A stretch of DNA of 64,000 bases, from NCBI RefSeq assembly GCF_025232395.1, contig NZ_CP065938.1:930001-994000 (forward strand), in the 5' to 3' direction. The DNA is from Taurinivorans muris. GTDB lineage: Bacteria; Desulfobacterota; Desulfovibrionia; Desulfovibrionales; Desulfovibrionaceae. A program made the translations under genes and the position numbers. Position 1 is the first letter of the stretch, and the number at the start of each line of letters is the position of its first letter. Below the pieces are notes generated by a model that ran no database searches, had not been told where the DNA came from, and was given only the letters and a program-made list of their open reading frames with translations. Positions 1 to 64,000 of the stretch are shown piece after piece.

Positions 1-363
1 GATAACAGTCGAATAATTGTCAAGAAGCATTTTTGTTGCGACATATGTTCCGAATTGGCGGTATGCCCTGTTATCCATCACCCATTTATTAAAAATAATA
101 TCATTAGCCGACCAGCCATAGGTTGAATCAAGCTCATACCGCATTCTGTTCACCAAAGCATCCAAAAGCTGCACGCCTTTTTCTTCTTCTGTCATTTCAG
201 GCGAATAGCTTACTTGATAACATTCGGGAAAAACGGTTTGGTCCGTGAGGGCGTAAAGTTTTTGAAATCCCCACATGGACGCAATAAGAGCGATAAAAAT
301 CGCAACTTGCATGAGCAATGTTCTTGCCACAATAAAAATATGGTCTTTACTTGGTGTGTACAT
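1..363 (-). CDS. DUF2333 family membrane protein (N-terminal part, runs off the left edge)
   Basis: The first 121 codons of a minus-strand gene lie in the window and the rest is cut off at base 1. The start ATG is at 363-361, with AGAGGA five bases upstream. Residues about 8-30 form one hydrophobic anchor, so most of the protein should be periplasmic. The segment reading GWSANDIIFNKW and then YVATKMLLDN looks like the DUF2333 family of proteobacterial proteins of unknown function; this is recognition by eye. It starts 11 bp after the stop of the serine hydrolase-like gene and is the last visible gene of the hisS operon. Confidence 0.7.
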   Translation of the reverse strand, partial: MYTPSKDHIFIVARTLLMQVAIFIALIASMWGFQKLYALTDQTVFPECYQVSYSPEMTEEEKGVQLLDALVNRMRYELDSTYGWSANDIIFNKWVMDNRAYRQFGTYVATKMLLDNYSTVI

Positions 364-374
364 ATATTCCTCTT

Positions 375-1106
375 TTACAAATACGCAATGATCATTTCAT
401 ACGCATATTCAAAAAACATTTTTTGCGCTTGCTGATGATCATACGTTGTTAAAATATTTTCCGATGCATTTTCCCGTTTGCCGAAAGGCTGTCCGATACG
501 GGCCACACAATTGCCCAACGTGAAAGGTGCGACGGAATAATCCAAATACACATTTACCCATTTTTTTATATGTTCAGCCTGACCGTGCGGACGAACAAGC
601 CCCACGGGATCAAGACTAATCACCAAATCAACAGGAAGAGCCGCATACTGCCAAAAAGTTTTAAATACGGAACAAGCCCCCCAGCTGTGTCCGACAATAA
701 AAATCTTTTTGTCTTGCTTATGGTATGCAGTCAGCAGTTCTTCCATACCGTGCAAATCATCATGTTCACGATAAAAGACATCAAGAGCAAAATTATTTTC
801 CGCAAGCCGCTTTTTAAATTCAGGAATAACCCGGTACAAATAGGCATGAAAGCCATCGCAAAAACCACCGACAAACAAAAGGGCATCATTCTCGATTTGC
901 TCCTGATGCTTCAGAATTTCGGCGATACACCCGTTTTCTTCCTGCCAGTCCGCAGGCTTTTGCAGCCGCAAACGTTTCAACAATTCCGCGTCATTTCTTT
1001 CATAGGTAAAATTAGTCTTCTTATGCCTTATAAAATCAGCAAAGCCCATAAAATTACCATAAAAAATCACGAGAAAAACGATGATAAAAAAAGCAAGAAA
1101 TTTCAT
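375..1106 (-). CDS. Membrane-anchored alpha/beta-hydrolase-like protein
   Basis: This 243-residue protein has one N-terminal hydrophobic segment (residues about 2-20) and then a soluble domain, so it is probably anchored in the inner membrane and faces the periplasm. GHSWG around Ser141 is a typical nucleophile elbow of lipase/esterase-type alpha/beta hydrolases. A possible Asp lies in ISLDPVG (about 166) and a possible His in TYDHQQ (about 222), giving a plausible Ser-Asp-His triad. The substrate cannot be read from the sequence. It sits between def and the DUF2333 gene in a minus-strand run of closely spaced genes. The fold is fairly safe and the role unknown. Confidence 0.65.
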   Translation of the reverse strand: MKFLAFFIIVFLVIFYGNFMGFADFIRHKKTNFTYERNDAELLKRLRLQKPADWQEENGCIAEILKHQEQIENDALLFVGGFCDGFHAYLYRVIPEFKKRLAENNFALDVFYREHDDLHGMEELLTAYHKQDKKIFIVGHSWGACSVFKTFWQYAALPVDLVISLDPVGLVRPHGQAEHIKKWVNVYLDYSVAPFTLGNCVARIGQPFGKRENASENILTTYDHQQAQKMFFEYAYEMIIAYL

Positions 1107-1142
1107 ACGGCAAAAACCCCGTCATGAAAACAGGCTTCCTCA

Positions 1143-1658
1143 TTATTTCTTTTTCATTTTCTTTTCATACATGGAACGTTTCAGATAACTGATCCTATCC
1201 ACAAAAAGTTTACCGTCCAAATGGTCGGTTTCATGCTGCAGACAAGCCCCGAAATACCCCTCGCCCTCAAAATGGACAAGGTTGCCATCCAAATCCAAGC
1301 CGTCCATCGCCACACGTTTCGGACGTGCGACTTTAGCCCGAAAGTCCGGAACAGATAAACAGCCTTCATTTTCAATATGCTTCGCCGGATCCAAAACCGT
1401 AATCACAGGGTTGACAACCACCCGAAAATCCTGAGGAATTTCCTCATCCGTATCATGGGACCGCAATAAGCTGACATCAACAATGACAACCCGGCGTAAA
1501 ACACCTATTTGGGGAGCGGCGATACCCACACCGCCGACAGTTTTTAAAGTATCCAGCATATCTTGCGCAAGTTCACGCACGCTGTCGTCGATTTCTCCGA
1601 CAGGCTCCGAAACTTTTTCCAAACGCGGATCCGGATATTGCACAACAGGTCTTAACAT
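1143..1658 (-). CDS. def: Peptide deformylase
   Basis: This enzyme removes the formyl group from the initiator methionine of new proteins in the cytosol. At 171 residues it has the usual length of type I deformylases. All three family motifs are visible in order: GVGIAAPQIG, EGCLSVP (the Cys is a metal ligand) and QHETDHLDG (two His ligands and the catalytic Glu). It follows aspS with a 3-bp gap, so it is co-transcribed with the two tRNA synthetase genes. The C-terminus is Lys-rich. Confidence 0.95.
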   Translation of the reverse strand: MLRPVVQYPDPRLEKVSEPVGEIDDSVRELAQDMLDTLKTVGGVGIAAPQIGVLRRVVIVDVSLLRSHDTDEEIPQDFRVVVNPVITVLDPAKHIENEGCLSVPDFRAKVARPKRVAMDGLDLDGNLVHFEGEGYFGACLQHETDHLDGKLFVDRISYLKRSMYEKKMKKK

Positions 1659-1661
1659 AAT

Positions 1662-3506
1662 TTACTCTTGCTCCGCCTTTTTGTTTTCTTCACGCAAACG
1701 GAGCCCGAGATCGCGAAGCTGTGCCGCCGCAACAACATCCGGCGCATTTGTCAAAAGGCAGGTTGCTTTTTGCGTTTTAGGAAACGCAATAACATCACGG
1801 ATAGAACCCGCTCCAGCCAAAAGCATCGCTATGCGGTCCAAACCAAAAGCAATACCGCCATGAGGAGGCGTGCCATATTCCAGCGCATTAATGAAATAGC
1901 CAAACTGCGCATACGCTGATTCGTCTGTAAAGCCAAGCGCCTCAAACATATTGAACTGGTCTTCCGAAGTATGGATACGAATGGAACCGCCGCCGATTTC
2001 ATTACCGTTTAAAACCATATCGTAAGCACGGGCTTTCGCCTTTGCAGGGTCTGATTTCATAAGGTCTTTCGTATCTTCCCTGACCGCCGTAAAAGGATGG
2101 TGGCAAGCTACGTAACGTTTTTCTTCCTCACTGTATTCAAAAAGCGGAAAATCCGTAACCCAGAGGAAATTCCATGAATTTTCCGGAATTAATCCAAGCT
2201 GCTGCCCCAAACGGATACGAAGATTACCAAGAGCGGCATTAACCATGGATGCGGCACCTGCTTGGAAAAACGCAATATCCCCAACATGCAAATCCAGCGC
2301 TTCTTTGATCGCTTGTTTTTCTTCTTCGCTAAAGAACTTGGTAATAGGAGACTGCCATTCGTTTTCATGAACTTTAATCCATGCCAAGCCTTGAGCACCG
2401 TAAATTTTCACAAATTCCGTATGGTCTTCAATTTCTTTACGGGTCATGGCTGCGCCGCCGACAACCTTCATACCTTTAACAAGTTCCGCTGTCGCAAAAA
2501 GCTTAAAACCCGAACCGCGCACAATGGACGTGATATCTTTTAATTTCATGTCAAAACGGGTATCCGGCTTATCCACCCCGTAATCACGCATCGCATCATC
2601 ATAAAACATGCGAGGGAAAGGAACGGGAATGTCAACATCCATAGCTTCTTTGAAAATACGCTTCATCATGCCTTCAGCCATTGTCATCACATCATTTTCC
2701 GCAACATAGCTCATTTCAATATCGATTTGCGTAAATTCGGGCTGACGGTCCGCCCGCAAATCTTCGTCACGGAAACAGCGCGCAACTTGGTAATAACGGT
2801 CAAGCCCGCTCATCATGAGCATTTGCTTAAATTGCTGCGGGGATTGGGGAAGAGCGTAAAATTCTCCGTGATTAAGCCGGCTCGGAACAAGAAAATCGCG
2901 GGCGCCTTCCGGAGTGGATTTTGTCAAAACAGGCGTTTCGACTTCCAAAAAGCCCAATTCATCCAAATAATTACGGGCTGCATTGGTGATACGGTGACGC
3001 AAACGCAGATTTTGGGTCATACGCGGACGGCGAATATCCAAATAACGCCATTGCAAGCGTAGATTTTCACCGGCATCGGTTCTGTCTTCAACCGGGAAAG
3101 GCGGAGTTTTGGCTGTATTCAAAAGTTTCCAGTCAAGAACGACAACTTCGATTTCACCGGTTTTCATGCCGGCATTCACCATTCCGTCAGGGCGATGGCG
3201 AACCTTGCCTTTTATGGCAAGAACATATTCACTGCGGACAATATGGGCGTCCGCATGCGCTTCCGGAGCAATTTCGGGACTGAACACAACTTGCGTCAAC
3301 CCCTCACGGTCACGCAAATCAACGAAAATAAGTCCGCCATGGTCACGGCGATATTGCACCCACCCCATGAGGCAAACCTCCTGCCCATCGTTTTGCGCTG
3401 TGAGTTCAGCACAATGGTGCGTGCGTTTCCAATCACCCAAAGGTTTGATATAGACCGCATGTTCTTTTTGCAAATTCATATTTTGTTTTTCAACTGACTG
3501 ACTCAT
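1662..3506 (-). CDS. aspS: Aspartyl-tRNA synthetase
   Basis: A class II synthetase that charges tRNA-Asp. The 614-residue length is that of the bacterial-type enzyme, which carries a GAD domain inserted in the catalytic core. Visible features are the N-terminal OB-fold anticodon-binding domain (about residues 40-140, with RDHGGLIFVDLRD), class II motif 2 (YQVARCFRDEDLRADRQPEF) and motif 3 near the C-terminus (GIAFGLDRIAMLLAG). Its ATG overlaps the hisS stop by one base (TAATG), implying translational coupling. Whether it also charges tRNA-Asn cannot be judged from this window. Confidence 0.97.
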   Translation of the reverse strand: MSQSVEKQNMNLQKEHAVYIKPLGDWKRTHHCAELTAQNDGQEVCLMGWVQYRRDHGGLIFVDLRDREGLTQVVFSPEIAPEAHADAHIVRSEYVLAIKGKVRHRPDGMVNAGMKTGEIEVVVLDWKLLNTAKTPPFPVEDRTDAGENLRLQWRYLDIRRPRMTQNLRLRHRITNAARNYLDELGFLEVETPVLTKSTPEGARDFLVPSRLNHGEFYALPQSPQQFKQMLMMSGLDRYYQVARCFRDEDLRADRQPEFTQIDIEMSYVAENDVMTMAEGMMKRIFKEAMDVDIPVPFPRMFYDDAMRDYGVDKPDTRFDMKLKDITSIVRGSGFKLFATAELVKGMKVVGGAAMTRKEIEDHTEFVKIYGAQGLAWIKVHENEWQSPITKFFSEEEKQAIKEALDLHVGDIAFFQAGAASMVNAALGNLRIRLGQQLGLIPENSWNFLWVTDFPLFEYSEEEKRYVACHHPFTAVREDTKDLMKSDPAKAKARAYDMVLNGNEIGGGSIRIHTSEDQFNMFEALGFTDESAYAQFGYFINALEYGTPPHGGIAFGLDRIAMLLAGAGSIRDVIAFPKTQKATCLLTNAPDVVAAAQLRDLGLRLREENKKAEQE

Positions 3507-4756
3507 TATTTTCCCTCTTTAATATAGGATACCGCGTTTTCAAAAGGCACTGCCTCCTGAGAACCGTTTTCCATATTTTTTATCATAAGATTATTTTGTT
3601 CCAATTCCGAAGAACCGATCAAAACGGCAAAACGGGCTTCCGATTTATCAGCTTGGCGCATTGCGCTTTTTATGCTTCTTGATTCAAATCCCATTACTCC
3701 GCGAAGTTCTGCCCGCCGAAATTCCTGCGCAGCTTTAAAAGCATATTCCCTGCACGTATCATCAAGGGCGGCGATATAAAAATCAAGTTTTTCCCCTTGA
3801 GGAGCTTCAAGCAAAAGCGCCAGCCTTTCCATGCCGCAGGCAAAACCGATACCTGCGACGGAAGGTCCTCCGATGGATTCCACCAGCCCATCGTAACGCC
3901 CGCCGCCGGCAATGGAGCCTTGTGCCCCGATATTATTGGATACGACCTCAAAAGCGGTTCTCGTGTAATAATCAAGTCCGCGCACGAGCCTATGGTTGAT
4001 TTCATACGCTATATTTTGCGTATCAAGACAATTTTTCACAACCTGAAAATGTTTTGCGCATTCTTCGCAGGCATGGTCAAGCATGAGCGGCGCGTTTTTT
4101 GTCGTTTCCTGACACTGGGGATTTTTACAGTCAAGGACTCGAAGAGGATTGGTTTCCATTCTTCTTTTGCAATCCTCACACAATATATCCGTATCCAAGC
4201 TTTTCAGCCAAGATTTCAACAAATCCCTGTATGCGGGGCGACAATTCGGACAGCCTAGGGAATTAAGCTGCAATGTTATATTTCTGATACCTATGTACGC
4301 TAAAAAATACATAAGCATACTGATCATTTCTGCGTCCGCTTCCGGCTCTTTCGGCCCTATGCATTCGCAATTTATTTGATGGAATTGGCGCATACGCCCT
4401 TTTTGCGGGCGTTCATGGCGGAACATCGGACCTGTGGTGAAAAACTTGCTTACGCCTTCTTTCGCTCCGACATTATTTTCCACATACGCACGCATGACGC
4501 CAGCCGTTGCTTCAGGACGCAAAGACATGGAACGCCCCTTGCTATCGGCAAACGTATACATTTCTTTCTGCACGACATCGGTTTCCGTACCGATGGAACG
4601 GCAAAACAAATCCGTATATTCCATCAGAGGAGTACGCAGCTCCGTAAAACCATAACGAAAAAAAACAGTGCGGGCGCTCTGTTCCAAAAAAGCAAATAAG
4701 CGACTTTCATCGGCGAATAAATCTGCAAAACCTTTAATCGCTTGAATTTTAGCCAT
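3506..4756 (-). CDS. hisS: Histidyl-tRNA synthetase
   Basis: A class II synthetase for tRNA-His, 416 residues from the chosen start. The frame is open further upstream, but the ATG at 4756 is preferred: CTGGAG lies just before it and the protein then begins MAKIQAIKGFADLF, as expected for HisRS. Class II motif 2 (MFRHERPQKGRMRQFHQ) and the two histidine-binding signatures (LVRGLDYYTRTAFE and GGGRYDGL) are present. It carries a four-Cys insert (CEDC, then CQETT and CEEC) between residues about 195 and 245, possibly a zinc knuckle. First gene of the hisS-aspS-def operon, with a good promoter upstream. Confidence 0.97.
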   Translation of the reverse strand: MAKIQAIKGFADLFADESRLFAFLEQSARTVFFRYGFTELRTPLMEYTDLFCRSIGTETDVVQKEMYTFADSKGRSMSLRPEATAGVMRAYVENNVGAKEGVSKFFTTGPMFRHERPQKGRMRQFHQINCECIGPKEPEADAEMISMLMYFLAYIGIRNITLQLNSLGCPNCRPAYRDLLKSWLKSLDTDILCEDCKRRMETNPLRVLDCKNPQCQETTKNAPLMLDHACEECAKHFQVVKNCLDTQNIAYEINHRLVRGLDYYTRTAFEVVSNNIGAQGSIAGGGRYDGLVESIGGPSVAGIGFACGMERLALLLEAPQGEKLDFYIAALDDTCREYAFKAAQEFRRAELRGVMGFESRSIKSAMRQADKSEARFAVLIGSSELEQNNLMIKNMENGSQEAVPFENAVSYIKEGK

Positions 4757-4787
4757 TCTATACTCCAGTATAAAATTATTGAAAAAT

Positions 4788-4816
4788 ACTTTAATATGTT
4801 TATGATACATTGTCAA
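4788..4816 (-). promoter_or_regulatory. Sigma70-type promoter of the hisS-aspS-def operon
   Basis: Read on the minus strand, a perfect -35 TTGACA (4816-4811) is followed after exactly 17 bp by TAAAGT (4793-4788). The hisS ATG lies about 30 bp downstream, so the leader would be short. No T-box or attenuator structure is visible. Confidence 0.6.
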
Positions 4817-4985
4817 AGAATAGTTTTATGGAAAACAAACGGAAAAAATTTCCCTTTGCCGCTTTTTTTCTGACAACTGTTTTCCGCCTCTATTAATATG
4901 CGATAATTTTACGATATAGAATAGAAAAGGTACAATTTTTGCAAAAAAAATTACAAAAATCATGCGAAATAAAAAGGAACGCGTC

Positions 4986-5744
4986 ATGAAAAAAAATATC
5001 AAAAACAGCATAGCCTTCATTCTTGGCTTTGTTTTCATATTCGGAACAATTGTTCCAAGTTTTGCCGCCGACGGCGGAGTCGGTCTTGTTTGGATACGCT
5101 CTCCCTACAAAGGACATGATGATTATTACATTCCCTTTCCTTCTTTACAAATAGAATCGAAATATTTCTTTATCAGGGAATTGAAACTCGGCTTTTACCT
5201 TTACCGGGACGATACGGAAGAAAACGAGCTGACTCTTGGCATAATGCCCGGTTTCACCATGTTCAACCCGGACAAAACCACTGACTACAAACTCAGTTTC
5301 CTTGACAAGCGCAAAATGGCAGCCGATGTTTATTTACAATTCGTAAAACGGTACCGCTACGGCACAATCGGAGCAAAAGCCTTTATGGACGCCCTCGGAA
5401 ATGCCGACGGTTTCGGCATTGACGCATTTTACAAGCTTCCCATTTTTATCAATGAATTCACCATTACCCCCGGAGCCGGACTGAGTTACCTAAGCGGCGA
5501 CAGAACGGAATACTATTACGGAATCAGCCGTGCCGAAGCTCTGCGCTCCGGTTTGGCGGCTTATCATGCGGATTACAGCATTACCCCTTATGTTTCTTTG
5601 GAAGCAAGCCTGCTTACGGAAAACGGCTGGAATATTTTCGCTAACGCGAAATACAGCTTTTTGAGCGACGAAATAAAAGACAGCCCGATGATTGATGAAG
5701 AGCATGAGCTGATACTAAGCGTCGGTGCAATGATGAGTTTTTAA
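4986..5744 (+). CDS. MipA/OmpV-type outer-membrane protein
   Basis: A 252-residue exported protein. The ATG at 4986 is chosen over the in-frame one at 4962 because AAGGAA precedes it and the protein then opens with a normal signal peptide (MKKN, hydrophobic stretch, cleavage after SFAA around residue 28). The mature part has alternating aromatic/polar strands, few Cys, and a C-terminal Phe (GAMMSF), all typical of an outer-membrane beta-barrel. The pattern GLVWIRSPYKGHDDYYIPFP near the N-terminus and the overall layout fit the MipA/OmpV scaffold family. Substrate unknown. It is monocistronic and diverges from hisS. Its last 17 bp, stop codon included, are tandemly duplicated. Confidence 0.7.
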   Translation: MKKNIKNSIAFILGFVFIFGTIVPSFAADGGVGLVWIRSPYKGHDDYYIPFPSLQIESKYFFIRELKLGFYLYRDDTEENELTLGIMPGFTMFNPDKTTDYKLSFLDKRKMAADVYLQFVKRYRYGTIGAKAFMDALGNADGFGIDAFYKLPIFINEFTITPGAGLSYLSGDRTEYYYGISRAEALRSGLAAYHADYSITPYVSLEASLLTENGWNIFANAKYSFLSDEIKDSPMIDEEHELILSVGAMMSF

Positions 5745-5762
5745 AAATGATGAGTTTTTAAA
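5729..5762 (+). repeat. Perfect 17-bp tandem duplication over the stop codon of the MipA/OmpV-like gene
   Basis: Bases 5729-5745 are repeated exactly at 5746-5762. The unit carries the codons for MMSF and the TAA stop, so the second copy lies in the 3' untranslated region. It is likely a replication-slippage product. Confidence 0.85.
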
Positions 5763-5851
5763 AAAAATGAAAAAGCAATTTCTGCGCAGAACCCTTAAAA
5801 ATTCATGCGTTAAATCTTGCCAAGCCCAAGGCTTTACAGTATTTTAACCTC

Positions 5852-6316
5852 ATGGATAGCTTAGGGAAATTAATAGCCATCGATTACGGCGTAAAACGTG
5901 TGGGACTGGCAATTTGCAATCTTGAAACGCAAATTGTTTTTCCTCTTTGCACTCTTGACAGAACTGTAAAAAAAAATTTTTTTGAAAATTTTTCAAACAT
6001 AATCGCCGAACATAAACCGACAGCGCTTGTTCTTGGGCTTCCGCTTCATGAAGACGGAAGTCCGTGCATCACGACAAACCAAGTAAAAAATTTCGCGGCT
6101 TCCCTTGCAAGACGCTACCCGCTTCCCATTTATCTTATGGAGGAGCTGCTTTCCAGCTTTGAAGCGGAAGAAAATATGCGTTCCATGGGAGTGAATGCGA
6201 AAAAAATCAAAAAACATGTTGACCAAGAAGCCGCAGTGCTTATTTTGGAATCATTTTTAACAGCCCCGAAAAAAAATCTCTACCGGTCCGGACAGGATTT
6301 TTCAGGAAACAAATAA
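5852..6316 (+). CDS. ruvX: RuvX/YqgF, putative pre-16S rRNA nuclease / Holliday junction resolvase
   Basis: A 154-residue protein with an RNase H-like fold. The first catalytic Asp is in LIAIDYGVKRVGLA at the N-terminus, followed by VLGLPL, an acidic MEELLSSFEAEE segment and VDQEAAVLIL near the C-terminus, the usual acidic set of YqgF proteins. Known roles in the family are 16S rRNA 5' maturation and, by fold, Holliday junction cleavage. It is 14 bp upstream of mltG. The RuvX-MltG pairing is common in bacteria. Confidence 0.9.
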   Translation: MDSLGKLIAIDYGVKRVGLAICNLETQIVFPLCTLDRTVKKNFFENFSNIIAEHKPTALVLGLPLHEDGSPCITTNQVKNFAASLARRYPLPIYLMEELLSSFEAEENMRSMGVNAKKIKKHVDQEAAVLILESFLTAPKKNLYRSGQDFSGNK

Positions 6317-6330
6317 GGATTACCTATATC

Positions 6331-7386
6331 ATGCTAAAAATAATCAGAAATTTCTTCATTTTCATCTTTCTTGCCTCATGCTTGGGACTGGGAGCCATCG
6401 CCTATTTTTCCTATTCCTATATCAACACGCCTGCCGATGAAAACGCCCAAGCTCTCGCTGTAGAAATTCCTGAAGGAAGCTCATTGCAGCAGATTTGTCA
6501 AATTCTTGCGGACAATAATATTATCAATGATACGGTTAAATTCAAATTATACGCCCAATTCAAAAACGCAGCCACCCACATCCAAGCGGGAACATTTTTA
6601 TTAAGCCCCGCATGGACGCCGAAAACCATTTTATCCGAACTCACCACAGGCTCCGGAATTTTATATAAGCTGACCATCCGCGAAGGCTTGCCATGGTGGG
6701 AAACCGCCAGAATTCTTGAAGAACAGGGCTATTGCAAAGCGTCTGATTTCAAAGAAGTCATTCATGATAAAGAATTTCTCCTGAAAAAAAATATCCCTTT
6801 CAAAAATGCGGAGGGTTACCTCTATCCCTCCACATATTTTTTACGCAAACCGAAAGAAATGACTAAAGAAACTGCCTACACAGCCGTTAATAGGCTTATA
6901 GACACCTTTTATGAAAAAACAAAAGATCTTATGGATAACGCACAGTATGAAAGCATTTTCCATAATCCGCAAAAACTCAATGAGCTTTTAACCTTAGCCT
7001 CCATTATAGAGAAAGAAACAAAACTCATAGAAGAAAGACCTATTGTTGCAGGTGTTTATACAAACAGGCTTAAAAAAAATATGATTTTACAGGCTGACCC
7101 CACGGTGATTTACGGACTGGGCGAAAATTACCGCGGGCAGCTTCTGACAAAACATTTGCAGGATGCCGATAACCCTTACAACACATACCAACACGCGGGA
7201 CTTCCGCCGAGCCCCATCTGTTCCCCTTCCCTTTCAGCCATAAAAGCCGCCCTTGAACCGCAGGAACACGATTATATCTTTTTTGTGGCGAAAGGTATCG
7301 GAGCAAGCCATGTGTTTTCAACCAATTTGCAGGACCATAACAAAGCCGTCCGTGAATACAGGAATAACTTAAAAAGAAACCAATAA
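6331..7386 (+). CDS. mltG: Endolytic murein transglycosylase MltG
   Basis: MltG cleaves nascent peptidoglycan strands in the periplasm and sets glycan length. The 351-residue protein has an N-terminal transmembrane helix (residues about 8-32), a LysM-like region (IPEGSSLQQICQIL), and the YceG/MltG catalytic domain with LTLASIIEKET, which holds the catalytic Glu, and the conserved LQADPTVIYGLG. The C-terminus carries the conserved AGLPPSPICSP. It follows ruvX and precedes an exonuclease gene by 1 bp, so the three form an operon. Confidence 0.93.
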   Translation: MLKIIRNFFIFIFLASCLGLGAIAYFSYSYINTPADENAQALAVEIPEGSSLQQICQILADNNIINDTVKFKLYAQFKNAATHIQAGTFLLSPAWTPKTILSELTTGSGILYKLTIREGLPWWETARILEEQGYCKASDFKEVIHDKEFLLKKNIPFKNAEGYLYPSTYFLRKPKEMTKETAYTAVNRLIDTFYEKTKDLMDNAQYESIFHNPQKLNELLTLASIIEKETKLIEERPIVAGVYTNRLKKNMILQADPTVIYGLGENYRGQLLTKHLQDADNPYNTYQHAGLPPSPICSPSLSAIKAALEPQEHDYIFFVAKGIGASHVFSTNLQDHNKAVREYRNNLKRNQ

Positions 7387-7387
7387 G

Positions 7388-8095
7388 ATGGATACGCAAC
7401 AATTTTTTGATGAAAATAAACTTCTTCTCACAAAAGAAGAAATAAACCTTTTGCCTGCAATCAGTTACGAGGGAGAAATCGTTCTTGTGCGCTCCGACGA
7501 AGAACTGGATCTTGCGGTCAATGAATTGAAAAAAAATTCCGTACTGGGTTTCGACACGGAAACACGTCCCCGTTTCACCAAAGGCGCAATGCACTTGCCC
7601 TCCCTCATCCAGCTTGCGACAGATAAAAAAGTTTATATCATTCAATTGAAACATATCGGCAATACCGAAAAATTGGCAGAACTTTTATCCGACGAACAAA
7701 TCATAAAAGCAGGAGTGGCAATACACGAAGATTACCGCTCCCTTGCGCGGCTTTTTCCGTTAGAAAGCAACGGGCTTGTCGACCTTGCGAAACTTGCGAA
7801 CCAAAAAGGGATGAAAGCCCAAGGGTTGCGGACTATCAGCGCCAACTTGCTGGGATACAAAATCAGCAAGGGCGCTCAATGCTCAAACTGGGCGGCAGAT
7901 ACCCTGAACCATTCCCAAATCTTATATGCGGCAACAGATGCCTGGCTCGGACTGATTCTTTACAATCAGCTTGCCCTGCTTGCCGACAGTCCGAATTATC
8001 AGCCGGAAACGCCTAAAAAAAAGAAAAAGAAAAAATTCCGTTTTTTCAACAAAAAAAATATGGAAAAAGAAACTATTGAAGAAATAAAAGATTAA
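7388..8095 (+). CDS. RNase D-like 3'-5' exonuclease (DEDDy)
   Basis: A single DEDD exonuclease domain in 235 residues, without the HRDC domains of full RNase D. The four acidic positions are recognisable: Asp and Glu in GFDTET, Asp in AIHEDYRSL, and the Tyr/Asp pair in YAATDAW, which makes it DEDDy. Substrate, RNA or DNA, cannot be read. The C-terminus is a strongly basic tail (a run of seven lysines followed by KFRFFNKKN), which may help bind nucleic acid. It starts 1 bp after mltG. Confidence 0.85.
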   Translation: MDTQQFFDENKLLLTKEEINLLPAISYEGEIVLVRSDEELDLAVNELKKNSVLGFDTETRPRFTKGAMHLPSLIQLATDKKVYIIQLKHIGNTEKLAELLSDEQIIKAGVAIHEDYRSLARLFPLESNGLVDLAKLANQKGMKAQGLRTISANLLGYKISKGAQCSNWAADTLNHSQILYAATDAWLGLILYNQLALLADSPNYQPETPKKKKKKKFRFFNKKNMEKETIEEIKD

Positions 8096-8174
8096 ATATA
8101 TATTGACCTAAACTTTTAAAATTAATTGTCGAAAAAACTAGTATCAACAATAAAATTTAAAATCTGAGGAAGCT

Positions 8175-8711
8175 ATGAGTCAACAATTAAACTTTCAAGC
8201 AAACAATGATAACAAGCTGGCACAACTTGTTTCTTTTAAAGTAAGTGAGGAAGAATTTGGCATTGATATTCTCCAAGTACAGGAAATTATCCGTATGCTT
8301 CCCATTGCGATCGTACCTTCAGCACCGAACTTCGTAAAAGGAGTGATTGACCTGCGCGGTGAAGTAATTCCTATTATCGACATGCGGAAACGTTTTAAAC
8401 TCCCCAGCATTCCTTATAATAATGAAACAAGAATCATTGTTGTGCATACGCATGATTTTACCGTCGGTTTCATTGTCGATGCCGTATGCGAAGTCGTCCG
8501 CATCAACGAATCCGCTATCGAACCCGCTCCGCCGGTCCTCACAAATGCCGACGGTTCAAACTATATCCGCGGCGTAAGCAAACTTGACAAAGGCTTACTT
8601 ATTCTTCTCGATCTCAACAGCCTTATCAGCCTTGAAATTTTGGAAGAATTGATGAACAGTGCCAAAATAAGCGGTCGCTGCCAAGAATGTCCGGAAGCGC
8701 AAAAAGCGTAA
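8175..8711 (+). CDS. cheW: CheW chemotaxis coupling protein
   Basis: CheW links methyl-accepting receptors to the kinase CheA at the inner face of the membrane. The 178-residue protein is one CheW domain: LVSFKVSEEEFGIDILQVQEI, then VKGVIDLRGEVIPIIDMRKRF, then VGFIVDAVCEVVRI and LDKGLLILLDL. Its start has GAGGAAG about six bases upstream. No other che gene is adjacent, but the genome also carries the fli cluster at 32.7 kb. A terminator-like hairpin follows. Confidence 0.95.
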   Translation: MSQQLNFQANNDNKLAQLVSFKVSEEEFGIDILQVQEIIRMLPIAIVPSAPNFVKGVIDLRGEVIPIIDMRKRFKLPSIPYNNETRIIVVHTHDFTVGFIVDAVCEVVRINESAIEPAPPVLTNADGSNYIRGVSKLDKGLLILLDLNSLISLEILEELMNSAKISGRCQECPEAQKA

Positions 8712-8734
8712 CGCATATTCATAATATTACCGAT

Positions 8735-8770
8735 AAAGGCGATAAATGGGAATTTGTTGCCTTTTTTTTT
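8735..8770 (+). terminator. Rho-independent terminator after cheW
   Basis: AAAGGC (8735-8740) can pair with GCCTTT (8759-8764), and a run of nine T follows. The loop is long (18 nt) and AT-rich, so strength is uncertain. Confidence 0.5.
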
Positions 8771-8835
8771 ATGCGCAAATATAATTATTTACATTTTTTA
8801 ACTTCTGTTGTATTATTGAAAAAAAGGAGGAAGTG

Positions 8836-9237
8836 ATGAGCTATTCACAATATATGGATATTGCTAATTCCGTCATGTGGGAAGCTATTCATGCAACCAA
8901 CTACAATTCTCATAATACGAGCAGAGAATTTAAGCCCGTTGCTTTTCACTATTCTGATTTATCAGACAAAACTCCTGAAGCGTATATCTACCCTTATACG
9001 GATACCTTTAATCCTTTCGTAATGATTGAAGGCTCCACAAAATCTTTTACGTCTTTTGTTTACGGACTTATCAATCCGGAAACCTATGACCCGTCAATGC
9101 TTCTCACCATTTCTTCAGGGGGAGAACCTAACACCATCACCAATTACGAAGCGACACAAAAATTTCTGACTACGCACCCTGCGGCACGCTTAAGTTCGGA
9201 ATTATCCTACGGAATTGTGATTGATGAACAAGCATAA
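8836..9237 (+). CDS. Hypothetical protein, 133 residues, unrecognised
   Basis: I do not recognise this protein. The ATG at 8836 is preferred over the GTG just before it because GGAGG then sits five bases upstream. It has no signal peptide or membrane segment, looks soluble, and is rich in Ser, Thr and Tyr, with a segment reading FHYSDLSDKTPEAYIYPYTDTFNPF. The strong ribosome binding site and codon use similar to neighbours argue that it is real. It stands alone between cheW and tRNA-Leu. Confidence 0.6.
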   Translation: MSYSQYMDIANSVMWEAIHATNYNSHNTSREFKPVAFHYSDLSDKTPEAYIYPYTDTFNPFVMIEGSTKSFTSFVYGLINPETYDPSMLLTISSGGEPNTITNYEATQKFLTTHPAARLSSELSYGIVIDEQA

Positions 9238-9276
9238 TAAAAAAGGAGCAGCTCTTTCATAAATAATATATAATAT

Positions 9277-9361
9277 GCCGAAGTGGTGGAATTGGTAGAC
9301 ACGCTGGTTTCAGGTTCCAGTGCAGCAATGTGTAGGAGTTCGAGTCTCCTCTTCGGCACCA
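9277..9361 (+). tRNA. tRNA-Leu (anticodon CAG)
   Basis: An 85-nt cloverleaf with encoded CCA. The acceptor stem pairs GCCGAAG with CTTCGGC. The anticodon stem CTGGT/TCCAG encloses TTCAGGT, giving anticodon CAG. The variable arm is long, as in class II tRNAs, and the T arm is AGGAG-TTCGAGT-CTCCT. Confidence 0.95.
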
Positions 9362-9374
9362 CATATCAAAATAT

Positions 9375-9441
9375 AAGCAACCATACAGTGCTGTGATATA
9401 AAACTATGCCTGCACAGATTAATAGGTTGCTTTATTTTTTA
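9375..9441 (+). terminator. Probable terminator of tRNA-Leu
   Basis: AAGCAACC (9375-9382) pairs with GGTTGCTT (9425-9432), followed by TATTTTTT. The 42-nt loop is long for an intrinsic terminator. Confidence 0.45.
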
Positions 9442-9520
9442 ATTCAATCTGTTTTCTGAAGAATACAAATCAGAACATTTCCGTATCATATTGCAATAAC
9501 ATATTGATAAAATCAGACAA

Positions 9521-9566
9521 TAAACGCAAACTCGTTACAAACAAAGTTATAACGAGTTTGCGTTTA
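9521..9566. repeat. Perfect 17-bp inverted repeat (hairpin) in the tRNA-Leu / TM2 intergenic region
   Basis: The arm at 9521-9537 is exactly complementary to 9550-9566, with a 12-nt loop. There is no T run after either arm, so it does not look like a terminator. The right arm overlaps the left end of the dispersed repeat at 9543-9655. The rest of the 9362-9866 gap holds no gene I can support. Confidence 0.85.
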
Positions 9567-9655
9567 AGGGGATTGGGGAAGCGACAGCCGTCAGCACGTT
9601 TTCGAGCGTTACGGATAGCGGCAGCAGAGCCATACTTCCCTCCAAAAAATAAAAA
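9543..9655. repeat. Dispersed repeat, copy A (imperfect, about 110 bp)
   Basis: This stretch resembles 44286-44398. The common parts are AAAGTT...TAACGAG at the left, then CGAGCnTTACG and CGGCAGCAGAG, then TTCCCT-CAAAAAA at the right. The distance from the left to the right conserved block is 75 bp here and 74 bp in copy B, so the copies are collinear although the middle has diverged. Both lie in intergenic DNA. On the minus strand both read A-A-A-I-R-x-A-R-K, so a decayed short coding sequence is possible. Confidence 0.6.
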
Positions 9656-9804
9656 AATTATGAATGTTATACAGAACCACCCTAGTCTAAAGCTAAAAAC
9701 TATTGTCTACCATATTACATCTCACACAAAAATCTAACAATTATGATACAACCCCTTTTCATAAAATCCATAATAAACAAAAACACTATTCATAAGCATT
9801 AACC

Positions 9805-9829
9805 ATAAAAACCCTATACCGATAGGGTT
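9805..9829 (-). terminator. Terminator of the TM2-domain gene
   Basis: AACCCTAT (9810-9817) pairs with ATAGGGTT (9822-9829) around a 4-nt loop. Read on the minus strand, the stem is followed by a short T run. It lies about 40 bp past the stop of the TM2-domain gene. Confidence 0.55.
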
Positions 9830-9866
9830 CTTATGTATGGAACAAGCTGTAACTATTTAATTCTGT

Positions 9867-10181
9867 TTAACCGTTTTGTTTTGCCGGATTTGTCCAATTC
9901 AAAATAAGATAGCCATTTTTATCTTTAAATTTTCCAATAATAATGATAATAAAATCAATAAAAACCCAAAAAGAAGCAATTCCAATCAGAACAAGACCGA
10001 CTCCCAAAAACGATGTAAACCAACCAATAACATTTAAAACTAAAATACTGACAGCACTTAAAGTACGTCCCGCATAAAAACGATGTGCCCCAAATACCCC
10101 TAAAAAAAAGCAAAGCAAAAATGCAACCAATCGTTCCTTTTGACTAACTACAACATTTAATTCACCAAAAGTCTGTGTCAT
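9867..10181 (-). CDS. TM2 domain-containing membrane protein
   Basis: A 104-residue inner-membrane protein with a TM2 domain: LCFFLGVFGAHRFYAG (first helix and the conserved G-x-H-R-F-Y turn), then two further hydrophobic segments up to about residue 83. A soluble N-terminal 15 residues and a short polar tail flank them. TM2 proteins are widespread and have no settled function. The ATG has AAGGAGAGGA upstream. It appears monocistronic. Confidence 0.85.
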   Translation of the reverse strand: MTQTFGELNVVVSQKERLVAFLLCFFLGVFGAHRFYAGRTLSAVSILVLNVIGWFTSFLGVGLVLIGIASFWVFIDFIIIIIGKFKDKNGYLILNWTNPAKQNG

Positions 10182-10417
10182 ATTGTCCTCTCCTTATTAT
10201 TTTCTTAATGATTACTAATAATACATAAATTGTCAACCAACACGTAGTCACAACACATCACCACATTATCAATAATCAATACAACATAACCAACACTTCC
10301 AACGCACCAACGCATAATCATTCTTGATAGTTACCCAAAAACCAATTTTAAAAAGATAAAACTATTTTTTTCAATATAATATGAATAATAAAAGCCGCGT
10401 GGTACACAAATAACGTA

Positions 10418-10460
10418 TAAAAAATAAGCCCTGCAAAACTCTTAAGCTAAGCAGGGGCTC
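10418..10460 (-). terminator. Terminator of tRNA-Met
   Basis: On the minus strand AGCCCCTGC pairs, with one bulge, with GCAGGGCT (arms 10459-10451 and 10434-10427), followed by TATTTTTTA. It lies just downstream of tRNA-Met. Confidence 0.6.
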
Positions 10461-10471
10461 CTTGAAATATG

Positions 10472-10548
10472 TGGTAGCAAGGGGGAGATTTGAACTCTCG
10501 ACAACTCGGGTATGAACCGAGTGCTCTGACCAACTGAGCTACCTTGCC
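10472..10548 (-). tRNA. tRNA-Met (elongator, anticodon CAT)
   Basis: A 77-nt cloverleaf with encoded CCA. The acceptor stem GGCAAGG/CCTTGCT has a G1-T72 wobble. The anticodon arm CTCGG-TTCATAC-CCGAG gives CAT. The D arm AGCTCAGTTGGTCAGAGC is standard. The T stem GAGAG/CTCCC has one A-C mismatch. The paired first base and absence of three G-C pairs in the anticodon stem argue against initiator tRNA. A lysidine-modified tRNA-Ile2 cannot be fully excluded from the anticodon alone. Confidence 0.92.
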
Positions 10549-10639
10549 ACGCTGTGTATTAACGTGAAAGAATATGTATATGCAAACCAAAAAAAATGCA
10601 AGCTTTTTTTTATATTTTTTCATTTTTTTTTATAATAAC

Positions 10640-11161
10640 CACAAAACCGCTTTCATTCTAACGTGTTAATACACCATAAAATAATAAACAGGAACAACCA
10701 AGAGCAGGTGGTACACCGCAAAAGGCGCTAAGCCGACTTTTAAAGCATGGCAACAAAGCCTTTAATCGCCACCAAGGCAGAAAGAAAAGAAACAACGGTC
10801 CCCACAACAAAAAAAGGAATATCGCCAGCCAAAATCAAGGAATATGATTTAAACAAATCATAACAAGCAGCCCCGACAATGATAGGCACGGCTGCCAAAG
10901 CACAAAACCGCTTTCATTCTAACGTGTTAATACACCATAAAATAATAAACAGGAACAACCAAGAGCAGGCGGTACACCGCGAAAGGAGTTAAACCGACTT
11001 TTGAAAGCATGGCAATAAAGCCTTTAATCGCCACCAAGGCGGAAAGAAAAGAAACAACGGTCCCCACAACAAAAAAGGGAATATCGCCAGCCAAAATCAA
11101 GGAATACGATTTAAACAAATCATAACAAGCAGCCCCGACAATGATAGGCACGGCTGCCAAA
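10640..11161. repeat. 261-bp tandem partial duplication covering the 3' end of uppP
   Basis: Bases 10640-10900 repeat 10901-11161 with about nine substitutions and one 1-bp deletion. The unit covers the last 78 or so codons of uppP plus 26 bp behind the stop. The intact gene continues past 11161; copy 1 ends abruptly where copy 2 begins. Confidence 0.95.
10666..10899 (-). pseudogene. uppP 3' fragment (duplicated, frameshifted)
   Basis: This is the decayed first copy of the duplication. It has the same stop codon and downstream bases as uppP but lacks a start and the N-terminal two thirds. A single-base deletion opposite 11003 of the intact gene breaks the frame. Of nine substitutions, six fall at third codon positions of the uppP frame, so much of the divergence arose while both sequences were under coding selection, for example in two different strains. 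Confidence 0.85.
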
Positions 11162-11727
11162 AAAGAATATTCCGCCGCAATTTCCCTTTTCAGCCCTAAG
11201 ATCATTCCTCCGCAAATAGTTGAAGCAGAACGGGAAAAACCGGGCCATAAGGCGCAGCACTGAAAAAGCCCGATGCCCAAAGCTGTTTTATAATCAATGT
11301 CATCAATACCTGCATATTTTGCTTTGAACTTGATTTTCTCCACAACAAGCATGAAAATTGCCCCGACAAACAAAGCTATTGCAACGTATAAAGGCGTAAA
11401 AAGCGTTTTTATGAATGAATGGAACAGTAAACCGAAAAATGCCCCCGGAAGTGTGGTAACCATAAGAAGCGTTATCCCGCGCAATCCGCTGAAAGATTTT
11501 TTCTTTTCTTTTTGCGGAAAAAGCAATCCCCAAAATCTATTGAAATAGCACAAAACAACTGCAAACATCGCCCCAACTTGAATAACGATTTCAAACGTTT
11601 CACCGGAAGCACCGTCAAGTCCGAGCAATTCGCCCGTAAGGATTAAATGCCCAGTTGAAGATACAGGCAAAAATTCAGTCAATCCTTCAACAATTCCCAT
11701 AATAACAGCGTAAAAATAAGAATCCAT
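10927..11727 (-). CDS. uppP: Undecaprenyl-diphosphatase
   Basis: An integral membrane phosphatase (BacA/UppP family) that recycles undecaprenyl diphosphate to the monophosphate carrier for peptidoglycan and other envelope polymers. The 266-residue length is normal. The two catalytic signatures are present: EGLTEFLPVSSTGHLIL at residues 14-30 and PGFSRSAST near residue 162. About eight hydrophobic helices are visible. The ATG has AAGGACTT upstream and a good promoter. Its 3' third is duplicated just downstream. Confidence 0.95.
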   Translation of the reverse strand: MDSYFYAVIMGIVEGLTEFLPVSSTGHLILTGELLGLDGASGETFEIVIQVGAMFAVVLCYFNRFWGLLFPQKEKKKSFSGLRGITLLMVTTLPGAFFGLLFHSFIKTLFTPLYVAIALFVGAIFMLVVEKIKFKAKYAGIDDIDYKTALGIGLFQCCALWPGFSRSASTICGGMILGLKREIAAEYSFLAAVPIIVGAACYDLFKSYSLILAGDIPFFVVGTVVSFLSALVAIKGFIAMLSKVGLTPFAVYRLLLVVPVYYFMVY

Positions 11728-11750
11728 ACCAAGTCCTTGTCGTTTTGTTT

Positions 11751-11779
11751 TTTATACCGTACTTTATGGAAATATACAA
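11751..11779 (-). promoter_or_regulatory. Sigma70-type promoter of uppP
   Basis: On the minus strand TTGTAT (11779-11774), 17 bp, then TATAAA (11756-11751), about 25 bp before the uppP start. Confidence 0.5.
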
Positions 11780-11803
11780 ATATAAATATCAGGCTTTCCA
11801 CGC

Positions 11804-11831
11804 TTGCTTTATGCTAACAATTCGCTATAAT
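11804..11831 (+). promoter_or_regulatory. Sigma70-type promoter of the flavoprotein gene
   Basis: TTGCTT (11804-11809), 16 bp, then a perfect TATAAT (11826-11831). AGGAGG and the ATG of the flavoprotein follow about 20-30 bp later. It diverges from the uppP promoter. Confidence 0.6.
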
Positions 11832-11860
11832 CAAAAAAATACAACCGAAGGAGGTGCGTT

Positions 11861-12427
11861 ATGAAAATATTGGCTTTTAACGGCAGTCCGAGAACAAACG
11901 GCAACACCAGACAACTTATTGATATTTGCCTGAAACCATTGCAAGAAAAAGGATATGACACAGAAATCATTCAAGTGGGCGGAACGCTTTTGCACGGATG
12001 CAGCGCTTGCCTTTCCTGCCGTAAAACAGGACAGTGTATTTTCAAGGACGACCCGATCAACGAATGGGTAGAAAAAATAAAAACCGCCGACGCGATTATT
12101 CTTGCCTCTCCGACCTATTATGCCAATATGACTTCAGAAATGAAAGCATTTATCGACAGAACAGGCTATATTCTCGGTCCTACGGGTATTTTGGCCCGTA
12201 AAGTGGGCGCGCCTATTGTTGCCGCCCGCCGCGGCGGAGCGATAAATACCTATAATACGCTTATGGCGTTTTTTGGTATCAATAGCATGATAGTACCTAT
12301 GAGCAGCTACTGGAATTTAGGCATCGGACGTGAAAAAGGCGAAGTGCTCAAAGATGAGGAAGGCGTCAGAACAATGACAAACCTTGGAAACAATATGGCA
12401 TGGCTCTTAGAAAAACTGCATGCATAG
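11861..12427 (+). CDS. Flavodoxin-fold iron-sulfur flavoprotein / NADPH-dependent FMN reductase family
   Basis: A 188-residue flavodoxin-fold redox protein. The FMN phosphate loop is GSPRTNGNT at residues 8-16, and SPTYYANMT at about 85 supports flavin binding. A Cys cluster at residues 47-60 (CSACLSCRKTGQC) matches the compact motif of archaeal and anaerobic iron-sulfur flavoproteins that bind a 4Fe-4S cluster. Such proteins pass electrons in anaerobes, sometimes to O2 or H2O2. The partner is unknown. The gene is monocistronic with a strong ribosome binding site (AAGGAGG) and a terminator behind it. Confidence 0.85.
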   Translation: MKILAFNGSPRTNGNTRQLIDICLKPLQEKGYDTEIIQVGGTLLHGCSACLSCRKTGQCIFKDDPINEWVEKIKTADAIILASPTYYANMTSEMKAFIDRTGYILGPTGILARKVGAPIVAARRGGAINTYNTLMAFFGINSMIVPMSSYWNLGIGREKGEVLKDEEGVRTMTNLGNNMAWLLEKLHA

Positions 12428-12560
12428 CATGGTGTGGCGTGCAAACAAAAATTATCCGATACGCTATCTTCAAAAATCACTCAAATAAAGACCAGCGGCT
12501 TTGAACAGCCCCTATTTGCTGGACACAGCCAAACCAATAACTGTTTTATGCTGAAGCGAC

Positions 12561-12597
12561 AAAAAAAGTCCCTCTCAAATACGAGAGGGACTTTTTA
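12561..12597. terminator. Bidirectional terminator between the flavoprotein and rubredoxin genes
   Basis: A 14-bp stem (12563-12576 with 12583-12596, core GTCCCTCTC/GAGAGGGAC) around a 6-nt loop, with A and T runs on both sides so that it can serve both converging transcripts. The remaining bases between 12428 and 12690 hold no gene I can support. Confidence 0.8.
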
Positions 12598-12690
12598 TTA
12601 TTTTTGTACGATTTTTTCAGCATGCCATGCGCCAATCATACGTGATGACAAAACGCATAGCCCATGCTGTTCATATAAAAATCATACAAT

Positions 12691-12873
12691 TTACGCGCCT
12701 AAGCATTTAAAGCCTTTTTTGGTTGCGCCGCAAACAGGGCATCTCCAATCATCGGGCAGATCTTCAAATTTTGTGCCTGCCGCAATTTTGCCTTTTTTAT
12801 CGCCTTTATCCGGGTTATAAATATAACCGCAGTTAGCCACTTGGCACATCCACATATCTTTTGCGTCAGCCAT
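12691..12873 (-). CDS. Rubredoxin with C-x4-C first motif (Rd-2 type)
   Basis: A 60-residue one-iron electron carrier. The start at 12873 lies one base after the rubrerythrin stop, so translation is probably coupled. The iron ligands are Cys10 and Cys15 ([10 protein letters not shown]) and Cys45 and Cys48 (CPVCGA). The first pair is separated by four residues instead of two. From established knowledge, this spacing is the hallmark of rubredoxin-2 of Desulfovibrio desulfuricans ATCC 27774. An extra Cys57 lies near the C-terminus. It probably donates electrons to the upstream rubrerythrin. Confidence 0.9.
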
Positions 12874-12874
12874 T

Positions 12875-13447
12875 TCACTTATACCCCATGCGTGTTGTAA
12901 AAAATGCCTGCGGATGATCACATGCAGGACAAGTTTTAGGAGCTTCATTTCCTTCATGCACAAAACCGCAGTTCAAACAGCGCCATTTTTTTGCACCTTT
13001 GAATACGGTACCGTTTTTTATGTTGTCTGCAAATTCCAAAAAGCGTTTTTCATGCGCTTCTTCGGCAACAGCGATATTGCGCATCACGCATGCGATTTCC
13101 GGAAAACCTTCTTTTTCCGCAATTTTGGCGAAACTTGGATACATATCACTATGTTCATGATTTTCACCAGCCGCAGCGGCAATAAGGTTATCAACAGTTG
13201 AACCGATTACTCCGGCAGGAAAAGAAGCGGTAATTTCAACTTCTCCGCCTTCAAGAAATTTGAACAAGCGCTTCGCATGTTCTTTTTCCTGGGAAGCGAT
13301 TTCTTCAAATGCCTGCTGCATTTCAACATAGCCATCTTTTTTTGCTTGGGAAGCAAAGTATGTGTAACGATTGCGGGCTTGGGATTCTCCTGCAAAAGCA
13401 GTGAGAAGATTCTTTTCTGTTTTGGTACCTTTTAAAGATTTTTTCAT
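12875..13447 (-). CDS. rbr: Rubrerythrin
   Basis: A non-haem peroxidase that reduces hydrogen peroxide in anaerobes. The 190-residue protein has the ferritin-like di-iron domain (residues about 1-140, with E-x-x-H in SQEKEHAKR and AEEAHEKR) followed by a rubredoxin-like domain (CLNCG at about 157 and CPAC at about 173). The ATG at 13447 is chosen because AAAGGAGA precedes it; the frame is open a little further. It is the middle gene of the regulator-rbr-rubredoxin operon. Confidence 0.96.
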
Positions 13448-13498
13448 AATATCTCCTTTTGCTAGAGGTTTATATTTTTTGTTCTGCAAATAAACTAT

Positions 13499-13515
13499 AA
13501 TTATTTGTAATAATT
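13499..13515. promoter_or_regulatory. Candidate operator dyad between the regulator gene and rbr
   Basis: AATTATT, 3 bp, AATAATT is a perfect 7+7 dyad of the general PerR-box type, about 50 bp upstream of the rubrerythrin start and just past the regulator stop. It could let the regulator control rbr separately. AT-richness makes chance occurrence possible. Confidence 0.35.
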
Positions 13516-13516
13516 A

Positions 13517-13912
13517 TTATTTTTTTTGAGAACATTCAGTGCAAACTCCGTCAAGTTCAACCCTGATATTGATATGCCGAAAAGCATTCAAACACTCGCT
13601 GTTCAAATTCAATTTTGACGTATCTATGTACGGAACATCAAAAATTTTTCCGCAAGAAACACAGCGGATATGGGAATGAGGGTTCATATTTGCGTCATAA
13701 CGCCTGATATTCCCCGCTGTTTCAAGTTTTAATACCTGATTATTTTCTGCAAGTAAATCTAAATTTCTATAAACGGTTCCCAAACTGATATTGGGCAGCT
13801 TTTCTTTAACCATTGTATATATTTCGTCAGCCGTGGGATGCGTGTAAACTTTGCCCAGTTCTTCAAGAATCACTTTCCGCTGGCGTGTCATTCTGCTTTG
13901 TGTGGTTCTCAT
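13517..13912 (-). CDS. perR: Fur/PerR family metal-dependent repressor
   Basis: A 131-residue Fur-family regulator. Residues 1-80 are the winged helix (TRQRKVILEEL, then SLGTVYRNLDLLAENN), and residues 80-131 the dimerisation domain with a structural zinc site in two pairs, CVSCG (about 99) and CTEC (about 125). PerR assignment rests on context: it heads an operon with rubrerythrin and rubredoxin, as in Desulfovibrio where this set forms the PerR regulon. The site in its own promoter, however, resembles a classical Fur box. The ATG has AAAGGAG upstream. Confidence 0.85.
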   Translation of the reverse strand: MRTTQSRMTRQRKVILEELGKVYTHPTADEIYTMVKEKLPNISLGTVYRNLDLLAENNQVLKLETAGNIRRYDANMNPHSHIRCVSCGKIFDVPYIDTSKLNLNSECLNAFRHINIRVELDGVCTECSQKK

Positions 13913-13930
13913 GGAAGACTCCTTTGGTTT

Positions 13931-13959
13931 CTCTTATCAAGAATGATTATCATTGTCAA
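13931..13959 (-). promoter_or_regulatory. Promoter with overlapping Fur-type box for the perR-rbr-rubredoxin operon
   Basis: On the minus strand TTGACA (13959-13954), 17 bp, TAAGAG (13936-13931). The spacer is almost filled by the dyad AATGAT-x-ATCATT (13942-13954), a perfect match to the core of the E. coli-type Fur box. Binding there would block RNA polymerase, so autoregulation by the encoded repressor is the simplest reading. Confidence 0.65.
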
Positions 13960-14169
13960 GTTCATACCGGCTGTACAATGTATTGACTGTTTTTCACCCC
14001 CGCGACAAAAGCCCGAAACGCATTAACACAGCGGAATATAATAATATTTTTAATACATTCACTGTGGTTTTAAATTTTAGTCAAATGGCACAAAAATTGC
14101 TTATCAAATTGTATACATACGTATTTTGAAACGTTTAACCTTTTGTGAATACACATAACGGAATAAACA

Positions 14170-15216
14170 ATGAACAATTTTAAGAATAAAAACAACATAT
14201 TGAACGCAATAGTAATTCCTAGTGCCAATTCTATGACACATATTGAAAACAGATGTAAAAAAGCTGTGCGCACAGTAATCACACATACGAAATTCAAACA
14301 TTTTGTTTTACTTTTGCTTTTGCCTGTTTTTCTTTTTCCGATCACCGGTTTTATTCAGAAAAATCCCGAACAATCATATTTCGGCGTATTAAATACCAAT
14401 CTGCTCCAATTTTTGCCCCTTAAAAATGAGACTGGCAAGCGCGATTCGCTGCCGACCAGCGGAATTATCGCCATAAATAACAAAATCGACGCAATATACC
14501 AAAATACGGCTCCGCTGCAGAAAGCGGAACATGTGGAAAAACAATCTTCGCCAAGCAAAAATATGCCCGGCAAAATATATCGCAATATCACAGCTTCTTC
14601 ACAGGAACGTCCGAATTTCATTGAAAACATCAGCCGAACTGAAATCATTTCCCTCATGCCCCATTTGGCTAAGGACAAATACCGTTCTGACACGCGAAAA
14701 TCATACAGCAAACGTAAAAAGGCGATAACCCCTTATGTCAACCGTTATGCGGACAAATTCGGTTTGGACAGAAACCTCATCATGAGCATTATCGAAGTTG
14801 AAAGCAATTTCATTCCGCAGGCTCTCAGCAAGCAAAACGCACACGGCCTCATGCAGGTAGTGCCAAACACGGCGGCGGCGGAAGTGAACCGTTTTTTCAA
14901 ACACAAACAAGAAATTACAGACATGGAATTGATGCACCCTGAAAACAATATTTACTATGGAACAGCATACCTGTATCTGATTAAAAAATATCACCTGAAC
15001 GGAATAACAGACCATGACAGCCTGAATTCCCTGCTGATCGCCTCCTATAACGCAGGCTCCTCCGCGGTTCTCCGCCATTTCGGCGAAACAAAAGAAAAAG
15101 CCATCCGGGCTATCAATGCCATGAGTCCGCAGGAAGTTTACAACAGCCTTATCCAAAATTACCGTTCAGGCGAAACAAGGGAATATTTAAAACGGGTTAC
15201 AGAAAGTTTAAGCTAA
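14170..15216 (+). CDS. Membrane-anchored lytic transglycosylase (SLT domain, MltC-like)
   Basis: The 348-residue protein has a polar N-terminal leader of about 40 residues, one transmembrane helix (about 46-64), a low-complexity linker (to about 175) and a C-terminal SLT/goose-lysozyme-like domain. The catalytic Glu is Glu211 in IEVESNFIPQA. The conserved AHGLMQVVP and ASYNAGS segments follow. Enzymes of this family cleave the glycan strand of peptidoglycan in the periplasm. The closest overall look is MltC, but the anchor here is a helix, not a lipid. It is monocistronic, and its ribosome binding site is weak (CGGA). Confidence 0.85.
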   Translation: MNNFKNKNNILNAIVIPSANSMTHIENRCKKAVRTVITHTKFKHFVLLLLLPVFLFPITGFIQKNPEQSYFGVLNTNLLQFLPLKNETGKRDSLPTSGIIAINNKIDAIYQNTAPLQKAEHVEKQSSPSKNMPGKIYRNITASSQERPNFIENISRTEIISLMPHLAKDKYRSDTRKSYSKRKKAITPYVNRYADKFGLDRNLIMSIIEVESNFIPQALSKQNAHGLMQVVPNTAAAEVNRFFKHKQEITDMELMHPENNIYYGTAYLYLIKKYHLNGITDHDSLNSLLIASYNAGSSAVLRHFGETKEKAIRAINAMSPQEVYNSLIQNYRSGETREYLKRVTESLS

Positions 15217-15282
15217 AATTTTTCTATTGCCAATTCTGAATAATATCAGTATACATATTGAAACATGTTTAAAGGAAATCCT

Positions 15283-15777
15283 ATGAAAAAACTTCTTATA
15301 CTTATCTGCTCTTTCACTCTCGGCATTTCATTTTTGAACGCAGCAGCTTTCGCCCAATCTTTGGCGGTTGTCGATACGAATAAAATTTTTGAACAAAGCA
15401 AACACGGTCAAAGCATTAACAGCTATTTTGAAAAATTGCAGAGTGAAGGCATTAAACAATTGGAACAGCTTGAAGACAAGCGCAAAAAAGCCGATGAACA
15501 GAAAGATGAAAAACTCATTCAAAATCTGGAATCGGAAATTCAGGCAACAGCCTACGAACTGCAAAACAAAATCCAAAATCAGCAAACAGTCCTGTTTACG
15601 GTTATTTCGGACAAGCTTATGAACGTCATTGATACTTACAGAAAAGATAACAATATCGATGTGATTTTGCATGCAACGGAAACAGCAAGCTACAATCCGG
15701 ATATTGATGTTACGGAAAAAATCATACAGGAATTTAATAAAATCGAATTTGATATTCAAAAAGAATTGAAACAATAG
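15283..15777 (+). CDS. OmpH/Skp-family periplasmic chaperone
   Basis: Skp-like proteins hold unfolded outer-membrane proteins in the periplasm. The start at 15283 has AAAGGA upstream. The protein has a signal peptide (residues 1-24, cleaved near AAAFA/QS), a conserved first strand (SLAVVDTNKIFEQS), and a long charged coiled coil from about residue 45 to 110, the tentacle arm of Skp. Total 164 residues, normal length. The neighbours are not bamA or lpxD as in many bacteria, but an SLT enzyme upstream and an M16 protease downstream, both envelope proteins. Confidence 0.85.
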   Translation: MKKLLILICSFTLGISFLNAAAFAQSLAVVDTNKIFEQSKHGQSINSYFEKLQSEGIKQLEQLEDKRKKADEQKDEKLIQNLESEIQATAYELQNKIQNQQTVLFTVISDKLMNVIDTYRKDNNIDVILHATETASYNPDIDVTEKIIQEFNKIEFDIQKELKQ

Positions 15778-15781
15778 CCGC

Positions 15782-15803
15782 AAGCCCTCTTTTGAGGGCT
15801 TTA
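15782..15803 (+). terminator. Weak terminator between skp-like and M16 genes
   Basis: AAGCCCTC (15782-15789) pairs with GAGGGCTT (15794-15801) around 4 nt. Only three T follow, so partial read-through into the M16 gene is likely. Confidence 0.4.
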
Positions 15804-15822
15804 TCGTATCTTGGAGTTTTTT

Positions 15823-18447
15823 ATGAAAAAAATCATTCTTACCCTTTTATTTTCTTTTTTATTCCATTTTCAACCAGCGCAAGCGAACGAATATCCTCAT
15901 ATCAGCCAATTACAAAACGGGCTGACCGTGCTCATTAAAGAAGATCACAGATTTCCCATTGTTTCCACCCGCCTTTATGTGCGAAGCGGTTCAAGCAATG
16001 AGAAACAAGATAAATTAGGAATTGCTCATCTACTTGAGCACATGCTCTTTAAAGGCACCAAAACGCACCCGAAAGGCATTGATTTCATTGTTGAAAATGA
16101 AGGAGGCGATTTAAACGCCTACACTTCTTACGACAGAACGGTCTATTATAACGATATGCCTTCCCAAAAATGGCGATTAAGCCTTGAAGCGATACAAGGA
16201 CTCGCCTTTGAACCAATCCTGCGCAGGCAGCAGCTGAATGAGGAACGGGAAGTCGTTATTGCGGAACTGCGCCAGCGCGGCGATATGCCGGAAACCAAGC
16301 TCCTGCACCTTTCAACGTCTTCAACGCTCCACGGCACGCCTTACGCCAATCCCGTCATCGGAACGGTGGAAACGCTCAAATCCATTACGACTCAAGATAT
16401 TCAGGAATATATAAAAGCAAACTACAATCCGAACAATATGCTCCTTGTTGTCGCCGGCGACATCGACAGGAACGATGTGCTCAAAGAAGCGAGCAAACGC
16501 TTCGGGCAATACAAAAATAGCGGAATCATACAAAAAAAACGTCCTTTATCCCTTGAAGAAGTCCAAGCTTTGGCACGAGGAACACAAGTCAATATGGAAA
16601 AAGGCTCATGGAACAAAAGCTATGTGAATATCAGTTTTCCCGTTTCCCATGAAGCAAGCCCCGACAGCTCCGCCCTCCTGATCTTGTGCATGCTTTTAAG
16701 TTTTGATGACAACGCCCTCTTACAGCAGGAATTTATCTATAAGGAAAAAATTGCGGATACCATTGCCGCCTATCCCATGTTTTTTGAAACAGTGGGACAA
16801 TTTAACATTTATGCCGAACTTGACGAAAAAAACATTCCGCAGTTCATTGAAAAAATCAGCAAATTTTTTGCGAAACTGAATGCGGACACATTCAGCGATA
16901 CGGAATATGAACAAATAAAGACCATGCTTGAAAATCTGCATTGGAAAAAAGCGGAAACCATTCAAAGCCTTGCCACAACATACGGGGATAATTATTTCAA
17001 CAATCCAACGGACCCTTTGGCGGAAAATGCGTTGCAGCAAATTTATTTGACCAACAAAGAAAGCGTTGACACGGTCATTCAGCGTTATCTGCGACCGACA
17101 GCCCTCAATCTTTCTTTGATTCTTCCCGACACAGCCAAAATCAATAAGGAAGAACTCGTCAAAACAATAGAAAAAAACTGGCAAGCCCCAAAAACAAATG
17201 CAGAACAATCCAAACAAACGGAAAATAAAACGGAAGTCATAGAAACGAAAAACAAAACCGTCATCCTCATGCAGGATAACCATATTCCTTTTATGAGCGT
17301 TGATGTGAGCTACCTTGGCGGAGAAAGCCTTTTGCCTTTTGTCGGCGCAAAAAACAAAGAGGCGCTGCCAGCGCTCACTGCCCGGTTATTGACCATGGGC
17401 ACGAGTAAAAAAGATTATAAGGAACTCACCCGCTATCTTTCTGAAAGAGATTTGTATTTGTCAGCCTCTTCCGGCACGCTGTCGTTCCAAATTTCAGCAG
17501 GCGGGCATAAACGCCATGCCAAAGAAATTATCGGTCTTTTGGCTGAAACCGTCAAAAAACCCGCATTCAGCAAAAAAGACCTCAAACACATACAAATCGA
17601 GCAAATCGCCGCTATCCGCAAAAATGAAGATTCCGTTGTCACAAGCATGATGACAAAATTGCCCGGTTTCCTTTATCCGAACCATGTCTACGGAAACAAT
17701 AAAATTGGAACAGAAGCAGGCGTCAGCGCCGTAACGGTGAAAGACATCAAAAAATATTGGGCTGTCCAAAAAGAACAGCGTGTTGTAATCAGTGTGGCCG
17801 GCGACTTCGACAAGGAAGAAGTCCTTGCCGCCCTTGCGGAATTGCCCGCTCCAAACCCCAGGGAAATTCAAATTTCCAATCCAAAATGGACGGATGAAAA
17901 GTCTTTTGAAACCGTTGTGGAAGGAAGAAACCAAGATTTAACCCTGCTTATTTTCCCTGCGGTCGCTCTCGATCATCCGGATGCACCTGCCCTTGAAATA
18001 TTAAATTCCGCCCTGCAAGGTTTTAACGGCATTTTATACCAAGAATTGCGCGAAAAAAGGAATTTGGGGTATTCCGCATTTCCTCTCCTGCTGCAAAGCG
18101 AGCACACCGGCTTTATCGCCTATGGGATCATTGCGGCTCCGGAACACAAACAAAGCATAGAGGAACAATTTAAAGCCATTACAAAAACACTGCGCACACA
18201 GGGAATTGATAAAACAACCTTCAACCGGGCAAAAGCAAGCGTGCAAATGAACTTCATCAATAATCAGCAAAAAGTGCAGTCAAGAGCTTCTTCTGCGGCA
18301 AATGCGGTGCTTTTTGAACGCTCCCCAAATTACAGCCAAGAACATTTGCAAAAATTATTGAACGTCAGCCTCGACGATATTAACGCCTGCATAAAAAAAT
18401 ACCTTGTCTTAGACAAGGCGTATACTGCTCATTCCGGTTCAAAGTAA
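15823..18447 (+). CDS. Periplasmic M16-family zinc metalloprotease (pitrilysin-like), two-domain
   Basis: The start at 15823 (GGAG seven bases upstream) opens with a signal peptide cleaved near AQA/NE (residue 21). The 874-residue protein holds two M16 halves. The N-terminal half keeps the inverted zinc motif HLLEH (His69, Glu72, His73), with the distal Glu in VVIAELRQ. The C-terminal half lacks HxxEH, as is normal for the non-catalytic half. Such enzymes degrade short or misfolded peptides in the periplasm. The LREKRNLGYSA segment is the conserved C-terminal half signature. It lies next to a chaperone gene, suggesting envelope quality control. Confidence 0.92.
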   Translation: MKKIILTLLFSFLFHFQPAQANEYPHISQLQNGLTVLIKEDHRFPIVSTRLYVRSGSSNEKQDKLGIAHLLEHMLFKGTKTHPKGIDFIVENEGGDLNAYTSYDRTVYYNDMPSQKWRLSLEAIQGLAFEPILRRQQLNEEREVVIAELRQRGDMPETKLLHLSTSSTLHGTPYANPVIGTVETLKSITTQDIQEYIKANYNPNNMLLVVAGDIDRNDVLKEASKRFGQYKNSGIIQKKRPLSLEEVQALARGTQVNMEKGSWNKSYVNISFPVSHEASPDSSALLILCMLLSFDDNALLQQEFIYKEKIADTIAAYPMFFETVGQFNIYAELDEKNIPQFIEKISKFFAKLNADTFSDTEYEQIKTMLENLHWKKAETIQSLATTYGDNYFNNPTDPLAENALQQIYLTNKESVDTVIQRYLRPTALNLSLILPDTAKINKEELVKTIEKNWQAPKTNAEQSKQTENKTEVIETKNKTVILMQDNHIPFMSVDVSYLGGESLLPFVGAKNKEALPALTARLLTMGTSKKDYKELTRYLSERDLYLSASSGTLSFQISAGGHKRHAKEIIGLLAETVKKPAFSKKDLKHIQIEQIAAIRKNEDSVVTSMMTKLPGFLYPNHVYGNNKIGTEAGVSAVTVKDIKKYWAVQKEQRVVISVAGDFDKEEVLAALAELPAPNPREIQISNPKWTDEKSFETVVEGRNQDLTLLIFPAVALDHPDAPALEILNSALQGFNGILYQELREKRNLGYSAFPLLLQSEHTGFIAYGIIAAPEHKQSIEEQFKAITKTLRTQGIDKTTFNRAKASVQMNFINNQQKVQSRASSAANAVLFERSPNYSQEHLQKLLNVSLDDINACIKKYLVLDKAYTAHSGSK

Positions 18448-18455
18448 AGGCGTAT

Positions 18456-19910
18456 ATGCAAAAAATACTTATTTCAGGTCTTAGCGGCGGAAGCGGAAAA
18501 ACCATTGTCAGCCTTGGTTTGTCAAGATTTTTCACCAATAACGGCTACACAGTCTGCCCCTTCAAAAAAGGCCCCGACTATATTGACGCGGCATGGCTTA
18601 TGCAGGCTTCCCGCAAACCATGCTATTGCCTTGACTCTTTCTTTTTAGATGATGAGGCATTGGCACGGCATTTTTATGCGACATGTCAGAATGCTCCCCA
18701 AAAAAGCATAGCCCTCATCGAAGGAAACCGCGGTCTTTACGACGGCAAAGACTATTTGGGCTCTTGCTCCACGGCATATCTTGCCCATACCCTCGACTGC
18801 CCCGTGCTTTTAACCGTAAATTGCGCAAAAATCACCCGCACAACGGCGGCGCTCGTCTTAGGCATACGAAATTTCGACCCTGAGCTCAGGCTTGCCGGCG
18901 TCATTCTGAACAATATCGCCTCTGCGCGGCACCAAACAATCATCCGGCAATCCATTGAGGAATATACGGATATTCCTGTGCTCGGCGCTATTCCCCGCCT
19001 AAAGGACAACCCTATTCCTGAGCGGCATTTAGGCTTGAGCCTCAATAAAAACGACGATAAGCAAAGCATGCTCGATTCCTTGGCTGAACTTATCGCCGAC
19101 AATACGGACACACAAAAAATTCTGGCAGCCACAGGCGATATGCCCCGACTTCCCGATCCGCCCCTTGAAATAACACGAAAAATGCAGTCTAGCCCTCTTA
19201 ATATCGCGTATCTGTACGATGACGCTTTTTGGTTTTATTACCAAGAAAATTTTGACGAGCTCAAAAAATTGGGAGCGAACCTCGTCCCGCTTTCCCTATT
19301 GTCGGAACAAAGCTTTGCGGAACAGCTGCAAGCCCGCAAGCTCACCGCAAAGGATATTGACGGACTGTACATCGGAGGAGGCTACCCCGAATTGTATGCC
19401 AAAGAAATCAGCCGCTCTCCGAAACTTCCGCAAATAAAGGAATGGATTGAACAGAATATGCCCGTATATGCCGAATGCGGAGGCTTTATGCTTCTTGCCA
19501 AACAGCTTCATTTTCCTGAAGAAAAAAAATACGAAAGCTATCCCATGATCGGCGTTTTCGATATTGAAACAAAATTTTTCGATAAGCCGCAAGGGCTCGG
19601 ATATGCGGAAATAAAAACAATTCGGGAAAACCCCTATCACCCGCTGGGAAGCATTTGGAAAGGGCATGAATTTCATTTTTCAACAGCGGTAAACGCCAAA
19701 CCGGACCAAGAATTTCTCTTTGAACTGAAAAAAGGACGCGGCATGACGCAGAAGGAAATGCAAAACAATAATCTTGCGTTTGACGGACTTATCTATAAAA
19801 ACTGTTTTGCATCCTATACCCACATTTTTGCTCCCGCTGTTCCGCATTTTTCCAAAAACTTTATCGAAACAGCCCGTCAATACCGCAAAAATCAAAAGGA
19901 AAACGCATGA
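18456..19910 (+). CDS. cbiA: Cobyrinate a,c-diamide synthase
   Basis: It amidates the a and c side chains of cobyrinate with glutamine and ATP, a step in cobamide synthesis. The 484-residue protein has an N-terminal dethiobiotin-synthetase-like ATPase with a P-loop (GLSGGSGKT at 8-16) and a C-terminal class I glutaminase-like domain whose nucleophile Cys lies in YAECGGFMLL. The following gene overlaps its stop by 4 bp (ATGA). No other cbi gene is adjacent, but cobS lies 2.5 kb downstream and the B12-dependent NrdJ is also in the window. Confidence 0.93.
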   Translation: MQKILISGLSGGSGKTIVSLGLSRFFTNNGYTVCPFKKGPDYIDAAWLMQASRKPCYCLDSFFLDDEALARHFYATCQNAPQKSIALIEGNRGLYDGKDYLGSCSTAYLAHTLDCPVLLTVNCAKITRTTAALVLGIRNFDPELRLAGVILNNIASARHQTIIRQSIEEYTDIPVLGAIPRLKDNPIPERHLGLSLNKNDDKQSMLDSLAELIADNTDTQKILAATGDMPRLPDPPLEITRKMQSSPLNIAYLYDDAFWFYYQENFDELKKLGANLVPLSLLSEQSFAEQLQARKLTAKDIDGLYIGGGYPELYAKEISRSPKLPQIKEWIEQNMPVYAECGGFMLLAKQLHFPEEKKYESYPMIGVFDIETKFFDKPQGLGYAEIKTIRENPYHPLGSIWKGHEFHFSTAVNAKPDQEFLFELKKGRGMTQKEMQNNNLAFDGLIYKNCFASYTHIFAPAVPHFSKNFIETARQYRKNQKENA

Positions 19911-20167
19911 ATACAAAAAAAAATGAAAACGGCAACCCTCTTTTCGGCATGCTCGGAACAGCCTCGACCATGGGTCTGCACATGGTGTCAGGTCCGCTCG
20001 TGGGAGGAGGGCTTGGCTATCTGTGCGACACGTATCTGTTCGATTCCTATCCGATCGGATTGAGCATAGGAGTTGTTCTGGGGATTTTCGCAGGGTTCAG
20101 AAATGTTTATATTGATGCGAAATACCTCCAAAAAAAGCAAGAAGAACTTGATAACAACGGAGAATAA
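19907..20167 (+). CDS. AtpZ/AtpI-like ATP synthase assembly protein
   Basis: An 86-residue protein with two hydrophobic helices (about 22-42 and 50-66) joined by GYLCDTYLFDSYP. The pattern fits the small AtpZ (F0F1-ATPase gene 1) family often found at the head of atp operons. It overlaps cbiA by 4 bp and ends directly before the next gene. The short polar tail is charged. Confidence 0.75.
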   Translation: MNTKKNENGNPLFGMLGTASTMGLHMVSGPLVGGGLGYLCDTYLFDSYPIGLSIGVVLGIFAGFRNVYIDAKYLQKKQEELDNNGE

Positions 20168-20590
20168 ATGAAAATATTTTCATCCGCTCAAAACTATATA
20201 AAAAAAAATATCACAAGTCCCGCCATTCAAAGAATTATTTTTTTCGACATGCTCCTGTTAGGACTGCTTTTTCTTGCCGCCCTATGCACAATTGCAAAAA
20301 GCACATTTTTTCTCTGGATTTTTTTAGGAGGAATTTTATCTTTTTGGAATTTTTTTTTCATGGCAATTTTTATGCAAAAATATTTTAATTCCAAACTGTT
20401 AGGAACAAGCACAGACAAACTTTTACCCTTCGGGCAGATTTTAACCTCAAATTTAAGGCTTTTCTTAACCGGATTTTTATTATATATATTTTTAAAGCAT
20501 TGGAATGCCGACCCTGTCGCTTTATGCATAGGACTTTCCGTTCCAATGTCGACGATACCTATCTTATTGATATGCAATAACAAAATTTGA
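20168..20590 (+). CDS. AtpI-like protein (ATP synthase I)
   Basis: A 140-residue protein with about four transmembrane helices. Sequence conservation is low, as is usual for AtpI, so the call leans on topology, length and position between the AtpZ-like gene and atpB. AtpI proteins help assemble the c ring. The stop of the preceding gene abuts its ATG. Confidence 0.65.
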   Translation: MKIFSSAQNYIKKNITSPAIQRIIFFDMLLLGLLFLAALCTIAKSTFFLWIFLGGILSFWNFFFMAIFMQKYFNSKLLGTSTDKLLPFGQILTSNLRLFLTGFLLYIFLKHWNADPVALCIGLSVPMSTIPILLICNNKI

Positions 20591-20600
20591 GAGGACATTT

Positions 20601-21323
20601 ATGGCAGCTCAAGGTTTAGCACATCCGCTTCTGTTATCTTCCGTTATGAACATGGATACGATGAACATCGGCGGAACTGAAGTCCAAACCACCTATGTGT
20701 TTTTCACATGGTGCGGAATGATTTTCCTTCTTTTGCTCGGTTTATTTGTTAAATCAAGGATTTCCCTCATTCCGGGAAAGACCCAATCGCTTTTTGAAGC
20801 CATCATCGGAGGACTGGAAAATTTCATCGTGGACTCCCTTGGCGAAAAAGGACGTCGTTATGTTCCTCTTTTAATTGGAATTTTTCTTTATATTTTCAGC
20901 ATGAACATGCTCGGGCTTGTTCCCGGTTTCGACGCTCCGACGGCAAACCTCAATACGACGGTTTCCGTGGCGTTATTTGTTTTCATTTATTACAACTACC
21001 TCGGCATCAAAACATGGGGCTTCCATTATATCGGACATTTCACAGGTCCCAGCAAAGCCCTTATGCCCCTGATGTTTCCTATTGAAATTATTTCCCATTT
21101 GGCACGCCCTCTTTCCATGTCCCTGCGTCTGTTCGGCAATATCTTCGGCGAAGAAATGACGCTGCTTATTTTCTTCAGCTTCGGCGCAAGCATTTATATC
21201 GGCGCCCTGCTTGGCACTGTGCCTTTATATTTCCTTTTCCTTTTGGGAAAAACCTTGCAGGCATTCATTTTATTCGTTCTTTCTTTGATTTATATCAAGG
21301 GTGCGATTGAACACGCCCATTAA
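20601..21323 (+). CDS. atpB: ATP synthase F0 subunit a
   Basis: Subunit a forms the ion half-channels next to the c ring. At 240 residues it is of normal length. The essential Arg is in RPLSMSLRLFGNIFGEE, the family signature, and the last helices carry LGKTLQAFILFVLSLIYI. GAGGAC precedes the ATG. It is followed by atpE but not by atpF or any F1 gene, so the enzyme is encoded at two loci, as is known in Desulfovibrio. Confidence 0.96.
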   Translation: MAAQGLAHPLLLSSVMNMDTMNIGGTEVQTTYVFFTWCGMIFLLLLGLFVKSRISLIPGKTQSLFEAIIGGLENFIVDSLGEKGRRYVPLLIGIFLYIFSMNMLGLVPGFDAPTANLNTTVSVALFVFIYYNYLGIKTWGFHYIGHFTGPSKALMPLMFPIEIISHLARPLSMSLRLFGNIFGEEMTLLIFFSFGASIYIGALLGTVPLYFLFLLGKTLQAFILFVLSLIYIKGAIEHAH

Positions 21324-21378
21324 TAACAGCGGAACCATTAAAATAGTGGGGAATGGTCAACTGACCAAAACAATATAA

Positions 21379-21717
<339 letters not shown>

Positions 21718-21726
21718 TACTGTACA

Positions 21727-21759
21727 GTACAAAAGGACTTGTTCCTTTTGTACTTAACT
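21727..21759 (+). terminator. Hairpin between atpE and rex
   Basis: An 11-bp perfect stem (21727-21737 with 21743-21753, GTACAAAAGGA/TCCTTTTGTAC) with a 5-nt loop. Only a mixed T-rich sequence follows, so it may be a terminator, an attenuator or an mRNA-stabilising end for the atp transcript. Confidence 0.5.
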
Positions 21760-21778
21760 TTTAGCCCTTTTTTCCACC

Positions 21779-22411
21779 ATGCAAAAATACGATCATATTC
21801 CCAGAGCGACTATCCAAAGACTTGCAACCTATATGCAGGTTTTGGAAACAATGAAAAAAGACAATATCAAAATTACTTCCTCCGAACCGCTTGCAACAGC
21901 TTGTGATGTCAATGCTTCCCAAGTCCGTAAGGATTTAGCGTATTTTGGTGAGTTTGGAGTGCGTGGGGTGGGCTATTATGTTGATTATCTTTTGGATGCG
22001 ATTAAAGACTGCCTTCATGCCAACAGAGAATGGCGCACAGCCCTTATCGGCGTTGGAAACTTAGGTCGTGCTTTATTGAACCACCAAGAATTTAACCGCC
22101 GCGGCATCAGAATTGTCGGAGCTTTTGACTGCGACCCTTTTAAAATCGGCGAAGTCGCTTACGGATTGGAAATTTTTTGCTCCAAGCGCTTGCAGGAAAA
22201 AGTCCCCGAACTGGGTATCGAGCTTGGGATTATCACAACTCCGCCGGAACGCGCTCAAAGAGCCGCCGACCAGCTCATTGAAGCGGGAGTGAAAGGTATT
22301 TTGAATTTCAGCTCGGCGCGCATTGTGACTCCGAACCACGTATATATTGAATATGTGGACTTTTTCCATCAAATTTATTCATTGACGTTCAATATTTCAA
22401 CCAAAAACTAA
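21779..22411 (+). CDS. rex: Redox-sensing transcriptional repressor Rex
   Basis: Rex senses the NADH/NAD+ ratio and represses energy genes when NADH is low. The 210-residue protein has an N-terminal winged helix (IPRATIQRLATYMQVLE, then ASQVRKDLAYFGEFG) and a Rossmann domain with GVGNLGRAL near residue 91, and ends with the domain-swapped helix typical of Rex dimers. No Shine-Dalgarno sequence is visible before the ATG. Its place behind the atp genes suits the known role of Rex in Desulfovibrio, where atp and sulfate-reduction genes belong to its regulon. I did not find a convincing Rex box in the window. Confidence 0.95.
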   Translation: MQKYDHIPRATIQRLATYMQVLETMKKDNIKITSSEPLATACDVNASQVRKDLAYFGEFGVRGVGYYVDYLLDAIKDCLHANREWRTALIGVGNLGRALLNHQEFNRRGIRIVGAFDCDPFKIGEVAYGLEIFCSKRLQEKVPELGIELGIITTPPERAQRAADQLIEAGVKGILNFSSARIVTPNHVYIEYVDFFHQIYSLTFNISTKN

Positions 22412-22435
22412 ATATTGCTTTTTTTGCAATCAGTT

Positions 22436-23212
22436 ATGAAACAATATTTTCATGCTGCCTTTTCTTTTTTAACCATTCTGGTGAAAGGCAAAGAATATTC
22501 TCATGCGGCCATGCAAAAAAGCATATATTGCTATCCGTTTGTCGGAGCCGTTCTTTTTTTTCTTTCCGCCTGTTTTTCATTGTTATTTCAAATAATTTTA
22601 AATAATTATCTTCTTTCCGCTCTTGTTTTTCTCTTCTGCGGCTGCCTGCTTATCCGAGGTCTTCACCATGACGGACTGGCGGATGTTGCCGACGCTTTTG
22701 GAAGCGGCAAAAGAGGAGAAGAGTTCAGAAAAATACTGAAAGACAGCAGAATAGGTTCTTTCGGAGCGCTTGCGCTTATTTTCTATTTCCTCTTCGGAAT
22801 GACGCTCATAAGCCGAATTTTGGAAATAAATATCACTCAAAAAAGTTATTGGTCCTTTATGGAAGAAATGATTTTTGTCGGTTTTTGGAGCAGATTGGGC
22901 TTATTGACACTCCCCTTTTGTTCACAAATTTACGAACCTCAAAACCAAGAATTTTCCCTTTCAAAAATACTTTTTGAAAATTTCAATAAAAGCTCCGTAC
23001 CGGCATGGTATTTTTTTATTTTCATTTTTTCAGTCCTTTGCTTTAATGCCTCATTAATCATCATCTGCACAACGATTTCTTTTCTCTTTTCCCTGCCGTT
23101 ATACCGCTTGGCTCAAAAAGAAAAAGGCTATAACGGCGACTTCTTGGGAACAAATTGCCTCTTATGGGAATTGGCGGGATTTCTTTCTGTCCTGCTTTTT
23201 CATTCATTATAA
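22436..23212 (+). CDS. cobS: Adenosylcobinamide-GDP ribazoletransferase (cobalamin synthase)
   Basis: It joins the lower-ligand riboside to adenosylcobinamide-GDP, the last part of cobamide synthesis, in the inner membrane. The 258-residue protein has about six to seven hydrophobic helices and the signature HHDGLADVADAFGSG near residue 78, followed by KDSRIGSFGA. The ATG at 22436 is preferred to a TTG at 22415; neither has a clear ribosome binding site. It follows rex by 24 bp and may be translated from the same mRNA. Confidence 0.92.
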   Translation: MKQYFHAAFSFLTILVKGKEYSHAAMQKSIYCYPFVGAVLFFLSACFSLLFQIILNNYLLSALVFLFCGCLLIRGLHHDGLADVADAFGSGKRGEEFRKILKDSRIGSFGALALIFYFLFGMTLISRILEINITQKSYWSFMEEMIFVGFWSRLGLLTLPFCSQIYEPQNQEFSLSKILFENFNKSSVPAWYFFIFIFSVLCFNASLIIICTTISFLFSLPLYRLAQKEKGYNGDFLGTNCLLWELAGFLSVLLFHSL

Positions 23213-23289
23213 AATGTTTTCTTTGGAAAATTTGGGAAATTTCACTTCCAAGGCTTGCTTTTTATTCTTCGCTATGATAAAAAAAATTT

Positions 23290-23520
23290 ATGGAACTTTT
23301 AGAACTTTTAGAAAAACGTGTAGATGCATTACTTGCGGAAATTGAAAGATTAAGAACAGAAAACTCGGTTTTGCAAGAGCAGCTTTCCTCTTATGAACAA
23401 AAATTGGAAGAAAGTTCTCAATATATTGGTACGCTCAAGAGCGAACAGCAAAACGTACAACTTGTGAAAGAACGTCTTGAAGTATTAATGCAAAAAATTG
23501 AAACTGTTTTAACCGAATAA
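23290..23520 (+). CDS. ZapB-like coiled-coil protein
   Basis: A 76-residue protein that is almost wholly coiled coil, with leucines at heptad spacing (MELLELLEKRVDALLAEI, then RLRTENSVLQEQL). This size and composition fit the ZapB-type division proteins that stack Z rings. Position supports this: zapA starts 9 bp downstream. Coiled-coil sequences give little family resolution, so the name is by context. Confidence 0.65.
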   Translation: MELLELLEKRVDALLAEIERLRTENSVLQEQLSSYEQKLEESSQYIGTLKSEQQNVQLVKERLEVLMQKIETVLTE

Positions 23521-23529
23521 ACAATTTTT

Positions 23530-23811
23530 ATGCAAGAATATAATCTCAATGCTTTTGACCTGGTGAACGTATCGTTCAAAACCGAAGCAAGCGGCGAACG
23601 GGTTCAAAAAGCCCATGAATACGCGCAAAGCCTTTATGAAGAACTAAAAGTACATGGCGGTAATCTCACTCGTGACAGATTATTGGCAATTTTGCTCTTA
23701 GGTATTACTGATGATTTATTGCAGCAAAAAGACAAGGCTAAGAACCTGAATACTTTCCTTATTTCTTTGCTGAAAAAAATAGATGATTGTATTCCTGATA
23801 ATCCGCAATAG
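23530..23811 (+). CDS. zapA: Cell division protein ZapA
   Basis: ZapA bundles FtsZ filaments at mid-cell. The 93-residue protein has the ZapA layout: an N-terminal beta-strand domain followed by a conserved helix (VQKAHEYAQSLYEEL) and a C-terminal coiled coil. It lies immediately upstream of 6S RNA, the same zapA-ssrS order seen in many Proteobacteria. Confidence 0.85.
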   Translation: MQEYNLNAFDLVNVSFKTEASGERVQKAHEYAQSLYEELKVHGGNLTRDRLLAILLLGITDDLLQQKDKAKNLNTFLISLLKKIDDCIPDNPQ

Positions 23812-23817
23812 GATTAT

Positions 23818-24005
23818 TTGAAATATATCCCCTGAGGTGTACGTGTTGCAATTCAATGGTGCCGGCCGTACAAGCGATTTTAGGGAGTTGATAGACAAAA
23901 TGGTGTGCATGCCTTGCCGCAAGGAAGCCTGAAGTTTTGCTGATATTCCCACCCTGGCAAGCCAGGTCACGTGCCCTTATTGGTCACGGCATCTTGGGGT
24001 TTCAC
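23818..24005 (+). ncRNA. ssrS: 6S RNA
   Basis: There is no gene in this stretch, but it has the marks of 6S RNA. The closing stem is CCCC-U-GAGGUG (from 23829) pairing with CAUCUU-GGGG (ending near 23999), with one bulged U, as in 6S RNA of Proteobacteria. The length of about 185 nt is right, and it follows zapA directly. 6S RNA mimics an open promoter and sequesters sigma70 RNA polymerase in stationary phase. The ends are approximate. Confidence 0.8.
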
Positions 24006-24050
24006 ATTAAATCTTCCCTTATCTGTTAAATACCCTTGCAATACGCCAGC

Positions 24051-24080
24051 AATCAAGCATTACCGCTTGATTTTATTTTT
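24051..24080 (+). terminator. Terminator behind 6S RNA
   Basis: AATCAAGC (24051-24058) pairs with GCTTGATT (24065-24072) around a 6-nt loop, followed by TTATTTTTT. Confidence 0.75.
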
Positions 24081-24107
24081 TAAAGGCTTTTTTATAAAGA
24101 GGAAAAA

Positions 24108-25670
24108 ATGTATATAATCTCATTATCCGTCAGTATTATTCTCACTGCCATTGTCGGTATCGTTGCCGGCTGTTTCATACAAAACAGGGTGACAGCCAAA
24201 CGCTTGGGCGACGCCAAAGATTTGGCGACACGCATTATTAACGAAGCGAGAAAAGAAGCGTCAGCGCAAAAAAAGGAATTATTGGTTCAATGCCAAGATG
24301 AAATTTTGCAGCAAAAAAAGGCGATGGAAATTGAATACCGCGAACAGGAACGTGAAATAAAAAACCGTGAACGCAAAGTCCAAGACCTTACGGAAAGGCT
24401 TGACGAAAAAATCGAACGCGTAACCAAAAAAGAAGACGAAATCATCGCCTTTGAGAAAGAACAGGCAGCCAAAGAACGGCAACTGGCAGAAAAAGAAGCG
24501 GAACTGCAAAACCTCATGGACGAGCAGGAACGCAAACTCCAAGAAGTTTGCGGACTGACTGTTGAAGAAGCCAAAGCCCGCTTATTCCAGGAAATTGAAG
24601 CAAGAACCCGCCATGAAGCTGCCCATATCGTCCGTGTCATTGAAACGGAAGCCAAGGAAAATGCGGACAGAAAAGCGAAAGAAATCATTGCAGGGGCGAT
24701 ACAGCGCTATGCGGGCGACTACGTCGGCGAACAAACGGTCACGGCGGTTCCGCTCCCAAGCGAAGATATGAAAGGTCGTATCATCGGTCGTGAAGGCAGA
24801 AACATCCGCGCTATCGAAGCCGCTACCGGCGTCGACCTCATTATTGACGACACGCCGGAAACAGTCATTTTATCCGCATACAGCCCGATGCGCCGCCAAG
24901 TAGCCCGCATGGCGCTTGAAAGACTTATCCAAGACGGCAGAATACACCCTGCGCGCATTGAAGATATTGTCTTAAAATGTGAAGAAGAACTTGATATCCA
25001 AGTCCGCGAAGTCGGCGAACAGGCGACCTTTGACGCCGGCGTGCACGGTATTCATGCGGAAATCGTCCGCTTGCTCGGACAATTGAAATACAGAACAAGC
25101 TTCACCCAAAACGTTTTGCAGCACTCTTTGGAAGTTTCCGCGCTTTGCGGCATGATGGCAGCGGAACTCGGCATGGACGTGAAAAAAGCGAAACGCGCAG
25201 GTCTGCTCCATGACATAGGCAAAGCGGTCGACCATGAAGTCGAAGGGTCCCACGCGTTGATCGGGGCTGATATCGCCAAAAAATACGGTGAAAGCAAAGA
25301 AATCATCCACGCCATCGCGGCCCACCATGAAGACCAGCATCCGGAAACCGCCCTTGCTGTTCTTGTGCAGGCAGCAGACTCCTTGTCCGCCGCCCGTCCG
25401 GGAGCAAGAAAAGAATTGATGGAAAGCTATGTCAAACGTCTTGAAGAACTTGAAGGAATCGCCACCGGTTTTGACGGTGTTTCCAAAGCATATGCCATTC
25501 AAGCCGGACGCGAACTCCGCGTTATGGTTAATTCCGACAACATCGATGACGACAGGGCATATTTGCTTTGCAAAGATATTGTTGCTAAAATTGAAGAAAC
25601 ATTGACTTACCCAGGACAAATCCGCGTTACCGTGATCAGGGAGCGCCGGGCAGTTTCTTTTGCACGCTAA
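24108..25670 (+). CDS. rny: Ribonuclease Y
   Basis: A membrane-anchored endoribonuclease that starts mRNA decay. The 520-residue protein follows the RNase Y plan: an N-terminal transmembrane helix (residues 3-25), a long charged coiled coil (about 30-200), a KH domain with [15 protein letters not shown] (about 225), and an HD domain with [12 protein letters not shown] (about 367). The length matches the family. AGAGGAAA precedes the ATG. It lies behind the 6S RNA terminator and is followed by hisI. Confidence 0.97.
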
Positions 25671-25733
25671 TCCCTTTGCCTCATGCCAACAGAACAGTCA
25701 TGCAACAGTCGCGGAACAAGGTAGAAAATTGTC

Positions 25734-26120
25734 ATGAAAATCCCATTTGAACCCAATTTTAAAAAAGGCGGCGGACTTATCACTGCCGTAGTGCAGGATA
25801 TTCATTCCAATGAAGTTATCATGCTTGCTTACATGAATGAAGAGGCCTACCAGAAAACATTGGAAACAGGGGAAGCCCACTATTACAGCAGAAGCAAACA
25901 AAGGCTCTGGCATAAAGGGGAAACTTCCGGACATATCCAAAAAATACATTCCATCCGTCTGGACTGCGACAGCGACGCTCTGCTTCTGAAAGTGGAGCAA
26001 ATCGGCGACATAGCTTGCCATGAGGGATATCATTCCTGCTTTTTCAGGGAATTGAAAAACGGTATCGTATCTTACTGTTTCAAACAATTGAAACACCCAA
26101 CATTAATATACAAAAAGTAA
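25734..26120 (+). CDS. hisI: Phosphoribosyl-AMP cyclohydrolase
   Basis: Third step of histidine synthesis, opening the adenine ring of phosphoribosyl-AMP. The 128-residue protein is a stand-alone HisI without a fused HisE domain. The family signatures are MLAYMNEEAYQKTLETGEAHYYSRS, whose first half holds the substrate loop, LWHKGETSGH, and metal-site residues in LDCDSDALL and CHEGYHSCF. It precedes hisG by 9 bp. No other his biosynthesis genes follow, so the pathway is split. Confidence 0.96.
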   Translation: MKIPFEPNFKKGGGLITAVVQDIHSNEVIMLAYMNEEAYQKTLETGEAHYYSRSKQRLWHKGETSGHIQKIHSIRLDCDSDALLLKVEQIGDIACHEGYHSCFFRELKNGIVSYCFKQLKHPTLIYKK

Positions 26121-26129
26121 GAGGAAACT

Positions 26130-27026
26130 ATGCCTAATCAGCTTAAACTTGGTCTTCCCAAAGGTTCGCTCGAAGATCCCACCATTTCCCTTTTTGACCG
26201 CGCAGGCTGGAAAATCCGCAAACATATCCGAAATTACTTTCCTGATATTGATGACCCGGAAATAACCGCCCGCCTTTGCCGGGTTCAAGAAATCCCCCAT
26301 TACATCCAAGACGGTATTCTTGACCTTGCCTTGACCGGAAAAGACTGGATAGAGGAAATGGGAATCGACATGAAAAGTGAAAATTCTCCCGTCATCCATA
26401 TTGCCGACCTTGTTTATTCAAAAGTTTCCAACAGACCCGCCCGTTGGGTTTTAGCCGTCGCAGGCGATTCTCCCTATCAAAAACCGGAAGATTTGAAAGG
26501 CAAACGCATTTCGACAGAACTCAAAGGCGTAACGCAGAAATACTTTGAGCGCCTCGGTATTCCCGTGCAAATTAATTATTCATGGGGAGCGACAGAAGCA
26601 AAAGTCGTGGAAGGCTTGGCGGACGCTATCGTTGAAGTCACAGAAACGGAAACGACCATAAAAGCGCATAATCTGCGTGTCATCGACGAAGTTTTTGTTA
26701 CGAACACCGTTCTCATTGCAAACCGGGCGGCTTACGAAAACCCTGTTAAACGCAAAAAAATAGAACAAATCAATCTCCTTTTGCAGGGCGCATTAAAAGC
26801 GGAGTCGCTCGTAGGGATAAAAATGAACGCTCCCGCGGCAAAACTCGATGCAATTCTCGCCCTTTTGCCTGCGCTTAATTCCCCCACGGTCGCAAGCTTG
26901 AAAGATTGCGAATGGCTTTCTTTGGAAACGGTTGTGGACAAGAATTTAGTAAGGGATTTAATCCCGAAACTTCGGGAAAAAGGCGCTGAAGGCATACTTG
27001 AATACGCCCTCAATAAAGTTATTTGA
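26130..27026 (+). CDS. hisG: ATP phosphoribosyltransferase, long form
   Basis: First, feedback-controlled step of histidine synthesis. At 298 residues it is the long form (HisG-L), which carries its own C-terminal ACT-like regulatory domain and does not need HisZ. LGLPKGSLEDPT at the N-terminus, DLALTGKDW near residue 71, and the PRPP-binding stretch around ADAIVEVTETETTIKA (about 170) are conserved. GAGGAAA precedes the ATG. A strong terminator follows the stop. Confidence 0.97.
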   Translation: MPNQLKLGLPKGSLEDPTISLFDRAGWKIRKHIRNYFPDIDDPEITARLCRVQEIPHYIQDGILDLALTGKDWIEEMGIDMKSENSPVIHIADLVYSKVSNRPARWVLAVAGDSPYQKPEDLKGKRISTELKGVTQKYFERLGIPVQINYSWGATEAKVVEGLADAIVEVTETETTIKAHNLRVIDEVFVTNTVLIANRAAYENPVKRKKIEQINLLLQGALKAESLVGIKMNAPAAKLDAILALLPALNSPTVASLKDCEWLSLETVVDKNLVRDLIPKLREKGAEGILEYALNKVI

Positions 27027-27028
27027 AC

Positions 27029-27050
27029 AAGCCCCTTTCGGGGCTTTTCT
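27029..27050 (+). terminator. Terminator of hisI-hisG
   Basis: AAGCCCC (27029-27035), 4 nt, GGGGCTT (27040-27046), then T-rich. It is a compact strong hairpin. Confidence 0.85.
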
Positions 27051-27170
27051 TTACCCATTCTGAAAAAAATATCAGTATAACATGCTGCATTAACAATCTT
27101 TTAAAATGCTTTACTCAAACCGCGTTTTGGCATAGAGTACATTTCTGAAATTATTGATAACCTATTTGAA

Positions 27171-28220
27171 ATGAACAATAAAACAGCCTTCACAACAACG
27201 CTCACTTTTGACGATCCGAGTTTGGCTCAACAGCTCTTTGGTCCGCTGGAACTTTATTTAAAAGAACTCAGCCGATATTCCGGAGCTTCTTTCAGCACAC
27301 GCGGAACAGAACTTTTCATTTCGGCAAATTCCGCAAAAGAACAGGAGCAATTGGCGCTTCTTTTTGCAAAAAGCTATGAAACCCTGCAAAAGGGAAAAGA
27401 ATTGGATGCCCATTCCCTTATTGATGCTTACACACAATTAAAAGCAAACGCCGAAGAAGAACTTTTTCCGCAGTCAAATACCCTTGTCACACCCCGCAAA
27501 ACAATAACGGCACGCAATAATTCACAAAAGATATTTTTGGATTTGATCCGCGAAAAAGAAATGATTTTCGCAACAGGCCCGGCGGGAACCGGCAAAAGTT
27601 ATTTGGCTGTCGCAGCCGCTGTTTCAATGCTCCAAGCCAAGCGGGTAAAAAAGATTATTTTAACGCGCCCGGCAGTGGAAGCAGGAGAAAAACTCGGCTT
27701 TTTGCCCGGAGATATGGAAGAAAAAATCAATCCCTATTTACGCCCGTTATACGATGCGTTAGGCGATATGCTCGGTACAGCCCAGCTGATTGCCAAGCAG
27801 GAAAGCGGACAAATCGAAGTCGCCCCTCTTGCGTTCATGCGGGGCAGAACCCTCAACGAGGCATTTCTTATTCTTGATGAGGCGCAAAACACCACCCGTG
27901 AACAAATGAAAATGTTTTTAACCCGTTTGGGATACGGCTCGCGGGCGATTATCACAGGCGACCTTACACAGATAGATTTACCTCCCATCCATGTGAGCCA
28001 ATTGCAGGAGGGAGAAAAAAAAGGCGAAACAAGATCTGGTCTTATCCATGCATTGAAATTATTGAAACATATCCCGGAAATCGGATTTATCCATTTTAAA
28101 AAAAGCGATGTCGTACGTCACCCCCTTGTGGGACAAATTGTCGATGCATATGACATTTTCGATACCAAAATGAAAAATGAAGACCTTTCCGACAACAGCA
28201 TGAAAAATAATGAAAGCTAA
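27171..28220 (+). CDS. PhoH family ATPase
   Basis: A cytosolic PhoH/YbeZ-type P-loop ATPase of 349 residues. The N-terminal third is the PhoH KH-like region, and the ATPase core starts with ATGPAGTGKSYLA (Walker A, about residue 137) and AFLILDEAQNTTREQMKMFLTR (Walker B, about 230), followed by ITGDLTQID. PhoH/YbeZ partners YbeY in RNA processing, and ybeY is two genes downstream here. The gene overlaps the 7TM-HD gene by 11 bp. Its ribosome binding site is weak. Confidence 0.93.
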   Translation: MNNKTAFTTTLTFDDPSLAQQLFGPLELYLKELSRYSGASFSTRGTELFISANSAKEQEQLALLFAKSYETLQKGKELDAHSLIDAYTQLKANAEEELFPQSNTLVTPRKTITARNNSQKIFLDLIREKEMIFATGPAGTGKSYLAVAAAVSMLQAKRVKKIILTRPAVEAGEKLGFLPGDMEEKINPYLRPLYDALGDMLGTAQLIAKQESGQIEVAPLAFMRGRTLNEAFLILDEAQNTTREQMKMFLTRLGYGSRAIITGDLTQIDLPPIHVSQLQEGEKKGETRSGLIHALKLLKHIPEIGFIHFKKSDVVRHPLVGQIVDAYDIFDTKMKNEDLSDNSMKNNES

Positions 28221-30513
28221 CCAATTAAATTTAAAACAACTGTACATCCATATCAAAGGCATGCTTTTATACCATGACCATGGTTACGGCATGCTTTCTT
28301 TGCTCGGCACAGCCCTTTTACTGGCTTTTTTTATCGGTATTCCTCACAATGACAGCCCTGTCCTTTTTGTCGCGGGAGAAATTGCCGATGAAACCGTCGT
28401 TGCAAAACGGGATTTTCTTGTCGAAGATGAAGAGGGAACCAAAAACCGCCGGGATAAAATCCGAGCCATCCAGCCCCTTGTTTTTGACTATAACCGTGAA
28501 GTCGCCACCCATGTGAGAGAAGCAATTCTCAATTTGCTGCACGCTATCAATACCTTTTCCATCCATAACGATATAAACGGATTGGAAAAAATTCAAAAAC
28601 AATTCAATTCAACTTATGATACGAATGTCAGTTTGGAAGAATTCAAATCGCTTGCCGCCGCAAAACCTCAAGACTTCGCCTTTGACACGCTTCTTCCATG
28701 GATTGATTCCAGACTGTCCGATGGCATTTTGGCTGACAGCAGAATTTTATACAATACTCCCAATTCAATTCTAATCCGTGACACCCAAACCCTTGCGGAA
28801 CGCTTACGCTCCACAAGCACCGGACTTATCGACTTGTCTTCCCTCACCGTCGCCATGGGCAATCAAATCAGAGCGAATTTAGAAATTTCTGAAAATTCCA
28901 AACAGGCATTTTTAAAAATTTTCCCTCATTTTCTTGCCCCGACCCTTTCTTTAAATCAAAAAGAAACCAATGATAAGACCCAAGCCGTCCTAGATTCCAT
29001 CAAACCCATTTATTTTCAAATTCACAAAGGCGAAGTCATTGTGCGCAAGGGCGATATCGTCACCCGTGAAGCACAGTTGAAAATGCAGGCAATTTTTAAC
29101 AACACAAGCACCAATTTCAATTTTTATAAGACAGCCGGAACATTTTTACTCAGCCTGATTTTAATGCTCGGACTTTTTATGACCCCCTCCGGACAAAAAG
29201 GCCGTATTCTCCACTCAAAAGACCAATTGTTCATTGCCGTGATTTTAATCTTGGTCGGAATGGGAGCAGGAAGTCTTGTCCTTTTCGGGCAGTCGTTTTC
29301 TTCGGAACTTTCCCTCAGCCTGCTTGCGTATTTCTTTCCGATTTCGGGTATTGCGGGGCTTGCCGTGCTTATTTTCGCCGCCCGCCGCTACTGCGTCATC
29401 GGATTTTTGGTATCTTTCTATACCTGCCTTCTTTTCCAAGGTGACATTTCCTTATTTTTATTCTATTTTGTCAGTTCCATGATCAATACTTGGCTGATTT
29501 TACGCTCACAGTCACGCCAAGACGTTGTCTGGAGCGTTATCCCGCTTTTCACCGCCTTGCTGATCACCGGTTTTTCTTCCGCACTCATCATGGGATTATC
29601 CCCTACCAAATACCTTACGCTCATTTATCTGCTTGCGGCGAATGCAATCTTATCCATTGTCATTCTCTTTGCCCTCAGTCCGATTTTGGAAATGATGTTC
29701 GGTTACACCACACGGTTCCGGCTCATGGAACTTATGAACCTTGACCACCCTCTTCTGCAAAAACTCATGATGGAAACCCCCGGAACATACCACCACTGCC
29801 TGGTTGTTTCCAACCTCGTGGAAGCAGGGGCGAAAGCCATAGGGGCGAACAGCTTATTGGCGAAAGTCGGAGCATTGTACCATGATATCGGAAAACTCGG
29901 ACATCCGCACTATTTCAGTGAAAATCAGTTCGACGGTGTCAATCCCCATGACAAGCTTTCTCCCCGCATGAGCTGTCTGATTATTTTTTCCCATGTGAAA
30001 TTCGGCATCGAACTTGCCGAACTGCATAAGCTCGGCAAAGAAATTACGGACATGATTTGCCAGCACCACGGAACAAGAATGCCCATGTATTTTTACCACA
30101 AGGCGGTCAAAGCCGGAGAAAACCCGAAAGAAGCGGACTTCCGCTATTCAGGTCCGCGCCCGCAAACCAAAGAAGCCGCAATCCTCATGATGGCTGACAC
30201 CTTGGAAGCCGCAATCCGCTCCATGCCGGACCCAAGTTCCGCAAGAATAAGCAGCTCCGTTGAAACGCTGGTAAAAAACATCTATGCGGAGGGACAGCTT
30301 GACGAAGCGGATCTGACGTTTAAAGACTTAACAAAGCTCATTGATGGATTTACACGGACGCTTATCGCATTAAACCACCAAAGAATCAGTTATCCGACCA
30401 TAAAAATCAACGATCCCAATACGAAAGAAGAACAAAAAAATTCAGAAAACAAATCTGAAACTAAAACGGAAAGCAAACCGGAAAACAGAGAAGAAAAACA
30501 AAAAATCCAATAA
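28210..30513 (+). CDS. 7TM-HD family membrane phosphohydrolase (PgpH-like)
   Basis: The 767-residue protein has the 7TMR-HD plan: a first helix at about 20-36, an extracytoplasmic domain to about 300, seven transmembrane helices (about 305-500), and a cytosolic HD domain (about 515-700) with the metal motif ALYHDIGKLGHP and a downstream CQHHGTR. In Firmicutes this family (PgpH) hydrolyses cyclic di-AMP; whether that holds here is inference. The C-terminal 35 residues are a low-complexity Lys/Glu tail. The phoH - 7TM-HD - ybeY order is widespread. Confidence 0.9.
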   Translation: MKANQLNLKQLYIHIKGMLLYHDHGYGMLSLLGTALLLAFFIGIPHNDSPVLFVAGEIADETVVAKRDFLVEDEEGTKNRRDKIRAIQPLVFDYNREVATHVREAILNLLHAINTFSIHNDINGLEKIQKQFNSTYDTNVSLEEFKSLAAAKPQDFAFDTLLPWIDSRLSDGILADSRILYNTPNSILIRDTQTLAERLRSTSTGLIDLSSLTVAMGNQIRANLEISENSKQAFLKIFPHFLAPTLSLNQKETNDKTQAVLDSIKPIYFQIHKGEVIVRKGDIVTREAQLKMQAIFNNTSTNFNFYKTAGTFLLSLILMLGLFMTPSGQKGRILHSKDQLFIAVILILVGMGAGSLVLFGQSFSSELSLSLLAYFFPISGIAGLAVLIFAARRYCVIGFLVSFYTCLLFQGDISLFLFYFVSSMINTWLILRSQSRQDVVWSVIPLFTALLITGFSSALIMGLSPTKYLTLIYLLAANAILSIVILFALSPILEMMFGYTTRFRLMELMNLDHPLLQKLMMETPGTYHHCLVVSNLVEAGAKAIGANSLLAKVGALYHDIGKLGHPHYFSENQFDGVNPHDKLSPRMSCLIIFSHVKFGIELAELHKLGKEITDMICQHHGTRMPMYFYHKAVKAGENPKEADFRYSGPRPQTKEAAILMMADTLEAAIRSMPDPSSARISSSVETLVKNIYAEGQLDEADLTFKDLTKLIDGFTRTLIALNHQRISYPTIKINDPNTKEEQKNSENKSETKTESKPENREEKQKIQ

Positions 30514-30522
30514 ATACGCCGC

Positions 30523-31041
30523 ATGATGAAAAACAAGTATGACATAAGAATTGACAGCCTCCCCCCCTATCCCAAAAAACTGTGGGAAGAAATACTTGTT
30601 CTTTTTCTCGGTCTTTTAGAAACGCATAAAAATTTTTCTTTTAAAAACTGTACATTAACCTTGCTAGTTGTCAAAGATAACGATATGATTTCTTACAACA
30701 AAGAGCAAATGAATGCTTATGGACCTACCAATATTCTGAGCTTTCCGGAAAACGACAGCAAAACGGTATTCATCGGCAAAGCGCAATCCGCCATTATGAA
30801 AAACCGCAGCAGTTTGGGAACTCTCATTTTAAGCATTGACACGCTTTTGCGTGAAGCATATTTGTACGGACAAAATCCCCAGACCCATGCGGTACGGCTT
30901 CTCGCCCATGGGCTCGCCCATTTGCTGGGATACGACCACGGAAAAGAAATGTGGGAATTGACAGATTTTTTAGAAGATAATTTTTCACGGCAAGAATATT
31001 CACACACCATCACCCCTTTTTGGAGTTTTACACATGGCTAA
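30523..31041 (+). CDS. ybeY: Endoribonuclease YbeY (16S rRNA maturation factor)
   Basis: A zinc-dependent endoribonuclease that matures the 16S rRNA 3' end and takes part in ribosome quality control. The 172-residue protein has the metal motif [11 protein letters not shown] near residue 131 and the conserved GPTNILSFP before it. The next gene, era, overlaps its 3' end by 8 bp. Confidence 0.95.
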
Positions 31042-31957
31042 ATCACATCGCTGCGGCTGGGTTGTCCTCATGGGACCGCCAAATGCCGGAAAATCAACAC
31101 TCACCAATGCTCTTATCGGGCAGAAAGTAAGTATTGTCACCAGCAAACCGCAAACAACAAGAAACCGCATTATCGGTATTTGCTCCGAAGACAACGCCCA
31201 AGTGATTTTCATGGATACGCCGGGACTGCACCATGATAAAAATCAAATGCGCGGACCTCTTGGAAAACAGATGATTCAGGCGACATGGCAAAGCTTGTCC
31301 ACCGCCAATGCGATTATGATGGTGCTTGATTCCGATTTATACATCCGAAAACCGGAATTTTTGGAGCGTGATATAGCTTCTTTCAAAATGGCGTTCGCAC
31401 AAGAGGAACGCCCTGTTTTCATCATCGTCAACAAAGTGGATTTATTCGCCGATAAGGCGAAAATGCTGCCCCTTTTGGAAAAATTGCATGAGGATTTGCC
31501 AAAAGCAACGCTCTATCCTTTGTCCGCAGCACAAAAAGACGGCATAGCGGAACTCAAAAAAATGCTTATCGACGCAATGCCGGAAGGTGAGCCCCAATTT
31601 CCGAAAGACCAACTTTCAACCGCACCGACCCGTTTTTTGTGTGCGGAAATCATCCGCGAAAAGGTTTTCGACCATTTGCGCCAAGAAGTCCCCTACACGA
31701 CTGCCGTCGATATTGAACACTGGGAAGAAATTCCTGAAAAAAATCAAACCATTATCAATGCGGTCATTTATGTTGCGCGCTCTTCCCACAAAGCCATGGT
31801 CATAGGACGTGCAGGAACGACCATTAAAGAGATCGGAACGCTCGCCCGCAAAGACATTCAGGAGCTTATCGGGGGCAAAGTCCATTTGGAGCTTTGGGTG
31901 AAAGTCAAAGAAAACTGGCTTGAAGAAATTAATTTATATACTGAAGAAATGCTTTAA
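31034..31957 (+). CDS. era: GTPase Era
   Basis: Era is a 30S subunit assembly GTPase that binds 16S rRNA. The 307-residue protein has G1 [10 protein letters not shown] (residue 11), G2 in [11 protein letters not shown]3 DTPGLHH, G4 NKVD (about 136), and a C-terminal KH domain with [13 protein letters not shown]. It overlaps ybeY, which is its common functional neighbour. Confidence 0.97.
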
Positions 31958-31974
31958 AAACAGAGAGAAACACC

Positions 31975-32661
31975 ATGAGCGAACTTGCGGAACGGTATTT
32001 TAAAGTTAAGGAACGCGTACATGAAGCCTGCAAAAAAGCAGGACGGAAGGAAGAAGAAGTCACCCTTGTCGCCGTTTCAAAATTCCACCCCATTGAGGCG
32101 ATTATGGAAGTTGCGGAACTTGGACAAAAAGAATTCGGTGAAAATTATATCCAGGAAGCGCTGGAAAAAATTGCTCTGCGTCCGGATTTAAAATGGCATG
32201 CCATAGGTCCGGTACAAAGCAAAAAAACAAAAGAAATCATTGGCAAATTCAGCCTTATCGAAAGTTTGGCTTCCGATTCCTTATTGAAAGAACTTGAAAA
32301 ACGAACACAAAACAGCAACCAGCGCCAAGATGTTCTGTTGCAGGTGAACATCGGACGGGAAGGACAAAAATCAGGACTGCTTGCTGAAGAAGTTCTTCCT
32401 TTTGCTCAAAAAGTTCTTCAAATTCCCGCTTTAAAACTCTGCGGGCTCATGTGTTTGCCTCCTTTGGACGACAATCCGGAACACACACGCCCTTATTTCA
32501 TTCAATTAAGAGAATTAAAAGAAAAAATCGAAAAAGAACTGAATATGACACTGCCCCATTTGTCTATGGGCATGAGTGCGGATTTTCCCGTCGCCATTGA
32601 AGAAGGAGCGACAATCATCCGTGTTGGTACGGACATTTTCGGTCCCCGCAAACAATATTAA
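31975..32661 (+). CDS. YggS/PLPBP family pyridoxal phosphate-binding protein
   Basis: A 228-residue single-domain PLP protein with an alanine-racemase-like TIM barrel. The PLP lysine is in LVAVSKFHP (about residue 36), and phosphate-binding residues are in LSMGMSADFPVAIEEG and IRVGTDIFG at the C-terminus. The family keeps PLP homeostasis and has no known enzymatic activity. It follows era by 17 bp. Confidence 0.94.
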   Translation: MSELAERYFKVKERVHEACKKAGRKEEEVTLVAVSKFHPIEAIMEVAELGQKEFGENYIQEALEKIALRPDLKWHAIGPVQSKKTKEIIGKFSLIESLASDSLLKELEKRTQNSNQRQDVLLQVNIGREGQKSGLLAEEVLPFAQKVLQIPALKLCGLMCLPPLDDNPEHTRPYFIQLRELKEKIEKELNMTLPHLSMGMSADFPVAIEEGATIIRVGTDIFGPRKQY

Positions 32662-32666
32662 ACATA

Positions 32667-32694
32667 TTGCCTTTTTACAAATTTTCTGTATAGT
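32667..32694 (+). promoter_or_regulatory. Candidate promoter of the fli operon
   Basis: TTGCCT (32667-32672), 16 bp, TATAGT (32689-32694), 20 bp before fliL. No sigma28 or sigma54 flagellar promoter is apparent here. Confidence 0.4.
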
Positions 32695-32714
32695 TACGGC
32701 ACTGGAGAATGAAT

Positions 32715-33281
32715 ATGGCAAATGAACCGACAAATCAAGAACAACCCAAGAAAAAAAGCAAATTGAAACTCATCATTATTCTTCTTATCCTGCTCCTGCT
32801 CATTTTAGGCGGCGTAGCCACGTATTGGTGGTTAAATCTCCGTGTGCCGGAACCTGTGAACACGGAAATCCCGCAGCAGACCCAAACAGCAGAAGCTCCG
32901 GCTGAAAAACCCAAAGAAGAAAATTCCCTTGTGGAAAACGTGAAAAATCTCCGTGAACAAATCGCTCCTACGAAAACTTTATTAAATATCGTCACCATCC
33001 CTACTGTAACGATAAATTTAGCCGATAAAGACAGTATACGGTACTTAAAAGTCGGTTTTGACATAGAGCTGAGCACAAAAGATGCCGCCGAAGCTCTTGA
33101 GGAACAAAAAGCACGCATACGCGATTCCATCATTATTTTGCTTTCAAGCAAAACCTATTCTGAACTTTCCACGACAGAAGGCAAGTTGAAAGTGAAAAAT
33201 GAAATTTCAACACGCCTTAACCAAATTTTAGGTGTTCCTCGTGTTGTTCAAATTTATTTTAATGAATTTGTCATTAACTAA
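32715..33281 (+). CDS. fliL: Flagellar basal-body protein FliL
   Basis: FliL sits beside the stator and supports torque. The ATG at 32715 is preferred to 32709 because GGAG then lies seven bases upstream. The 188-residue protein has a Lys-rich cytosolic N-terminus, one transmembrane helix (about 18-40), a Pro/Glu-rich linker and a periplasmic C-terminal FliL domain with TVTINLADKDSIRYLKVGF. It heads fliL-N-O-P-Q. Confidence 0.9.
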   Translation: MANEPTNQEQPKKKSKLKLIIILLILLLLILGGVATYWWLNLRVPEPVNTEIPQQTQTAEAPAEKPKEENSLVENVKNLREQIAPTKTLLNIVTIPTVTINLADKDSIRYLKVGFDIELSTKDAAEALEEQKARIRDSIIILLSSKTYSELSTTEGKLKVKNEISTRLNQILGVPRVVQIYFNEFVIN

Positions 33282-33292
33282 AGGATAAAATT

Positions 33293-33835
33293 ATGAGCCA
33301 AGAAGAAATGTCTGAAGACGAAAGACTGGCGGCGGAATGGGCAGCCAGTCTGGAAGCGGAAGCGGAAAACAATAAAGAACTTGATGAGGAAAATTTTGGT
33401 GAAAACGCCCCTGCCGATGATGACGCAAAATTAGCGGAAGAATGGGCGGCTGCCTTAGCTACCGACGAACAGGAACAGTCAAAGAAAAAAAACAGACAGC
33501 TTGCGGCGGAAGTTTCAGAACCTTCATATAAAAACTTGACCGATGTCGCAAAAATCACTCCCCAAGACAATCAAAAGAGGGAACTTGACTTCATTCTTGA
33601 CATTCCTCTTGATGTTTCCGCAGAACTTGGCAAAACAAGACTTCTGATTAAAGACTTGCTCCAATTAGGACAAGGTTCCGTTATTGAATTGAACAAATTA
33701 GCCGGCGAACCCTTGGAAATTTTCGTTAACGGCAAACTTGTCGCCCGCGGCGAAGCTGTTGTCGTCAACGAAAAATTCGGCGTCCGCCTTACCGATATCA
33801 TCAGTCCAATCGAACGAATAACACAGCTAAGCTAA
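33293..33835 (+). CDS. fliN: Flagellar motor switch protein FliN, with duplicated N-terminal motif
   Basis: FliN is the C-ring base and a docking site for FliH in export. The C-terminal SpoA domain (about 95-178: LDIPLDVSAELGKTRLLIKDL, then LGQGSVIELNKLAGEPLEIFVNG) is typical. At 180 residues it is longer than the usual 100-140. The extra is an acidic N-terminus holding the motif L-A-x-E-W-A-A-x-L twice, at residues about 12-20 and 46-54. Many FliN proteins have one such helix. Confidence 0.93.
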   Translation: MSQEEMSEDERLAAEWAASLEAEAENNKELDEENFGENAPADDDAKLAEEWAAALATDEQEQSKKKNRQLAAEVSEPSYKNLTDVAKITPQDNQKRELDFILDIPLDVSAELGKTRLLIKDLLQLGQGSVIELNKLAGEPLEIFVNGKLVARGEAVVVNEKFGVRLTDIISPIERITQLS

Positions 33836-33846
33836 AATTTTTTATG

Positions 33847-33875
33847 AAAGAGATACTTGTTATCTCTTTTTTTTT
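33847..33875 (+). terminator. Intra-operon terminator/attenuator between fliN and fliO
   Basis: AAAGAGATA (33847-33855), 5 nt, TATCTCTTT (33861-33869), then six more T. It has the form of an intrinsic terminator although fliO-P-Q continue in the same direction with no visible promoter, so partial termination is likely. Confidence 0.65.
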
Positions 33876-33891
33876 AGGTTAAAAAAACACC

Positions 33892-34461
33892 ATGAAATCA
33901 ATAAGCATATTTTTCCTTTCCTTTTGCCTCATTTTCACAATCAGTCTTTTCGCACAAGACTCTTTCGCCGCCCCCGATCCTGTTCAAAATGACGTAGCAA
34001 GAGAAGAACAAAGCAAAGACACGAATACTGCCCAAGAACAAAAAACTCCCTTGAACCAAGTCCAAAAGCAGGAAGTTTTTGCAGCATCAAAAGAAATGCC
34101 GAGCACACCAAGCGCAACAAACACTCCAAGCACAACATGGGGAAATTATTTTCAAGGGCTTGGCATAATGCTTTTGCTTTTGTTCGTCTTTTGGTATATC
34201 CTCAAATTAATGCGAAAATACGGCAACGGAAGATTTTTACCCAATCAAAAACTCCTTCCCCGCGACAGCATGTACCTTGAGGGACAAATCCCTTTGGGAC
34301 CGGGAAAAAGTGTTGTTATTGTCAAAGTTCTTGATGAAAGGCTCATACTTGGCGTTACGGAAAAAAATATTAATTTGCTTTCAAAAACAGGAATAAACCA
34401 TGCTGAAACATTTGAAGAACTTATGCGGCAAACTGCCCATAAAGACAATACTGACGCTTAG
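33892..34461 (+). CDS. fliO: Flagellar export protein FliO
   Basis: FliO assists assembly of the FliP ring of the flagellar export gate. The 189-residue protein has a signal peptide (1-26, SFAA), a low-complexity linker, one transmembrane helix (about 88-104), and a cytosolic domain with LPRDSMYLEGQIPLGPGKSVVIVKV, the conserved FliO core. Its 3' end overlaps fliP by 62 bp. Confidence 0.88.
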   Translation: MKSISIFFLSFCLIFTISLFAQDSFAAPDPVQNDVAREEQSKDTNTAQEQKTPLNQVQKQEVFAASKEMPSTPSATNTPSTTWGNYFQGLGIMLLLLFVFWYILKLMRKYGNGRFLPNQKLLPRDSMYLEGQIPLGPGKSVVIVKVLDERLILGVTEKNINLLSKTGINHAETFEELMRQTAHKDNTDA

Positions 34462-35173
34462 TTTCGTTCTTCTTCCTTTTCAAGCCCTTGCGGAAGTTCC
34501 CACGTTCACCATGACCCTCGCAGGCGGTGAAGTCGAACCTTCCGCCGTGGCATTAAGTTTGGAAATCTTATTTCTTTTCACCATTCTTTCCCTTGCCCCC
34601 GCCATTGCCATGACAGTGACAAGTTTCACCCGGATCATCATTGTTTTCCACTTCCTGCGCCAAGCCATGGGCATACAGCAAATTCCCCCCACGCAAATTT
34701 TGGCGAGTTTGGCTATTTTCATGTCCGTCGTGATCATGTATCCGGTGGGGAAAGATATCAATGACAACGCCTTGCAGCCTTATCTGCAGGAAATGATCGG
34801 TTTTGATGAAGCCTTGCAGCGGGCGGAAATCCCCCTCAGGAATTTCATGTTTAAACACACGCGGGAAAAAGATTTGTCCCTTTTTTATTCTATCGCTCAA
34901 ATGGACGCCCCCCAAAACAAGGATGAAGTACCGACTATCATGCTTGCGGCAGCCTACGTGATCAGCGAATTGAAAACAGCGTTCAGCATCGGTTTTTTAA
35001 TCTATATTCCGTTCCTCATTGTCGATATGGTCGTATCCAGCACCCTGCTCGCCATGGGTATGATGATGCTTCCGCCCATGATGGTTTCCATGCCTTTTAA
35101 ACTTCTCCTCTTCGTTATTGTGGACGGCTGGAACTTGATCATCGGTTCACTTGTAAACAGTTTTTTATTCTGA
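34400..35173 (+). CDS. fliP: Flagellar export gate protein FliP
   Basis: FliP forms the core of the type III export gate. The 257-residue protein begins with a cleavable signal peptide (residues about 1-31, ALA/E), as in other FliP, which supports this start despite the 62-bp overlap with fliO. Conserved segments are TSFTRIIIVFHFLRQAMG, PPTQILASLA and MGMMMLPPMMVSMPFK. Four helices span the membrane. Confidence 0.97.
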   Translation: MLKHLKNLCGKLPIKTILTLSFVLLPFQALAEVPTFTMTLAGGEVEPSAVALSLEILFLFTILSLAPAIAMTVTSFTRIIIVFHFLRQAMGIQQIPPTQILASLAIFMSVVIMYPVGKDINDNALQPYLQEMIGFDEALQRAEIPLRNFMFKHTREKDLSLFYSIAQMDAPQNKDEVPTIMLAAAYVISELKTAFSIGFLIYIPFLIVDMVVSSTLLAMGMMMLPPMMVSMPFKLLLFVIVDGWNLIIGSLVNSFLF

Positions 35174-35182
35174 GGTAGTGTT

Positions 35183-35452
35183 ATGAGTCCAGAATTTGTT
35201 ATCGGTTTTATGCGGAGCGCCATAGAACTTACCCTCAGCCTCGCTCTGCCCATGCTGTTAGCCGGGCTTTCTGTCGGAATTATAGTCAGCATCATTCAAG
35301 CGGCAACGCAAATCCAAGAACAGACCCTTACGTTTATTCCCAAGCTTTGTGTGATATTCGGCATGCTTATTTATTCCTTTCCTTGGATATTGGAAAGAAT
35401 TTCTTCTTTTACCACCAATATTTTGATAAATATTCCGCAATATGTCCGGTAG
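35183..35452 (+). CDS. fliQ: Flagellar export gate protein FliQ
   Basis: An 89-residue protein of two helices (about 17-37 and 50-72) and the conserved GLSVGIIVSIIQAATQIQEQTL loop. It forms the gate together with FliP and FliR. fliR is not in the window; selB starts 10 bp later on the same strand. Confidence 0.95.
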   Translation: MSPEFVIGFMRSAIELTLSLALPMLLAGLSVGIIVSIIQAATQIQEQTLTFIPKLCVIFGMLIYSFPWILERISSFTTNILINIPQYVR

Positions 35453-35461
35453 CAGGCTCTT

Positions 35462-37399
35462 ATGGCAATAATAATGGGAACCGCCGGGCATATCGACCAT
35501 GGAAAAACAACGCTTATCCAAGCACTGACCGGCATTCAATGCGACAGATTGACGGAAGAAAAAAAAAGAGGAATTACCATTGAATTAGGTTTTGCCTTTT
35601 TTGATTTGCCGGAAAAAAACGGGCAAAAGCTCCGCATGGGCATTATCGATGTTCCGGGACATGAAAAATTCATCAAAAATATGGTGGCAGGCGCCTATGG
35701 CATTGATTTCGTCCTTCTCGTCATAGCTGCGGATGAAGGGGTTATGCCTCAAACACGGGAGCATTTGGAAATTTGTTCCCTGTTGGGTATCCAAAACGGA
35801 ATCATCGCGCTTACCAAAAAAGACATGGTTGACCATGAAATGCTTGAGCTTGCAAAAGAGGATATTCAGGAGTTCGTCAAAGGCTCTTTTTTGGAACATG
35901 CCCCGATTTTTCCTGTTTCCTCCCATACGGGCGAAGGCTTGGAAGAACTCAAGCAGGCTATTATCGAAAAAAATCATACTATACGCCCCAAACGCAGGAA
36001 TAATATTTTTCGTTTGCCCGTCGACAGGGTTTTCAGCCTGAAAGGTCATGGAACGCTCGTCACCGGCACGCTTCTTTCCGGTTCCGCCCGCGTTGGCGAT
36101 GAAGTTTGCATTATGCCCCGAAACATACCCAGCAAAATCCGCTCTGTCCAAAGCCACGGACAAAACTTGGAAAAAGCCCTTGCCGGAAACAGAACGTCCG
36201 TCAATTTAGCCAATATTGAAGTCAGTGACATCGAGCGGGGCAACACCGTCACCTATCCTCAAACCCTTTTCCCTTCTGCCCGCTGGCTTGTAAAACTTCA
36301 TTGCCTTTCCGCTTCGCCAAAGCCGATCCGCAACAGGACGGAAATCCATTTCCACCACGGCACAAAAGAAGTCATGGCAAAACTCTACTTAAAAGATAAA
36401 AACAAACTGGAGCCGAACGAAACATGCCTTTGCGAAGTTAAATTTTCCGAACCGATGTGCGGCGTTTTCGGGGACAAATGCATTTTACGGAATTTTTCTC
36501 CTTTGCAAACCATCGCAGGAGCTTCCATCATCAATCCCTTACCCCATTTTCCAAAACTCAGGGAAATACCCGACCCGGAAAATCTCCTGAGCTTGGAACA
36601 GGATTTTCTTGATGAAAACACACGGAACAACGCCCTGTATGAACAGCTCAAATGCGGCAATAAAACGGGAATTTCCCTCAGGCGGTTAACCCTGCTGTGC
36701 AATCTTGACGAGAAAGACCTTGATAAGGCTTTGCAGCAATTAACAGCCCAAAAACGCTGTATTTCCTATGACAAGGAAAATAAAACCTATCTGGCTGCCC
36801 CTTATGCCCTTGAGCATGAACAAGCCATGCTTGAAATACTCCAAAAATACCATCAAAACGAACCATTGAAACAATATATGCCGAAAGCCTCTTTGCTTTC
36901 GCATTTTGAACAGCCCAAATTAGCCCATTATGTTTTGGAAACATTAATCAAACAAAAGCGAATCGCCGTTTTTGAAGACGGGGTATGCTTGGCAGAACAC
37001 AATATTGCATTAAAAAGCCATGAACATACGCTCAAAACAAACCTTTATGATGAATTTATGCAAAATCCGCAAAATCCTCCCCTCTTGAAGGAACTCATAG
37101 AGAAATATTCCGTTCCCCAAAAAGAACTTCTTGATGTGCTCGCTTTGCTCATCCAGGAACATAAGCTTATAAAAATCACGGAGGGCATGTATTTTCTCAG
37201 TACGGAACTTGCGGAAATAAAAAATAATATCCTGCAATTTTTCAAAAACAACCAAGATATGAGCCCCGGTGACTTCAAGGAACTTTCCAAAGGGCTTACC
37301 CGAAAATATGCCATTCCGGTGCTTGAATATTTTGATAAGGAACGCATGACCATCCGTGTCGGCGATGTGAGAAGATTGCGGAATACGGGTCTGATATGA
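35462..37399 (+). CDS. selB: Selenocysteine-specific elongation factor SelB
   Basis: SelB brings selenocysteyl-tRNA to UGA codons next to an mRNA hairpin. The 645-residue protein has an EF-Tu-like GTPase (G1 GHIDHGKTTL, DVPGHEKFIKNM, TKKD), domains II and III (to about 345), and four winged-helix repeats in the C-terminal half that bind the mRNA hairpin. Its presence shows that the organism makes selenoproteins, so some UGA codons in this genome are sense. selA and selC are not in the window. It overlaps the next gene by 4 bp. Confidence 0.95.
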   Translation: MAIIMGTAGHIDHGKTTLIQALTGIQCDRLTEEKKRGITIELGFAFFDLPEKNGQKLRMGIIDVPGHEKFIKNMVAGAYGIDFVLLVIAADEGVMPQTREHLEICSLLGIQNGIIALTKKDMVDHEMLELAKEDIQEFVKGSFLEHAPIFPVSSHTGEGLEELKQAIIEKNHTIRPKRRNNIFRLPVDRVFSLKGHGTLVTGTLLSGSARVGDEVCIMPRNIPSKIRSVQSHGQNLEKALAGNRTSVNLANIEVSDIERGNTVTYPQTLFPSARWLVKLHCLSASPKPIRNRTEIHFHHGTKEVMAKLYLKDKNKLEPNETCLCEVKFSEPMCGVFGDKCILRNFSPLQTIAGASIINPLPHFPKLREIPDPENLLSLEQDFLDENTRNNALYEQLKCGNKTGISLRRLTLLCNLDEKDLDKALQQLTAQKRCISYDKENKTYLAAPYALEHEQAMLEILQKYHQNEPLKQYMPKASLLSHFEQPKLAHYVLETLIKQKRIAVFEDGVCLAEHNIALKSHEHTLKTNLYDEFMQNPQNPPLLKELIEKYSVPQKELLDVLALLIQEHKLIKITEGMYFLSTELAEIKNNILQFFKNNQDMSPGDFKELSKGLTRKYAIPVLEYFDKERMTIRVGDVRRLRNTGLI

Positions 37400-37911
37400 T
37401 ATATACCGCCATTGACTTTGAAACCGCCGACAACGGTAAAGACAGCGCCTGCGCCGTAGGTTTGGTTAAAATGCAGGACACCTGCATCATTGACAGCTTT
37501 TACCGGCTTATCCGCCCTCCGCGTTCCTGGATAAAATATGCTTATTTTCACGGAATCACATGGGATATGCTTAAAAATCAGCCGAATTTTGCCGAGCAAT
37601 GGCATGATATTGAAGCGTTTTTAAAAGGCACGGAAGCTTTCATTGCCCATAATGCCCAATTCGACAAAGGTGTTTTGTACGGTACGGCAAACGCCTATGC
37701 CATCCGTCCCCCGGAAATTCCTTTTTATTGTACACTTAAAGGTTCCAGAAAATTTTTGCAGCTGCAAAAAAACAGTTTGGATTGTGTTTGCAGCGCCTTG
37801 CAAATAAATCTGCAGCATCACCATGCACTTTCAGACGCCGCGGCATGCGCTGAAATTTTCATTCATTTTCATAAACAAGGATTTCCGATAAATTCTTGCC
37901 TCTTACAGTGA
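37396..37911 (+). CDS. DnaQ-like 3'-5' exonuclease (DEDDh)
   Basis: A 171-residue exonuclease domain of the DNA polymerase III epsilon family. The motifs are AIDFETAD (Exo I Asp and Glu), IAHNAQFDKGVL (Exo II) and HHALSDAAACAEI (Exo III His and Asp), so DEDDh type. It lacks a polymerase-binding tail and might act as a stand-alone DNase or RNase. It overlaps selB by 4 bp. Confidence 0.88.
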   Translation: MIYTAIDFETADNGKDSACAVGLVKMQDTCIIDSFYRLIRPPRSWIKYAYFHGITWDMLKNQPNFAEQWHDIEAFLKGTEAFIAHNAQFDKGVLYGTANAYAIRPPEIPFYCTLKGSRKFLQLQKNSLDCVCSALQINLQHHHALSDAAACAEIFIHFHKQGFPINSCLLQ

Positions 37912-37917
37912 GTTTTT

Positions 37918-38730
37918 ATGCTTATCGATTTACACACACACACTTGTTACGGACACGGCAGCAATACTGTTTTTGAAATGTTCCAGGCGGGACGAAGAGC
38001 GGGCTTGGACGTACACGGTTTCAGCGAACATTCCCCGCGTCCTTCAGGGTACGATTACACCAATGAATACCGTGAACATTTAAACAAGCATTTTCAGGAT
38101 TATCTTGATGAAGTCGAAAAAATAAAACAAGAACGGAAAGAAAACAAGATATTGCTGGCTTTGGAACTCGACTGGCTGGAAGACGAACCGGATTTCATGC
38201 AGGAATGCATGGAAAGGCATTCTTTTGATTATGTCATCGCAGGCATTCATTTTATCAAAAAATGGGGATTTGACGACCAAGCTTCCCATTGGGTAAACTT
38301 GTCCAAGCAAGAAAAACACGCCTATTATGCCGCCTATTACAAGACCATGATAAAAATGGCGGAAAGCAAACTGTTTCATATCGTGGCGCACCCCGACCTG
38401 ATTAAGATTTTCAGCCGGGAAACCTTTGCGGAATGGATAAAAAACAACAAAAGCCTTGCGGAAGACGCGCTTCTTGCCTGTAAAGAAAACAAACTCTGCA
38501 TGGAAATTTCTTCAGCCGGCTTACGCAAACCTTGCCAGGAAATTTACCCTTGCAGAACACTTATGGAAATAGCAAAAGATATTGATATTCCAATCACGTT
38601 CGCCTCCGACGGGCATTGCGTCAACACAATTGCCAAAAATATCGGCATGCTGCATGAGTACGCCAAAGAATACGGCTTTACGGAACAAAATTATTTTGAA
38701 AACAACACTCAAATCACAGTAGCGCTCTGA
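37918..38730 (+). CDS. PHP-domain histidinol-phosphatase (HisJ/HisK family)
   Basis: A 270-residue PHP phosphoesterase with metal ligands in IDLHTHTCYGHGS (residues 3-15), GFSEHSPRP (about 35), HIVAHPDL (about 157) and TFASDGHC (about 224). Substrate assignment to histidinol phosphate is by family resemblance, and it fits the presence of hisI-hisG in the window. It follows the exonuclease by 6 bp and precedes the ABC gene by 1 bp. Confidence 0.82.
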   Translation: MLIDLHTHTCYGHGSNTVFEMFQAGRRAGLDVHGFSEHSPRPSGYDYTNEYREHLNKHFQDYLDEVEKIKQERKENKILLALELDWLEDEPDFMQECMERHSFDYVIAGIHFIKKWGFDDQASHWVNLSKQEKHAYYAAYYKTMIKMAESKLFHIVAHPDLIKIFSRETFAEWIKNNKSLAEDALLACKENKLCMEISSAGLRKPCQEIYPCRTLMEIAKDIDIPITFASDGHCVNTIAKNIGMLHEYAKEYGFTEQNYFENNTQITVAL

Positions 38731-38731
38731 T

Positions 38732-40225
38732 ATGCCCAAACTCATTGAAATACAAGATTTAAGTTTTACTTATCACACTGAAAACAAAGAAGAAATCACT
38801 GCCCTTGACCATATCGGTTTTACCTTAAACCAAGGGGAACATGTCGCAATTATCGGTGAAAACGGTGCAGGAAAATCCACGTTCCTGCAAATAATGCGCG
38901 GAGAAATTTATCCAAGTCCCAAAAACGGCGGAAAAATTTATTGGTATGAAAACGGCAAGGCAAGCGATTCTCCCCTTTCGGCTCGTGAAATATGCGCTAT
39001 CATTTCCCCCAAGGAGCAAGATTATTATGCCCGGCAGGACTGGAAAGTGAATTGCCTTGAAATTGTCTTGGCAGCCTGCAGCAACGATTATATCCTCTAT
39101 CGGGAACCTGACACGGAAGAAATACTGCAAGCAGTTGAAATTGCAAAACAATTAGGTGCAGAATATTTACTTTACACGCCTATCAACAAACTTTCCCAAG
39201 GGCAGCTCCGCATTATGCTCATAGCAAGAGCGCTTATGAAAAAAAGCCCCGTGATTTTGCTTGATGAACCTCTGAACGGTTTAGACGGGGAAACGCAAAA
39301 ACTTTTCTGGAACACCTTGGAAAAACTTGCCGCAAGCAAATTGGCGCATAAGCCCACCATTGTCTTGACAACCCACCTTTTTCCATTGCCTCCCTATATC
39401 AAGCGCTGTTATGAGATGAAACAAGGCAGACTCACCGCCATTGATAACGACAATCCCAGCGAGCTTATGAAAATCGCCGAACAATATCAGCCTATTCCTT
39501 TGCGGCACATTGAGAAGAACCAAGATCAGGCAATGGAAATCATCCTTGAAAACGCAAGCATTTATTTGGAACATGCCGAAATTGTCAAACATGTCAACTG
39601 GCATATCAAACCCAAAGAACAATGGACGCTCATCGGGCATAACGGTTCGGGAAAATCCACATTGCTCAACGGTATTTTAGGATTTTTGCCCATCGCCCAC
39701 GGCGGAACGATTACCCGGAATTGGTATCAAAATATCCAATCTCCCCCGGTTCCCCTGACCATTTTGGATGAAATCAAGAAAAAAATCCGCTTTGTTTCCG
39801 ATTCCCTGCAAATCCATTATACGTTCAACGATACTGTGTTCAATATCATTTTTGCGGGATTTGACGGAAATATCGGCGTATACCGGGAAAAAACGAGCGA
39901 AGAAGAACAAAAAATCCAAGAACTGATCTATCAGCTCAATCTCGGGCATTTAACCAACCGCCCCTTCCGTTCCCTGTCTACCGGACAAGCCCGCAAAGTG
40001 CTTCTCGCCCGCGCAATTATCGGCGACCCTGCCCTTTTGCTCCTTGATGAACCTTTTTCCGGGCTCGACCCCAGAAACAAGCAGGAAATCAAAGAATTTT
40101 TAGAATACAAAATCGCTGAAACTTCTTTGCAAAGCATATTGGTCAGCCACCTTGAAAGCGATTATTTATCGTGCTCCACACATTTCGGAACACTTTTCAA
40201 AGGCGAATTTTCCCTTATAGAATAA
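38732..40225 (+). CDS. Tandem ABC ATPase (ModF-like)
   Basis: A 497-residue protein of two ABC domains. The first has Walker A GENGAGKST (about 44), signature LSQGQLRI, and Walker B VILLDEP. The second has GHNGSGKST (about 304), LSTGQARKV and LLLLDEP. The closest known arrangement is ModF, an ABC protein of unclear role linked to molybdate; no permease is adjacent. It might serve an ABC transporter encoded elsewhere or act without a membrane partner. Confidence 0.82.
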   Translation: MPKLIEIQDLSFTYHTENKEEITALDHIGFTLNQGEHVAIIGENGAGKSTFLQIMRGEIYPSPKNGGKIYWYENGKASDSPLSAREICAIISPKEQDYYARQDWKVNCLEIVLAACSNDYILYREPDTEEILQAVEIAKQLGAEYLLYTPINKLSQGQLRIMLIARALMKKSPVILLDEPLNGLDGETQKLFWNTLEKLAASKLAHKPTIVLTTHLFPLPPYIKRCYEMKQGRLTAIDNDNPSELMKIAEQYQPIPLRHIEKNQDQAMEIILENASIYLEHAEIVKHVNWHIKPKEQWTLIGHNGSGKSTLLNGILGFLPIAHGGTITRNWYQNIQSPPVPLTILDEIKKKIRFVSDSLQIHYTFNDTVFNIIFAGFDGNIGVYREKTSEEEQKIQELIYQLNLGHLTNRPFRSLSTGQARKVLLARAIIGDPALLLLDEPFSGLDPRNKQEIKEFLEYKIAETSLQSILVSHLESDYLSCSTHFGTLFKGEFSLIE

Positions 40226-40288
40226 TTACTCAAAAATATAAATTCATTTGAAGAAAATTATTTTCCTTAGATAATTCTTGATTATCTT

Positions 40289-40306
40289 ATGATAATTCAT
40301 TATCAT
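40289..40306. promoter_or_regulatory. Fur-box-like palindrome upstream of the nitronate monooxygenase-like gene
   Basis: ATGATAA, 4 bp, TTATCAT is a perfect 7+7 dyad about 50 bp before the start codon. It resembles half-sites of Fur-family operators, with a related TGATTATC just upstream. Binding by the Fur-type protein encoded at 13.5-13.9 kb is a guess. Confidence 0.4.
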
Positions 40307-40354
40307 GCAGTTGCCTTAGACAATTTTGATTAACTAATAACAAAAGGAAATACT

Positions 40355-41461
40355 ATGTCTTTTCCAAGTCTTACCATCGGCGACCTTGTTGCTAAATTAC
40401 CCATTGTGCAAGGTGGCATGGGAGTTGGCATTTCTCTTTCCGGGCTTGCTTCCGCTGTTGCAAACCAAGGAGGCATAGGCGTTATCGCAGGTGCTATGAT
40501 CGGCATGCGTGAACCTGATATTGTCAAAAACCCTGTTGAAGCGAATGTGCGCGCATTAAAAAATGAAATTGAAAAAGCCCGCGCCCTCAGCCCGAACGGA
40601 ATTTTAGGCGTAAACATCATGGTTGCCCTGACCACTTTCAAAGAAATGGTGAAAGCTTCCATTGAGAGCCGTGCGAATATTATCTTTTCCGGAGCAGGCC
40701 TGCCCATGGACCTGCCTAAAATCCTTTTGGCGACCTGTGAAGAAAAAAAAGAAGAATTTAAAACCAAACTCGTCCCCATTATTTCCTCCGCCCGCGCAGC
40801 TTCCGTCATCGCCAAGAAATGGGAATCAAAAACCGGACTTCTTCCCGACGCTTTCGTTGTCGAAGGTCCGAAAGCCGGCGGACATTTGGGGTATAAATAT
40901 GAAGAGATAACGGACCCCAACCACAGCCTCGAACATATTGTTCCCGAAGTCGTTGAAACGGTAAAAGCCTTGGAAGACAAAAAAGGACAGGCAATTCCGG
41001 TTATTGCCGGCGGCGGGATTTACTCCGGCGAAGACATTGCGAATATCATGGCGCTTGGCGCTTCCGGCGTACAAATGGGCACACGTTTTGTTGCAACCAA
41101 CGAATGCGATGCGGATATAAAATTCAAAGAAGCCTTTGTGAACGCAAAAGAGGAAGACATCACCATTATCAACAGTCCCGTGGGTATGCCCGGCAGAGCG
41201 TTGTTCAACAGTTTCATCGAGGCTGTCCGTGACGGAAAGAAACGTCCTGTTTCCTGCGCATTCCACTGCGTAAGCACCTGTACGCAGGAGAAGACCCCTT
41301 ATTGCATCGCTGCCGCCCTTATTGCGGCGATGCGCGGCAATTTGGAAAAAGGCTTTGCATTTTGCGGAACGAATGTGAACAAAATAAAATCCATTGTTTC
41401 CGTAAAAGAACTTATGGAATCCCTGCAAGCGGAATACGATAACTTCAAGGCGAAGTTCTAA
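40355..41461 (+). CDS. Nitronate monooxygenase / 2-nitropropane dioxygenase-like FMN protein with a four-Cys cluster
   Basis: A 368-residue TIM-barrel flavoprotein. FMN-binding segments are VQGGMGVGISLSGLASAV at the N-terminus, VVEGPKAGGHLG (about 168), and VIAGGGIYSGEDIANIMALGASG (about 212), then MGTRF. The C-terminal part has Cys301-x3-Cys305-x3-Cys309-x7-Cys317, which is not a feature of aerobic nitronate monooxygenases and suggests a bound iron-sulfur cluster or zinc. In anaerobes this family may be a reductase instead. AAAGGAAA precedes the ATG, and a terminator follows. Confidence 0.85.
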   Translation: MSFPSLTIGDLVAKLPIVQGGMGVGISLSGLASAVANQGGIGVIAGAMIGMREPDIVKNPVEANVRALKNEIEKARALSPNGILGVNIMVALTTFKEMVKASIESRANIIFSGAGLPMDLPKILLATCEEKKEEFKTKLVPIISSARAASVIAKKWESKTGLLPDAFVVEGPKAGGHLGYKYEEITDPNHSLEHIVPEVVETVKALEDKKGQAIPVIAGGGIYSGEDIANIMALGASGVQMGTRFVATNECDADIKFKEAFVNAKEEDITIINSPVGMPGRALFNSFIEAVRDGKKRPVSCAFHCVSTCTQEKTPYCIAAALIAAMRGNLEKGFAFCGTNVNKIKSIVSVKELMESLQAEYDNFKAKF

Positions 41462-41489
41462 CCGCGCATAAAATACAATAACATTCAGA

Positions 41490-41518
41490 AAAGCTTGTTA
41501 AAAATAACAAGCTTTTTT
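41490..41518 (+). terminator. Terminator of the nitronate monooxygenase-like gene
   Basis: AAAGCTTGTTA (41490-41500), 4 nt, TAACAAGCTTT (41505-41515), then TTT. Confidence 0.8.
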
Positions 41519-41620
41519 ATTTTATATTTTCTTATCGACAAAATAAAAAATACTCGTTATAATCTATTTAAAATCAGAAAGGCAGCTTTCTGAAATTCAC
41601 TCCATTACAGGAGGTAAGCT

Positions 41621-42154
41621 ATGAATATAGACTTTACTTTCAAAAACTTCGAGCCCTCCGAACATCTTAAAAAATACGCGCGCCGCCGTTTTGAAAAAAT
41701 CACCCGCTTTCTGGGAAAATCGCCCGCACTGCAAATGCAGGTAATCTTAAGTGTGGACAAATTCCACCACAAAGCCGAAATTTCCCTTACAGGCGAAGGA
41801 CTCAACATTAATGCCGCCGAATCATCAAAAGATATGTATGCGACTATTGATATGATCAGCGACAAGATCAGTTCGCAAGTCCGCCGTTCTTCAGAAAAAT
41901 TGCACAGCCGCCAAAAAAGCCGCGATGTCAATGTCGATATTTACAGCTATGACATTCTTGAAGAAGACGGTATCCAAGTTGTCAACGGCAAAGAAAACTT
42001 CGCTCCGAAGCCTTTGCACATGGACGAAGCGATTATGCAGCTCCAGCAAAGCGACAACGAAGTTTTAGTCTTCATCAATGCCGACCTTGAACGCATAAAT
42101 GTCATTTACCGTAAAAATAACGGAGATTTCGGCATAATCGACCCTATTGTCTGA
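41621..42154 (+). CDS. hpf: Ribosome hibernation promoting factor, long form
   Basis: HPF dimerises ribosomes into inactive 100S particles under stress. The 177-residue protein is the long form: an N-terminal S30AE domain (MNIDFTFKNFEPSEHLKKY to about 105) and a C-terminal dimerisation domain (about 125-177, KPLHMDEAIMQLQQSDNEVLVFIN). A strong ribosome binding site (AGGAGG) precedes the ATG. It lies upstream of rapZ, like the rpoN-hpf-ptsN-rapZ cluster of Proteobacteria but without rpoN and ptsN. Confidence 0.95.
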   Translation: MNIDFTFKNFEPSEHLKKYARRRFEKITRFLGKSPALQMQVILSVDKFHHKAEISLTGEGLNINAAESSKDMYATIDMISDKISSQVRRSSEKLHSRQKSRDVNVDIYSYDILEEDGIQVVNGKENFAPKPLHMDEAIMQLQQSDNEVLVFINADLERINVIYRKNNGDFGIIDPIV

Positions 42155-42174
42155 TATTCCGAACAAACTATCTC

Positions 42175-42203
42175 AGGGAGTGGCAAGACTGCTCCCTTTT
42201 TTT
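42175..42203 (+). terminator. Terminator between hpf and rapZ
   Basis: AGGGAG (42175-42180) pairs with CTCCCT (42192-42197), followed by TTTTTT. It would reduce rapZ expression relative to hpf. Confidence 0.65.
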
Positions 42204-42219
42204 ATACGGACAATTTTGT

Positions 42220-43131
42220 ATGGACACGCCAGAAGATAAAAACAATAACGAGGTTGAAGTGATTATCATTACCGGACTTTCAGGTTCCGGCATAAGCACA
42301 GCCATTCAAGTATTTGAAGATATGAACTTTTTCACCGCAGACGGACTGCCCCCTTCCGTTATTCCGGAATTTATCGCCCTTGCCCATAAACCTGAAATGC
42401 AGCATTTCCGAGGTATTGTTTTAGGTCTTGATTTAAAAAGAAAATACCTCAATGACCCATTGGCGGAACTTTTGCCCGTATTTACCAAAATACGCCAGAC
42501 TGACGATACGAAAGCAACGCTCATTTATCTTGAAGCGGACAAAGACAGCATTCTCAGACGCTATGCCTCGACAAGACGCCCCCACCCCTTGGAACAGGAA
42601 GGCTATTCCCTTGAAATGGCTATGGAGGAAGAAAAAAACCGTCTTTCCGGCATACGGACCATGGCCGGTCATATCATCAACACCACGGGCTACTCCATAC
42701 ACGATCTTAGGCGCCATATCCAAAAACACTTTTCCAAAACCATGGAAGACAGCCATTCCATGTGGGTCACCATCATGAGTTTCGGCTATAAATACGGTAT
42801 TCCCAAAGATGCCGATCTTGTTTTTGACATGCGTTTTTTGCCTAATCCGTTTTTCGAGCCCAAGCTGCGCGAATACACCGGGCTGCAGCAGGAAGTTGCG
42901 GATTATATTTTCAAAGATGAACCCGCTCAAAATTTCAGGCGGCAGCTGCTTGAGTTTTTGCAGACCATTCTTCCTTATTACGACAACGAAGGACGCTACC
43001 GCCTATGCATAGCCATCGGCTGCACCGGAGGCTGCCACCGTTCTGTCGCCATGGTTGAATACCTTGCCAAAAACCTTATGCAAAGCGGGTACAGAATAAT
43101 AAAAGAACACAAACAGTTAACAAAAAAATAA
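42220..43131 (+). CDS. rapZ: RapZ-like RNase adapter protein with altered Walker A
   Basis: A 303-residue RapZ/YvcJ family protein. In E. coli RapZ binds the sRNA GlmZ and recruits RNase E. The C-terminal domain carries the conserved GCTGGCHRSVAMVEYLA near residue 267. The N-terminal P-loop reads GLSGSGIST, with Ile25 where the catalytic Lys is expected, so ATP or GTP binding is probably lost. The RNA-binding C-terminal domain looks intact. It is 2 bp upstream of the M24 peptidase gene. Confidence 0.93.
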   Translation: MDTPEDKNNNEVEVIIITGLSGSGISTAIQVFEDMNFFTADGLPPSVIPEFIALAHKPEMQHFRGIVLGLDLKRKYLNDPLAELLPVFTKIRQTDDTKATLIYLEADKDSILRRYASTRRPHPLEQEGYSLEMAMEEEKNRLSGIRTMAGHIINTTGYSIHDLRRHIQKHFSKTMEDSHSMWVTIMSFGYKYGIPKDADLVFDMRFLPNPFFEPKLREYTGLQQEVADYIFKDEPAQNFRRQLLEFLQTILPYYDNEGRYRLCIAIGCTGGCHRSVAMVEYLAKNLMQSGYRIIKEHKQLTKK

Positions 43132-43132
43132 C

Positions 43133-44200
43133 ATGAACACGATCTATCAAAAACGCCGCGAGGCGGTACGCCCCAAATTAACGGAAGAAAATTTGACAGC
43201 CCTGCTTGTGAGCTACCCAACCAACAGATTTTACCTTTCCGGTTTTGAACTGCACGACGGCCAATGCAATGAAAGTTCAGGGCATATTCTTATCCAAAAA
43301 AACGGAAACGATATTCTTTTTACGGATTCACGGTTTTATGAAGCAGCCAAAACCCTTTGGGACGAGAAAAATATTTTCATTTATTCAAATCAAATCGAAG
43401 ATATGCGGAACTATTTAAAAAATATGGTCCATGGAAAAATCGGATTTGAAAGTAAGACAATCAGCCAGTATTTTTATGAAAACCTTGCTCAGGGCTTAGA
43501 ACTTGAACCTTGTGACGGAATAATCGAAGAACTGAGAATAATCAAAGACGAAGAAGAAATCAAAGCCATAAAAGAATCAATAGCCGTAAACCACAAACTT
43601 TTCGAATGGCTGCCAAGCACGTTCCAAGAAAACAAAAGCGAAGCGGAACTCGCTTTGGAGATTGAAACATTTTTCAGAAAACACGGAGCAACGGAAAACA
43701 GCTTCGCTCCCATTGTCGCCATAAACAAACACGCCGCCCGCCCCCACCATATCCCGGACCAGGAAACGAAAATCACCGAAAATTGCCATATACTGATAGA
43801 TGTGGGCGCACGATATAAGAATTATTGTTCCGACCAAACCCGTACCTTTTGGTTCGGCGATACAATGGATTCCCGCTTTCAAACCATGCTTGAACAAGTG
43901 CAAGAAGCCCAAATGGAAGCCATAAAAATTCTCGCCCCTGATTTGCCTTGCCAAGACGCACATTTAAAAGCTGTGGAAATTTTTAAAAAATACGGCGTTG
44001 AAAAAGCATTCAGCCATTCTCTCGGGCACGGTGTCGGACTTGATGTTCACGAAGACCCGCGCCTTTCCATACGCAGCAAGCGCCTTTTGAAACCTAACAT
44101 GATAGTGACCGTTGAACCCGGACTTTATTATGGCGACTACGGCGGCATACGCTGGGAATATATGGTACGCATAACCGATGACGGATGCGAAATTCTCTGA
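43133..44200 (+). CDS. M24-family aminopeptidase (Xaa-Pro peptidase-like)
   Basis: A 355-residue pita-bread metallopeptidase. The five metal ligands are visible: Asp in LIDVGA, Asp in CSDQTR, His in GHGVGLDVHE, Glu in TVEPGLY and Glu in WEYMVRI. The N-terminal 120 residues form the creatinase-like domain. It should cleave N-terminal residues before proline in the cytosol. It follows rapZ by 1 bp and ends before a 309-bp gap holding repeat copy B and a bidirectional terminator. Confidence 0.93.
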   Translation: MNTIYQKRREAVRPKLTEENLTALLVSYPTNRFYLSGFELHDGQCNESSGHILIQKNGNDILFTDSRFYEAAKTLWDEKNIFIYSNQIEDMRNYLKNMVHGKIGFESKTISQYFYENLAQGLELEPCDGIIEELRIIKDEEEIKAIKESIAVNHKLFEWLPSTFQENKSEAELALEIETFFRKHGATENSFAPIVAINKHAARPHHIPDQETKITENCHILIDVGARYKNYCSDQTRTFWFGDTMDSRFQTMLEQVQEAQMEAIKILAPDLPCQDAHLKAVEIFKKYGVEKAFSHSLGHGVGLDVHEDPRLSIRSKRLLKPNMIVTVEPGLYYGDYGGIRWEYMVRITDDGCEIL

Positions 44201-44285
44201 CAAAACTCCCTGCTTTGCCTAAAGCATTTTCACATCATATTCATAATATTATGTAACATTAAGAGCATGCAGAAAATTAGTATAA

Positions 44286-44398
44286 AAAGTTTTGTAACGA
44301 GGGTAGAGAAAGAAACTTTTTCGCTTTGACTGTTAACGAGCTTACGAGCTTTACGAATGGCGGCAGCAGAGATATAGTTTTTCCCTGCATAAAAAATT
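44286..44398. repeat. Dispersed repeat, copy B
   Basis: This is the partner of 9543-9655. Identity is clearest in CGAGCTTTACG and CGGCAGCAGAG and in the flanks. Copy B lacks the 17-bp inverted repeat of copy A. It occupies most of the gap between the M24 peptidase and the convergent dnaA. Confidence 0.6.
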
Positions 44399-44458
44399 CC
44401 CAGTATTATGGAAATGTTCCAATCTTCAAAAACAAAATGAATTTTTATCGTTAATACC

Positions 44459-44490
44459 CAAAAAGCACCATGAAAAATGGTGCTTTTTCG
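44459..44490. terminator. Bidirectional terminator between the M24 peptidase and dnaA
   Basis: AAAAGCACCAT (44461-44471), 5 nt, ATGGTGCTTTT (44477-44487) with T and A runs on both sides. Confidence 0.8.
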
Positions 44491-44509
44491 TATTTTAATA
44501 CCTGTTTAT

Positions 44510-45934
44510 TTATTTTGAAGATTTTTTATTTTGTCCGCAGTTTTTCTCAATTTTTTCAATTAAATCATTTAACTGCCTGCCTACGGGGCTTTCCTTTGAC
44601 ACTTCTTCCTCAAGAGAGGAAATTCCTTTTATCACCGTGGAATGCCTGCGGTTAAACCCGTGTCCGATTTCTTCCAACGTCATATCGGTATGCTTACGGA
44701 GCAGATAAAAAGCCAAATTCCTTGCCAGCACATAATTTTGACAGCGGGAATTTGATTCCAGCTGCTGCCGCGTCACGCCAAAACCTTTGCACACCATATC
44801 GACGATACTTGGCAAATCAAAAGAAGGTTCGGTCTGCGATACTTGCTGAATCACATCATAAACAATGTCTTCCGTAATTTCCGTTCCCAAAACTTTCGCT
44901 CTGAACACCACATTCTGCAAACATGATTCAAGCATACGCACATCGGCATCGATACGTTTCGCCATAAGTTCGGCAATATGTCCGGGCAGGATAAGCCCCA
45001 GTTTTTTTGATTTTTCGACCAAAATATGAAAACGTGTTTCCATTTCGGGTTTTTCGATGCTCGCCACAAATCCGGAATGGAACTGCGAAGCCAAATAACT
45101 GTCAAGACCGGCAATTTCCTTTGGAGCGAAAGAACTTGTCAATACGACTTTTCCTCCGCGGCTGTGAATGGATTTTATAATGGAAAGAAGCATTTCCTGC
45201 GTCTTGTCTTTTCCTTGGAAGAAATGCACATCTTCAAGCAAGAGCAAATTGCACCCCGCAAAACGCTTTTTAAAATTATCAAAATCTTTGGAAAAACTTG
45301 CTTGGACAAATTGGGAAGTAAAGGTTTCGGCAGTTAAATACACAACATTCAAAGCGGAATTTTTTGTTTTTTCCTGCATAGCCATTCCGACCGCCTGAAT
45401 CAAATGCGTTTTGCCAAGTCCGGAACAGGAAGAAAGAAAAAGCATATTGGTCAAGGCATTGTCCGTAATGATATTCTCCGCGGCAGCCACAGCCAGTTTA
45501 TTGGAAGGACCCACCACAAAATCATCAAAAGAATATTTAAATTCAAAGGGCTGTTCATAGGTATACTGAAAAGGCAAAAGAAGCTGGGAATTACTGCCTG
45601 TCGCAAGCATTGCCGGCGCTGTGGCTATACTTTTTGCCACATCTTCGGAAGAAAAAGGTTTGATCACGGCGACATCCGCATTCAACGCCTCATAGGCGAC
45701 ATCAATCAAGGCGCTGTTTTCAATTTCCAAAACCTTTGCCGCAGCTTCCTGAAAAAACACGCTGTATTTACGCAGATATTTCGCAATATGGGTATTACGG
45801 GCATAAAGCACAAGACAAGGAATTTCATTCCTGTATTGAACTTCTCCGTCCAGGGTTGCTATCCAGACCGAATATTCCGCTTCCGGCAATATTTCACGCA
45901 ACCGTGCTTGAATTTGTGACCATATTGTTTTCAT
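44510..45934 (-). CDS. dnaA: DnaA-family replication initiator, divergent
   Basis: The 474-residue protein has the DnaA plan: domain I (MKTIWSQIQARL), a linker, the AAA+ domain (about 135-345) and a C-terminal DNA-binding domain with NRRHSTVIKGI. The ATG at 45934 gives the usual MKxxW start. Signature residues deviate. Walker A is S-C-S-G-L-G-K-T (first Gly missing), Walker B is E234-D235 instead of D-D, and Tyr280/Gln284 stand where E. coli has Arg281/Arg285 (arginine finger). In the DNA-binding loop, Arg replaces the conserved Asp of GRDHTTV. Sensor 2 (DVRMLE) is kept. Not followed by dnaN or gyrB. It may be a second DnaA paralogue. Confidence 0.88.
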   Translation of the reverse strand: MKTIWSQIQARLREILPEAEYSVWIATLDGEVQYRNEIPCLVLYARNTHIAKYLRKYSVFFQEAAAKVLEIENSALIDVAYEALNADVAVIKPFSSEDVAKSIATAPAMLATGSNSQLLLPFQYTYEQPFEFKYSFDDFVVGPSNKLAVAAAENIITDNALTNMLFLSSCSGLGKTHLIQAVGMAMQEKTKNSALNVVYLTAETFTSQFVQASFSKDFDNFKKRFAGCNLLLLEDVHFFQGKDKTQEMLLSIIKSIHSRGGKVVLTSSFAPKEIAGLDSYLASQFHSGFVASIEKPEMETRFHILVEKSKKLGLILPGHIAELMAKRIDADVRMLESCLQNVVFRAKVLGTEITEDIVYDVIQQVSQTEPSFDLPSIVDMVCKGFGVTRQQLESNSRCQNYVLARNLAFYLLRKHTDMTLEEIGHGFNRRHSTVIKGISSLEEEVSKESPVGRQLNDLIEKIEKNCGQNKKSSK

Positions 45935-45952
45935 AAAAGCATTAGTATACAC

Positions 45953-46290
45953 ATTTATTTAAAAAAGCTATCAGCAGAAAATTAAAATTGCTAATCCTTG
46001 AAAAGAAACTTATCCACAAAACAGCAAAGGATAATAATCAACAAAAACAAAAAGTTATACGTTTATCTATAAAAAACATTTATCCTGTAAAATCTCTATG
46101 ATTACACGGCTTAGCAATAGTCAATCACTTTTTCAACAAAAATAAATTTTTTCTTTCCACAATATAAAAATAATTTTTCTTCATTTTACTCAATTTTTAT
46201 CAATTTTACTCAATAATAAAAATTTACCATATCAAAATAAGAGGTTATCACAAAAATATTTTTTCAACTTTTTTATTTGCTATAAAATCA
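45953..46290. other. AT-rich intergenic block with a DnaA box (possible origin or DnaA-controlled site)
   Basis: This 340-bp gene-free block lies between dnaA and a DciA-like gene. It holds one perfect DnaA box, TTATCCACA, at 46010-46018. Degenerate boxes may occur at 46080 and 46245. The 46140-46260 part is extremely AT-rich and contains the direct repeat ATTTTACTCAAT twice around 46183-46214, suitable for a DNA-unwinding element. Only one strict box argues for caution; a site for dnaA autoregulation is the alternative. Confidence 0.4.
46010..46018 (+). promoter_or_regulatory. DnaA box
   Basis: TTATCCACA, an exact match to the strong consensus, about 75 bp upstream of the dnaA start on the opposite sense. 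Confidence 0.7.
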
Positions 46291-46291
46291 A

Positions 46292-46810
46292 TCAGTTATC
46301 CGTATTCTTTAGTTTCTCCTCATAATCCAGCCGGTTACAAAAAGCTTCATAACACCGTTCTATGCTTTTCATGCCGTGAAAATCGATTTTCTCTCCGTAA
46401 CGCTTCGGTCTTGGGGGAAAAACGTTTTTTAAATGCTTGGGTATTCCCTTATATTCAAGCAACGATTTTTTGCCTCGGATAAGTGAAAACTCAAGCCGTT
46501 CAAAATAATTCGCCAAACCATAAGCCTCCAGAAAAACATTCATTCTTTCGAGCAGTTCAGCATAATACATGCGGGTTTCCTGCAAATCCAGAGGATTATC
46601 CGCTCCGAGATAAAGAACTTTTCCCTTATAGGAATACGGCTTCACCAAATCAATGATTTCCTGCGGGCAAACCATATCCCAATTATCCCAAAGCTGACGC
46701 AAAATGTCCTGATGCGGGTTTTTCACATATTGTTTCAAAAGCTCAGGGCAAAAATCCTGCAAGGCAACAGGTGATGATGTTCGTCTTACTTTTTGTCGTT
46801 TTTTTCTCAT
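46292..46810 (-). CDS. DciA-like protein (DUF721)
   Basis: A 172-residue basic protein. The central part (WDNWDMVC, then a VLYLG strand, then LQETRMYYAELLERMN) fits the DUF721 fold, whose members are named DciA and load the replicative helicase in bacteria lacking DnaC. The call is by pattern. Its place directly upstream of the origin-like block and dnaA supports a replication role. The first residues are Lys/Arg-rich, and the ribosome binding site is weak. Confidence 0.7.
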   Translation of the reverse strand: MRKKRQKVRRTSSPVALQDFCPELLKQYVKNPHQDILRQLWDNWDMVCPQEIIDLVKPYSYKGKVLYLGADNPLDLQETRMYYAELLERMNVFLEAYGLANYFERLEFSLIRGKKSLLEYKGIPKHLKNVFPPRPKRYGEKIDFHGMKSIERCYEAFCNRLDYEEKLKNTDN

Positions 46811-47027
46811 AATTTTTATTTACCCTCTGCCGAAAAATAAATCAATACTTATAACCTATTATTTTTTATTTGTATTTTATTTTTTTTCAAATTTATTTAG
46901 ATTAAATTTAAAGATTTTAATTCTTATTTTTCAATATATTGTACGCCAAATAAGGATTTTTTGGCATAGAAATACTTATTTTTTTGTGCTAAAGTGACGG
47001 TCTAATGTCCATAATAGGTTAGGAATT

Positions 47028-49277
47028 ATGATACAGAAACCAAAAAATTTAGCTCCTGCGAATATTTCTGAAAATGCGGAGCTCGTACTTTCAAAACGTT
47101 ATTATCGTAAAGACAGTGACGGAAATTGTATTGAAACAGCTTCTGATTTATTTTGGCGCGTTGCTTCAGCCATTGCAGAAGAAGAAAAAAAATATGCAAA
47201 ATCAAATTATCAGCCTGAAGAATTGGCGGAAAAATTTTATTCCGTCATGACGAACGGGTATTTTCTGCCAAACTCCCCGACCCTCATGAATGCGGGTTCG
47301 CCTTTGGGACAGCTGTCTGCCTGCTTTGTTCTGCCTGTCGGCGATTCCATTGAAGAAATCTTCGACGCAATCAAATATGCCGCAATGATTCACAAATCAG
47401 GCGGCGGCACCGGTTTTTCCTTTTCAAATATCCGCTCAAAAGATTCACGTGTGGGCACAACAGGCGGAGTTGCTTCCGGTCCTGTCTCTTTTTTACGTAT
47501 TTTCAACACAGCTACGGAACAAATCAAACAAGGCGGCACCCGCCGCGGCGCGAATATGGGCATTTTGCGCATCGACCACCCCGACATCATGGAATTTATC
47601 CGCGCAAAAGAGCAGGAAGGGGAATTTGTCAACTTCAACCTTTCCGTCGCCCTTACGGAAAAATTCATGGAAGCTGTTGAAAAAGGCGAAGATTATGACC
47701 TTATCGACCCTCATTCAGGAGCCGCCAGGGGCACATTGAACGCAAAAGAAGTTTTTGATATTTTAGTCAATAAGGCATGGATCAGCGGTGATCCCGGCAT
47801 TGTTTTCCTTGACAGGATCAACCGTGACAATCCGACCCCGCAGCAAGGGGAAATGCAATCCACAAACCCCTGCGGTGAGCAGCCTCTTCTTCCTTATGAA
47901 GCCTGCAACCTGGGTTCGATCAATCTTTCAAAGTTTGTTATCCCCAATAAGACAAGCGACAATAAAGAAGAAGCCGTTGACTGGGACAGCCTGAAAGAAA
48001 TCATTCATCTTTCCGTCCGTTTTTTGGATAACGTTATCGACGCCTCTAAATTCCCTCTTGAAAAAATTGCGGAAAAAGTACGGACCAACCGTAAAATAGG
48101 GTTAGGCGTCATGGGCTTTGCGGATATGCTCTTCGCCCTTGAACTTCCCTATAATTCCGAAGAAGCGCTTCAACTTGCCGAAAAAATTATGGAATTTATC
48201 CAAACGGAAGGGCACAACGCTTCCCGACAATTGGCAGAGGAAAGAGGCGCGTTTCCGGCATTTTCGGAATCCATATACAAAGACGGCAAACCTCTCCGCA
48301 ATGCAACCGTAACAACCATAGCCCCAACCGGAACGCTTTCCATCATCGCAGGCTGTTCTTCCGGGGTGGAACCGATTTTCGCCCTTGCTTTCGCCCGCCA
48401 TGTCATGGACGGCGAACGGCTTGTGGAAGTGAACCCGTATTTTGAAAACGCCTTGAAATCCTGTGATTTATATACGAACGAGCTTATGGACGCCGTGACC
48501 AATGTCGGTTCTATCGCAAGTTTCGACTTTCTGCCTCAGCATATCAGGGATACTTTTGTCACTGCGATGGATATTTCGGCAGAAGCCCATCTCAGAATGC
48601 AAGCCGCTTTCCAAAAATATACTGACAATGCGGTCTCAAAAACGGTGAACCTGCCCAATAACGCCACAATCCAGGATATCGACCGTATTTACAGACTTGC
48701 TTACACGCTGGGCTGCAAAGGCGTCACTGTCTACCGTGACGGCTGCAAATCAGGACAAGTTTTAAACATTGGCAGCAAAAAAGAAGAAAAACAAAATCAA
48801 AATCCGCAAACCGTAAGCATTGTCCGTCAACGCCCCGATATTGTTGACGGTTTTACCCAAAAAGTAAAAACGGGACTTGGCGTTTTATACCTGACTGTCA
48901 ATGAAATCGACGGGCAACCTTTTGAAGTTTTTACAACAATCGGAAAATCCGGTCGTTCCATTACGGCAAAGGCGGAGGCGATCGGACGCCTTGTTTCCCT
49001 TTGTTTCCGTTCAGGCGTTCCGGTGCGTGACGTCGTACAGCAGCTCAAAGGTATCGGCGGCGAACACCCTGTTTTTCAAAAGAAAGGAATTTTACTTTCC
49101 ATACCTGACGCCATTGCTTGGGTGCTTGAAAACAGATATTTAAAAGGAGAAACTCCTGTTCCCGCAACCAAAGACCAAGATCTGCAAAATCCATCCTGTC
49201 CGGAATGCGGTTCAGAAATGACATTCCAAGAAGGCTGCCATATCTGCCAAAATTGCGGATACAGTCGCTGCGGCTAA
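47028..49277 (+). CDS. nrdJ: Adenosylcobalamin-dependent ribonucleotide reductase, class II
   Basis: It makes deoxyribonucleotides with a B12 radical, independent of oxygen. The 749-residue protein has the substrate loop LPNSPTLMNAG, active-site Cys in LSACFVLPVGDS, the conserved NPCGEQPLLPYEACNLGS near 286, and PTGTLS. The last 30 residues form a zinc ribbon (CPEC, then CQNCGYSRC), typical of NrdJ in this length class. No cobalamin riboswitch is visible in the 217-bp AT-rich leader. It ends with a good terminator. Confidence 0.96.
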   Translation: MIQKPKNLAPANISENAELVLSKRYYRKDSDGNCIETASDLFWRVASAIAEEEKKYAKSNYQPEELAEKFYSVMTNGYFLPNSPTLMNAGSPLGQLSACFVLPVGDSIEEIFDAIKYAAMIHKSGGGTGFSFSNIRSKDSRVGTTGGVASGPVSFLRIFNTATEQIKQGGTRRGANMGILRIDHPDIMEFIRAKEQEGEFVNFNLSVALTEKFMEAVEKGEDYDLIDPHSGAARGTLNAKEVFDILVNKAWISGDPGIVFLDRINRDNPTPQQGEMQSTNPCGEQPLLPYEACNLGSINLSKFVIPNKTSDNKEEAVDWDSLKEIIHLSVRFLDNVIDASKFPLEKIAEKVRTNRKIGLGVMGFADMLFALELPYNSEEALQLAEKIMEFIQTEGHNASRQLAEERGAFPAFSESIYKDGKPLRNATVTTIAPTGTLSIIAGCSSGVEPIFALAFARHVMDGERLVEVNPYFENALKSCDLYTNELMDAVTNVGSIASFDFLPQHIRDTFVTAMDISAEAHLRMQAAFQKYTDNAVSKTVNLPNNATIQDIDRIYRLAYTLGCKGVTVYRDGCKSGQVLNIGSKKEEKQNQNPQTVSIVRQRPDIVDGFTQKVKTGLGVLYLTVNEIDGQPFEVFTTIGKSGRSITAKAEAIGRLVSLCFRSGVPVRDVVQQLKGIGGEHPVFQKKGILLSIPDAIAWVLENRYLKGETPVPATKDQDLQNPSCPECGSEMTFQEGCHICQNCGYSRCG

Positions 49278-49300
49278 AAAATAGTTTTTTAAAACGGTTA

Positions 49301-49339
49301 AAAAGCGTTTTTCCATGATAGGCAAAACGCTTTTTTTTT
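49301..49339 (+). terminator. Terminator of nrdJ
   Basis: AAAAGCGTTTT (49301-49311) pairs with AAAACGCTTTT (49324-49334), followed by five further T. Confidence 0.85.
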
Positions 49340-49353
49340 GTTATGGTTATGCC

Positions 49354-51861
49354 ATGGAAAATAAAACAAAAAATCTCATGCCTCAGCTTCCCGATTTTTC
49401 AAAAGAAATTGCAAATTCTGAAAAATTTTTAGCTGCCAATCCGGAAAAAAAAGAAGACGTGTTGCTTTTGCTTTTCGCTCTTCTGTACCAAAATCAAAAC
49501 AGCAATTCTTTTGAAGCCTATAATTTTTTATTCGCCTTATTGGAAAAAATTTTCCCACGCTTGGAAGCGTATACGTTTGCAAAATTCCATTTCGCCTTAG
49601 TCACCGCACCGCAGCATCAAGAAAAATTCTTATCCCGGTTCCAAAGCCTTTTTTCGGCAAGTGAAAAACAAAAACTCTTAACAGAACTTGAACAAAGCCC
49701 ATTTTTCAATTCCCCGAAAAATAAAGAACTTCTGCAACGCCTGCACGAAGATCCGGAACACACATCCCATGAAAAAAAATCCCTGCCCGGCTTGCTTTCC
49801 CTGCCGCAAAAACAGCTGCACTCCATTTCAAAGCAGCTAAAAGAAAATATTCCTTTTAAATTCACGCATACAGAAACGCTCACTTCTCCGCTTACGGATT
49901 TCCAAAAATCCCTGCAAGAATTTTTTGAGCCTTTTTATCCCGTTCTGAACCGTGACAAAACCTTGCAGCAAGAACTTGAAAATTTTTTACAAACATTGAA
50001 AAATCAAAAATACCACATAGTTATTGCTGGCGAAGGAAAAAGAGGAAAAAGTTCGCTCATCAACGCCCTTTTGAAACAAAATATAAGCTTAGTCGAAGAA
50101 TCCATTCCTAAAACGGCTGTTCCCATTGAATTTTATTTTAGTGAAACTGAAGAATATCATGTTGAATTTCTTGAAGAAAAAGATTTGGCAAAACAGAAGA
50201 AAAGCTATGCCCTGCAAGGACTTTTTCAAAAAAAAGAATTTCCCGCCTCTTTCAGTTTCGGTAAAAAAATAAAAATCAAAAAACAGCAATTAGCCGATTA
50301 TACGGATGCTGACGGCAAATTCGCACAGCAAACGGCAAAAGCTTTCATCGGGCTTAATAACGAACTGCTTGCCCAAGGCTTTTGCCTCAGCGACACTCCC
50401 GGACTGAACTGCGTTAACTCTTTCCACGATTATTTGACGTACAAAGAAAGTTTGCAGGCGGACTGCCTTATTTTCATTGTGGATGCAAGAAAACCGGATT
50501 CCGCCAGCGAACTCGGTTTCTTACGTGAAATCACCGCTAAAAGCAGAGCCATTAACCTGCTTGGGGTAATAAGCAATCTTGACAGACTGAACAAACAAGA
50601 AAAAAGCCAAAACAGCATCGACAGGGCTAACCTTCTTTTTCAGGAAGCCGCACAACACAACGCCATCAAATTTTTAGGGCTTTATCCTCTGAACCCGAAA
50701 GCACTCATGGAGCATTTTTGCTTTCAAAAAAGCCTTTCCGCCGGTGAACTGCAAAACTGGAACAACTTTCTCGACAGCATTGTGCAGGCAATTCAAAATG
50801 ACACCAATATGGTTGAATATCAGCAAAAAATCAGCGACAATGCCGAAAAATTACTCCGGCGTATCGAACAGAATTTGGAAAAAAATCAAAAAGAAATTAC
50901 ACAGATTTATCCCAATAACTTTATTCAGATATTGGAAAAACACGAACAATCCCTGATTGTTGCTTTGGAAAAATATCGCACGCAGGCAACACAAATTTCC
51001 AAAAGTGCAGAAAAAGATATTTTAACTTGGCAAAAACAGCAGGAAGAAGCTCTTGATTTGTTTGAAGAAAAATTTATTCAAACCATACAATTAAAAACCC
51101 GTGAATTTGCGGACACCTTAGGTTCCGATATTGCAAAAAGCGACAAATGGAAAGAATTTGACCAAAAAGAAGCCAAGGAACTCGCCAGGACACTTGTTCA
51201 GGATTTTGTCCGGAAGCAAGAGGAACAATTACAGCTCTGGGAAGAAAAAATCAAAATTTTCCATAAGGATATCCATATGCTGTCCAATGAATGCCTTGAA
51301 ACGATTTCTTCCGGCGTGCATACCATGGGCGATATAAAGCTTGAAAGCACAACGCTCAATAATGTGCTTATCCAAGGAAACCTCAAAATGAAACAACTTT
51401 CCCTCTTTTTAGCGGGAGCGGGAAGCGCGTTCATCCTCTCAACCTCATTTTTCAATCTTATCACAGTCGGCAGTATCGCTTTGGCGTTTTTGGGCGACCC
51501 CATCAGCATTTCCGGTTTGGTTTTAACGGGAATAGGAGCAATTACCCTGCATTTTCAAGGAGATATACAAAAACACAAGAAAAATATCTTGGAAAAGAAA
51601 CAAAAAAAGATTGAAGCATGGGCAAAAAAAATCCGCACAGCCTTGGAAGAAGCTATTCAGGAAAAGCAGGATGAAATTTGCAGACAATATCAGACAATCA
51701 TACAACAGAGTTTTCTTCCCTCTTTCGAGCTTCTTTTTTCAGAAACCATACATATTCACTGGTATAATGAATTTTTAAAACATCTGAACGAAAACGCAAA
51801 TACGGAAAAACAGAACAATCGAAAATCCCTTGAAAAAGCAAGACATTTCTTAACTTCCTGA
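49354..51861 (+). CDS. Bacterial dynamin-like GTPase
   Basis: An 835-residue protein. The upstream ATG at 49315 falls inside the nrdJ terminator, so 49354 (MENKTKNLMPQL) is taken as the start; no clear ribosome binding site is seen. After an alpha-helical N-terminal region of about 220 residues comes a dynamin-type GTPase: G1 GEGKRGKSS (about 228), G2 in KTAVPIEF, G3 DTPGLN, G4-like SNLD. A long coiled coil (about 500-660) follows, then two hydrophobic segments near 690-740 that may insert in the membrane, then another coiled coil. The family remodels membranes. No partner gene is adjacent. Confidence 0.8.
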   Translation: MENKTKNLMPQLPDFSKEIANSEKFLAANPEKKEDVLLLLFALLYQNQNSNSFEAYNFLFALLEKIFPRLEAYTFAKFHFALVTAPQHQEKFLSRFQSLFSASEKQKLLTELEQSPFFNSPKNKELLQRLHEDPEHTSHEKKSLPGLLSLPQKQLHSISKQLKENIPFKFTHTETLTSPLTDFQKSLQEFFEPFYPVLNRDKTLQQELENFLQTLKNQKYHIVIAGEGKRGKSSLINALLKQNISLVEESIPKTAVPIEFYFSETEEYHVEFLEEKDLAKQKKSYALQGLFQKKEFPASFSFGKKIKIKKQQLADYTDADGKFAQQTAKAFIGLNNELLAQGFCLSDTPGLNCVNSFHDYLTYKESLQADCLIFIVDARKPDSASELGFLREITAKSRAINLLGVISNLDRLNKQEKSQNSIDRANLLFQEAAQHNAIKFLGLYPLNPKALMEHFCFQKSLSAGELQNWNNFLDSIVQAIQNDTNMVEYQQKISDNAEKLLRRIEQNLEKNQKEITQIYPNNFIQILEKHEQSLIVALEKYRTQATQISKSAEKDILTWQKQQEEALDLFEEKFIQTIQLKTREFADTLGSDIAKSDKWKEFDQKEAKELARTLVQDFVRKQEEQLQLWEEKIKIFHKDIHMLSNECLETISSGVHTMGDIKLESTTLNNVLIQGNLKMKQLSLFLAGAGSAFILSTSFFNLITVGSIALAFLGDPISISGLVLTGIGAITLHFQGDIQKHKKNILEKKQKKIEAWAKKIRTALEEAIQEKQDEICRQYQTIIQQSFLPSFELLFSETIHIHWYNEFLKHLNENANTEKQNNRKSLEKARHFLTS

Positions 51862-52133
51862 ATAAACAAATGAAAGACAATTTATTCATCATAATTTTTT
51901 TCAAAAAAAGCATGCTGAAAATTTTTTTCGATATGCAAAGACGCTGCATAATTTCGGAGCAGAAAATCCATGCAGCATATACAGGGACAAAATCCATAGC
52001 ATAAAAACAAAGGCTTTGCGCTTCGCCAAAATATGACGCCGGCGCAATACCATGAATAAAAAACACTTCCATTACGCTGCAAAAGTTTCCGATACACAAT
52101 GAAAAAACAAATGCAGCAACACAAACCATACAA
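51862..52133. other. Intergenic stretch without a supported gene
   Basis: Open frames of about 80-140 codons exist on the minus strand, but they are Cys/Phe-rich, lack ribosome binding sites and one runs into the dynamin-like gene, so I do not call them. Nothing else is visible before the terminator at 52134. Confidence 0.5.
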
Positions 52134-52173
52134 AAAAGCCCTTTTTCCCGCTTATTCAGGAAAAAGGGCTTTT
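52134..52173 (-). terminator. Terminator of the RND efflux operon
   Basis: A 15-bp perfect stem (52134-52148 with 52159-52173, core AGCCCTTTTTCC) with a 10-nt loop. On the minus strand it is followed by a T run. It may also end the dynamin-like transcript. Confidence 0.85.
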
Positions 52174-52197
52174 ATATGCGATTGTCAATAATTACAA

Positions 52198-55100
52198 TTA
52201 ATCCTTAAGCAACTCACGCACGGATATTTTCTTGAATAAGAGCCCGACAGCAATGGCGACAACAGCGAAGAATGTCGGAATAAAGAAAATACCAAGAGCC
52301 GTTGCTGTCACCGTACCGAAAAATACCGCTCCGCCGACGGCAAGCTGGCTCGCCGCACCTGCACCGGAAGATAACAGAAGCGGAATAACCCCAAGCCCAA
52401 AAGCCAAGGAAGTCATCAGAATCGGACGGATACGAAGCCTTGCGGCTTCTGCCGCCGCAGCCCGGTAACTCTTTCCTTCTTTTTCCATGATTTCTTTTGC
52501 AAATTCAACAACCATGATTGCGTTTTTCGCCGAAAGTCCCATTGTGGCAAGAAGTCCGACTTGGAAATAAATATCATTGGAAAGACCTAAAATAAATGTT
52601 CCCAACACAGCTCCCAAAACCCCGATAGGCACAATCAAAATAACGGAAAACGGAATTGTCCAGCTTTCATACAAAGCGGCAAGGGCAAGAAAAACAACCA
52701 AAATGGAAATGGCAAGAACGATACTTGTCTGGTTGCCCGCCTGAACTTCTTCATAGCTCATGCCGGTCCAGCTCAAACCGAAACCTTCGCCAAGTTTCGC
52801 CACTTCTTCTTCCATGATAGCCATAGCTTCCCCGGTTGTAACGCCGGGAACACCCACACCTTGAATTTCAACGCTGGAAATACCATTATACCGCTCCAGC
52901 ATAGCTGCCCCCTGCACCCACTGAACATGGGCGATGGAAGAAAACGGAACCATTTTGCCTTGGTTATTCCTAAAGCTCAAATGCAAAAGGTCATCGGGAG
53001 TCATTCTGAAAGGACTGTCGACTTGGGCATATACTTTCTTGATACGTCCCCTGTCGATAAAGTCATTAATATAATAACCGCCGAGAAAAATAGCAAGATT
53101 CGTGCTGATTTCATTGACAGAAAGCCCCAAACTGGCAGCCTTCTGATAGTCAAAGGTGATTTCATACTGCACGTTATCTTCCTGCCCGGTAGGACGGACA
53201 TAAGCGATTTTGGGATTTTGGAAAGCCGCCGCCATGAGCTGATTTCTCGCAGCAATGAGTTTTTCATGCCCAAGCCCTGCGTTATCCTGCAATTCCAAAG
53301 TAAACCCTGTGCTTGTCCCAAGCTCGATAATGGCAGGAGGAACCATGATAAAAATAGAACCGCGCAGGTCATTGGCAAAACGGGCGCTCATCCTGTTTGC
53401 AAAAGCAAAAACAGACTGATCCTTGTCAGGACGCTCCGACCAATCCTTTAAGGAAATGAACGCCACACCGACGTTCTGTCCCTGAGCTCCCATGCCATAA
53501 CCCGCAACAACAATGATATTCTTTAAAATATCCCCTTCGTTTTCCATGGCATACTTTTCCATATCTTCAAGAACGGCAAGGGTTTGCGCTTGCGTGCTGT
53601 TTGGCGGCAAAGAAACGATGCCGATAACGATGCCGGCATCCTCATCGGGCAAAAAGCTTGTGGGCAAATTCAAATACATGGTGATAAGCGCCGCAAGGAT
53701 TAAACCGTAGGCAAAAAGCATTTTTCTGGCTTGCCGCAGCAAACTGACGACTTTTGTATAATAGAAATTGGTAAACGTATCGAATTTATCATTAAACCAA
53801 ACAAAAAACTTGCCGACCTTTTTCTCTTCCGCATGCGGTTTCAAAATCGTGGCGCAAAGCGCAGGCGTAAAAACAATCGCAACAGCCAAGGACATCAGCA
53901 TCGCCGTCACGATGGTTACGGAAAACTGCCGATAAATACCCCCCGTCGAACCGCTTAAAAACGCCATGGGCAGGAACACCGCACAAAGCACGGCAACAAT
54001 ACCGATCAATGCGCCGGACACTTGCTCCATGGATTTTTCCGCAGCTTCGACAGGTCCCAATTTTTCCGTCGCCATAAGCCGTTCCACGTTTTCAACAACA
54101 ACGATAGCGTCGTCAACAAGCAAGCCGATAGCCAAAACCATGGCGAACAGACTGAGCGTATTGACGGAAAAACCGAGAACAAGCAAGATAGCGAACGTGC
54201 CCAGCAAAACAACGGGAACGGCGATAGTGGGAATGATAGTCGCCCGAATATTCTGCAGGAACAGATACATGATAAGAAAAACAAGCACGATAGCTTCAAA
54301 AAGCGTATGCACGACGTTTTCCACGGAAGCCGTGATAGGCGGCGTTGTATCGTAAGGAACGAGAAGTTCCATATTATCAGGTAAAAATTGGCGGAGTTCA
54401 TCCAATTTCGCATTCACGACTTTTGCAGTGTCAAGAGCATTGGAGCCTGATGCCAAAGAAATCCCCATGGCACCGGAACTGTTGAGCGTCAGCTGCGAAG
54501 TGGTGTTGTAGCTGGCACTGCCGATTTCAACCCGGGCCACGTCTTTCAAAAATACGCTTCGTCCTTCGGAATCGACACGAAGCAAAATATTTTCAAATTC
54601 TTCAACGGATTGTAAAAGGTTTTGCCCTTTGATGACAACGTTGATCTGCGCATTTTCTTCCGCCGGCAATGAACCCAACTGTCCGGCGGTAACTTGGGCG
54701 TTCTGTGCTGAAATTGCCGCGACAACATCGGATGCGGACATATTGTAATCATACAATCTTTGAGGATCAAGCCAAATACGCATAGCATATTCGTCACCGA
54801 AAAGGTTCACGCTGCCGACCCCCGGCAAACGGCTGATCTGGTCCTTGATATAGGACCCCATATAGTCAGCAAGGTCAACGGAATCAAGAGAACCGTCCTT
54901 ACAAACCAAAGCGATAACCATGAGCATGTTGGAGTTGCCTTTATCAATGCGCACACCCAAACGCTGGACAGATTCCGGCAAAGAACTGATAGCGGTCTGA
55001 ATTTTATTCTGCACTTGAACCTGCGCGATATCGGAATCCGTGCCTTGCAGGAAAGAAACGCTGATATTGGCTATCCCGTTGGAATCGGAAGTTGACTTCA

Positions 55101-55332
55101 TGTAAATCATGTTATCAACCCCTGTGATGTTCTGTTCCAAAACCTGCGTGACCGTTTCTTCGGTCGTGCTTGCGGACGCGCCCAAATAGGTTGCCTGAAT
55201 GGAAATAGTCGGCGGCGCGACTTCGGGATACTGGGCTACCGGCAAAAGGAATAATGCTAACACCCCTGAAAGCATGGTGATAATGGCAAGCACCCACGCA
55301 AAAATAGGGTGATGGATAAAAAAGCGTGCCAT
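52198..55332 (-). CDS. RND efflux transporter, HAE1 family (AcrB/MexB-like)
   Basis: An inner-membrane proton-driven multidrug pump, 1044 residues, the usual length. It begins MARFFIHHPIFAWVLAI, as HAE1 pumps do, has twelve transmembrane segments in two halves, and the proton-relay pair in GLLVDDAIVVVENVER (Asp-Asp, about 404). The second half carries VGLLATMGLSAKNAIMVVEFA. Its ATG overlaps the stop of the upstream periplasmic adaptor gene by one base. No outer-membrane TolC-type gene follows; it must be elsewhere. Confidence 0.95.
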   Translation of the reverse strand: MARFFIHHPIFAWVLAIITMLSGVLALFLLPVAQYPEVAPPTISIQATYLGASASTTEETVTQVLEQNITGVDNMIYMKSTSDSNGIANISVSFLQGTDSDIAQVQVQNKIQTAISSLPESVQRLGVRIDKGNSNMLMVIALVCKDGSLDSVDLADYMGSYIKDQISRLPGVGSVNLFGDEYAMRIWLDPQRLYDYNMSASDVVAAISAQNAQVTAGQLGSLPAEENAQINVVIKGQNLLQSVEEFENILLRVDSEGRSVFLKDVARVEIGSASYNTTSQLTLNSSGAMGISLASGSNALDTAKVVNAKLDELRQFLPDNMELLVPYDTTPPITASVENVVHTLFEAIVLVFLIMYLFLQNIRATIIPTIAVPVVLLGTFAILLVLGFSVNTLSLFAMVLAIGLLVDDAIVVVENVERLMATEKLGPVEAAEKSMEQVSGALIGIVAVLCAVFLPMAFLSGSTGGIYRQFSVTIVTAMLMSLAVAIVFTPALCATILKPHAEEKKVGKFFVWFNDKFDTFTNFYYTKVVSLLRQARKMLFAYGLILAALITMYLNLPTSFLPDEDAGIVIGIVSLPPNSTQAQTLAVLEDMEKYAMENEGDILKNIIVVAGYGMGAQGQNVGVAFISLKDWSERPDKDQSVFAFANRMSARFANDLRGSIFIMVPPAIIELGTSTGFTLELQDNAGLGHEKLIAARNQLMAAAFQNPKIAYVRPTGQEDNVQYEITFDYQKAASLGLSVNEISTNLAIFLGGYYINDFIDRGRIKKVYAQVDSPFRMTPDDLLHLSFRNNQGKMVPFSSIAHVQWVQGAAMLERYNGISSVEIQGVGVPGVTTGEAMAIMEEEVAKLGEGFGLSWTGMSYEEVQAGNQTSIVLAISILVVFLALAALYESWTIPFSVILIVPIGVLGAVLGTFILGLSNDIYFQVGLLATMGLSAKNAIMVVEFAKEIMEKEGKSYRAAAAEAARLRIRPILMTSLAFGLGVIPLLLSSGAGAASQLAVGGAVFFGTVTATALGIFFIPTFFAVVAIAVGLLFKKISVRELLKD

Positions 55333-56615
55333 TATGCATTGCCTCCGGTACTTTCAGCGACAGTTGTCGCTATTTCATTTTTTTTCATTGAATTTTCCAC
55401 TAAGTAATCAGCATCTTTCGGAATATTGATATCGTTTATCTTAATGACATTAAGATCCCCGTTATCCGTAACTTTTTGAATGCCTTCCAAAATAACGCTG
55501 TCACCGTCTTTCAGTCCTTCCGTAACAAGCCAGTTTTCACCATAGGTATCCCCTAACGTGACAAATTTACGGACGGACTTCGCTTTTGCAGGAGCTTCTT
55601 TGCTCACGGTTTGGTTTGGGGATAAGCCTTCAGCGATAAAAACATAGGCATTTCCCCTGTTATCGCGGAGAACCGCTTTTTGCGGAATTAAAAGGGCATA
55701 TTCATCAACGCCGATCTGCACTTTCGCCCGCACGAACATTCCGGGCATGAGATGATATTTGGGGTTGGCGAAAGAAGCGCGCAGCGTCATTGTTGAAGTG
55801 TTCACATCAACGCCGACGTCCACAAATTCCAATTTACCGACTTGGGAATATTCTTTGCCGTTGTCAAAAAGCAGTTTCACAGGAACATTTAAATTTTGCA
55901 GATTTCGGGAAGCTTCCTCGTCCGTGCCTAAATCATTTTGTCTTTTCGCTTTGACAAGTTTTTCAACGGATTCCGTTAAATCCACATTCATAGGGTCGAT
56001 TTGATAAATGGTCGCAAGAGCTGTCATTTGATTGTTGGAAACAAGCGTTCCGACAGAAACACTTGATTTACTGATCAATCCGCTGAGAGGTGCGGAAATT
56101 TCCGTTCTGTCAAGATTGATTTTCGCCGTCTGGACAGCCGCTTTCGCTGACTGCAAATCAGCATTCGCCTGTAAATAAGAAGCTCTCGCCTCATCATAAT
56201 CTTGCTGGCTGATTGCATTTTTCTTGCGCAATTCACTCATTCTGCGTTCTTTTAGCTGCGTCAGGGTGACTGCGGCTTCCGCCTTGGCAAGATTCGCCTT
56301 CGCCCCTTCGTAACTTGCTTTATACATTTCATCATCGATATGGTAAAGCACATCGCCTTTATTGACAAAAGCCCCCTCCTGATACACTCTTTCCCGGATA
56401 ATGCCGGTTACTTCGGGACGGACTTCCGCTGTTTCGTAAGCAAGGGTACGCCCCGGCATTTCACTGTATAAGATAACGGGGCGGGCTTTAACATTCACAA
56501 CCCCGACAACGGTTGCCGGACGCTGCCTTTCTTGCTGGTTGCTGGAATCGCCGCAGGCGGTCAGTGCGAGCAATGCGACACCGCACATCAATATTTGTTT
56601 TAAATTAAAACACAT
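55332..56615 (-). CDS. RND efflux periplasmic adaptor lipoprotein (AcrA/MexA-like)
   Basis: A membrane fusion protein linking the pump to the outer-membrane channel. The ATG at 56615 is chosen because GGAGA lies upstream and a lipoprotein signal follows (LLALTAC, Cys about residue 20). The 427-residue protein shows a lipoyl half (VRPEVTGIIRERVYQEGAFVNKGDVLY), an alpha-hairpin (about 95-160), the second lipoyl half (ISAPLSGLISKSSVSVGTLV) and beta-barrel domains. The final 30 residues are an unusual polar tail. Confidence 0.93.
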   Translation of the reverse strand: MCFNLKQILMCGVALLALTACGDSSNQQERQRPATVVGVVNVKARPVILYSEMPGRTLAYETAEVRPEVTGIIRERVYQEGAFVNKGDVLYHIDDEMYKASYEGAKANLAKAEAAVTLTQLKERRMSELRKKNAISQQDYDEARASYLQANADLQSAKAAVQTAKINLDRTEISAPLSGLISKSSVSVGTLVSNNQMTALATIYQIDPMNVDLTESVEKLVKAKRQNDLGTDEEASRNLQNLNVPVKLLFDNGKEYSQVGKLEFVDVGVDVNTSTMTLRASFANPKYHLMPGMFVRAKVQIGVDEYALLIPQKAVLRDNRGNAYVFIAEGLSPNQTVSKEAPAKAKSVRKFVTLGDTYGENWLVTEGLKDGDSVILEGIQKVTDNGDLNVIKINDINIPKDADYLVENSMKKNEIATTVAESTGGNA

Positions 56616-56808
56616 TTTCAGTCTCCATTTATGCGCTATAAAACAATATAAAAATACTGTCATAATGAGGATAGTTACAACGTTTTCATTATATACATTT
56701 TTAAACTTATGTCCAGTTATTAACACCGACATCCATATATACTTTCCAACGTATTTCCAAGCAAATTTAGCTCTTGACCATTCTTTTCCGCTTTTATATA
56801 AAAAAAGC

Positions 56809-57261
56809 ATGAAATTCTCAAAAAATTTAGAAATCATAGGCTGTGCGGAACATGCCGCCGACACGGAGAAAAAAGAAAAACTTCCTCTTTATCTTTCCGC
56901 CGTAGAAGCCGGCTTTCCCTCCCCTGCGGACGACTATATAGATAACGAAATCAATTTGCACGATTTTTTGGTCCGCAATAAGAATGCGACATTTTTTCTC
57001 AAAGCCCACGGAGAATCCATGCTCGGCGCAGGCATTCACGACGGGGATCTGCTCATTGTCGACCGTTCCGTTGAAGCGGGTCATAATAAAATCGTAATCG
57101 CCGCCATTGACGGAGAGCTTACGGTCAAACGCCTTTTGCGCCGCCCCCGTGCCGCAGTCCTCGCGCCGGAAAATCCCCTTTATCCGGAAATAGACATCAT
57201 CGATAAAGAACATGTTCACATTTGGGGCGTTGTTACGTTCTCCATCCACAGCACACAATGA
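56809..57261 (+). CDS. umuD: UmuD-like mutagenesis protein (S24 peptidase)
   Basis: UmuD is cleaved by the RecA filament to UmuD', the partner of translesion polymerase V. The 150-residue protein has the cleavage site Ala34-Gly35 before FPSPADDY, the nucleophile Ser70 in GESMLGAGI, and Lys107 in ELTVKRLL, with the same 37-residue spacing as in E. coli. Frames are open far upstream, but MKFSKNL gives the normal length. umuC overlaps its stop by 4 bp. I see no LexA-like operator in the 190-bp upstream gap. Confidence 0.92.
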   Translation: MKFSKNLEIIGCAEHAADTEKKEKLPLYLSAVEAGFPSPADDYIDNEINLHDFLVRNKNATFFLKAHGESMLGAGIHDGDLLIVDRSVEAGHNKIVIAAIDGELTVKRLLRRPRAAVLAPENPLYPEIDIIDKEHVHIWGVVTFSIHSTQ

Positions 57262-58571
57262 ACACGGCAGAAACCGACAATAAATACGAGAAATTGCTCA
57301 ACCCCGATGAACTTTGGGCTCTTGTCGACTGCAATAATTTTTATGCTTCCTGCGAAGAATTATTCCGTCCCGATTTAAAAGACAAACCCATTGTCGTTCT
57401 TTCCAATAACGACGGCTGTATCGTCGCCCGTTCCCAAAAAGCCAAAGAACTCGGAATACCCATGGGCGAACCTGAATTTAAAATCCGTTCTTTTTTGAAA
57501 CTCCACAATGTGGCGGTATTTTCTTCCAATTATGCGCTATACGGGGATATTTCAACAAGGGTCATGCATATTATCGACGAGATCTGCCCCTGCGAACCCT
57601 ATTCAATCGATGAAGCCTTTTGCCGATTAAAAAAGAGTCTCGCCCCAAACTGCCTTGAAATTGCAAAGCTTTTAAGAGAACGCATTCAAAAATGGACGGG
57701 AATAACCTGTTCCGTGGGCATAGCACCGAGCAAAACCCTTGCGAAACTCGCAAACCACATCGCCAAAAAAGAAAACGGCATTTTCATTCTCGACCCGGCA
57801 CAAGAAAATTTCAATGAGCTTTTAAAGAAAATTCCTGTCCGGGAAATTTGGGGCGTAGGAAAAAAACAAAGCGAAAAACTTCGCACAAATTCCATAAGAA
57901 CCGCTTATGATTATAAATCCGCCTCCGAAGAATGGATACAAAAAAATTTAACCGTTACCGGATTGAAAACCCTGCGAGAACTGCACGGTGTTCCGTGTAT
58001 AGAAACAGATTTTTCCGATACGCCCAAAAGCCTTGTCTGTTCACGCTCTTTCGGTGTACGCATTCAAAACTTCGCGGAGCTTTTGGAAGCCGTTTCCTCA
58101 TTTACGGCGCAAGGTGCGGAACGGTTACGCCGCAAAAATCTTCTCGCATCCGGAATGTGCGTCCATATACGCACGTCTTCCCATGCGCAAAACTGCTGCA
58201 AAAATACGGCAAACGCCCTTTTCCCCTATCCTCTCTGCGATACGAAGACCATGCTCCCCATAGCGAAAAAGCTTTTGGAAGGAATGTACAGAAAAAACCA
58301 CGCCTATGTGAAAGCCGGCATCATGTTTTACGGCATTTTGCCTGCGCGCAGCATTCAAAAAAACGTGTTTTCCCTGCTCAATGAACAGGAAGAACAAAAT
58401 ACGGAAAAACTCATGCATGCGCTTGACGCCATCAATAAACGCCATGGAAAACATGCCATTAAATTCGGGGCGGAAGGACTGGAAAATACGGCATGGCGCA
58501 TGAAGCAGGAGCATAAATCCCCTTACAACCCGCGGGATATCCGTAATCTGCCCATAGCGAAGTTGTCCTAA
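57258..58571 (+). CDS. umuC: UmuC-like Y-family DNA polymerase V subunit
   Basis: A translesion polymerase of 437 residues. Catalytic acidic residues are in LVDCNNFYASCEELF (Asp at about 21) and in YSIDEAFCRL (Asp-Glu near 118). GIAPSKTLAKLANHIAKK and the little-finger domain follow, and the C-terminal segment has the UmuC-specific NPRDIRNL region. The ATGA overlap with umuD gives the chosen start. Expected to act with UmuD' in the SOS response. Confidence 0.94.
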   Translation: MNTAETDNKYEKLLNPDELWALVDCNNFYASCEELFRPDLKDKPIVVLSNNDGCIVARSQKAKELGIPMGEPEFKIRSFLKLHNVAVFSSNYALYGDISTRVMHIIDEICPCEPYSIDEAFCRLKKSLAPNCLEIAKLLRERIQKWTGITCSVGIAPSKTLAKLANHIAKKENGIFILDPAQENFNELLKKIPVREIWGVGKKQSEKLRTNSIRTAYDYKSASEEWIQKNLTVTGLKTLRELHGVPCIETDFSDTPKSLVCSRSFGVRIQNFAELLEAVSSFTAQGAERLRRKNLLASGMCVHIRTSSHAQNCCKNTANALFPYPLCDTKTMLPIAKKLLEGMYRKNHAYVKAGIMFYGILPARSIQKNVFSLLNEQEEQNTEKLMHALDAINKRHGKHAIKFGAEGLENTAWRMKQEHKSPYNPRDIRNLPIAKLS

Positions 58572-58575
58572 GTAA

Positions 58576-58617
58576 TAAAAAACCCCATTTATTGCTTCAT
58601 GGTTCCAATAAATGGGG
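58576..58617 (-). terminator. Terminator of the sigma54-activator-like operon
   Basis: An 11-bp stem, CCCCATTTATT (58583-58593) with AATAAATGGGG (58607-58617). On the minus strand TTTTTT follows the stem. It also lies behind umuC. Confidence 0.8.
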
Positions 58618-58641
58618 GGCAAAACATAAATCAACTGCTTT

Positions 58642-60207
58642 CTATACTTTTCTGACCGTGAAATGCCTTGGATCGATATTGTATTTTTTTACCTTATAAT
58701 TGACAATGCGATAACTGCTTTTCAATATTTTAGCAGCCTTAAGCACGTTTCCGCTCGCTTTCACCAATGCGTCCACAATCATTTCTTTTTCAAAACGCGC
58801 AACGGCGTCGCCAAGCGACAATTCATTTTCCGTATCCGTACTTTCGGCAGTTTGCAGACTCGGAGGCAAATCCCCTGCGCGGATGACCTGATCGGAACAG
58901 TTTTGCGCCGCCAATTCCATGCATTTTTGCAATTCAGGGATATTTCCGGGCCAATAATAATGCGTCAAAAGCTGCAATGCAGGGTAAGAAATCCTCTTCA
59001 CAGCCTTTTCCGCCTGTCCGGAAGGACTCTCCTGCTCGGCAATCTGCGAGAGAAAATATTCCGCCAAAGGAATGATGTCTTCGCGTCTTTCCCGTAACGG
59101 GGGAATATACAAACTGTAAAGATTTAAACGGATATACAGTTCTTTTAAAAACTTTCCTTCCTGCACAAGCTGTTCCAAAGACACGCATGTTGACGCCACC
59201 ACGCGGACATCGCAAGAAAACGGCTTGCCGCCCAAACGGCTTATTTCATGTTCCTGCAAAAGATGGAGCAGCGCTTCCTGCGCTTCTTTCGTCAAATATT
59301 CGACGCAGTCAAGAAAAATCGTTCCGTACTGGGCTTGTTCAAACAAACCTTTTTGGGTTTGCACAGCTCCGGCAAAAGCCCCTTTCTGATACCCGACCAA
59401 TTCCGCAAACATCTTTTCTTCCGCGATGGTCGCCAGATAACAGCTCACAAAAGGCATATCCTTGCGGGAACTCGCCTTGTAAATACGCCGCGCCAAAAAT
59501 TCCTTGCCGACCCCGTTTTCCCCCACGAGCAAAAGCGGAGATCTTCCTTGCGCCAAGTGGCTTGCCTGGTCAGCCAAATGCCGCATGACTTTTGAAAATA
59601 AAAAATAATTGCCCGTATCTTCCTGCATGAGCGTCACAGCGGAATCAACACGCCACAATCTGGAAATTTCTTCCTGCAAATATGCGGAACCATTGGCGAT
59701 AAGCGAAGCCACCACTTCCAGAAACAAACAGCGCCATTCCAAATCGTCCCTGTCGCCTCCCATGGTATCGACATTGAGCGTTCCCAAAATATCGCGGGCG
59801 GTCATGGGATTTGCTTCAACAGGGGATAAAACAGGCACGGAAATAAAAGCGAGTTTTTCCATTTCCTCATCGGTACGATTGAAAAGCAAACTCAAAAAAT
59901 GCTTATCGTCTTTAAGTTTTTCAACGATAATGGATTTTCCGGTTGCAAAAACCTGTCCGGTCACCCCGACCCCGGGAGAATAGGTGACTTCATTCACCTC
60001 TTGCGAGGAATACGCATGGCGTAAACGCAAAAGTCCCGTTTCAGGTTCGAACAGGACCAAATGCGCACGCATGAAATCATGCCGCTTTGCCAAAAGTTGC
60101 AAAAAAAATTCCAGATTAGACCTGAAAGAACGCTGCGGTCCCAAATAAGACGCCATTATTCTCAAGGTTTCAAGATAATCTTTATAATTTTCCGGCGCTT
60201 TTACCAT
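58642..60207 (-). CDS. Sigma54-activator-like regulator (GAF-AAA+-HTH) with degenerate ATPase motifs
   Basis: A 521-residue protein in the NifA layout: GAF sensor (about 25-175), AAA+ domain (about 200-435) and Fis-type HTH (about 465-515, AAKILKSSYRIVNYKVKKY). Walker A (GENGVGKE, Lys235) is kept. The sigma54-contacting loop reads GAFAGA (276-281) instead of GAFTGA. Walker B is FLDCVEYL (Asp300-Cys301), lacking the catalytic Glu. Sensor I is VASTC instead of AATN. The ATG has AGGG upstream. It follows the TPR gene by 7 bp. Confidence 0.9.
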   Translation of the reverse strand: MVKAPENYKDYLETLRIMASYLGPQRSFRSNLEFFLQLLAKRHDFMRAHLVLFEPETGLLRLRHAYSSQEVNEVTYSPGVGVTGQVFATGKSIIVEKLKDDKHFLSLLFNRTDEEMEKLAFISVPVLSPVEANPMTARDILGTLNVDTMGGDRDDLEWRCLFLEVVASLIANGSAYLQEEISRLWRVDSAVTLMQEDTGNYFLFSKVMRHLADQASHLAQGRSPLLLVGENGVGKEFLARRIYKASSRKDMPFVSCYLATIAEEKMFAELVGYQKGAFAGAVQTQKGLFEQAQYGTIFLDCVEYLTKEAQEALLHLLQEHEISRLGGKPFSCDVRVVASTCVSLEQLVQEGKFLKELYIRLNLYSLYIPPLRERREDIIPLAEYFLSQIAEQESPSGQAEKAVKRISYPALQLLTHYYWPGNIPELQKCMELAAQNCSDQVIRAGDLPPSLQTAESTDTENELSLGDAVARFEKEMIVDALVKASGNVLKAAKILKSSYRIVNYKVKKYNIDPRHFTVRKV

Positions 60208-60214
60208 AAAAACC

Positions 60215-60949
60215 CTATTTTGAAAGTTCTTTTATACGGTTTTGATAGAAAATCACATCTGTTGAATCTTTCAGTTCAAATAAATTAATCCCGTCCTGAT
60301 AGGCTTTAATCGCTTTATCTTTATCGCCTAATTGTTCCGCCATTTCTCCGAGCTGAAAATACACGACGGACTGCACATCTTTGGGGCAATGACCGACAAT
60401 ATCCTCATAAATCGCTGCAGCTTCCGCAAAATTACCCCGGTGAGCGGCTATTCCGGCGGTATTCATCGCAGCGGCAATGCCCAAAGCGGAATATTTTTCT
60501 TCATTCATGACTGTACGATAAGCTTGTTCCGCCCTTTCATAATTTTCCTGCAAGCTCGCAAAACGCGCTATTTCAAGTTCAACGGCAAGAGCGAGCCCCC
60601 CCGGCGCTGTTTTTTTGAATTCTTCCAACTCGGCTAAGACGTTGGCGCTGTCGCTTTTTGAAATGATAAGTGCCAGCTGACCTTTCGCGTCCGCCATTTG
60701 CCCTTCACGGTACCCGCTGTAAAACGTATACCCGCCGATAAGCACGACAAGCGTAATGACAACGGCGGCGATTTTCGGCGCATTGTCATTGATATACTGC
60801 CACAACGGCGTAGCTTCGGGAGAAATTTCCTGCTGCATTTCCTTCAACAGCTCTTCTGCGGAACCGGCATAAGGGCTTTGATAACTTTTATCATCCACAA
60901 GTTCCGCTTCTTTTATTTCAGATTTTTTTTTCTTTTCATTCAAAGACAT
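60215..60949 (-). CDS. TPR-containing membrane protein (YfgM-like)
   Basis: A 244-residue protein: a charged cytosolic N-terminus (about 1-58), one transmembrane helix (about 60-78) and a periplasmic tetratricopeptide region (about 80-240; repeats such as NYERAEQAYRTVM, NFAEAAAIYEDIV and DKDKAIKAYQDGI). The topology matches YfgM, an ancillary protein of the Sec translocon and periplasmic chaperones. A strong AAGGAGA precedes the ATG. It is co-transcribed with the GAF-AAA+ regulator. Confidence 0.8.
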   Translation of the reverse strand: MSLNEKKKKSEIKEAELVDDKSYQSPYAGSAEELLKEMQQEISPEATPLWQYINDNAPKIAAVVITLVVLIGGYTFYSGYREGQMADAKGQLALIISKSDSANVLAELEEFKKTAPGGLALAVELEIARFASLQENYERAEQAYRTVMNEEKYSALGIAAAMNTAGIAAHRGNFAEAAAIYEDIVGHCPKDVQSVVYFQLGEMAEQLGDKDKAIKAYQDGINLFELKDSTDVIFYQNRIKELSK

Positions 60950-61056
60950 ATCATCTCCTTAACAATACAAATCAAAAATAACGTTTTTGTAAAAAACATA
61001 TTAACCCCTTTTTAACAAACACTCAAGACAAAAAATGTAAATTCTCTATTTTAATA

Positions 61057-61085
61057 TTGCAAAAAACAGCTAACATCTTTATAAT
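61057..61085 (+). promoter_or_regulatory. Sigma70-type promoter of proA
   Basis: TTGCAA (61057-61062), 17 bp, and a perfect TATAAT (61080-61085), about 43 bp upstream of the proA ATG. Confidence 0.6.
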
Positions 61086-61128
61086 ACATAAAAATTTAAA
61101 TTGACAAACTTGTAACAGGATAAAAGTA

Positions 61129-62391
61129 ATGGCAAACCTTTCCGAACATATTCATCATATCGCTTTTCAGGCGAAACAAGCCTCCCGTGAAATCGCCAAA
61201 GCGGGCCCCGAACAAAAAAATGCCGCCCTTCACAGCCTTGCCGAAATACTGCTTAAAAAGAAAAGAAGCATTTTGGAAGCAAACGCCCTTGATATTGCAC
61301 AAGCGAAAAAAAATGATTTGTCTTTGCCTAAAATCGACAGGCTGACCATTGATGAAAAACTTATTGACAATATGGCTGATGCCTGCCGCTTTATCGCCGG
61401 ACTGCCCGACCCCATAGGGGCTATGGACAAGCAATGGCAGCGCCCGAACGGACTGTTGGTCGGAAAAATGCGTATTCCGCTCGGGGTTATCGCCATGATT
61501 TATGAATCACGCCCGAACGTAACCGTTGACGCCGCCATTTTATGCCTCAAAGCGGGCAATTCCGTCATCCTGCGGGGAGGCTCCGAGGCATTTCATTCCA
61601 ACATTCTTTTGGCTGGTCTTATCCAAGAAGCTCTCCTCCAAAACGGTTTTTGCAAAGAAATTGTCCAATACATCGAAAATACGGACCGTGAAAGCATTTA
61701 TGAACTTTGCAAACTTTCACAATTCATAGACGTCATTATTCCCCGCGGAGGCGAAAAAATGGTGCAATCCATAGCAAGCCGAGCCACAATGCCCGTATTG
61801 AAACACGACAAAGGCGTTCCGCATCTCTTTGTTGACGAAAGTGCGGATTTTGCAAAAACCGCTGAAATCATCTTCAATGCCAAAACCCAAAGAACAGGCG
61901 TCTGCAACGCCCTTGAGGGAATATTGGTCCACAAAAATATTGCAGACAAATTCATTCCTCTTTTGGAGGAAAAACTTGAGCCGAAAAACGTGGAGATTTT
62001 TGCATGCGAAAAAAGCCTGCCTCTTTTTAAAAAACTTGCCGAACCGCTGCGGGAAGAACATAAAGGAAAAGAGTTCGGAGCATTGCAAATGGTTTGCCTT
62101 ATTGTCGGCTCCCTTGACGAAGCCCTTGATTACATTCATCAATACGGCTCACACCATACGGAAATCATTTGTACCGACAATTATGGAAACGCCCAACGCT
62201 TTCTGCGTGAAGCCGATGCGGCAATGGTGGCGGTCAACGCATCTTCCCGCTTCAATGACGGCGGAGAACTCGGACTCGGAGCGGAAATAGGAATAAGCAC
62301 AACCAAATTACATGCTTACGGACCCATGGGTGTTGAAGAATTAACCACAACCAAATTCGCAGTTTATGGTAACGGACAAATTCGCAAATAA
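61129..62391 (+). CDS. proA: Gamma-glutamyl phosphate reductase
   Basis: Second step of proline synthesis, an aldehyde dehydrogenase-fold NADPH enzyme. At 420 residues it is of normal length. Conserved parts are PLGVIAMIYESRPNVT (about 122), GNSVILRGGSEA, VCNALEGILVH with the catalytic Cys (about 261), and SRFNDGGELGLGAEIGIST at the C-terminus. AGGA precedes the ATG. It overlaps nadD by 26 bp. Confidence 0.97.
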   Translation: MANLSEHIHHIAFQAKQASREIAKAGPEQKNAALHSLAEILLKKKRSILEANALDIAQAKKNDLSLPKIDRLTIDEKLIDNMADACRFIAGLPDPIGAMDKQWQRPNGLLVGKMRIPLGVIAMIYESRPNVTVDAAILCLKAGNSVILRGGSEAFHSNILLAGLIQEALLQNGFCKEIVQYIENTDRESIYELCKLSQFIDVIIPRGGEKMVQSIASRATMPVLKHDKGVPHLFVDESADFAKTAEIIFNAKTQRTGVCNALEGILVHKNIADKFIPLLEEKLEPKNVEIFACEKSLPLFKKLAEPLREEHKGKEFGALQMVCLIVGSLDEALDYIHQYGSHHTEIICTDNYGNAQRFLREADAAMVAVNASSRFNDGGELGLGAEIGISTTKLHAYGPMGVEELTTTKFAVYGNGQIRK

Positions 62392-63091
62392 AAAAATCGG
62401 TATCATGGGAGGGGCGTTCAACCCTTTCCATATCGGACACTTGCGCCATGCTATCGAAATTGCGGAAGAATTAAACCTTGACGCAATTGATTTGCTTGTC
62501 TCCCACAATCACCCGCATAAAAGCAAAGAGGGGCTCCTGCCTTTTGAAATGCGCGTCCAATGCATTGAAAAAAGCTTGCAGCATATTGATTTCATCCATA
62601 TCAATCAAATAGAAAAAGAAATCCAAGGCAAATCCTATACCGACATAATTTTGACGGAATGGAAAAAATCACATCCTTTGGCGGCGCCCTATTTTTTAAT
62701 GGGAATTGAAGATTTCAGCGCCCTGCCCACATGGCATAACGGGCTCAAGCTCCACGAAATCACCCGTTTAATCGTTGTCGCGCGGCATGGAAAAACAGCG
62801 CGGGATTTTTTTGAAATTGCAAAAACATATTGGAATAATTGCATAATTAAAGGAGAAAATGCGTCCTTACCCCTTCACGCGCAAAAAAAGGCGCAGCTTT
62901 ACCTTTCAGAACAGAAAAATCCGCCTCAGCAGCCTGTTTGCACCTTCATCGATATTCCGACCCTGAATATCGACGCGACAACCATACGCAAATTATGGTG
63001 CAGCCGACACAATATCAGCGGTCTTGTTCATGACGGCGCAATACGATTTCTTGATGAGAACAAGGAAATCGTCAAAAAATACTGGGCATGA
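62366..63091 (+). CDS. nadD: Nicotinate-nucleotide adenylyltransferase
   Basis: Makes deamido-NAD in NAD synthesis. The 241-residue protein has the nucleotidyltransferase motif GGAFNPFHIGHLRHA (about 14-28), with its HxGH, and the C-terminal ISTTKIR-like signature as NIDATTIRKLW. The ATG lies within proA. The later ATG at 62405 would remove the first strand before GGAFNP, so the longer start is kept. No ribosome binding site is visible, which suggests coupling to proA. Confidence 0.94.
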   Translation: MVTDKFANKKIGIMGGAFNPFHIGHLRHAIEIAEELNLDAIDLLVSHNHPHKSKEGLLPFEMRVQCIEKSLQHIDFIHINQIEKEIQGKSYTDIILTEWKKSHPLAAPYFLMGIEDFSALPTWHNGLKLHEITRLIVVARHGKTARDFFEIAKTYWNNCIIKGENASLPLHAQKKAQLYLSEQKNPPQQPVCTFIDIPTLNIDATTIRKLWCSRHNISGLVHDGAIRFLDENKEIVKKYWA

Positions 63092-63199
63092 AAATTTTCT
63101 AAAATTTTCCTTTACAAAGCATGCGCTATATCCTAAATAAGAACTCGCAGGCTCAGTCTGCCTTTTTGTGTTTAAATTCAGCTATGTTATTGGTGAAAA

Positions 63200-63970
63200 A
63201 TGAAACTCTATAAAAGCCTTTGTGTCTATTTTGCCACAATATGCGTTATTTCAGCTATCAGCACCCTTTTGTTCACATTTTCAACATTCGATTTTGTGCA
63301 TATTGCGTTTTTAAGCGCTCCCGTATCTGTTTTTTCCGTAAGCATGGTCGGGCTTGTCGCCAGTTTTGTCATGTACAAAAGCACGCAGCAGACCCTCATC
63401 ATTTTGCTGAAACGCCGATCAGGACGCGTTTATGCGGAGCTTCTGCACCATAAAATGCGCCTTATCGATGTTATTGACGGAAAAAGCTATGTCGATATTG
63501 AAAAATACCTCTATCCCAAAGACGCTTTCATCAAAATCAAAAAGCTTCTTTACGATGAATACTTCGCGCTTTTCTCCTATGACCCGTTTTTCAAAAACAC
63601 GAAGTCATACAAAGCGGTTACGGACTTCAATTCCCTGCACCAAGACCTGCTCAACTACCTGCGCTCGCAGCATATTGACAACATTGAATACAACAACCTG
63701 AAAATCCTTTACCAAAAAGTATACAGACAACCTATCGTCGCCGATACGCCCGCGGAAAACTTCAACCACCCCGACATTATCGAGGCCATGGAAAATTTCC
63801 GTTCCGGCTTGGATTACGCCTTGTTCAATGCCGACACCATCATGACTTTCATCGACAAACACCTTGAAGCCCTTGATGAATACTTCCATACCGGCGAACC
63901 ATGGACAAACATTAAAGAACGTTTCAATCAGGAATTTCAACACTGGGTTCAAAATCCGGAAGAAAACTAA
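63200..63970 (+). CDS. Hypothetical membrane protein, 256 residues, unrecognised
   Basis: I do not recognise this protein. Two hydrophobic helices lie at about residues 8-28 and 33-57. The remaining 200 residues are polar, helical and probably cytosolic, with many Asp, Tyr and Lys and a pattern FKNTKSYKAVTDFNSLHQDLLNYL. It is not in an obvious operon; nadD ends 108 bp upstream. A good terminator follows. Confidence 0.7.
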   Translation: MKLYKSLCVYFATICVISAISTLLFTFSTFDFVHIAFLSAPVSVFSVSMVGLVASFVMYKSTQQTLIILLKRRSGRVYAELLHHKMRLIDVIDGKSYVDIEKYLYPKDAFIKIKKLLYDEYFALFSYDPFFKNTKSYKAVTDFNSLHQDLLNYLRSQHIDNIEYNNLKILYQKVYRQPIVADTPAENFNHPDIIEAMENFRSGLDYALFNADTIMTFIDKHLEALDEYFHTGEPWTNIKERFNQEFQHWVQNPEEN

Positions 63971-63971
63971 C

Positions 63972-64000
63972 AAAAGGGGGAACTCGTCCCCCTCTTTTTT
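63972..64000 (+). terminator. Terminator at the right edge
   Basis: AGGGGG (63975-63980), 7 nt, CCCCCT (63988-63993), then CTTTTTT. Confidence 0.85.

Follow-up and report, generated by a model that had tools for sequence, protein, structure and literature searches.

A dnaA variant beside dciA

The window analysed here is a stretch of 64,000 nucleotides from the mouse-gut bacterium Taurinivorans muris; for strain LT0009 of this species, the available part of PMC10507020 gives a complete genome of 2.2 Mb and a G+C content of 43.6%. It contains an intact open reading frame for a DnaA homologue of 474 amino acids counted from its ATG, or 480 from an alternative GTG start at 45952; this protein is referred to below as type A and is made up of domain I, a linker, an AAA+ domain and domain IV (Table 1). 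As in canonical DnaA of E. coli and B. subtilis, the AAA+ domain and the helix-turn-helix of domain IV scored above the Pfam cut-offs (138.9 bits against Bac_DnaA, PF00308, cut-off 23; 72.2 bits against Bac_DnaA_C, PF08299, cut-off 31.5). Domain I was borderline against DnaA_N (PF11638; 23.4 bits, cut-off 24.6), a model whose cut-off was exceeded by four of the five other A proteins scanned. Unlike canonical DnaA, the window protein fell below the cut-off of the NCBIfam DnaA equivalog TIGR00362 (336.9 against 343.9), as did all three of the other A proteins of the class that were scanned (314.7, 323 and 340.3). The model for Hda, likewise a DnaA-derived AAA+ homologue, also aligns (TIGR03420), but its score of 77.3 is below the cut-off of 194.8, and the window protein carries domain IV, which Hda lacks.

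A pseudogene was ruled out by the intact reading frame and by dN/dS ratios for A of 0.11 and 0.12 in the two unsaturated pairs, in which dS (1.3 and 2.1) is near saturation; for T. muris and G061, saturation left no ratio to report. A structure predicted for the window protein on its own had a mean pLDDT of 43.6, and no result given here rests on it.

Open reading frames at 42220-43131 and 43133-44200 border dnaA-A on one side; we take them, from resemblance, to encode a RapZ-type nucleotide-binding protein and an Xaa-Pro peptidase, and their homologues flank A also in G039 and G060. On the other side, the DciA-like neighbour that had been proposed was confirmed by a DciA match of 39.5 bits (cut-off 24). 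In the genus, dciA adjoins dnaA-A in five of six genomes, the five having either gene; in the sixth (G062, 91% complete) neither was seen. The available part of PMC5109545 describes the location of dciA as not conserved in Deltaproteobacteria.

The original prediction also placed a DnaA-box region beside the gene. One perfect TTATCCACA does lie upstream of dnaA-A, but it is a single box and there is no cluster. It stands in a 339-bp AT-rich gap in which 0.006 occurrences were expected by simulation, and it is likely to be autoregulatory. Across the T. muris genome the word occurs 39 times against seven for the reversed word, with 32 of the 39 sites pointing one way relative to the fork; this orientation bias is probably mostly a matter of composition: in a sample of 331,520 bases, 300 words made by shuffling its letters lean as well (392 to 200), and TTATCCACA itself stands at 3 to 2.

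Table 1. Features of the dnaA-A locus (window positions) and location of the second dnaA gene
Feature	Position	Strand	Basis or remark
dnaA type A, 474 aa from ATG	44510..45934	-	Pfam/NCBIfam matches and alignments
Domain I (DnaA_N-like, borderline)	45776..45928	-	PF11638 profile match
Walker A, Ser169 (for first Gly) to Lys175-Thr176	45407..45430	-	sequence
AAA+ ATPase domain (Bac_DnaA)	45065..45538	-	profile match
Walker B, Glu234-Asp235	45230..45235	-	sequence
Box VII Tyr280-Leu-Ala-Ser-Gln284, in place of Arg281 and Arg285 (arginine finger)	45083..45097	-	alignments
Sensor 2 Arg333 (E. coli Arg334), retained	44936..44938	-	alignment
Domain IV, DnaA-box-binding helix-turn-helix (Bac_DnaA_C)	44621..44809	-	profile match
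Arg430 at E. coli Asp433 of GRDHTTV	44645..44647	-	alignment
Perfect DnaA box TTATCCACA upstream of dnaA-A	46010..46018	+	sole perfect site in the 64-kb window
dciA (helicase operator)	46292..46810	-	sole PF05258 match in genome
dnaA-B	G000:C1:1614051-1615073 (L034:5052-6074)		directly upstream of the only dnaN

Functional residues of the window protein

Alignment with E. coli DnaA (sequence from NC_000913.3) put Tyr280 and Gln284 in the columns of Arg281 and Arg285, as originally predicted and with exact numbering from the ATG start. Since both Arg285 and the box VII Arg281 are replaced, we term the protein a DnaA variant and not a typical DnaA. A shifted arginine was excluded within box VII, where LDSYLASQFHSGFVASIEKPEMETR aligns without gaps to relatives with SRF and to B. 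subtilis DnaA (8btg) and where the window protein has neither Arg nor Lys; a sequencing error was excluded by the three other species of the genus with A, which read Gln (G060) or His (G039 and G061). The window protein also differs from canonical DnaA in having Ala226 in the column of E. coli Arg227, and the trans interface of T. muris A therefore looks eroded.

Other functional positions are shared with canonical DnaA. The cis ATP residues (Walker A Lys178, Walker B Asp and sensor 2 Arg334, E. coli numbering for the first and last) are present, as are Val211, Lys243, Arg399 and His434; a Lys occupies column 245, which with Val211 completes the single-stranded DNA-binding motif. The further departures from canonical DnaA listed in the original prediction, a Ser for the first Gly of Walker A, a Glu-Asp Walker B and an Arg at Asp433 of GRDHTTV, are indeed there, but they are traits of the whole A type. 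Of 86 A-labelled proteins, eight of which do not belong to the class, 85 have Ser or Ala for the first Gly of Walker A, 85 have the Walker B Glu and 82 have a residue other than Asp at 433. The same proteins retain V/I211 (80/86), R227 (77/86), K243 (84/86) and K/R245 (81/86), and all 86 have K178 and R334. Thermotoga maritima DnaA (2z4r) resembles the window protein in that the GRDHTTV Asp is absent (NRSH), but it retains the SRF finger motif.

A second DnaA at the origin

The window gene, unlike canonical dnaA, is not beside dnaN. A search for a canonical dnaA next to dnaN and gyrB, put forward as a check with the original prediction, led to a second gene, dnaA-B, in the order B, dnaN, gyrB, gyrA; parA and parB are nearby, with parS-like palindromes upstream of parA (the par and gyr genes are presumed to be such from sequence resemblance). 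The gene is in the expected place, but its product is not canonical: T. muris B has 340 residues, no DnaA_N match and a divergent ATPase (30.3 bits to Bac_DnaA, 87.1 to Bac_DnaA_C), and it reads ETAVSQG at the finger site, the arginine finger being absent. Within the genus only the B of G061 has a finger. A missed canonical dnaA was ruled out in T. muris: the genome is one contig of 2.17 Mb (2,172,708 bases), in which the PF00308 search returned A and B only, and the PF08299 search A, B and one 13-bit match at chance level.

GC skew in 23 sampled pieces of the T. muris genome was negative up to 1582 kb and positive from 1609 kb, and a continuous 40-kb profile had its minimum near 1608-1614 kb. 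B therefore lies at the origin, and the position of the window gene, 975 kb, is mid-replichore. In G040, which belongs to another genus, skew flips at the contig start, where B sits, and A lies mid-replichore at 2.23 Mb. B is accordingly beside dnaN and at the skew-defined origin in both genera tested, and the A locus was rejected as origin in both genomes. The DnaA boxes found at the T. muris origin were only near-matches, upstream of parA.

For B, T. muris and G060 share 125 of 228 residues across the ATPase part and 84 of 102 across domain IV; for A the figures are 198 of 240 and 86 of 102. The dN/dS of this pair is 0.11 for either gene, indicating that A and B are each under purifying selection. 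Class DnaA-B shares the DnaA AAA+ domain and domain IV with A, but differs in its DNA-contact and interface residues: columns 211, 227, 243 and 245, where B is harder to align than A, have no consensus (the commonest residue is Tyr243, in 22/64), so that the single-stranded DNA-binding positions appear lost, and the canonical DnaA-box residue Asp433 is kept in 59 of 64.

Distribution of the two types

The A and B pair was found in 56 of 60 genomes of the class; the exceptions have A only (G006, G091 and G101) or neither (G087). G006, listed as 100% complete, carries an A that keeps the Arg. In a sample of the family, at least two DnaA matches were present in 50 of 59 genomes, and six of the nine single-match genomes are less than 90% complete. 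B was seen without A in three drafts, G011 (98% complete), G024 (99%) and G062 (91%). Absence in drafts is weak evidence, because G087, listed as 99% complete, had no DnaA above cut-off by either the AAA+ or the domain IV model, perhaps through an assembly gap.

In a tree of 61 hand-chosen proteins (60 of the 185 aligned, plus E. coli) that was midpoint-rooted only, A and B each formed one group on a 100/100 branch, and A shared one side of another 100/100 branch with DnaAs of other Desulfobacterota classes (e.g. L219, L214 and L223). Such an A-like protein is the only DnaA match in seven genomes from outside the class (G104, G112, G115, G126, G130, G134 and G135); unlike the window protein, all seven of these single DnaAs keep Arg285.

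Repeated loss of the arginine finger

The finger column was compared in 185 aligned DnaAs, whose rows are related and not independent; labels were assigned by best HMM score, identical open reading frames were counted once and those shorter than 250 aa, then 330 aa, were excluded. All 35 canonical-labelled proteins had Arg285 (the tree puts four of them, L210, L220, L221 and L222, with the A-like group), as did 57 of 64 B proteins (a count that takes in two genomes of the window's species, L002 and L102, and L242, which is poorly aligned in box VII) and 54 of the 86 A-labelled proteins. With the A count restricted to the class, which removes eight rows, 46 of 78 have Arg285 and 32 do not; such a comparison of orthologues had been proposed alongside the original prediction. 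The replacing residues are His (18), Cys (5), Gln (4), Tyr (3), Leu (1) and Ser (1).

When the box VII columns were left out of a tree of A, it still required at least six switches between Arg and non-Arg, at G083, family f4, genus g30, G018, Taurinivorans, and genus g40 with G026; this was a quick tree in which some branches are long, that of L151 included, and the losses in L151 and L157, like the changes at G083 and G018, are each seen in a single sequence. The finger has been lost repeatedly and in particular lineages; the oddities of Walker A, Walker B and domain IV belong to the A type.

Family f4 reads Gln at the finger in all nine of its A proteins, from eight of eight genomes. In two of these, G101 and G091, one assembled as a single 3.76-Mb contig, a domain IV search found no second DnaA above cut-off (G101 also gave a 25-bit match in a 64-codon ORF). 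G101 has no dnaA ORF upstream of dnaN, and its sampled skew was too noisy for placing its origin. The AAA+ model found no B in the other six genomes of the family (one 84% and one 90% complete), where the extra AAA+ matches are short and IstB-like by profile position. At the finger, genus g40 shows His, Tyr or Ser in the 19 A proteins sampled and SR in four of five sampled B proteins, the fifth being poorly aligned.

Which DnaA initiates

The original prediction had offered a choice between a second, specialised DnaA and a different initiator mechanism. A second dnaA does exist; the evidence nevertheless leans towards a different mechanism, because A is the only DnaA found in f4 and the finger is missing there, and the choice is unsettled because B holds the origin position. 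We consider it reasonably probable that in T. muris A is the working initiator and acts without an arginine finger, B being probably an accessory or regulatory paralogue. Walker A, Walker B and sensor 2 of A would hold ATP in cis, its usual hydrophobic and basic motif would grip single-stranded DNA, and its domain I, with DciA, would recruit the helicase. The finger, which normally senses the ATP of the neighbouring subunit, would have become dispensable in type-A DnaA of the class and then been lost repeatedly; A would then assemble at the origin by means of DNA and of the remaining interface contacts, and its ATP/ADP switch would be weaker or differently wired. B would be an origin-binding or regulatory accessory that kept DnaA-box recognition and lost the melting motifs.

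Several observations count for A as initiator: A keeps the single-stranded DNA-binding and cis ATP residues and is under purifying selection, f4 and G006 appear to have A alone, seven genomes from outside the class have an A-like protein as their single DnaA match, and A carries domain I and adjoins the only dciA in the genus. Against it count the position of B at the origin with canonical box residues, the three drafts with B in which A was not seen, the purifying selection on B, the lack of R227 in T. muris A and the behaviour of finger mutants. In the available part of PMC8287927 the DnaA arginine finger is described as invariant, and its substitution by Ala abolished strand separation in the DnaAs of B. 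subtilis, S. elongatus, H. pylori and D. radiodurans; these alanine results speak against easy loss of the finger. The same part reports that the three Gram-negative proteins among these separated strands with ADP at rates similar to those with ATP; several interactions, its authors suggest, go into the active complex (PMC8287927). The natural finger losses would fit an extension of this idea in which the trans ATP contact is dispensable in type-A DnaA.

The roles may instead be reversed, with B as the initiator and A as a specialised paralogue, a regulator or stress initiator, whose finger was free to drift. The placing of B at the skew-defined origin upstream of dnaN-gyrB-gyrA, repeated in a second genus, agrees with this, as do the drafts with B alone and the retention in B of Asp433 (59/64) and Arg285 (57/64). 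We nonetheless regard it as unlikely: B has no consensus at 211, 227, 243 and 245 (with an alignment there less sure than that of A), was not found in f4 or G006, and in the genus lacks domain I and has a fast-evolving ATPase (125/228 against 198/240 in A), and an A-like protein serves as the only DnaA match in seven genomes of other classes. A division of labour, in which B marks the origin through canonical boxes and recruits A to melt DNA and load the helicase, an Arg-bearing B perhaps supplying the finger to A, would account for the complementary losses (box recognition kept in B, melting motifs and domain I in A), for the location of B at the origin and for genus g40, in which A has His, Tyr or Ser and most sampled B proteins read SR. 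Such a two-part initiator seems quite unlikely to us, however, as f4 and G006 appear to manage without B, and the finger of T. muris B is gone too, so B cannot supply one to A there.

Very unlikely, in our estimate, is a conventional ATP-dependent filament in which a different basic residue of A has taken over from the finger. Arg or Lys at the E. coli 277 column is commoner in finger-less than in finger-bearing A proteins of the class (71% against 15%, in a phylogenetically uneven sample), but the window protein has Gly in this column and its box VII offers no basic residue, and no column among those listed as richer in Arg/Lys is basic throughout the finger-less A proteins, the best reaching 83%.

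The reading of A as a finger-less initiator can be widened, more tentatively, to the class as a whole, and here we would speak only of a possibility on the doubtful side: assembly of the class initiator would be independent of the trans arginine-ATP contact, the finger having been lost about six times and one family living on such a DnaA alone. On this wider reading the ATP/ADP switch would have been replaced, because neither the apparently sole DnaA of f4 nor either DnaA of T. muris has a finger; the replacement might be a system split between B for box recognition and A for melting.

T. muris and its relatives may thus start chromosome copying by a modified mechanism. Natural finger-less DnaAs, including the apparently sole DnaA of a family, make the universality of ATP-bridged filaments directly testable, and their close finger-bearing relatives allow matched comparisons. 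If A is the initiator, the dnaN-linked dnaA is not always the right candidate, and automatic annotation could mislead in this class. In open-licence literature, the titles and abstract starts among the matches listed described neither a DnaA pair in Desulfovibrio nor a finger-less DnaA, which is a weak test of novelty, and the available parts of PMC5835720 and PMC4672049 contain nothing on paired DnaAs. Two genomes of other Desulfobacterota, G113 and G149, have two DnaAs each (L215/L216 and L217/L218), one A-like and one outside the A-like group, a further case of paired DnaA types.
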